Below, one piece after another: positions 1 through 32,355 of a DNA stretch of 32,355 nt. The DNA is from Oscillospiraceae bacterium (GTDB lineage Bacteria > Bacillota > Clostridia > Oscillospirales > Ruminococcaceae): contig JAQXHO010000105.1 of assembly GCA_029007315.1 (NCBI GenBank), positions 1 through 32,355 of the forward strand, in the 5' to 3' direction. Every line of letters starts with the position of its first letter. Position 1 is the stretch's first letter. Made by a program: the position numbers and the translations under genes. The notes beneath the pieces are model-generated. The model worked only from the letters and a program-made list of their open reading frames with translations, searched no databases and was not told the origin of the DNA.

Positions 1-287
1 TCGTCAAAGCTTTCTATTATAAAGAAAGACATTTTATGGTCCGGAAGGCATCTGGGAACTGCTGTAAGCTTTCCTTCTTTCCATGCACGGCGGAGAATAT
101 TCCTTGTATCCGGTTCATCGCCCACTGAAATAAAGGTAAGTATAAGCTGTGCATTTCTGTAAAATTCAGAGGAAAAGAGATTTTCCTGTATCCTTCTGTC
201 AAGGCTTTCCTTTTCGTTCTGAGGAATGCTCTTTCTCAGTGCCTTCATCTCCTTGCGGAGAAGCTTTTTCTCATTTGCAATATCCAT
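1..287 (-). CDS. 5-formyltetrahydrofolate cyclo-ligase family protein, C-terminus cut by window edge
   Basis: Open minus-strand frame: MDIANEKKLLRKEMKALRKSIPQNEKESLDRRIQENLFSSEFYRNAQLILTFISVGDEPDTRNILRRAWKEGKLTAVPRCLPDHKMSFF..., typical 5-FCL N-terminus; absent from the ORF track because it has no stop inside the window. Confidence 0.85.
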   Translation of the reverse strand, partial: MDIANEKKLLRKEMKALRKSIPQNEKESLDRRIQENLFSSEFYRNAQLILTFISVGDEPDTRNILRRAWKEGKLTAVPRCLPDHKMSFFIIESFD

Positions 288-288
288 A

Positions 289-831
289 TCAATCACAGAG
301 TATAGCACTTCTCAGTCTGTCGCTCTCAGCCTGTCCGCAAAGCACCTTCACAAGCTCCAGTCCGAATTCCACTGCCACGCCTGCACCTCTTGCTGTTGTG
401 ATCAAACCGTCTGTCACAACTCCGGCTGTGCCGATAACTGCGCCTTTCAGATCCTTTTCAAAGCCGGTATAGCATACGGCTGTTTTGCCTTCAAGCAGTC
501 CCTTGTGTCCAAGAATTGAAGGTGCGGCACATATTGCACCCACGGGAATGCTGTTGTCCATGCAGTAATCAATGGCAGACTGTACCACAGCTGACGCCTC
601 CTCATTGAGGGTACCGGGCATTCCGCCGGGAAGGACTATCATTTCTGCGGCTGAAAAATCTGTAAGCTCATCTTCTGTAATGTCCGCTGTTACAGGAATT
701 CCGTGGGAACCTGTGACGATTTTTCCGGTAACTCCCACTGTTATTACCTCCTTGCCGGCACGGCGAAGCATATCTATAGGCGCAATTGCCTCTGTTTCCT
801 CAAAACCATTAGCAAGAAATACATATACCAT
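289..831 (-). CDS. DJ-1/PfpI family protein
   Basis: MVYVFLANGFEETEAIAPIDMLRRAGKEV... with nucleophile-elbow Cys in VGAICAAPSILG. Confidence 0.93.
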   Translation of the reverse strand: MVYVFLANGFEETEAIAPIDMLRRAGKEVITVGVTGKIVTGSHGIPVTADITEDELTDFSAAEMIVLPGGMPGTLNEEASAVVQSAIDYCMDNSIPVGAICAAPSILGHKGLLEGKTAVCYTGFEKDLKGAVIGTAGVVTDGLITTARGAGVAVEFGLELVKVLCGQAESDRLRSAILCD

Positions 832-856
832 ATTAATTTTCTCCTTTACAACAACA

Positions 857-1771
857 TTAAAGCAATTTTTCAGGCTCCGGAAATGTACAGCAGTACTTTT
901 TCAGCATAAAAGCAGGCTGACAGGCTCTTTTCGCCTTGCGAAGCCCTTCTATTCCCAGATCCTCTTCACGATTTATATAACGGTATCCTGCGGCAAATTC
1001 TGCCGTGAACGCCTGCATGAGGGCAGTATACACGCCCTTGTATTTTATATCAGCCTTTTCAATATGAGTGACGAACATATCGTCAGTGAGCCTTTCGCCT
1101 ATGGAAAAGCCTGCAAGCTCTCCATTCACCCGAAGAACTCCGCCCTTCAGCTGAAGCTCTTCAAAATTTGAAAAATAGGTGTGTATGGCAAACTGCTCAG
1201 CCACGCTTGATCTGTCGGTATAGCCGTGCTTTTCATTGTAAAAACGTGCGCTCATTGCTATACATTCATCATAATCCTCCGGAGTTATGCCGGAAAAGCT
1301 GTAGTTTTCATAATTTTTTCTGAACTGGGCAAGATGTCCTCTCTTTTTGTGATACTTCTTGCCGGGAAGCTCTGTGAGATCCCTTGTTTCGTAGATATAG
1401 TCAAATCCGTCGGGATAAGGCTCTGCTGTAAACATACCGCCGTAAATATCTTTAAGGACATCAAGGCTCTGCTCCGTGACGCCTATAACCTGCATGGGAA
1501 CCTTCATGGAAACAGCTGTTTCTGCAATTTCACGGAAAACCCTTCTTATATCTCCTCCGCCTGCAGGATAGTAAAACTCAGGAACTCCCTCCTTTGTATC
1601 AAAGGAAGCACATATATAAAAATTCTCAAACCGTGCAAATTTTGTGTCTGCTGCACGGCGCCATGCCAGATTATTTGCGAAGGAATATTCACAGCCCCAA
1701 AATCCCGATCTGTCAAGTGCCCTCTGTACCCATTCCCGGTCTGAAAGCTGTAAAATCCTGAACTCCAGCAT
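857..1771 (-). CDS. DUF2156 (LPG synthetase C-terminal-like, GNAT fold) protein
   Basis: 304 aa; FWGCEYSFANNLAWR... and GYRYINREEDLGIEGLRKAKRACQPAFMLKKY motifs typical of DUF2156. Confidence 0.8.
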   Translation of the reverse strand: MLEFRILQLSDREWVQRALDRSGFWGCEYSFANNLAWRRAADTKFARFENFYICASFDTKEGVPEFYYPAGGGDIRRVFREIAETAVSMKVPMQVIGVTEQSLDVLKDIYGGMFTAEPYPDGFDYIYETRDLTELPGKKYHKKRGHLAQFRKNYENYSFSGITPEDYDECIAMSARFYNEKHGYTDRSSVAEQFAIHTYFSNFEELQLKGGVLRVNGELAGFSIGERLTDDMFVTHIEKADIKYKGVYTALMQAFTAEFAAGYRYINREEDLGIEGLRKAKRACQPAFMLKKYCCTFPEPEKLL

Positions 1772-2442
1772 TATTTATTCACCTCTTCAGTTATACTCAG
1801 AAGCTCCTCATGAATTGACTGTATACTGCGGATACTGCCGCCTTCTGAGCAGTCAACTACCCTCCAGCCAAGCTTTTCTGCGGCATACTCTGCGCTTGCA
1901 AGACAGCTGCGCATATATTCAAGGTCGCTTTCGTGTATGTCCTTTTTGCCGCTGTCGCCGTTATATCTCTCCATCAGCAGTTTCTGCGAAATTTCAAGAG
2001 GCATACTAAGAAATATAACGCAGTCAGGCTTTGGCAGACCCAGTTTGTCATATTCGTAATCCTCAAGCCACTCCAAATATCCGTCCCACTGCTCCTTTGG
2101 CAGCTTGCCCATCTGGTGAATGGCGTTTGAGGTGGTATAACGGCTTGCAAGAATAAGGCTGCCCTTTTTATAGGCTTCTTCCCAGTACAATTTATAGCTT
2201 GCAAAGCGGTCAACTGCATAGAAGCTTGATGCGGCGTAGGAATTTACTCCTCCGGGAACACTTGAAAAGTCACCGCCCAGATACATTTTCACCAGTGCGG
2301 CAGAAGGTTTGTCGTATTCCGGAAAGCTGACAGGTTTTACCGGAACATTCATTTCTCTGAGCTTTTCTGTCAGAAGCCCGAACTGGGTAGTTTTTCCGCA
2401 GCCGTCTATTCCGTCAAGGACTATAAGTTTACCCTCAGCCAT
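1771..2442 (-). CDS. tmk: thymidylate kinase
   Basis: [16 protein letters not shown]-loop, dTMP kinase-like; overlaps thyX by 8 nt. Confidence 0.88.
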
Positions 2443-3202
2443 TGTGAATCACCTCATATTTTTCACGAACTTCCTTTGCCTTTCCGCAGGACATTTTTCC
2501 CTCGGTACATGGTCCGCAGCAGCATGATGGTCCGGCTGTACGGAAAAGCGCCGGTGCCGCCTTGCAGCAAAGTTTCAGCATTTCCTCAGCAACTGCACGT
2601 ATTTCCCACTGGGCACGATTGCAGCATCTCAGGCGGAAAAAATTTCTCAGGCTGCGGACATTCATGGTAAGCACCATTTTTGTTTCGCAGGCATTGGGCA
2701 GGACAAACCTTGCGTCCTCTATAGCCATTTTCTCAGCCTTTGAACGTGCCGCCTTTTCCGTCATACCCTGTGCAAGAAGCTCCGGAATATACTTTTCCTG
2801 CAAACGATCGGCAAGTTCATGGTAAGCTTTTATAGCGTTATCCATGGACTTCTGATAGAGTGCCGCCGCTTCTTCGTCCTCTGCAATTGCAGGAGGCGTT
2901 ATGAATTCAAAGTGATCCTGCTTTACATAGCGCTGACTCTGAACGGAGAAAGAAGCGATTCTGTGGCGTGTAACCTGTGCTAAAAACGCACGGGAAACGC
3001 CCTCTATGCCGAATGTAAATGTTACGTGTTCAACAGGACTTTCGTGTCCGAATCCTGCCAGCATATCCACAAACTGCTCTGCCTTTTCATCGGACATATT
3101 CTCCATAAGTGCGTCAACTCCGCTGTCGGAATAGCAGAGTTTAGCTGCTGCGGCAACAGTTTTTTCGGGCAATGGGGTATGGGTGATAAGGGTTACGTTC
3201 AC
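2435..3202 (-). CDS. thyX: FAD-dependent thymidylate synthase ThyX
   Basis: [14 protein letters not shown] (ThyX RHRxxS motif), [22 protein letters not shown]; Cys-rich C-terminus. Confidence 0.95.
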
Positions 3203-3241
3203 GTTAAAGTCCTCCAGTCTGTATTCATTCTTATCTATTAT

Positions 3242-3270
3242 ATTTTATCATTTATTAGCTGATATGTCAA
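3242..3270 (-). promoter_or_regulatory. sigma-A type promoter for thyX operon
   Basis: Minus strand TTGACA-17 nt-TAAAAT. Confidence 0.7.
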
Positions 3271-3300
3271 CTGAATAATTTTAACTTGAACCTAAAATAA

Positions 3301-3327
3301 AAAGGCTCGTCCAAACGGACAAGCCTT
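3301..3327 (-). terminator. intrinsic terminator after rpsR
   Basis: AAGGCTTGTCC-GTTT-GGACGAGCCTTTTTATTTT on minus strand. Confidence 0.8.
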
Positions 3328-3339
3328 CATTTAACATAT

Positions 3340-3576
3340 TTAGTCTGCTACGTAAGGCAGCAGTGCAACGTGTCTTGCTCTCTTGATAGCAGATGTCAGT
3401 TCACGCTGGTGATATGCGCAGGTGCTTGTAACTCTTCTGGGAAGAATCTTAGCACGCTCTGTCATGCACTTCTTCAGCTTAGCAACATCTTTGTAATCAA
3501 TTCTCTCTGCACGGTCTGCACAGAACATACAAACCTTCTTGCGGGAGCGCTTATTATTTCTTGGTGCTCTTTCCAT
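3340..3576 (-). CDS. rpsR: 30S ribosomal protein S18
   Basis: [63 protein letters not shown]. Confidence 0.97.
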
Positions 3577-3616
3577 TTTTAATATCCTCCAATCTGCTCA
3601 AACTGCATTTTTGAGA

Positions 3617-4132
3617 TTAGAAAGGAACTTCGCCGTCGCTGAGGATCTCTTCAAAATCACCCAGATCTCCAAGCTGTACTGTAGGCTGAGGAGCTGCCTG
3701 CGGAGCAGGAGCCGCCTGTGCCGGTGCAGGCTGTGAATAATTCGGCTGCTGATAAGTTGCCTGATAGCCGCCGTTATTCTGCTGACCATAACCGCTGTTC
3801 TGTGAAGCACTCTTGCTTTCGCCGAATGTAACATTGTCAGCCTGAACGTCCATGGAATAGTGCTTTACACCATTCTGATCAGTCCAGTCATTATTTCTCA
3901 GACTGCCCTCCACAATGATCATGCTGCCCTTGTGAAAATAACGGCTTACAAATTCAGCTGTCTGTCGCCAGCAGGTGACATTGATAAAATCAGCACCACG
4001 TTCACCGGTCTGCTTATTTGTAAAGGGACGGTCAACAGCAACTCTGATTCTGCAGGTTGCAACACCGCTTGGTGTCTGACGAAATTCGGGATCAGCACAA
4101 AGTCTGCCCATCAGAATAACCTTATTCAGCAT
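3617..4132 (-). CDS. ssb: single-stranded DNA-binding protein
   Basis: MLNKVILMGRLCADPEFRQTPSGV...; acidic tail DFEEILSDGEVPF. Confidence 0.97.
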   Translation of the reverse strand: MLNKVILMGRLCADPEFRQTPSGVATCRIRVAVDRPFTNKQTGERGADFINVTCWRQTAEFVSRYFHKGSMIIVEGSLRNNDWTDQNGVKHYSMDVQADNVTFGESKSASQNSGYGQQNNGGYQATYQQPNYSQPAPAQAAPAPQAAPQPTVQLGDLGDFEEILSDGEVPF

Positions 4133-4164
4133 ATCTGTTCCTTTCTGTGAATTTCACATTTTAC

Positions 4165-4458
4165 TTATGCGGCAACGGTTACCAGGAACCGCAGTACGCC
4201 GTCTGTGATGTTCAGTACACGCTCCAGCTCTGCCGGGAATTCCGGTGCAGATGTGAATGTGTAAAGTGCATAGTAGCCGTCCGGCTCGTCATTGATCGGG
4301 TATGCCAGCTTACGCTTGCCCCATTCATCAACGTTCTCCAGTGTAGCTGCTTCCTCGATCTTAGCCTTGAACTTAGCCACCAGATCCTTAACAGCGTCTT
4401 CACCGTTTGCCAGGCTGTATACAGCCATCAGCTCGTACTTTTCAGTCTTCTTTGCCAT
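4165..4458 (-). CDS. rpsF: 30S ribosomal protein S6 (start trimmed to MAKKTEKYELM)
   Basis: Family match; ATG at 4458 preceded by AGGAGG-like site. Confidence 0.93.
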   Translation of the reverse strand: MAKKTEKYELMAVYSLANGEDAVKDLVAKFKAKIEEAATLENVDEWGKRKLAYPINDEPDGYYALYTFTSAPEFPAELERVLNITDGVLRFLVTVAA

Positions 4459-4527
4459 TTGAATACACCTCCTTCTGGATTTCGTCTGCACGGCAAATAA
4501 TTATGTGCAAACAAGGATAACGTATCT

Positions 4528-4556
4528 ATTTTAACATACCATTTTCTGTTTGTCAA
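4528..4556 (-). promoter_or_regulatory. sigma-A type promoter for rpsF-ssb-rpsR
   Basis: Minus strand TTGACA-17 nt-TAAAAT. Confidence 0.7.
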
Positions 4557-4593
4557 GGCTTTTTCAGATTTTTTTACCCTTTCCGGAATTTTG

Positions 4594-5601
4594 TTACATC
4601 AATACAAGAGCATAAACAATGGCAGAGGTCAGAGCCACTTCTATTGCCAGTGCTATGAAAATAAATCCTATGCTTGTTCCTCCGGCTATCCGAAGCCTTG
4701 ACTGAAGGTCCATAAGGCTTGCGTTATTTTCTCTGATATTCTTTATTTTCTTCAGACAATGCCGGTAGTAAATATAATTTCCGAAGAGAAACAGCAGAAT
4801 GTGCATTGCCATTGAGGCGTATGAGCCGAAAAGATTCAGACAGTAAAGCAGACTGTAATTTGCTTCCACAAACTCCGCAAGCATCGCTGCTTTTTCATTC
4901 AGCATATTATACATCTCTGTTCCCAGCTCTGTCTGCTGTGAACGAAGAGTCATGATAAAACTGTCAAGATTTGCCGAAACTGTGAAGAAAAGTCCCGGTA
5001 TACTCAGCAGAAAGGTTACTGCTATAATAGCTATCGTCCACAGACGCATTTTTCTGTAGGCAAACCAGAACTGCGGAAATAATACGCATATAAAATTAGG
5101 TGCAAACTTTTTGCCGCTTCCGTGAAAAAAGCGGAATCTCATAAGGAAATACGGTGTATTCTTTCCCACGAAATCCTTCAGTTCTCCTGCACTTGCCCCG
5201 CCTAAATCCTCAGAAGGGTTCTCAGCACCGAATATATTCACTCCGCCGGGAAACGCTCCCTGCCATCTGCTGTCATTGCCCTCACCGGCAAAACCGCCCT
5301 GGTTACCGCTGTCTTCTCCTTCCAGCGGATTTCCGCAGTGAGAACAGAAGGTACTGCCCTTATCACTCAGTTCGCCGCAGTTCGGACATATAACCCTTTC
5401 ACGTTCCTTTTCTTTCTCGTTATTATTGGGATTTTTCCATGTTTCGCCCTTTTCATGAAGCTCTGTATTTATGCAGTGACCGTATTCATTCCAGCAGTCA
5501 CGGTGATAGGGCGTACCGCACTGAGGGCATACCACTATGTCATCATCCGGCTCAAATTCATTTCTGCAGGCTATGCAGATGCATCTTCTGTAATCAGCCA
5601 T
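4594..5601 (-). CDS. Prokaryotic RING finger + zinc-ribbon + multi-TM (DUF2628-like) membrane protein
   Basis: CICIACRNEFEPDDDIVVCPQCGTPYHRDCWNEYGHCIN (RING-like Cys/His spacing), VICPNCGELSDKGSTFCSHCGNPL zinc ribbon, three to four hydrophobic segments. Confidence 0.8.
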   Translation of the reverse strand: MADYRRCICIACRNEFEPDDDIVVCPQCGTPYHRDCWNEYGHCINTELHEKGETWKNPNNNEKEKERERVICPNCGELSDKGSTFCSHCGNPLEGEDSGNQGGFAGEGNDSRWQGAFPGGVNIFGAENPSEDLGGASAGELKDFVGKNTPYFLMRFRFFHGSGKKFAPNFICVLFPQFWFAYRKMRLWTIAIIAVTFLLSIPGLFFTVSANLDSFIMTLRSQQTELGTEMYNMLNEKAAMLAEFVEANYSLLYCLNLFGSYASMAMHILLFLFGNYIYYRHCLKKIKNIRENNASLMDLQSRLRIAGGTSIGFIFIALAIEVALTSAIVYALVLM

Positions 5602-5643
5602 TTTCAGATTCCTTTCTGACTGTCAATTTTATTTGTAAATTAT

Positions 5644-5672
5644 ATTATACCACATTATTGTGCGTTTTTCAA
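5644..5672 (-). promoter_or_regulatory. sigma-A type promoter for the RING/zinc-ribbon gene
   Basis: Minus strand TTGAAA-17 nt-TATAAT. Confidence 0.65.
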
Positions 5673-5770
5673 CAAAAATTTTTTCTTACATCAAAGTGTC
5701 TGCATTTTGCCTAAAATATTCCCGAAGGCAATCCCTATGTGTCAATATTAAACAAAAACAAAAAAACTGT

Positions 5771-5799
5771 TTGCACATACGGCAAATTTGTAGTATAAT
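5771..5799 (+). promoter_or_regulatory. sigma-A type promoter for prfB
   Basis: TTGCAC-17 nt-TATAAT. Confidence 0.6.
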
Positions 5800-5849
5800 A
5801 GTATTATGGTATTTCAGGACTATATTTATTTACAGAAAGGAAAAGCTTC

Positions 5850-6968
5850 ATGGTATTATTAGACGAACTGCGTGTGGCTATGTGTGACCACCGTGAGGAT
5901 ATGAAGGAATTATATGACGTTCTGGGTCTGGAAAAGGTAAAGGCACGTTATGATGAGCTTCAGGCTCAGGTAGCGGCTGACGGTTTCTGGGACGACCTGG
6001 AAAATTCACAGAAGGTTCTGCAGGAATCAAAGGCTCTCGAAAACAAGATCAGCCAGTACAACAAGCTGAACGACAGCCTTGAGGACCTTATTGCACTTAT
6101 TGAGCTTTCTATTGAAGAAGGCGTTACGGAAAGCGACGAGGACATAAACGCTGAAACAGAAGCGTTTGAAAAGACTCTTGAATCAATGCGTCTTTCCTCT
6201 CTGCTGACAGGTGAATACGACAGCTCCAATGCTATTCTGACATTTCATGCAGGTGCAGGCGGAACCGAGGCTCAGGACTGGGCGGAAATGCTTTACCGTA
6301 TGTACAACCGCTGGGCAGAAAGACATAATTTCAAAGTTACAACCCTTGATTATCTGGACGGAGATGAAGCAGGACTTAAAAGCGCTTCCATTCTCATTGA
6401 GGGTGAAAATGCCTACGGCTTCCTTAAATCAGAATCCGGCGTTCACAGACTTGTACGTGTTTCTCCCTTCGATTCCTCCGGCAGAAGACATACATCATTC
6501 TCTGCTCTGGAAGTAATGCCGGAAATTGACGACAACATGGAAGTTGATATTCGTCCCGAAGATGTGAAGATGGACGTGTTCCGTGCAAGCGGCGCAGGCG
6601 GTCAGCATATCAACAAGACAAGCTCCGCTGTTCGTCTTACCCATATTCCCACAGGCATTGTTGTTTCATGCCAGACCCAGAGAAGCCAGTTTCAGAACAA
6701 GGACTTTGCTATGAAAATGCTCCGTGCAAAGCTTGTGGAAATCAAGGAAAGAGAGCATCTGGACAAAATCGCTGACATCAAGGGCGTTCAGAAGGAAATC
6801 GCATGGGGCGCACAGATACGTTCCTATGTATTCATGCCCTATACTCTTGCAAAGGACCACCGCACCGGCTTTGAAAACGGCAATATCCAGGCTGTTATGG
6901 ACGGCGATCTTGACGGTTTTATCACTGCATACCTCAAAGGTCTTACAAGCGGAACTCTCCAGAAGTAA
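5850..6968 (+). CDS. prfB: peptide chain release factor 2, single uninterrupted frame
   Basis: FHAGAGGTEAQDWAEMLYRMY, FRASGAGGQHINKTSSAVRLTHIPTGIVV (GGQ motif); SPF tripeptide in VSPFDSSGRRHTSF. Confidence 0.97.
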   Translation: MVLLDELRVAMCDHREDMKELYDVLGLEKVKARYDELQAQVAADGFWDDLENSQKVLQESKALENKISQYNKLNDSLEDLIALIELSIEEGVTESDEDINAETEAFEKTLESMRLSSLLTGEYDSSNAILTFHAGAGGTEAQDWAEMLYRMYNRWAERHNFKVTTLDYLDGDEAGLKSASILIEGENAYGFLKSESGVHRLVRVSPFDSSGRRHTSFSALEVMPEIDDNMEVDIRPEDVKMDVFRASGAGGQHINKTSSAVRLTHIPTGIVVSCQTQRSQFQNKDFAMKMLRAKLVEIKEREHLDKIADIKGVQKEIAWGAQIRSYVFMPYTLAKDHRTGFENGNIQAVMDGDLDGFITAYLKGLTSGTLQK

Positions 6969-6985
6969 TAAGCATCTATATACAG

Positions 6986-7025
6986 AAAGGCTGACGCAGA
7001 TCATTTTGCTGCGTCAGCCTTTTTT
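6986..7025 (+). terminator. intrinsic terminator after prfB
   Basis: AAAGGCTGACGCAG-atcattttg-CTGCGTCAGCCTTTTTT. Confidence 0.93.
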
Positions 7026-7113
7026 AAACGGGTGATTCTCAAAGCATAAAGCACCTTTTGAATCACAATTATTTCAGAACATATAACAACCCTCTGAGAA
7101 CAGCCCCTTAATC

Positions 7114-7656
7114 TCAGAAATCGAAAATAGCCTCAATGATCCAGTCAATATGATCCGGGAAAAGCTCATTTGGATCAGCACTAAATCCCCAGGTAATATC
7201 CCACATTCTCCAGAACAGCAGTCCGACAAGCAGAAGTCCGATTATTGAACATACAAGACCGGCAACAGCAGTTCCCTTTCTGCGTTTGCCTGTAAGTCCC
7301 ACAATGCTGAGTATTAAACCTGTAAGAACTAAGGGAAGATCAAGAAGATTGAAAAGGAACAGGAGAATCGAAAGTATACCCATAAGCAAGCCAATAATGC
7401 CGGGTACGTTTGATTTCACATTCTGCTGAATCCCCGCATTCATGTAACCGAAATTATTCTGCGGAAAGCCGTTATTGTATGCAGCAGTATTTCCGTATGG
7501 CTGCTGGTATGGCTGCTGATACGGCTGAAATGCTGCTCCTGTGTTTACAGCAGGATTATTTTCAATCGTTTTCATCTTACCGCCGCAGGATGGACAGAAA
7601 GACGCAGTTTTGTCAAGGGTTTTTCCGCATGAATCACAAACAGATTTGACTGCCAT
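7114..7656 (-). CDS. zinc-ribbon DUF4190-like small membrane protein (paralog A)
   Basis: SVCDSCGKTLDKTASFCPSCGGKM; Q/P/Y-rich linker; two TM segments. Confidence 0.75.
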   Translation of the reverse strand: MAVKSVCDSCGKTLDKTASFCPSCGGKMKTIENNPAVNTGAAFQPYQQPYQQPYGNTAAYNNGFPQNNFGYMNAGIQQNVKSNVPGIIGLLMGILSILLFLFNLLDLPLVLTGLILSIVGLTGKRRKGTAVAGLVCSIIGLLLVGLLFWRMWDITWGFSADPNELFPDHIDWIIEAIFDF

Positions 7657-7693
7657 AATATTCTACGTCCTTTTTATGTATTAAAACTGCCGT

Positions 7694-8200
7694 TTAGAAG
7701 TAGCGGCTGTAACGATTATAGGAATCGCAGGCTACGCAGCCAACTATACTCCAGTAAATTGAATAAATGACGCCAAGTGCAAGACCTACTATTGAACATA
7801 CAAGTCCTGCAATAGCCATACCTCTTGCAGTTGTGGACTTCATGCCCTTTACGCTGAGGATAAGACCTGTTATTCCCAGAGCTATGCTGAGATATGGTAC
7901 ACAGCACAGTACTACAGAAACAATGCCAATTACCATGCCGGCAATAGCTGCTGTTCTGTTCGGGTCACTGCCATTATTGTAATTAGTTGGCGGCGTATTG
8001 TATGCCGGTGACGAAAACGGTGAATTGTCCGGTAGAGGATTTACAGGAGTTACAGGCGGGATGCTGCCGAAACTCTGACTCTGGCTTCCGAAATCATCCT
8101 GAACATCCACAACGTTCATTTTGCCGCCGCAGATACCGCAGAAACCTTTTTCCCCGTCTACTTCGTTTCCGCACATTGTGCAAATTGATTTTTTTGACAT
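7694..8200 (-). CDS. zinc-ribbon DUF4190 membrane protein (paralog B; start trimmed to MSKKSICTMCG)
   Basis: SICTMCGNEVDGEKGFCGICGGKM; AAIAGMVIGIVSVVL...ARGMAIAGLVCSIVGL. Confidence 0.78.
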   Translation of the reverse strand: MSKKSICTMCGNEVDGEKGFCGICGGKMNVVDVQDDFGSQSQSFGSIPPVTPVNPLPDNSPFSSPAYNTPPTNYNNGSDPNRTAAIAGMVIGIVSVVLCCVPYLSIALGITGLILSVKGMKSTTARGMAIAGLVCSIVGLALGVIYSIYWSIVGCVACDSYNRYSRYF

Positions 8201-8378
8201 AACATAACCTCCAAAATAAAAATATATCATGTTTAAATTTAAAAATATAATAAATGCTGTGCATTTATTATAGCATAAAAAGCAGTTTTTGAAAAGGCGA
8301 AATCAAAAATTATTTTTATTTTCTGCAAATTAACCAATAATCAGACAAAATATTACGTCAGAATGACGAAATTCCGCA

Positions 8379-8981
8379 TTACGCAATAGATAAAATATAT
8401 ATAAAGTAAGAGCCTGACGCTATTAACCCCACAACAGAACAAACAAGACCTGCAATGGCACAACCTTTGTATCTGACGCTTCTCAGTCCCACACAGGAAA
8501 GAATGAGTCCTGTAATGGCAATAAGAACGTCTAACCATACAAGGCAGAACAGAATAATTGATACAATTCCGATTACCATTCCTGCAATTGCCATGCCGTT
8601 TCCGGCATTTGTCTGATATGTACCATAGCCGTTCCACTGAGGAAAAGCGGACTGCTGATGCTGCGACGGATTACAGCTGCCAAAGCTTTGCTGTCCGAAA
8701 TCACCGGGATTTTGACCAAATGGCTGAGGCTGACCGAAAGGTTCATTCTGACCGAAAGACTGGTTATGACTGAAAGGCTCGTTCTGACCAAAAGGCTCGT
8801 TCTGACCGAAAGGCTCATTCTGACCGAAAGACTGGTTCTGACCGAAATTTAGCTGTTCAAACTGCTGCTGTGATGAAGCCGGCTGAGCATTGTCATTCAA
8901 AGGCATACCGCAGGCAGGACAGATGGGCATACCGCCCTCAACTGAAGCTCCGCAAACGGGACAAAACTTAATATTCTGCAT
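8379..8981 (-). CDS. zinc-ribbon DUF4190 membrane protein with FGQN(E/Q)(P/S) hexapeptide repeats (paralog C)
   Basis: KFCPVCGASVEGGMPICPACGMPL; repetitive linker; GMAIAGMVIGIVSIIL...GCAIAGLVCSVVGL. Confidence 0.78.
   Translation of the reverse strand: MQNIKFCPVCGASVEGGMPICPACGMPLNDNAQPASSQQQFEQLNFGQNQSFGQNEPFGQNEPFGQNEPFSHNQSFGQNEPFGQPQPFGQNPGDFGQQSFGSCNPSQHQQSAFPQWNGYGTYQTNAGNGMAIAGMVIGIVSIILFCLVWLDVLIAITGLILSCVGLRSVRYKGCAIAGLVCSVVGLIASGSYFIYILSIA
8712..8849 (-). repeat. 18-bp degenerate tandem repeat encoding FGQNEP/FGQNQS hexapeptides
   Basis: Repeated tgaccgaaaggctcgttc-type units read directly. Confidence 0.85.
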
Positions 8982-9016
8982 AAATACTTCTCCTTATATA
9001 AACTTTACAATATTGA

Positions 9017-9049
9017 AAACAGCCGCCGCACAAAACCTGCGGCGGCTGT
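9017..9049 (-). terminator. intrinsic terminator after rny
   Basis: ACAGCCGCCGCAGGTTTTGTGCGGCGGCTGTTTTC on minus strand. Confidence 0.85.
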
Positions 9050-9058
9050 CTGTTATCA

Positions 9059-10651
9059 TTATTTTGCGTAATCAACCACACGGCTTTCACGGATAAGATT
9101 GATCTTGATCTGACCCGGATAGTCCATTTCTGTTTCGATCTGCTTTGCAATCTGACGTGCAACCAGAACCATCTTCTCATCATTGATAGCTTCCGGTACA
9201 ACCATAATACGTATCTCACGTCCTGCCTGCAGTGCGTAACACTTTTCAACACCCTCATATGCTGAGCATATGCTTTCAAGCTTCTGAAGACGCTTGATGT
9301 AGTTTTCGTAGTTTTCGCTTCTTGCAGCAGGTCTTGCAGCAGAAATTGCGTCAGCCGCCTGTACTATACAAGCTATAGCTGTCTTAGGCTCAACATCATT
9401 GTGGTGAGCTTCAACTGCATGGATAACCTCAGGGCTTTCGTTGTAGCGCTTGCATACGTCCACACCGATCTGTACGTGAGAGCCTTCGATCTCAGCTGTA
9501 AGAGCCTTGCCGATATCATGGAGAAGACCTGCACGACGTGCAAGGTTTGCGTCAACTCCAAGCTCAGAGGCAAGTATGCCGGAAAGCTTTGCCACTTCAA
9601 TAGAGTGATTAAGCACATTCTGGCGGTAGCTTGTACGGTAATACAAGCGTCCCAGCAGCTTTACCAGCTCATTGTTGATACCGTGTACGTTTGTTTCCAG
9701 AACGGCACGTTCGCCCTCCTGGCGGATACGGTGTTCAACCTCACGCTTTGCCTTTTCAACCATTTCCTCAATCTTTGTGGGATGAATTCTGCCGTCGGCA
9801 ATAAGCTTTTCCAGTGCGATACGTGCTATTTCACGGCGTACATGGTCGAAGCATGAAAGTGTGATAGCTTCCGGAGTATCGTCAATTATAAGATCAACGC
9901 CTGTAAGGGTTTCAAGAGTACGGATATTGCGTCCTTCACGGCCGATGATTCTGCCCTTCATCTCATCATTGGGAAGAGCAACTACTGAAACGGCTGTTTC
10001 CGAAACCTGATCCGCAGCACATTTTGCTATAGCCAGTGAAATGTAATTTCTCGCCTTTTCCTCGCATTCGTCCTTGAGATTCTGCTCATAGGCAGTGATC
10101 TTCATGGCTTTCTCATGAACAAGCTCATTTTCCAGTGTGTTCAGAATGTATTCCTTTGCCTGGTCACGGGTAAATTCAGAAATACGCTCCAGAACATTCA
10201 TCTGGTCATTCTTGAGAGTTTCAGCTTCAGCAAGCTTTTCATCGGCAGCCTTCAGCTTTCTCTGGAGATTTTCTTCCTTGCGTTCAAGGTTATCCGTCTT
10301 CTTGTCCAGAGTTTCTTCCTTCTGCTGAATGCGTCTTTCCTGTCTGCCTATCTCGCTTCTGCGTTCCTTAATTTCCTTTTCAGCCTCTGTGCGGAGCTTA
10401 TAGATCTCGTCCTTAGCTTCCACCATTGCGCTTTTCTTCTTGTTTTCTGCGTCTTTTTTTGCGTCAGCAAGGATTCTGCCGGCTTCCTTTTCCGCTGAAC
10501 CGATAGCCGCTTCTGCCTGCTGTTTGCGCTGTTCAATGCCTGCTTCCACGCCCTTTTTATAGGAACTCTGCTTTATTATCAAAGCTCCCGCAGCAAATCC
10601 GGCTATCAAAGCAGCCGCACCGATAACAACCGCAATCCAAATTTCAATCAT
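9059..10651 (-). CDS. rny: ribonuclease Y (start trimmed to MIEIWIAVV)
   Basis: N-terminal TM, long coiled coil, KH ([15 protein letters not shown]), HD (GLLHDIGKA); AAGGAGG upstream of ATG at 10651. Confidence 0.96.
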
Positions 10652-10680
10652 TTGTGTGCACAACCTCCTTATAATTCTGC

Positions 10681-10965
10681 TTAGTATATCATCGTACAAG
10701 CATCAGGGCGGTATGTGCCGCTATTCTTATTCATTGATGTAAACCTTTCCCTGCAGTGCCAGGGAAAAGGCAGTCCTATTCTGTATGTTCCTCACTTCCC
10801 GTCTTTCAGAAGACGATTATGAAAATTTACGGCAGCTCTGCCAAAAGCCCATTGGGGCTAAAAATCTATGAATCAAGTCAGCTTCACATACTGCACTTCA
10901 TGAAAACAACTGCCTGCGAACAATTCACAGTACATATTGCATATCTTGTAATTTTATACAGCTCT
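10681..10965 (-). ncRNA. candidate structured RNA / long leader between metG and rny
   Basis: Nested complementary segments read by eye: 10684-10688/10955-10959, 10695-10700/10945-10950, 10768-10774/10909-10915, 10783-10788/10886-10891, 10791-10797/10875-10881 (one mismatch), plus local hairpins at 10708-10721, 10744-10770, 10800-10815, 10831-10842, 10846-10859. Confidence 0.5.
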
Positions 10966-10968
10966 TTT

Positions 10969-10997
10969 ATTGTACACTTTTTTCTCAATATTGTCAA
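10969..10997 (-). promoter_or_regulatory. near-consensus sigma-A promoter upstream of the structured RNA/rny
   Basis: Minus strand TTGACA-17 nt-TACAAT. Confidence 0.8.
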
Positions 10998-11043
10998 GAT
11001 GTATTGCAAAAATAAAAGATCATTCTGTATAAACTTTTTTAAT

Positions 11044-12987
11044 TTATCTCACCTTTGCACCGCAGGGCAGGCTCTGATCCGGGAATACTACCTTTGCGCT
11101 GCCGTCAGCTGCGTCTGCCGCACATATCATGCCGTTGCTCTCAACGCCGCAGAGTTTTACAGGCTTCAGATTTGCAACGATCATTACCTTCTTGCCGATA
11201 AGATCCTCAGGCTTATACCACTGAGCAATGCCGGATACCACCTGTCTGCCGCCCATACCGTCATCAAGCTGGAGGCAAAGCAGTTTCTTGGACTTCTTCA
11301 CCTTTTCGCATTCCAGAACCTTTGCAACTCTCAGGTCAACCTTCATAAAATCATCAAATTCGATTTCATCCTGTGCAGGCTGAACTTCTATCTTTTCTTC
11401 CTCCGGTTCCTTGGGAAGATTGTTTTTGATGATTGCGTTCAGCTCCTCAATTTCCTTTTCAACGTCAATTCTCGGGAAGATGATATTGCCTTTCTTCACC
11501 TGTACATCACTGCGGAGAACGCCGAATTTTCCTGCATTTTCGTATGTTCTTTCGCTTTCAAGGGCGCCTATCTGCTCCCAGACCTCAGGCATGGTTGTAG
11601 GCATGAATGCTGAAAGAAGTGTGGAAACGATTCTGATAGTATCAAGGAGATTGTAGAGAACTGTTGCAAGGCGAATCCTGTTTGCCTCATCTTTAGCAAG
11701 TACCCATGGTGCAGTTTCGTCAATATACTTGTTTGCACGAGAAACCACCTTAAATATTTCAGCCAGTGCAAGGTTCAGCTGCGTCTGGTCAATGAAGCCG
11801 TCTACAGCATCTCTCAGACCTGTTGCCGCCGCAATGAGTTCATCGTCAAATTCTCCTGCCTGACGTTCAGAAGGCAGTTTTCCGCCGAAATATTTGTCCA
11901 CCATTGCGACTGTACGTGAAACAAGATTGCCAAGACCGTTTGCCAGGTCGGAGTTTATGCGATTTATCATTATTTCATTGGAGAATGAGCTGTCTGCACC
12001 CAGCGCCATTTCACGCAGAATGTGATAACGGATAGCGTCTGCGCCGTAACGCTCTCCCAGAACCAGCGGGTCAACAACATTGCCCAGGGATTTTGACATC
12101 TTCTGACCATTGAATGTTATCCAGCCGTGTACAGCAAGATGCTTTGGCAGAGGCTGTTCCAGTGCCATGAGCATTGCAGGCCAGATAATTGCATGGAAAC
12201 GCATGATGTCTTTTGCAACCATGTGAACATCAGCCGGCCAGTAGTCGTTGTAATCATTGTAAGCGTCATTATAGAAGCCCAGTGCGGAGATATAGTTGGA
12301 AAGAGCGTCTATCCATACATATACAACGTGCTTTTCGTCAAATGTTACCGGAATGCCCCATGTGAATGAGGTTCTGGATACGCACAGGTCCTCCAGACCC
12401 GGCTTTATGAAGTTGTTTACAAGCTCGGTTGCTCTTGTCTTCGGCTGTAGATAGTCGGTTTCTGTCAGAAGCTTTTCGATACGGTCTGCAAAGGGTGACA
12501 TTTTGAAGAAGTATGCCTCTTCCTTTGCTTCAACAACATCTCTGCCGCATTCGGGACATTTGCCGTCAACAAGCTGTGAATCCGTCCAGAAGCTCTCGCA
12601 GGGTGTGCAGTACTTGCCCTTGTATTCGCCCTTGTAGATATATCCCTTGTCGTAGAGTTCCTTGAATATCTTCTGTACTGTTTCAATATGGTAATCGTCT
12701 GTTGTACGGATATAGCGGTCATAGCTGATATTCATGTACTTCCAGAGATTCTTGAAAACTGCAACTATTTCGTCAACATATTCTTTCGGAGTAACGCCCT
12801 TTTCAGCGGCTTTCTGCTCGATTTTCAGACCATGCTCGTCTGTGCCTGTCAGGAACATTACCTCATTGCCCTGCATTCTGCGGTAACGTGCTATTGAATC
12901 ACAGGCTACTGTTGTATAACAGTGTCCGATATGTGGATTTCCCGAGGGATAATAGATTGGTGTGGTTATATAATATTTTTTACACAT
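11044..12987 (-). CDS. metG: methionyl-tRNA synthetase with C-terminal tRNA-binding domain (start trimmed to MCKKYYITTPIYYPSGNPHIGH)
   Basis: HIGH and KMSKS signatures (QKMSKSLGN), CTPCESF..CPECGRD zinc knuckle, C-terminal DFMKVDLRVAKVLECE domain. Confidence 0.96.
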   Translation of the reverse strand: MCKKYYITTPIYYPSGNPHIGHCYTTVACDSIARYRRMQGNEVMFLTGTDEHGLKIEQKAAEKGVTPKEYVDEIVAVFKNLWKYMNISYDRYIRTTDDYHIETVQKIFKELYDKGYIYKGEYKGKYCTPCESFWTDSQLVDGKCPECGRDVVEAKEEAYFFKMSPFADRIEKLLTETDYLQPKTRATELVNNFIKPGLEDLCVSRTSFTWGIPVTFDEKHVVYVWIDALSNYISALGFYNDAYNDYNDYWPADVHMVAKDIMRFHAIIWPAMLMALEQPLPKHLAVHGWITFNGQKMSKSLGNVVDPLVLGERYGADAIRYHILREMALGADSSFSNEIMINRINSDLANGLGNLVSRTVAMVDKYFGGKLPSERQAGEFDDELIAAATGLRDAVDGFIDQTQLNLALAEIFKVVSRANKYIDETAPWVLAKDEANRIRLATVLYNLLDTIRIVSTLLSAFMPTTMPEVWEQIGALESERTYENAGKFGVLRSDVQVKKGNIIFPRIDVEKEIEELNAIIKNNLPKEPEEEKIEVQPAQDEIEFDDFMKVDLRVAKVLECEKVKKSKKLLCLQLDDGMGGRQVVSGIAQWYKPEDLIGKKVMIVANLKPVKLCGVESNGMICAADAADGSAKVVFPDQSLPCGAKVR

Positions 12988-13240
12988 AGTGTATTTCCTC
13001 CTTGACGGTATTTTTGTGCAATGCACTTTATCTTTTATTATAACACATATTTTCCCTTTTGTCACCTAAAAAATCAAAATTTTATGGTTGATTAATATTC
13101 CTATTGCAATGTCCGTCCTCCGCATACAAGCGTATTCTACAAATAAACAGACTTAATTTAATGAAATTTGTGGGAAATAACAGTTGATTTTTTCGCTGAA
13201 ATCTAATATACTATAATGTATGCAATAATTTGAAAGGAGT

Positions 13241-13260
13241 AGGAGATAGGGGTATCTCCT
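13241..13260 (+). promoter_or_regulatory. perfect 8-bp hairpin immediately 5' of aspartokinase start
   Basis: AGGAGATA-GGGG-TATCTCCT; ATG at 13272. Confidence 0.6.
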
Positions 13261-13271
13261 GTGTAAAGAAA

Positions 13272-14600
13272 ATGGGTGTTAAAGTAGTAAAATTCGGCGG
13301 AAGCAGTCTTGCAGACGCAGGACAGATGAAGAAAGCCGCAGATATTATAAAGGCAGACAAGAACCGCCGCTATGTGGTTCCATCTGCGCCAGGCAAGAGA
13401 TTTTCAGATGATATAAAGGTAACTGACCTTCTGTACAAGTGCTACGGCCTTGCAGAAAAGGGCGACGATTTCAGTGAGGTTCTGGAAGAGATCCATAGCC
13501 GTTACCGTGAAATTATTTCCGGTCTGGGAATGGACTTTTCCATTGACGAGGATATAAAGATAATTGAAGCAGATTTCAAAAAGCGTTTCGGCAGCAACTA
13601 CGCCGCAAGCAGAGGCGAATATCTCAACGGCAAGGTTCTGGCGGCATATCTGGGATTTCCCTTTGTGGACGCTGCTGAGGTAATCTTCTTCAGCGCTGAC
13701 GGAAGCCTTGACCAGGAAAAGACAGCACAGGCTCTGAGAAACGCTCTTGCGGACAAGGAATACGCAGTTATTCCCGGCTTCTATGGCTGCGGCGCTGACG
13801 GCTATGTACGCACATTTTCAAGAGGCGGCTCTGATGTTACAGGTTCTATCGTGGCAGGTGCTGTAAGAGCTTCTCTTTACGAAAACTGGACAGACGTTTC
13901 CGGCTTCTTAGTTGCTGACCCGAGAATAGTAAAGAATCCGGAGCCTATCAGAACTATCACTTACACAGAGCTGAGAGAGCTTTCATATATGGGTGCTTCC
14001 GTACTTCATGAGGAAGCTATTTTCCCGGTACGTTCCGCAGGCATTCCCATTAATATCAAAAATACAAATGACCCTTCTGCTCCGGGAACAATGATCGTAC
14101 CGGAAAGCCATGATGAAGAGGTAAGCGCATACACAATTACAGGTATTGCAGGCAAGAAGAATTTCTCTGCTATAAACCTTCACAAGGACAGAATGAACAG
14201 CCAGATAGGCTTCTGCCGTGACGTACTGGACGTTCTTGCTGAAAACGGCATCTGTATTGAGCATATGCCTTCAAGCATTGACTCCATGACGGTAATCATT
14301 GACAGCGCCCATATCGATGGCAAGCAGGACGAGATCGTAACACAGATCCGCAAGAGAGTAAAGCCTGATGATATTTACGTTGAAGAGGGCATTGCGCTTG
14401 TGGCTGTGGTTGGACGTGGAATGTGCAGAACAAGAGGCGTTGCCGCAAGAATATTTGCAGCCCTTGCTCATGCAAGAATTAACGTAAAGATGATCGACCA
14501 GGGTTCCAGTGAGCTGAATGTTATCGTAGGCGTAAACGAAGAGGACTTTGAACAGGCTATCCGCTGCATTTATGATATTTTCGTAACAGCAGCTAAATAA
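13272..14600 (+). CDS. lysC: aspartate kinase (start trimmed to MGVKVVKFGGSSLA)
   Basis: VKVVKFGGSSLADAGQMKKAA; tandem ACT domains at C-terminus (ALVAVVGRGMCRTRGVAARIFAAL...INVKMIDQGSSELNVIVGV). Confidence 0.88.
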   Translation: MGVKVVKFGGSSLADAGQMKKAADIIKADKNRRYVVPSAPGKRFSDDIKVTDLLYKCYGLAEKGDDFSEVLEEIHSRYREIISGLGMDFSIDEDIKIIEADFKKRFGSNYAASRGEYLNGKVLAAYLGFPFVDAAEVIFFSADGSLDQEKTAQALRNALADKEYAVIPGFYGCGADGYVRTFSRGGSDVTGSIVAGAVRASLYENWTDVSGFLVADPRIVKNPEPIRTITYTELRELSYMGASVLHEEAIFPVRSAGIPINIKNTNDPSAPGTMIVPESHDEEVSAYTITGIAGKKNFSAINLHKDRMNSQIGFCRDVLDVLAENGICIEHMPSSIDSMTVIIDSAHIDGKQDEIVTQIRKRVKPDDIYVEEGIALVAVVGRGMCRTRGVAARIFAALAHARINVKMIDQGSSELNVIVGVNEEDFEQAIRCIYDIFVTAAK

Positions 14601-14606
14601 AGAAGT

Positions 14607-14644
14607 AAAGGTGCAGCACCATTAAGGTACCGCACCTTTTTTTA
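14607..14644. terminator. terminator between convergent aspartokinase and spoVT
   Basis: AAAGGTGC...GCACCTTTTTTT; spoVT stop lies at its distal edge. Confidence 0.8.
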
Positions 14645-15181
14645 CAGCTCTATCTGTTTCCCAAGAAACTGAGAAGCCGCCTGTATCAGAGTTTTCTGGC
14701 TTTCGTTCAGTCCGGAAGAGGTTCCGTTGTCAAGGAATGCCACCGCTCCTGTAACATCACCTGCGGAAATAATAGGCAGACAGGCTACAGCGCCCTTGTC
14801 CACACCTTCTGCCGGTATAAAGGAACATTCAGAGCCTTCGCAGAAATACTGTTTGCGGTTTTCCATAAGCTCCTCCAGCTCCGGTGATACTCTCCGGGCA
14901 TTCCATTCCTTTTTGGCTGCTCCGGAAATGGAAACAACATGATCCCTGTCAAATACTGCCACCGGACAGCCGGACAGCCTGTGCATGATATCTGCCACCT
15001 GTGCCGCATTTTCGCTGATCTCTCCGATAGGCGAATACTTCTTAAAGATAACTTCTCCCTCATTGCTGGTATAAATTTCAAGAGGATCGCCCTCACGGAT
15101 ACGCATTGTTCTGCGTATTTCCTTGGGAATTACAACACGACCTAAATCGTCGATTCGTCTTACGATTCCTGTAGCTTTCAT
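14642..15181 (-). CDS. spoVT: SpoVT-type AbrB/GAF transcriptional regulator (start trimmed to MKATGIVRRIDDLGRVVIPKEIRR)
   Basis: AbrB/SpoVT swapped-hairpin N-terminus plus GAF-like C-terminus; upstream 40 codons of the listed ORF come from the repeat region. Confidence 0.9.
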   Translation of the reverse strand: MKATGIVRRIDDLGRVVIPKEIRRTMRIREGDPLEIYTSNEGEVIFKKYSPIGEISENAAQVADIMHRLSGCPVAVFDRDHVVSISGAAKKEWNARRVSPELEELMENRKQYFCEGSECSFIPAEGVDKGAVACLPIISAGDVTGAVAFLDNGTSSGLNESQKTLIQAASQFLGKQIEL

Positions 15182-15269
15182 TTCTACTACCTCCGTAATT
15201 TTCGGTTTGTGGAAATAGTATGTGCATAGCTTGTCAGAATATGCGAGTGTGCCGTGGGAAATAATGGAT

Positions 15270-15449
15270 TTAAGGCAACACCGCACAAAGACTGTGCGCA
15301 AGATGCGCCGACATATTTTTTGTCAGATGAAACAAAAAACGCAGCTGCTACTTTGTGTAACAGCGAGGCTTTTTGTGAAATATTACGAAAAAGATGCAAG
15401 CAGATTGCGTGCAGAGCCGTCAGGCGTGCTTTGTGCGGTGTTGCCTTAA
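15270..15449. mobile_element. MITE-like foldback element with perfect 21-bp terminal inverted repeats
   Basis: TTAAGGCAACACCGCACAAAG (15270-15290) vs CTTTGTGCGGTGTTGCCTTAA (15429-15449); internal near-palindrome GCTGCTAC-tttgt-GTAACAGC. Confidence 0.8.
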
Positions 15450-15452
15450 TAA

Positions 15453-15929
15453 TTATTTATGATATCTTCCGCCGCTTTGTATCTGGTAACTTCTGTAAAT
15501 CTGCTCATAAAGCATTACCCTTGCCAGCTGATGCGGAAAGGTCATGGGCGACATGGAAAGTCTGAGATCTGCTCTGCGTTTCACTTCATCGGAAAGTCCG
15601 TAGGAACTGCCTATTATAAATGTCACCGTGCTGTCGCCGGTTATGCCGGCAGAGGAAAGCTTTTCTGAAAGCGCTGTACTGTCCATAAGCTTTCCTTCAA
15701 TGCACATGGCTATGCAGTAGCCTTTCATGCGTTTTATAAGCTGCTGTCCTTCTTTTTCAAGGGCGGCGGCTATTTCCTTTTCGGACGCCTTTTCCGAAAG
15801 CTGCACAGGTTCAAGCTCGGTACAGCTGAAATTACAGAATCTTGAAAGCCTTTTCTCATATTCCGCCGCTGCATCTCTCAGATATTTTTCCTTTAGTCTG
15901 CCATAGGCAAGTATCTGTATTGTCTGCAT
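15453..15929 (-). CDS. rlmH: 23S rRNA pseudouridine1915 N3-methyltransferase
   Basis: FIIGSSYGLSDEVKRRADLRLSMSPMTFPHQLARVMLYEQIYRSYQIQSGGRYHK. Confidence 0.97.
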   Translation of the reverse strand: MQTIQILAYGRLKEKYLRDAAAEYEKRLSRFCNFSCTELEPVQLSEKASEKEIAAALEKEGQQLIKRMKGYCIAMCIEGKLMDSTALSEKLSSAGITGDSTVTFIIGSSYGLSDEVKRRADLRLSMSPMTFPHQLARVMLYEQIYRSYQIQSGGRYHK

Positions 15930-16717
15930 TAAAAAATCACCGCCTTTTCAAGTCCTGTTCTGTCTGCCACATAAAGAAGATAGTCAACGCCCTGTTTATG
16001 CTCCCTGTCAAGATATTCTGTTACAGTTTTCCGTGCAAGAAAGGGCGTGTTGTTTTCCTCGCTGAGATGTCCCAGTATCAGTCTGGTGGTGCCTTCATCT
16101 ATTAGCCGAACAGCTTCCTCTCCGCAGTTTATATTGGATAAATGTCCCTCTCTGCCTGCAATTCTCGCTTTCAGGCACAATGGATAGGAGCCGTTTTTCA
16201 GCATAACAGGGTCGTAATTCGATTCCAGCAGAACAAGGTCACTGCCCTTTACGCCCTTATGTACCTCATCTGTAACGTGACCTAAATCTGTACAGACGGA
16301 ACACACACGTTCCTCCGGAGTTTCTATCCGGTATCCGCAGCTGCCCTCAGCGTCATGGTCCGTGGGAAATGCCCTTACGGAAAAGTCACCTATATCAAGG
16401 GATCCCTCTCTGAAAATACCGCCGAAATATTCATCTGTGATATGTCCTGCCCGGAGAAGCTCTGTCATTGTTCCCTCGGTGGCATAGACTTTTGTTCCCA
16501 GTCTTTTGCAAAGCACCCTCAGCCCTTTTATATGGTCGCTGTGGGTGTGGGTTATGAGTATTCCCGATACAGAGCATTCGGGAATATCACGGGCAGACAT
16601 TGCGGAAATCACCTGTTTGCAGGACATTCCTGCGTCTATCAGCAGGGACTGCTTTCCGGAACGCACTATGGAAACATTGCCCTTGCTGCCGCTGAATAGT
16701 GAGTAGAATTTTGCCAA
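15929..16717 (-). CDS. MBL-fold metallohydrolase (YycJ/WalJ-like)
   Basis: FYSLFSGSKGNVSIVRSGKQSLLIDAG..., THTHSDHIKGL; TAATG overlap with rlmH. Confidence 0.92.
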   Translation of the reverse strand: MAKFYSLFSGSKGNVSIVRSGKQSLLIDAGMSCKQVISAMSARDIPECSVSGILITHTHSDHIKGLRVLCKRLGTKVYATEGTMTELLRAGHITDEYFGGIFREGSLDIGDFSVRAFPTDHDAEGSCGYRIETPEERVCSVCTDLGHVTDEVHKGVKGSDLVLLESNYDPVMLKNGSYPLCLKARIAGREGHLSNINCGEEAVRLIDEGTTRLILGHLSEENNTPFLARKTVTEYLDREHKQGVDYLLYVADRTGLEKAVIF

Positions 16718-16732
16718 TGTTTTTTCCTTCCT

Positions 16733-17464
16733 TTACACGTAGCTTTCCTCACGGGGCGTTTCGTTCTTTGTTTTGTAAATTTTCCTCTGGCGGACGCAGT
16801 TTCTCACGCCCACATAGGATAACACTCTTGCCAGCAGACCAATTGCGGCAGATGCAATGAATATACCGGATATAAGGGCAGTGTTTCCGAAAATTTCCGG
16901 AACGTCTTCATATATGAGTATTGTAGCCATCATATATGCGCCTGTGCATACGCCGTAAGCGGCAATATACAGGATAACGCTTACCACTTTGCCTGTAATG
17001 CCATAGGACTTGAAGCCTGTTCTTGTGGCAACATAAAACAATATGGATAAAAAAGCATATATAATAAACATTGCAGACATTTTCAGCAGAATTCCACTGC
17101 CATAGCCTGCGGCAAGCATCATAACAGCGTCGATCACTGCCACTGAAGCTATCAGAAAGTCGCACAGCAGCATCATGGCAGAAGGCATTTTGTCAAGTTT
17201 CACCGGCATTGCCACAAGAAGCTTGTAATAATTACCGAAGCTGGTGGCAACAGATACGGCAGAAACCAGCAGCACCACTACAAATGCAACGCAGGATACA
17301 TTCCAGAGAGTATTTTCATTTCCTCCGAAAATATGCATATCATAGCCTGTAAAGGCATTCACCGCATTTATGGCAGTGCAGAACAGTATCATGCAGGGAA
17401 ACATACTGCCCAGACCCATAAGCTTTATGCTGTGAAGCATAGATTTCACTGTACTTTTATTCAT
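16733..17464 (-). CDS. ABC transporter membrane subunit (start trimmed to MNKSTVKSML)
   Basis: Multiple TM segments, adjacent to the ATPase and a paralogous membrane protein. Confidence 0.7.
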   Translation of the reverse strand: MNKSTVKSMLHSIKLMGLGSMFPCMILFCTAINAVNAFTGYDMHIFGGNENTLWNVSCVAFVVVLLVSAVSVATSFGNYYKLLVAMPVKLDKMPSAMMLLCDFLIASVAVIDAVMMLAAGYGSGILLKMSAMFIIYAFLSILFYVATRTGFKSYGITGKVVSVILYIAAYGVCTGAYMMATILIYEDVPEIFGNTALISGIFIASAAIGLLARVLSYVGVRNCVRQRKIYKTKNETPREESYV

Positions 17465-17474
17465 TTTGTCCTCC

Positions 17475-18272
17475 TTAAAAAATCCAGTAACCGTTCTTTT
17501 CACGCTTTTCCACGTAAAGCTTTTCAACTGCAAAAACCGCTGCTATGCAAAGCACTGCAAGTATTATACAGGGCAGTCCTGCAATGGCGCAGAAAGGCTC
17601 TGACAGGATAAATTCATCGAAAAGTCCCAGCATACAGCCGATCCAAAATATATAGAAAGCTGCAAGGATCACTCCGAACGCCTTCTGCACAGCTTCATTT
17701 TTCACTCCGAAAACGCCGAAATTTGCACAGTACATTCCGACAATGAACATCACTGCCACTATTGTGGAAACGCTTGCCATTCCTCCTGCATAATAAAGCT
17801 CAGGCTTCAGCATAACGCAAACATTCATGATAATTCCCGGCGCAATTCCGAAGAATACAAATATGCAGAAATATCTGAAAGTCTGTCTGAAAAGAGAGAT
17901 TTTTTTCACAGGCATATGAAGAAATGTTTCAAAAATACTTACGCATCCTCCAAGCATTGCCTTCTGCTTTGTTTCCGCATTTTTCATCACTTTCAGATAG
18001 GGAAGACTGGAATTAAGGGCGAAAATAAAGAATGACATAAATGTTCCGCTGAATGTTATTGACGAAACAGACTGGAAGCCGTCCTCAAACAATCCCTCCG
18101 GATTTAAAATAATGCTTACACAAACCACTCCCAGCAGAATCAGAGAAAAGATAAAAAATACTATCGTAAGAACTGCATTTGACTGTCCTGATACTGCCTT
18201 TCTTGCGGCGTTTACACGCCTTTCACCAGACCATTTCGGGTTATATTTGACCTGCTCTTTAACCTTAGCCAT
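17475..18272 (-). CDS. ABC transporter membrane subunit (start trimmed to MAKVKEQVKYNPKW)
   Basis: Multiple TM segments; operon position. Confidence 0.7.
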   Translation of the reverse strand: MAKVKEQVKYNPKWSGERRVNAARKAVSGQSNAVLTIVFFIFSLILLGVVCVSIILNPEGLFEDGFQSVSSITFSGTFMSFFIFALNSSLPYLKVMKNAETKQKAMLGGCVSIFETFLHMPVKKISLFRQTFRYFCIFVFFGIAPGIIMNVCVMLKPELYYAGGMASVSTIVAVMFIVGMYCANFGVFGVKNEAVQKAFGVILAAFYIFWIGCMLGLFDEFILSEPFCAIAGLPCIILAVLCIAAVFAVEKLYVEKREKNGYWIF

Positions 18273-19170
18273 TGTTATCCTCTCCTCCAAGCTCCACTAT
18301 CTCATCACGGTGACCCCAGATGCTGAATGTAAGCAGATTCTCAATATTCGGTGTATGTACAGAAACATTTTCAAATCTGTCAAGGTATTCTCTCTTAACA
18401 AGCGCCTCGAAATTCTGTGTGCCTCTCCGTACTCCTGTGCAGAGTTTTGTATTCGATGAATCAAGACTTGCAAGATTTCCGCTTATAACAGCGTATTTAT
18501 CCTCTATCTTATCAATAGCCATGCTCTCTGTAACCTTGCCGTCAATAAGCAGTGTAACGCTGTCTGCTATCTTATCAAGATCTCCTGTAATATGGGTCGA
18601 AAACAGAACTGCACGTTCGCCTTCCTCCACTATTTCACGAAGAATATCCAGCACCTCTATTCTTGCTACTGGGTCCAGTCCTGCTGTAGGCTCGTCCAGT
18701 ATCAGCATATCCGGGTGATGTGCCAGTGCAAGGGCAAGCATTGCCTTTGTTTTCATGCCCTTTGAATATTCGCTGAATTTCTTTTTTGCAGGAAGCTTCC
18801 ACATTCTTGCGTATTTCTCGAAAAGCTCCTGATCCCAGTTCTTATACACATGAGCAAATGCCTTTGCATACTTCTTTATGTTTGAGTTTACCAGAAGAAA
18901 ATCTTCGTCGGAAACATAGCCTATTCTCTCCTTGGCTTCAACTTCCTCTTTGATATTGTCCATGCCGAAAATACGGATATTTCCCTCGTTTCTGTCCATG
19001 GCATTCAGTATAAGCTTTATAAGAGTTGTTTTGCCTGCGCCGTTTTCACCTACAAGGCCCATTACCATGCCTTTTTCAATGCTGAAGGACACCTTGTCAA
19101 GTGTAAATCCCTCGTATTTCTTGGTAACATTCTCCACTTCAAGTGCATATCTGTTATTCATCATTTCCAC
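18265..19170 (-). CDS. ABC transporter ATP-binding protein (YtrB/BcrA-like)
   Basis: GLVGENGAGKTTLIKLI Walker A, YSKGMKTK signature, LILDEPTAGLDP Walker B. Confidence 0.95.
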   Translation of the reverse strand: MEMMNNRYALEVENVTKKYEGFTLDKVSFSIEKGMVMGLVGENGAGKTTLIKLILNAMDRNEGNIRIFGMDNIKEEVEAKERIGYVSDEDFLLVNSNIKKYAKAFAHVYKNWDQELFEKYARMWKLPAKKKFSEYSKGMKTKAMLALALAHHPDMLILDEPTAGLDPVARIEVLDILREIVEEGERAVLFSTHITGDLDKIADSVTLLIDGKVTESMAIDKIEDKYAVISGNLASLDSSNTKLCTGVRRGTQNFEALVKREYLDRFENVSVHTPNIENLLTFSIWGHRDEIVELGGEDNNG

Positions 19171-19553
19171 AGTTCCTTTCTGTTGTCATTATAAACTTCA
19201 TTTATGATCTCTATGATTCTTTCCTTGTCTGCGCCGGCTTTTCTGCATTCCTCTGCGCAGCTTCCCAGCTTTTCAAGATTTTCAGTAAGCCTGCTGTCCT
19301 GAAGCTCGGTAAGCCTGTCAAGCCTTACAAAGGTACCCTTTCCCGATACCGTATAAACAAATCCCTCATGCTCAAGGTCGATATATGCCCGCTTCGTTGT
19401 AATGGCGCTTACGTTCAGATCCTTTGCCAGCTGTCTTACACTGGGCAGCATATCTCCGTTTTTGAATTCGCCCTCATATATCGCCTTTCGTATTCCCTCT
19501 TCTATCTGCTCATACATAGGCTTGTCGCTCGTATAGCTGATGATTATGTTCAT
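19161..19553 (-). CDS. GntR family regulator, YtrA subfamily
   Basis: KPMYEQIEEGIRKAIYEGEFKNGDMLPSVRQLAKDLNVSAITTKRAYIDLEHEGFVYTVSGKGTFV; short C-terminal domain. Confidence 0.93.
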   Translation of the reverse strand: MNIIISYTSDKPMYEQIEEGIRKAIYEGEFKNGDMLPSVRQLAKDLNVSAITTKRAYIDLEHEGFVYTVSGKGTFVRLDRLTELQDSRLTENLEKLGSCAEECRKAGADKERIIEIINEVYNDNRKELWK

Positions 19554-19571
19554 TGTGCATCTCCTTTCCCG

Positions 19572-19612
19572 GGTGATATACTGTGTATATCTGATATATA
19601 CAGTATATCACC
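19572..19612. promoter_or_regulatory. 41-bp near-perfect palindromic operator overlapping -10 of gntR-ABC operon
   Basis: GGTGATATACTGTGTATATC-t-GATATATACAGTATATCACC, arms match 19 of 20. Confidence 0.85.
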
Positions 19613-19630
19613 TATATACACGCTTGTCAA
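19602..19630 (-). promoter_or_regulatory. sigma-A promoter of gntR-ABC operon
   Basis: Minus strand TTGACA-17 nt-TATACT. Confidence 0.8.
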
Positions 19631-19657
19631 GGCTTTTTTCAAAAAAAATAAAAAAAT

Positions 19658-19686
19658 CTGCCCCGGCGTTCTTCACACCGGGGCAG
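19658..19686 (-). terminator. intrinsic terminator after S1-domain gene
   Basis: CTGCCCCGGTGTGAAGAACGCCGGGGCAGATTTTTTTATTTTTTTT on minus strand. Confidence 0.9.
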
Positions 19687-19694
19687 AATATGTA

Positions 19695-20171
19695 TCACTT
19701 GCGTCTTGAATGGTTTTTTCTCTCGGTATTGCGTTTGATATCGCACATACGCTCTTCGCTGTTCTGCTTGAAACGGCTGAGCATATCTTCAAATGACATT
19801 TCGCTCTGAGGAGTCTTTTTTTTCGGTTCCCAGACATTGGGACGCTGAGCCTCTGCTTCACGTTCACGTCTGGGCATTGCAGCCTTGGGTGCCTTCGGCG
19901 GTTCCGGCTCTGCCTGTTTCATGGAGAGGCTTATTTTGCCGTTGTCGCCTATTGAAATAACCTTTACCTTTACTGACTGTCCTTCTTTTACAAAGTCACG
20001 TATCTCGCTTACATAGCTTCTGGAAATCTCGGAAATGTGAACCATTCCCATGATCTTCTGATTTTCCGGATTTGCAATATCCACAAAAATTCCGTATTTT
20101 GCAATGCTCTTAACCGTGCCGTCGTAAATCTTTCCGTTCTCTACCTGCATTTGCTCCAATAATCCCTTCAT
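19695..20171 (-). CDS. S1 RNA-binding domain protein (YabR-like)
   Basis: GKIYDGTVKSIAKYGIFVDIANPENQKIMGMVHISEIS...VKVKVISIGDNGKISLSMK; downstream of divIC-like gene. Confidence 0.88.
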   Translation of the reverse strand: MKGLLEQMQVENGKIYDGTVKSIAKYGIFVDIANPENQKIMGMVHISEISRSYVSEIRDFVKEGQSVKVKVISIGDNGKISLSMKQAEPEPPKAPKAAMPRREREAEAQRPNVWEPKKKTPQSEMSFEDMLSRFKQNSEERMCDIKRNTERKNHSRRK

Positions 20172-20176
20172 TAAAT

Positions 20177-20530
20177 TTAGTTCCGTGAGGTATCATAAAA
20201 CCGGAATTCGTCCGGATAAGCGTATCCATAACCCTCTCTTGCCAGCTTTTCCATATATCTGTCGGTATCTCCGCTGTCCAGAATACGGGCAAGGTCTTCG
20301 TTCTCCGCTTCAAGCTCATTTATCTGACTTTCAAGTTCACGAAGCTCAGCTTTTTTCTCAGCAATACTGGACTGAACGCTTATTATAAGAACAGTACAGC
20401 CGACTATTGCAGCAGCTGCGGCAGTTCTCTGAAGTATACGGAAAATAAACTTAGGCTTTGATACTGCCCTTCGTGCCGCCCTTTTCTGGGCAGCAGTCCT
20501 GCGTTTATTTGTCTTTTTTCTCTGTGCCAC
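20177..20530 (-). CDS. divIC: FtsB/DivIC-type septum formation initiator (GTG start)
   Basis: Basic N-terminus, single TM, coiled coil ELRELESQINELEAENEDLARILDSGDTDRYMEKLAREGYGYAYPDEFRFY. Confidence 0.82.
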   Translation of the reverse strand: MAQRKKTNKRRTAAQKRAARRAVSKPKFIFRILQRTAAAAAIVGCTVLIISVQSSIAEKKAELRELESQINELEAENEDLARILDSGDTDRYMEKLAREGYGYAYPDEFRFYDTSRN

Positions 20531-21053
20531 GCTTTTTCCTGCCCCTTTCTCCTTCTTTATTAAAGATATTATACAACATTTTCTGCGGTGCAATCAAGAG
20601 GGCTGACCAAATATTCTTACTCTTTTTCTGAATTTTGGCGTTTTTTACAAATTTACGTGTGCATTTTTCATACATACGCATACAAGGCTTGCTTATGGGT
20701 GATATTATCCATTTCAGAAAGCACAGTACTGCCGACAATATCCGTGACAGAAGCCTTACAAAAGGATTTCCGAGAAGCAATCTCCACAGGACAAACCCCA
20801 GAATGCTCCCTGCAATGTAGAATACTCTGAAATCACCCTTTGCAAATGCGGTTGTAAAGCAGATTATGCAGCCTGCCCACAGAACAATGAAAACAATATC
20901 TTCAATTGCAGCAGCTGCCGCTTTGTGAGGGATAATCAGTCTTACGGCACGGAAAATGTCGAAAAGAAGCTCCATTCCGCAGCCAAGGAGAACTGCTCCG
21001 AAAAACAAAAGCAGTTCCTCCCGCACTGTCAGAAACGTATCCGGGATAATCAT
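20505..21053 (-). CDS. yabQ: spore cortex biosynthesis protein YabQ
   Basis: REELLLFFGAVLLGCGMELLFDIFRAVRLIIPHKAAAAAIEDIVFIVLWAG; position between yabP and divIC. Confidence 0.88.
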   Translation of the reverse strand: MIIPDTFLTVREELLLFFGAVLLGCGMELLFDIFRAVRLIIPHKAAAAAIEDIVFIVLWAGCIICFTTAFAKGDFRVFYIAGSILGFVLWRLLLGNPFVRLLSRILSAVLCFLKWIISPISKPCMRMYEKCTRKFVKNAKIQKKSKNIWSALLIAPQKMLYNIFNKEGERGRKKRGTEKKDK

Positions 21054-21346
21054 CAGCGAAAAAGCTTTCCGAAGGCTGACAGCGGTCCGGTTTTATCCCG
21101 GTCGCCGTAAATAAGGGACCAGATATCACCGCTTATTTTCATATCACCGCTTTCAAGGCTCACTCCGTCAACGTGGAGATTCCTGCCCTTTACGGTAAGC
21201 TCGCCCAGTTCCGTATAAAGTCTTATCAGACGTTCATCAAAGCAGTCAACATCTGTAACTCCGGACAGGCTTATGTTCTTTCTGTCCTCCAGTATGAGAT
21301 TATGGTGCTTTTCCGTTTTCTGCTGCGGCTGTTTCATAGCATTCAT
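21053..21346 (-). CDS. yabP: sporulation protein YabP
   Basis: HNLILEDRKNISLSGVTDVDCFDERLIRLYTELGELTVKGRNLHVDGVSLESGDMKISGDIWSLIYG. Confidence 0.9.
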   Translation of the reverse strand: MNAMKQPQQKTEKHHNLILEDRKNISLSGVTDVDCFDERLIRLYTELGELTVKGRNLHVDGVSLESGDMKISGDIWSLIYGDRDKTGPLSAFGKLFR

Positions 21347-21390
21347 TCCTTTCCCGGCTTTTGTATAAGCCTATGAGAATGAATGCAGAA

Positions 21391-21828
21391 TTATGCCTGT
21401 CTGTCACGTTCTGCCACGGCAAGTCTGTCGCAGCGTTCGTTTTCCGGATGACCTGCGTGACCCTTCACCCAGATAAATTCAACGCTGTGGCGTTCCAGCA
21501 GAGGTAAAAGCTGCTCCCACAGGTCAACGTTAAGCGCCGGTTTTTTGTCGGATTTTATCCAGCCCTTTTTCTTCCAGCCGTAAACCCAGCCTTTTGTAAT
21601 GCTGTCCACAACATATTTGCTGTCAGTGGTGAGAATTACTTTGCAGGGTTCTTTAAGAGCTGACAGCGCCGCAATAACGGCTGACAGTTCCATGCGGTTA
21701 TTTGTTGTGGAGCTTTCACCGCCGGAAAGTTCCTTCTCAGCGGTGCCGTATCTCAGGACTGCGCCCCAGCCTCCGGGTCCGGGATTTCCGCTGCAGGCGC
21801 CGTCTGTAAATATTTCAACTTCTTTCAT
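21391..21828 (-). CDS. rnhA: ribonuclease HI
   Basis: [24 protein letters not shown]...[18 protein letters not shown]...[17 protein letters not shown]. Confidence 0.97.
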
Positions 21829-21843
21829 CCGGTATAGTCCTTT

Positions 21844-22842
21844 TTAATAGATAATAACAGCCTGTTTGTAAAGGGCGTTGTAGGAAGTCTTGAACATTCC
21901 CATTTCATATGTCACTTCGCCCTGGAGAGGATCAATAACAGTTACGGTGCCGTTATCCATATCATATCCTGTAAGCACCACGCAGGTGGCATTGGGTATC
22001 CAGTAAACGTCCTGCTTTGATGTGCCTAAGCTGACTGTTGAAGTGGTTGTTTCAGCGGCGGTATCTGATGAAACACCTGTTCCCGTAAAACCTGCCGCAG
22101 GTGCTGTTGTAACTGCCGGCATGGTTACGCTTCCTCCGCTGTAAACGGTAAAGCAGTATTCTTCCTTCCGCAGTTCAAGATTACGGTTTATCCATACAAG
22201 CACAGGGTAATCGCTGGCAACACGAAGCAGAACATCTTCGAAATTGTCTGCATTGAGGGTCTTTACATTTTTTCCTCCGCCCTGGGAAGAAATATAGCGC
22301 TGTGCTGCGTCCACCACAACAGGAGCAAAGCAGCCCATTCCGTCCTCTTCAAAGGGAGATCCTATAAATGCCTGTGAAAATGTAGCTTCTCCTCGTTCGG
22401 CACATTTCAGGTAGTCACGGGCAAGAATTTCCTTATTCACATCATATCCCAGATGCTGCAGAACCATTGCCAGTGATGTAATCTCATCACCTGTAGGAAG
22501 CTCCGGCTTCTGATTTATGGCTGTTACATCTATCTGATGAGATGAGGGCAGATCCGGTACAAGGGTTTCAGCAGGCATAACGCTTTCTGTAACGGTACGT
22601 GAAGTTACGGCTGAGGAAGATATTGTACCGGTGGTTGATGAGGTATCTTCCTCTGAATTTCCGCCGCTTCCGCAGGCACATCTTATACAGCTGGCACAGC
22701 CGCTTGACAGAAGGAATATTATCACCAGCAGAACTATGAGTCCGCCTATTCTGCGTCTTCTCAGCTGTTTTCTTGTTACACGTTTTTTAGGCCGCTGTGC
22801 AGAGCCGGCATTTGAGCCGCCTGACTGTCTGTTTTCTTCCAT
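21844..22842 (-). CDS. membrane-anchored C39-like (Peptidase_C39_2-like) protein with substituted catalytic residues
   Basis: PELPTGDEITSLAMVLQHLGYDV; FIGSPFEEDGMGCFAPVVVDAAQRY; YPVLVWI; ATCVVLTGYDMDNGTVTVIDPLQG. Confidence 0.8.
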   Translation of the reverse strand: MEENRQSGGSNAGSAQRPKKRVTRKQLRRRRIGGLIVLLVIIFLLSSGCASCIRCACGSGGNSEEDTSSTTGTISSSAVTSRTVTESVMPAETLVPDLPSSHQIDVTAINQKPELPTGDEITSLAMVLQHLGYDVNKEILARDYLKCAERGEATFSQAFIGSPFEEDGMGCFAPVVVDAAQRYISSQGGGKNVKTLNADNFEDVLLRVASDYPVLVWINRNLELRKEEYCFTVYSGGSVTMPAVTTAPAAGFTGTGVSSDTAAETTTSTVSLGTSKQDVYWIPNATCVVLTGYDMDNGTVTVIDPLQGEVTYEMGMFKTSYNALYKQAVIIY

Positions 22843-22854
22843 GGTATCTCCTCC

Positions 22855-24111
22855 TTAATCTGCTGAATTGTCGGTAAGTGTAATTTTATGACGAAAATCC
22901 GAACCGGCAGTACCCACCTTATTGCAGGCAAGCTGATAAATATCCGTGGCTCTTGATTCCAGCATTGCGCATCTTTCCGCCGCACTGCTCTGGGCGGAAA
23001 GCCATTTCAGAGATTCGGCAAAGGGCAGAGTTCTTATGCCCTTTGAAAGGGCAAGGACTTTTCGTCCTGTATTGTTGAATGCAAGTATTCTGCCGTAGGG
23101 CGGAAGAGAGTATATATCATCTCTTGTAATGCCTATCAGCATATGAAGAAGTATTCTTCTGAGTCTTGCAGCAGGATAGCGTTTTGTTCTCAGTCTTTCC
23201 ATAAGGTCGTCAAGAGATGTGGCGGTACGTGCCTGGTATATTCTGTTGGCAAGTCCCTGGGCTCCTACTTCTGCTATCTGCGCGATTTCCTCCGGTTCCA
23301 TTGTACGCAGTTTATAAAGTATTGTACGCTCTAAATTTCTAAGGTTTGCAAATGAACCGCTTTTCTGTGCGTGGGAAATTTCCTTCCAGGAAGACGAAGG
23401 CACCATTCCGCGGCAGTCTGCTCCTTCGTCAAGGCATCTGCGGACATATGAGGCGCTTGCAAAAAGGCTCACGTCACGGCTGTCATGCTCGGCTGGCAGA
23501 TTCAAGGAAGGCTCCGGAACTGCGGTCATGCTGTTATGGGCGGCACCCATTCTCTGTACTGCGAAGGGCTTGATGCGGCTGTGACAGTCTTCCAGGGCAT
23601 TGAGATATGATACAGCAAGGGTATTGTTCGGGTGGGAAAGCACGGAAGCCACCTCCGGTCCTGCCAGCTGTGTTACAAGCTCCTGCAGAACTGCCGGGTA
23701 GGAATTGCCCTGGCGTGTGAAAAGCCTCAGTGTATCAGCATATTCAGTCTGACAGATACGGCATATCTCAGCCGCCTTCTGAAGCAGCTCCGGGTCGTCG
23801 CATTCACAGCCGAAGGATATTTCGTCAACCACCTGCAGAGCATTCAGAAGAGTGACGCCGCCGGCTGCAAACTGATCTGCCGGTGAAAGCGACCATATTA
23901 CAGGCAGTTCTATTACAAGGTCAGCTCCCGCTTTGAGGGCAAGGCCTGCACGGGTAAGCTTTTCCATGATAGCCACGTCGCCTCTCTGCATGAAGTTTCC
24001 GCTCATTACTGCCACTACAGCGTCGGCTCCGTTTTCACGGATAGTTTTCAGATGATGAAGATGCCCGTTGTGAAGTGGGTTGTATTCACAGATAACACCG
24101 CTTATTTTCAT
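22855..24111 (-). CDS. tmcAL: tRNA(Met) cytidine acetate ligase (start trimmed to MKISGVICEYNPLHNGH)
   Basis: GVICEYNPLHNGHLHHLKTIRENGADAVVAVMSGNFMQRGDVAIMEKLTRA. Confidence 0.94.
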   Translation of the reverse strand: MKISGVICEYNPLHNGHLHHLKTIRENGADAVVAVMSGNFMQRGDVAIMEKLTRAGLALKAGADLVIELPVIWSLSPADQFAAGGVTLLNALQVVDEISFGCECDDPELLQKAAEICRICQTEYADTLRLFTRQGNSYPAVLQELVTQLAGPEVASVLSHPNNTLAVSYLNALEDCHSRIKPFAVQRMGAAHNSMTAVPEPSLNLPAEHDSRDVSLFASASYVRRCLDEGADCRGMVPSSSWKEISHAQKSGSFANLRNLERTILYKLRTMEPEEIAQIAEVGAQGLANRIYQARTATSLDDLMERLRTKRYPAARLRRILLHMLIGITRDDIYSLPPYGRILAFNNTGRKVLALSKGIRTLPFAESLKWLSAQSSAAERCAMLESRATDIYQLACNKVGTAGSDFRHKITLTDNSAD

Positions 24112-24261
24112 TTGAATTACCTCTTTCTGTAAGTCAGAATATGTTGTTTTCTGAAAATACAAGGCGAATTTATGGAAAAGACTTGCATTTTTCAGAAAAA
24201 AGTTTATAATAGATATAGACAGAACTTTTAAAAGGACATTTTCACCCGGAAAAGTTCTCAT

Positions 24262-24434
24262 AAAGGGCACCTTTAAATACTCCGAATCCGTCAGATGCGG
24301 TGCAGATCTGCGACAGATTCATTTGCGGAAAAATGCAGGAATACTTTGTGTATTTCAAGTTTTTTCGCAAGTGAAGATGGCGTAAAGATGTGCCGCAGAT
24401 GGCGGGTGAGTGGGTTTTTAAAGGTGACCTAAGG
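24262..24434. mobile_element. MITE-like imperfect foldback repeat
   Basis: GGGCACCTTTAAATAC...TTTTTAAAGGTGACC; inner arms CCGTCAGATGCGG vs CCGCAGATGGCGG and TTGCGGAAAAA vs TTTTTTCGCAA. Confidence 0.7.
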
Positions 24435-24480
24435 GCAGTCTTAATATACTGCCGCAAGAAGATGAAAGGATTTGAAATGT

Positions 24481-25677
24481 ATGATTATTCTCGTTGTTAA
24501 TGCCGGCAGCTCTTCTCTGAAGTACCAGCTCATCAATATGGAGGATGAGTCTGTTATTGCAAAGGGCAACTGCGACCGTATAGGTATTGACGGCCATCTG
24601 AGCCACAAGACCTCTGACGGAAGAGCTATTGAGGAGGACTGTAATTTCCCGACCCATTCAGAAGCCTTCACACGTCTTGTTGAGGCTCTCACTACAGGCG
24701 ACGCTGCTGTTATTTCCAGCATGGACGAGATCTCCGCTGTAGGTCACCGTATCGTGCAGGGTGCTGAGGTCTTCACAAAGACTACTATGGTTACTCCCGA
24801 GGTTATTGACAAGATCGAAGAACTGAAGGAACTTGCTCCCGTACACAACCACGGCCATGCACTGGCTCTCTGGGCTTGTACAAAGGTTATGCCCAATGTT
24901 CCTCAGGTTGTTGTATTTGATACAGCATTCCACCAGACAATTCCCCAGAAGGCTTATATGTATGGTCTGCCCTATGAAGATTATGAGCAGTATCATGTAA
25001 GAAAATACGGCTTCCACGGCACATCCCACAGATTTGTAACTGCTGAGCTTGCAAAGCTCATGGGCAAGGATCTGAAGGATCTCAAAATCGTATCCTGCCA
25101 CCTGGGCAACGGTTCATCAATCACAGCTGTACAGAACGGTCAGTCTGTTGATACCACAATGGGCTTCACTCCGCTGGACGGCGTTCTTATGGGAACACGC
25201 TGCGGTGCAATTGACCCTTCTGCTGTAACATACGTTGCAAACAAGCACGGCTTCTCCACAGGAGATATGGATACATATATGAACAAGAAGTCCGGTCTGC
25301 TGGGCGTTTCCGGCAAGTCCTCCGACTGGCGTGACATTACTGCAGCATCTGAAGCAGGCGATAAGAGAGCGCTTCTCGCAAGAGATATGCTGGTTTACGA
25401 CATCAAGAAGGACATCGGCGCATATGCTGCTGCAATGAACGGTCTGGACGCTGTTATCTTCACAGGCGGTATCGGCGAAAACGCTCCCAACTGCCGTGAA
25501 ATGGTTTGCGCAAATATGGAATATCTGGGAATCAAGATCGACAATGAAGTAAATGACTTCAGGGGCGAACTGAGAAAGATCTCCACTCCGGATTCAAAGG
25601 TTGAGGTCTGGGTAATTCCTACAAACGAGGAACTGCTCATTGCAAGAGATACTCTGGCAATGGTAACAGGCAAGTAA
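24481..25677 (+). CDS. ackA: acetate kinase (start trimmed to MIILVVNAGSSSLKYQ)
   Basis: ILVVNAGSSSLKYQLI...HRIVQGAE...AFHQTIP...FHGTSHRFV...GGIGENA. Confidence 0.97.
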   Translation: MIILVVNAGSSSLKYQLINMEDESVIAKGNCDRIGIDGHLSHKTSDGRAIEEDCNFPTHSEAFTRLVEALTTGDAAVISSMDEISAVGHRIVQGAEVFTKTTMVTPEVIDKIEELKELAPVHNHGHALALWACTKVMPNVPQVVVFDTAFHQTIPQKAYMYGLPYEDYEQYHVRKYGFHGTSHRFVTAELAKLMGKDLKDLKIVSCHLGNGSSITAVQNGQSVDTTMGFTPLDGVLMGTRCGAIDPSAVTYVANKHGFSTGDMDTYMNKKSGLLGVSGKSSDWRDITAASEAGDKRALLARDMLVYDIKKDIGAYAAAMNGLDAVIFTGGIGENAPNCREMVCANMEYLGIKIDNEVNDFRGELRKISTPDSKVEVWVIPTNEELLIARDTLAMVTGK

Positions 25678-25708
25678 TTGTAAGTATATCAAAATTTTAT
25701 ATGAAATT

Positions 25709-25734
25709 CGGGTGGCTCATGTCTGCCCGTTTTT
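25709..25734 (+). terminator. intrinsic terminator after ackA
   Basis: CGGGTGG-ctcatgt-CTGCCCGTTTTTC (G-U pairs). Confidence 0.65.
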
Positions 25735-25757
25735 CATTTTAAGGAGGATTCGTCAAA

Positions 25758-26153
25758 ATGATACAGAATATGACAGACGCCGCAATGGCTGCCAGAGCAA
25801 ATGCCTACGCACCCTATTCCGGTTTCAAGGTAGGCGCTGCCCTCAAAGGCGAAAGCGGCAGGATCTACACAGGCTGCAACGTGGAAAATTCCTCATACTC
25901 CATGACAATATGCGCCGAGAGAAACGCCGTTTTCCAGGCAGTAGCCGCAGGTGAAAGGCATTTCCGCACAATTGCAATAGTGGGCGGCAGAACTGATGAT
26001 GAGGCAGAGTCAAAGCCATGCGTTCCCTGCGGAGCCTGTCTGCAGGTTTTAGCAGAATTCTGCGGCGGTGATCTTCCGGTGCTGTTAGCAGACGGAGTCC
26101 ATAAGCTCAGCGACTTTCTGCCCAGTCAGTTCTGCCTTGATGAGAAGGGTTAA
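25758..26153 (+). CDS. cdd: cytidine deaminase
   Basis: AYAPYSGFKVGAALKGESGRIYTGCNVENSSYSMTICAERNAVF...PCVPCGACLQVLAEF. Confidence 0.96.
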   Translation: MIQNMTDAAMAARANAYAPYSGFKVGAALKGESGRIYTGCNVENSSYSMTICAERNAVFQAVAAGERHFRTIAIVGGRTDDEAESKPCVPCGACLQVLAEFCGGDLPVLLADGVHKLSDFLPSQFCLDEKG

Positions 26154-26356
26154 TCTTTCTTTTTCCTGACTTCGGTACGGCTGCCGTCGGGATTGATTAT
26201 GACAGTATGTTCCAGCTGTCCTGAGAGATTACCTATAACAGATCTGCGAAACTCATTTCTGAGGGCAGTCTGCTCCGCACGTTCTTCCTCTGTAAGCTCT
26301 CTTGTTTTTGAAAGTCTTGCAAGGGCGTTGATGCGGTCGATCTTGGTTTTTTCCAT
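26150..26356 (-). CDS. DUF896 family protein (68 aa; only the C-terminal end of the listed 289-aa ORF)
   Basis: MEKTKIDRINALARLSKTRELTEEERAEQTALRNEFRRSVIGNLSGQLEHTVIINPDGSRTEVRKKKD. Confidence 0.93.
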   Translation of the reverse strand: MEKTKIDRINALARLSKTRELTEEERAEQTALRNEFRRSVIGNLSGQLEHTVIINPDGSRTEVRKKKD

Positions 26357-26461
26357 AAAATGTTCTCCAGTTAAATAATTTTCGGCTTTACCTCTTATTA
26401 TAACACATAATTCGCCGCAGTGCAATACTAAAGGCGAAAAAAGAGAAAAGGAGATTCTGAA

Positions 26462-27175
26462 ATGAAAACAGCATTTATAACAGGCGGTACGAGAGGCATC
26501 GGACTTGCCATTACAAAAGCGCTTTCCGCACAGGGTTACATGGTGGCGGCAGGCTATTGCAGAAACGAAATGTCCGCAATGAAAATGAAAGACGAATGCG
26601 GCGCAGTTCCGCTTAAATGCGATCTGAGCCGTCCCGGCAGTGCCGCCGTTCTTGCAAGACGTGCACTGGAGGTGCTGGGACACGTTGACCTGCTTGTAAA
26701 CAATGCGGCTGTGTCCTGTACCGATCTGTTTCAGTGCATGACGGAAAACAGAGTACGGGAGCTTTACGAGGTGAATCTCTTCGGCACTACGGAAACCACA
26801 AGATTCCTGCTGCCGGAAATGCTGTCCAGAAAAAGCGGCTGTATTATAAATATCGCTTCGGTATGGGGCGAGATCGGAGCCTCCTGCGAGGTGGATTATT
26901 CCGCTACAAAAGGCGCTGTCATAAGCTTCACAAAGGCTCTTGCAAAGGAAGTGGGGCCTTCCGGGATAAGGGTGAACTGCGTATCTCCAGGCGTTATCAG
27001 AACAGACATGAACTCTCACCTTTCAGAGGAGGATCTGAAGGCACTGTCTGAGGAAACTCCTCTGGGACGAATCGGCAGACCGGAGGAGGTGGCTGCTGCG
27101 GTATGCTGGCTGGCGTCAGACGCCGCAAGCTTCGTTACAGGTCAGGTCTTTCCGGTAAACGGTGGATTCGCATAA
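26462..27175 (+). CDS. short-chain dehydrogenase/reductase (FabG/YmfI-like)
   Basis: TGGTRGIGLAI, NNAA, YSATKGA, VSPGVIRTDM. Confidence 0.93.
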   Translation: MKTAFITGGTRGIGLAITKALSAQGYMVAAGYCRNEMSAMKMKDECGAVPLKCDLSRPGSAAVLARRALEVLGHVDLLVNNAAVSCTDLFQCMTENRVRELYEVNLFGTTETTRFLLPEMLSRKSGCIINIASVWGEIGASCEVDYSATKGAVISFTKALAKEVGPSGIRVNCVSPGVIRTDMNSHLSEEDLKALSEETPLGRIGRPEEVAAAVCWLASDAASFVTGQVFPVNGGFA

Positions 27176-27183
27176 GCTATTGC

Positions 27184-27212
27184 TTGACAATTTACTGTAT
27201 ACGCTGTATAAT
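27184..27212 (+). promoter_or_regulatory. consensus sigma-A promoter of solute-binding lipoprotein gene
   Basis: TTGACA-17 nt-TATAAT. Confidence 0.85.
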
Positions 27213-27223
27213 TGTATTATACA
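27205..27223. promoter_or_regulatory. palindromic candidate operator over -10/start site
   Basis: TGTATAAT-TGT-ATTATACA, perfect 8-bp arms. Confidence 0.6.
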
Positions 27224-27267
27224 ACAGTGGGATAATTTATGCTTCATATGAAAGGAGGTCCTTGCCT

Positions 27268-28737
27268 TTGCAAAAGCACAGACGTATTACAGCTGCCCTT
27301 CTGATATTGTTACTGGCAGCAATGCTTCCTGCCTGCGGTTCTGACAGCAGTTCATCTCAGCCCTTTTCCGGTGAGGAGTCAGTGCAATATAAAACCGACG
27401 CTTACGAGGCGGATGTTTCTCTGGCTGCTGATTATATCCGGAACGACCCTGAGCTTGAAAACGTTAAGGGAAAAACCATTTACTGGCTTTCCTATTACGA
27501 CATCAACCCTTCAAACAACCAGGACAGAAGCGTGGCACTTTCCCTCTTTGAGGACGAATACGGCGGAAAGGTTGAGTACATCAGCTGTACCAGCGAAAAC
27601 AAATTCGACGTACTGGCAAGCCGCATACTGGGCGATGACCCGGTGGATATGTTCCCTTATGAATGGGAAGCTCTGCCCAACGGAGTCGTAAAGGAGCAGT
27701 ATCAGCCTCTTGACGATTACATTGACCTTGAAGATGATATCTGGGACGGCATGGAAGACATTATTGATATGTATGAATACAAGGGCAGTCATTATGTGGT
27801 ACCGTACTGCATTTCAAGTCCGCTGCTCATTACATACAGCCGTTCCATGTGCGAGGAAAACGGTCTGCCTGATCCTTATGAGCTTTACAAGGAAGGCAAG
27901 TGGGACTGGGATATCTTTATGGATATGATGAAGGATTTCAAAGCCAATGCACCGGCAGGCGAAACACGCTTCGGAATAAACGGCTGGTTCGGACAGGCTA
28001 TGATCCAGTCAACAGGTGAAACCGTCATTCGCTACGACGGCGAAAAATTTTCCAGCAACATTAAAAGCCCCGCCATTGAAGCTGCTGAAAACGTTATGGA
28101 GGACATAATGCAGCAGGGACTTTATGACCCGGCATGGTACGGCTACTTCAATGACAACCATTCCACGCTGTTCTTTGCAATGGCTGACTGGGCGCTCGGC
28201 GATTCCAATATAAAGAACATTCCGGAGCCTGATGTGAATGCAGAGGGATTTGTGGAAAAAAATGACCTTATGATCGTGCCTTTCCCTAAATATCCGGAGG
28301 CGGACAAGTATTACATCAACTGCAGCTTCGGTGCAAAAATGCTCGTTAAAAATTCTCAGAACGGTCCGGCGGTAGGTGCATATATAAAATGCGAAAGACT
28401 TGCAGCCGTTACAGATGAATATGTAAACAGCGCAAAGAAGAAATCCCTTATCCCGAATATAGACAGCAGCGGCATTCTGAACGGATATTTAACAGAAGAA
28501 CAGTACGACGCACTGCTTGAGTACATCGATCCGAAAAAAATATCTCCTGTATTTGATTTCGGCTACGGCATGGGAACAAGAATGTACAGCGTGGGCAATT
28601 ATACCTACGAGACAAGAGGAATTATGGATAATATCACATCGGCTCTGCTGAACGGCGACAAGGACTCATGGGCGGTTGTCCGTGACGAATGGTCACCTGT
28701 GGTGGATGAAATTATCGCTGAGTACAACAGCAAATAA
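27268..28737 (+). CDS. extracellular solute-binding lipoprotein (family 1-like), TTG start
   Basis: LQKHRRITAALLILLLAAMLPACGSDSSSS lipobox; AAAGGAGG 8 nt before TTG; long periplasmic-binding-protein-like body. Confidence 0.8.
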   Translation: MQKHRRITAALLILLLAAMLPACGSDSSSSQPFSGEESVQYKTDAYEADVSLAADYIRNDPELENVKGKTIYWLSYYDINPSNNQDRSVALSLFEDEYGGKVEYISCTSENKFDVLASRILGDDPVDMFPYEWEALPNGVVKEQYQPLDDYIDLEDDIWDGMEDIIDMYEYKGSHYVVPYCISSPLLITYSRSMCEENGLPDPYELYKEGKWDWDIFMDMMKDFKANAPAGETRFGINGWFGQAMIQSTGETVIRYDGEKFSSNIKSPAIEAAENVMEDIMQQGLYDPAWYGYFNDNHSTLFFAMADWALGDSNIKNIPEPDVNAEGFVEKNDLMIVPFPKYPEADKYYINCSFGAKMLVKNSQNGPAVGAYIKCERLAAVTDEYVNSAKKKSLIPNIDSSGILNGYLTEEQYDALLEYIDPKKISPVFDFGYGMGTRMYSVGNYTYETRGIMDNITSALLNGDKDSWAVVRDEWSPVVDEIIAEYNSK

Positions 28738-28766
28738 ATTTCTGCCTTATTTTTCAGAAAACCCTT

Positions 28767-28795
28767 GATTTTTAAAAAAAAGTATGATATAATAT
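28767..28795 (+). promoter_or_regulatory. sigma-A promoter of rimP-nusA-infB operon
   Basis: TTGATT-17 nt-TATAAT. Confidence 0.75.
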
Positions 28796-28807
28796 ACTCA
28801 TATCACC

Positions 28808-28840
28808 AAGCAAAGACCGGCAGCCACCGGTCTTTTGCTT
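28808..28840 (+). terminator. promoter-proximal terminator / attenuator before rimP
   Basis: AAGCAAAGACCGG-cagcca-CCGGTCTTTTGCTT; U-run after a 6-bp GC stem. Confidence 0.7.
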
Positions 28841-28873
28841 ATGTTGATGCAAATTTTTAACGGAGGCGGTTGA

Positions 28874-29353
28874 ATGAAACTTAAAAAATTCGGCGGAACC
28901 GAAAAACTGGTCTATGATATGGTGCTGCCTGTTGCCGAAGAACTGGGCTTCAGTATCTGGGACGTGAGCTTCGAAAAAGAAGGCGCTTACTGGTATCTGA
29001 GAGTATTCATTGACCATGAAAACGGCATTACTATTGACGACTGCGAGAAAATGACCAGACCTGTGAATCAGCTCCTTGATGAAAAGGATCCGATACAGCA
29101 GAATTATATTCTGGAAGTAGGTTCGGCAGGACTTGAAAGAACACTGTGCCAGGGCTGGCACTTTGAGCATTCAATCGGTCAGACGGTCAAAGCCCATGCC
29201 ATTCGTCCCATTGACGGAGAAAAGGAATGGATCGGCACTCTTGCTTCATTTGACGGCGAGAGCATAACCGTCACTTCAGACGAAGATAAAACCGTACAGC
29301 TGACCCTCTCTGATCTCTCATATGTGAAGCTGTACGTTGAGATTGATTTTTAA
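28874..29353 (+). CDS. rimP: ribosome maturation factor RimP
   Basis: ELGFSIWDVSFEKEGAYWYLRVFIDHENGITIDDCEKMTRPVNQLLDEKDPIQQNYILEVGSAGLERTL. Confidence 0.95.
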   Translation: MKLKKFGGTEKLVYDMVLPVAEELGFSIWDVSFEKEGAYWYLRVFIDHENGITIDDCEKMTRPVNQLLDEKDPIQQNYILEVGSAGLERTLCQGWHFEHSIGQTVKAHAIRPIDGEKEWIGTLASFDGESITVTSDEDKTVQLTLSDLSYVKLYVEIDF

Positions 29354-29375
29354 TTTAATGGAGGAATGAAAGGAC

Positions 29376-30566
29376 ATGGACAAAAATTTCTTTGAAGCAC
29401 TGGACGCACTGGGTACTGAAAACAGCGTGGATGTGGAAACTCTGGTGGAAAAGGTCAAAACAGCTATGCTGAAGGCTGCAAGAAAGGCTTATCCCGACTG
29501 CGAGGAAAACATCACTATCGACATCGACCCTGCAACACAGAAGTTTGAGATGTATTTAAGACAGACTGTTGTTGACGACGAACCTATTGATGAAAACGAG
29601 ATAAACATTGCAGCCGCAAGAGTTATCGACCCTTATGCTGTTGTAGGCGGAACAGTTCAGAAAAGACTCAATATCGACAAGTTCGGCAGGGCTGCTGCTC
29701 TTTCCGCAAAGCAGTCCATTAAGGGCGACCTGCGTGACATTAACCGTGCAAGAATTCTTGAAAAGTTTGAGGACAAGGAATTCGAGTGCATCACCTGCCA
29801 GGTTTCCCAGGTAGAGCCGGGCGGTACTGCTACACTTATTTACGACAACACCGAGATATATCTCTTCCGCAAGGAGCAGATACCGGGCGAAATACTTAGA
29901 GAAGGTCAGATGATAAAGGTATATATCACTGCCATTGCAAACAAGCAGAAAAAACCGGTCATCAAGATTTCCCGTGTACGCAAGGAGCTTGTTAAGCGTC
30001 TTTTCGAAATGACTGTACCGGAAATTTACGACGGAACCGTTGAGATAAAGGCTATTTCCAGAGAAGCCGGCTCACGTACAAAAATCGCTGTATGGTCAAA
30101 CGACCCCAACGTTGACGCAGTGGGTGCCTGCATAGGTCCCAAGCGTTCAAGAATTTCCGCAATCGTGGCAGAGCTTTCCGGCGAAAAGATAGATATTATT
30201 CCCTACAGCGAAAAGCCTGAGGAATTCATTGCAAGAGCCCTTGCACCTGCAACAGTTCTTCGTGTGGATATCATTACAAACGAGGAAAAGGACCGCACCT
30301 GCAGCATTGTGGTTCCCAATCATCAGCTTTCACTTGCTATCGGCAACCGTGGTCAGAATGCAAAGCTTGCCGCAAAGCTTACAGGCTTCAAGATCGATAT
30401 TAAGCCTGAGATCGAAATAGTTCCCTCAGAGATTTCCGGCGGACTTTCAGATCCCGAGGAAAAAGACGAAACTGCTTTGCTGGAATCAGCTTCTGATATG
30501 ACAGATATGGAAGCTGCCGCTGATCTTGCACATCTGGACGGAGAGCCTGCACCGGTTCAGGAGTAA
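29376..30566 (+). CDS. nusA: transcription termination/antitermination factor NusA
   Basis: N-terminal domain, S1, KH (GACIGPKRSRISAIVAELSGEKIDII; LAIGNRGQNAKLAAKLTGFKIDI). Confidence 0.97.
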   Translation: MDKNFFEALDALGTENSVDVETLVEKVKTAMLKAARKAYPDCEENITIDIDPATQKFEMYLRQTVVDDEPIDENEINIAAARVIDPYAVVGGTVQKRLNIDKFGRAAALSAKQSIKGDLRDINRARILEKFEDKEFECITCQVSQVEPGGTATLIYDNTEIYLFRKEQIPGEILREGQMIKVYITAIANKQKKPVIKISRVRKELVKRLFEMTVPEIYDGTVEIKAISREAGSRTKIAVWSNDPNVDAVGACIGPKRSRISAIVAELSGEKIDIIPYSEKPEEFIARALAPATVLRVDIITNEEKDRTCSIVVPNHQLSLAIGNRGQNAKLAAKLTGFKIDIKPEIEIVPSEISGGLSDPEEKDETALLESASDMTDMEAAADLAHLDGEPAPVQE

Positions 30567-30570
30567 TATC

Positions 30571-30864
30571 ATGAGAGTTAAAAAGATACCTATGCGTATG
30601 TGCATAGGCTGCGGAGAAATGAAGGAGAAAAAAAGCCTTGTACGTGTGATAAAAACACCGGAAAATGAAATTCTGCTGGACGCCACCGGAAAAAAATCCG
30701 GAAGAGGAGCATACTTATGTAAAAGTATGGAATGCTTTGATAAGGCCCAGAAGGGCAGAAAGCTTGAAAAATCATTTTCATGCAGGGTTGACGCCGCAGT
30801 GTATGAGGAACTGAAAAATGAACTGCAAAGAGAAATTTCTGAATCTGCTGACAATATGCCGTAA
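30571..30864 (+). CDS. rnpM: YlxR/RnpM family RNA-binding protein (start trimmed)
   Basis: KKIPMRMCIGCGEMKEKKSLVRVIKTPENEILLDATGKKSGRGAYLCKSMECFDKAQK. Confidence 0.93.
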   Translation: MRVKKIPMRMCIGCGEMKEKKSLVRVIKTPENEILLDATGKKSGRGAYLCKSMECFDKAQKGRKLEKSFSCRVDAAVYEELKNELQREISESADNMP

Positions 30865-31132
30865 AGCCGGAAAGCTTGTTCCGGGTTTTGACCCTGCAAA
30901 AGAGGAAATTCTGTCGCACCGTGCCAGCGGCGTGTTCGTAACCGCCGACGCATCTGCCAGAACAAAAAAGGAAGTCCGCTTTTTCTGTGACAGGGAGAAT
31001 ATTCCCACATGGGAAACAGAGCTTTCCATGGAGGATGTTCAGAATGCACTGGGCAGAAAGGCAGGAGTTCTTGCTGTCTGTGACAAGGGTTTTGCAAAAA
31101 GGCTTATGGAGCTTTCAGATAACATAGAGTAG
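30818..31132 (+). CDS. L7Ae/L30e/S12e/Gadd45 family protein (YlxQ-like)
   Basis: FLNLLTICRKAGKLVPGFDPAKEEI...SGVFVTADASARTKKEVRFF; overlaps rnpM by 47 nt. Confidence 0.87.
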   Translation: MNCKEKFLNLLTICRKAGKLVPGFDPAKEEILSHRASGVFVTADASARTKKEVRFFCDRENIPTWETELSMEDVQNALGRKAGVLAVCDKGFAKRLMELSDNIE

Positions 31133-31165
31133 TTAGTTTTACACATGAAACAGGAGGGTTAGCCA

Positions 31166-32355
31166 ATGACAAAGAAAAGAAAACTTAGTGATGTGGCAAA
31201 GGATCTGCGTATGGACGCAGCCGAGCTGATCGCCTTTTATGAAGGCGTCAGCCCCGACGGACAAAAGAAAAAATCAGGCAGCGGTCTTACCGAAGCGGAA
31301 ATAAACGCTGCCCTGGAACATTTCACTCAGAAGCAGCAGGTGGAAAGCTTTGACGAGTATTTCGCAACACGCAGCCTGCCCAGAAGCGCTTTTGAAAAGA
31401 AGGAAAAGACGGAAGAAAAGAAACAGGAAAAGAAGAGTATGAAGAAGACAGAAAAGAAACAGGAAGCAGCGTCTGAAACGGCTAAGACTGCACCTAAAAA
31501 GAATAAGCCGGAAAAGAAAACTGAAAAGCCTGCGGCTCAGGAAAAGGTTCAGAAAACCGAAAAGAAACAGGAACAGCCAAAGGCAGAGCCTAAGACTGAG
31601 CAGAAGCCTCAGCAGGCAGAAAAGAAAAACGACAATAAGAAGAACGACAAGAAAAAACAGCCGCCTAAGGCTCAGAAGCACGGCGAAAGACTTCATGTTG
31701 AAGTGGAGCTTTCCTCCGGCGGAAGTTCTTCCGTGGAAAAGCGCCGCACCGTTGATACAAGAGGTTCCTACGTTGACCTTGACAAGTACAATCAGCGCTA
31801 TGAGCAGATGGCAAGCGGCGGCAAGTACGGCAAGGATAACTACTCCTCCAAAAAGCAGAAGATCAATCAGAAGTCTGCTCAGAGAAACAAGCAGAAGTAT
31901 TCAAACAAGCGTGAAACTGAACAGGATAAGCTCAGACGCCTGGAGCTTGAAAGAGCAAGAAAACAGCAGCTTAAAGTTATGATCCCGGACAGCATTGTTG
32001 TCAGCGAACTGGCTGCACGTCTTAAGGTTACTGCAACCGAAGTCATCAAAAAGCTGATGATGCTGGGCGTTATGGCGTCTATCAATGAGGAGATCGACTT
32101 TGATACAGCGTCACTGGTGGCAGAGGAACTGGGTGCAAAGGTTGAAAAGGAAGTTATCGTTACTATCGAGGAACGTCTTATCGAAGAGGTGGACGAGAGC
32201 GAGGATACAGAGGAACGCTGCCCTGTTGTCTGCGTAATGGGTCACGTTGACCACGGCAAGACATCTATCCTTGACAGAATCAGAAATGCCCATGTAACAG
32301 CAGGAGAAGCTGGCGGTATCACACAGCATATCGGCGCTTACCAGGTAATTCACCA
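31166..32355 (+). CDS. infB: translation initiation factor IF-2, N-terminal part (truncated by window edge)
   Basis: [27 protein letters not shown]..., long KEK-rich linker, [41 protein letters not shown]; not in ORF track because no stop in window. Confidence 0.97.

Follow-up and report, generated by a model that had tools for sequence, protein, structure and literature searches.

RNase Y is the main initiator of mRNA breakdown in many Gram-positive bacteria (Firmicutes) and sets global mRNA turnover there. According to the literature found, how its own level is set has been worked out only in Bacillus subtilis, where RNase Y was shown experimentally to cut its own leader and to feed back on rny (PMC10303841). 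The sites of RNase Y have no strong sequence consensus, AU-rich and weakly structured positions being preferred (PMC11780869). In the case of RNase E, a stem-loop of rne is bound by the enzyme, which promotes cleavage elsewhere (PMC10303841). A literature search found no earlier account of a clostridial rny leader with structure. The window analysed here, a stretch of 32,355 nucleotides from the genome of an uncultured Ruminococcus related to R. callidus (contig JAQXHO010000105.1), contains a structured leader that, judged from its sequence, probably controls the amount of RNase Y made. The locus comprises the following features:

9059 to 10651, minus strand: rny, encoding RNase Y (530 aa; RNase_Y_N, KH, HD), with its ATG at 10651-10649.
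10969 to 10997, minus strand: sigma-70-type rny promoter, TTGACA-17-TACAAT, with 11 of 12 consensus matches.
11044 to 13065, minus strand: metG, the upstream neighbour, outside the element.

The promoter, already pointed out by the initial annotation, lies about 45 nt past the metG stop, and rny starts about 300 nt further on. From the position of the promoter relative to the rny ATG, the mRNA is predicted to start at about 10962 and to carry a leader of about 310 nt, in which no sizeable ORF was present, as the annotation had also stated. The promoter is conserved next to rny in relatives and is kept within the genus as TTGACA..AAAAAAGTGTACAATAAAAGAGCTGTAT; metG adjoins the rny leader in this genome only, among the genus loci compared. 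When the 620 nt preceding the SD were scanned in 112 rny leaders of the family, promoters with at least 11 of 12 matches were found in 108, against 0.5% expected from resampled sequence. The median length of these 112 leaders was 283 nt, with extremes of 63 and 582 nt. Long leaders with a promoter of their own are therefore a general feature of rny in the family; the structured core itself is common to R. flavefaciens-group leaders and those of the window's genus. Scanning the minus strand revealed no intrinsic terminator after the closing stem P1 and before the rny SD. As in RNase-autoregulatory leaders, the leader directly precedes the gene of the nuclease, and no terminator intervenes. Minus-strand terminator-like matches at 10930 and 10843 were rejected as a transcription attenuator, having weak T tails and lying far from the rny SD.

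The leader region folded better than its shuffles (-88.2 kcal/mol, z -2.45, 0 of 100). A DNA search of 16 genus genomes recovered the leader in nine, always just 5' of rny; named relatives of the window's Ruminococcus include R. callidus, R. flavefaciens and R. albus. Altogether about 45 homologous Ruminococcus leaders were collected, all preceding rny, and none was found elsewhere in the searched genomes. A covariance model built solely from R. flavefaciens-group leaders (R1) had its best match within the searched 2.5 kb at the window leader (10651-10908, 20.7 bits, E 4e-4, the E-values of this model coming from a short calibration), placing E1, P3, E2 and the SD of the window in register. 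R1 also matched four other close members of the genus. Among 398 family genomes, ten gave one match each, all directly 5' of rny, and no match outside the family was obtained in 295 genomes of the order. That the element is a conserved cis leader of rny is hardly in doubt. The leader is experimentally tractable; it occurs in cultured strains of R. flavefaciens and R. callidus, and its helices are explicit targets for mutation.

Applied to 29 leaders of the R. flavefaciens group, RNAalifold independently returned a single nested rod around a variable domain, consisting of P1 (UUGUAU/AUACAA), P1b (AUUAC/GUAAU), P2, formed by E1:E2, and P3 (UUUUA..UCAU/AUGAAUAAAA). The window contains helices in the same order, namely P1 (GUAUA..UACAAG/CUUGUA..UAUAC), E1:E2 and P3 (AUUCAU/AUGAAU), and its elements are, from 5' to 3' of the transcript:

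10945 to 10959, minus strand: P1 5' strand, GUAUA-AAAU-UACAAG, kept in 7 genus leaders, with an equivalent helix in the 29 R. flavefaciens-group leaders.
10881 to 10894, minus strand: E1, SD-mimicking 5' arm GCAGUAUGUGAAGC and putative antisequestor, pairing with E2 in the window MFE and in the R1 register.
10868 to 10876, minus strand: P3 5' strand, UUGAUUCAU, from conservation, RNAalifold and the R1 register.
10735 to 10867, minus strand: variable distal domain, with local hairpins at 10846-10859, 10831-10842, 10800-10815 and 10746-10767.
10726 to 10734, minus strand: P3 3' strand, AUGAAUAAG, from conservation, RNAalifold and the R1 register.
10707 to 10721, minus strand: E2, putative switching element GCGGCACAUACCGCC, partner of E1 or anti-SD, covarying with both E1 and E3.
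10684 to 10700, minus strand: P1 3' strand, CUUGUA-CGAUGA-UAUAC, from closing-stem conservation and RNAalifold.
10658 to 10668, minus strand: E3, rny Shine-Dalgarno and spacer GGAGGUUGUGC, forming 10 pairs with E2.

The split closing stem was among the complementary segments listed in the initial annotation, and is both present and conserved in genus relatives. Two other proposed pairings, AGGCAGU/ACUGCCU and CUGACUU/AAGUGAG, are not conserved as pairs. In the fourth, GUAUGU/ACAUAC, the nesting proposed there matches GUAUGU with the inner ACAUAC at about 10787, which reads ACAGAC in several relatives; the conserved partner is CACAUAC at about 10711-10717, and this pairing yields the covarying helix. 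What had been missed is the second role of the CACAUACCGCC element, its complementarity to the rny SD region. The distal-domain sequence is conserved inside the window's genus and different in the R. flavefaciens group, and the stretch from E1 to E2 measures 68-428 nt with a mean A+U content of 66% (44 leaders). One leader (L019, G003:C57) carries an additional hairpin of about 50 nt within the 5' strand of the closing stem. In the window, a 17-codon frame without an SD runs over P3, E2 and P1 (10734-10681, minus strand); this frame is not conserved.

Besides E1, E2 is complementary to E3, the duplex always containing one A.G mismatch and, in most cases, a single bulged base. E1 resembles E3 (GGCAGUAAUUGC versus GGAGGUAAUGC), as it should if the two compete for E2. 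In most Ruminococcus leaders, no stretch within 150 nt forms a better duplex with the SD region than E2. The pairing z-score of the SD region was -1.76 in 49 rny leaders, against a background of -0.16 for 148 further genes at the same loci; single-locus values are modest, and what convinces is only the recurrence and covariation of this pairing.

Covariation was computed on 16 distinct E1/E2/E3 triplets. For E1:E2, two-sided changes were present in 9 of 12 pairs. For E2:E3, 94.4% of cells were paired and 13 cells had two-sided changes, which were confined to few pairs (3 of 10). The covariation score of E1:E2 was 0.374 versus 0.201 in shuffles (0/500), falling to 0.006-0.142 when the strands were slid, and that of E2:E3 was 0.245 versus 0.153 (0/500); as the leader sequences are related, these shuffle counts overstate significance and are not probabilities. 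Swapping partners between species weakened both helices, the own and permuted means being -12.15 and -10.02 kcal/mol for E1:E2 and -10.65 and -9.56 kcal/mol for E2:E3 (0/5000 each). Changes on separate branches are a safer argument for covariation than shuffle counts. On the RNase Y tree, concerted E2/E3 changes occurred on at least three branches, namely the window/R. callidus clade (100/98), L130/L132 (100/99) and L104 inside a supported clade. L104 displays a triple change, with E1 UGC>UAC, E2 GCA>GUA and E3 UGC>UAC. The initial annotation had made its RNA candidate depend on compensatory changes in homologous rny upstream regions, and these were found for both E1:E2 and E2:E3. Its suggestion of a cis-leader controlling RNase Y gains support from the invariable position 5' of rny, the lack of a terminator near the SD and a covarying candidate SD sequestor.

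The leader thus contains a sequestor complementary to the SD and an antisequestor that excludes the sequestor helix, each with covariation. On these comparisons of sequence, E2 likely pairs with either E1 or the rny SD, the two pairings being mutually exclusive. Folding predictions for 45 leaders were consistent with such competition. The full leaders had a mean of 6.9 expected pairs for E1:E2 and 4.0 for E2:E3, and deletion of E1 in silico raised E2:E3 from 4.0 to 9.6 bp. In the window leader, the same deletion increased E2:E3 from 2.1 to 8.0 and decreased SD openness from 0.66 to 0.46. The mean drop in SD openness was modest (0.37 to 0.29), with the SD more open in the presence of E1 in 34 of the 45 leaders. 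For a sizeable minority of species, E2:E3 was predicted to be favoured even with the leader complete, and L016 and L017 made weak use of E2:E3 even without E1.

The best explanation, which we favour with some reserve, is that the cis-acting rny leader is a bistable translational switch. Because E1 and E2 are transcribed before E3, E1:E2 would form first during transcription, and the default state would have the SD free and translation on. If E1 were lost or occupied, E2 would sequester the rny SD and RNase Y synthesis would fall. Excess RNase Y might be what brings this about, by cutting the variable, AU-rich loop that joins E1 to E2; E1 would then be detached, translation turned off and a negative feedback closed.

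RNase Y as the trigger of the switch is a tentative proposal, and the specific form in which its cut severs E1 from E2, so that E2 hides the rny SD, is more tentative still. The leader sequence has no feature that singles out RNase Y for this part. The enzyme is favoured on three grounds: in B. subtilis, RNase Y is known to cleave the leader of its own mRNA and to repress rny (PMC10303841); an inter-arm loop of such AU content and variable length suits a cleavable linker better than an aptamer; and the sites that RNase Y prefers are AU-rich and weakly structured (PMC11780869). The initial annotation had mentioned autoregulation of RNase Y through its leader as speculation; autoregulation is known in B. 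subtilis, but not through such a structure (PMC10303841). If the cleavage-triggered version is true, the RNA senses nuclease activity and reports it as a change in translation or mRNA fold.

Binding without cutting, in which RNase Y or another protein would stabilise one fold of the structured leader, is an unlikely alternative that nevertheless has a precedent in E. coli, where RNase E acts with a hairpin of the rne leader (PMC10303841). In its favour, the distal hairpins and the single strands beside them are well conserved within the genus. Against it, the distal domain of the genus is unlike that of the R. flavefaciens group, and some leaders have a much smaller one (inter-arm distances of 68 nt in L124 and 106 nt in L109). 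Since the distal domain varies and shrinks in this way, a common protein-binding site would need to be in the rod.

Outside the genus, six leaders from other family genera (L043, L044, L049, L052, L055 and L059) have CCUCC(G) shortly 5' of the rny SD, complementary to GGAGG, apparently forming other SD-hiding hairpins. Several of the six have a common hairpin, CUUCUAUGGCUGAAUAGAAG, followed by UUUUCAUAUAUU. Shorter leaders (L048, L053, L056, L058 and L061) share a small hairpin, UUGUA-UCUU-UACAA or a near version of it, and after it UUUCAUAUUA or a sequence like it; they may thus have a site for processing or binding in common. One record labelled Alistipes senegalensis (L135, JAMPEF010000018.1) has a Ruminococcus-type rny and leader and a tree position with R. 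flavefaciens relatives, and the assembly is probably mislabelled or mixed.

An RNA thermometer or passive tuning, with E2:E3 merely limiting translation and E1 belonging to a stability structure that protects the 5' end, has a similarly small chance of being correct. It would accord with the similar energies that the two pairings have in many species, and the CCUCC elements near the SD in other genera suggest that a partly hidden SD has been selected for repeatedly. In the other direction, the covariation of both pairings and the mimicry of the SD by E1 point to a switch, and temperature in gut and rumen is near-constant.

A small-molecule riboswitch, with an aptamer between E1 and E2 and with E2:E3 as the expression platform, is improbable. 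Two exclusive folds acting on an SD are the usual layout of translational riboswitches, but the lineages share no conserved aptamer core within an inter-arm domain of 68 to 428 nt, and the controlled gene is a nuclease rather than a metabolic gene. Neither riboswitch nor T-box families of Rfam 15 matched the leader, in agreement with the initial annotation, which had recognised no such motif. More broadly, no Rfam 15 family matched the window or 16 rny loci at gathering or relaxed thresholds (E<=10), and the idea of an undescribed RNA holds in that respect. The best sub-threshold scores, 16.1 bits for SpF25_sRNA and 23.4 bits for a greA leader, were on the wrong strand or had chance E-values.

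That the element is an independent small RNA, 6S-like or otherwise, which merely happens to lie before rny, is very improbable. Its own promoter and a stem closing the 5' and 3' ends would suit such an RNA; against it, no terminator occurs from P1 to the rny SD, the element always lies 5' of rny, covariation links E2 to the rny SD and Rfam gave no match. The divergent 6S RNA considered in the initial annotation can be set aside, as the 6S model (RF00013) had no match to the leader at gathering or E<=10 and the arms enclose several variable hairpins. A 6S candidate lies at another locus of the same genome (L033, G000:C44:12793-12995; E 9e-6, with 36 bits against a cut-off of 46.4 and so below it). 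Attenuation of rny by translation of a leader peptide (MNKNSGTYRP...) across E2 was rejected, for although an ATGAAT within P3 opens a short frame in many leaders, the ATG has no SD and the frame is not kept, varying from 4 to 53 codons and shifting among close relatives.

Compared with known systems, the leader is like 6S RNA (RF00013) in its paired 5' and 3' ends, its length of about 200-300 nt and its own promoter, but is multibranched and unmatched by that model. With rne5 (RF00040), whose model also gave no match to the leader, it has in common that a major decay endonuclease would be controlled through its own structured 5' UTR; the enzyme and the phylum are different. The B. subtilis rny leader precedes the same gene, is 164 nt long, exerts partial autocontrol through the 5' UTR and has an SD that can enter secondary structure (PMC10303841). 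There, in contrast, many cuts fall in the leader and early ORF with trimming by RNase J1, and no conserved rod or E1/E2 switch is described (PMC10303841). Translational riboswitches and r-protein leaders have the same antisequestor-sequestor-SD logic with mutually exclusive helices, whereas the present leader has no recognised ligand core, precedes rny and has a large variable inter-arm domain. The rny leader would appear to work like known SD-sequestering switches and nuclease leaders, but fits no described family that was found.
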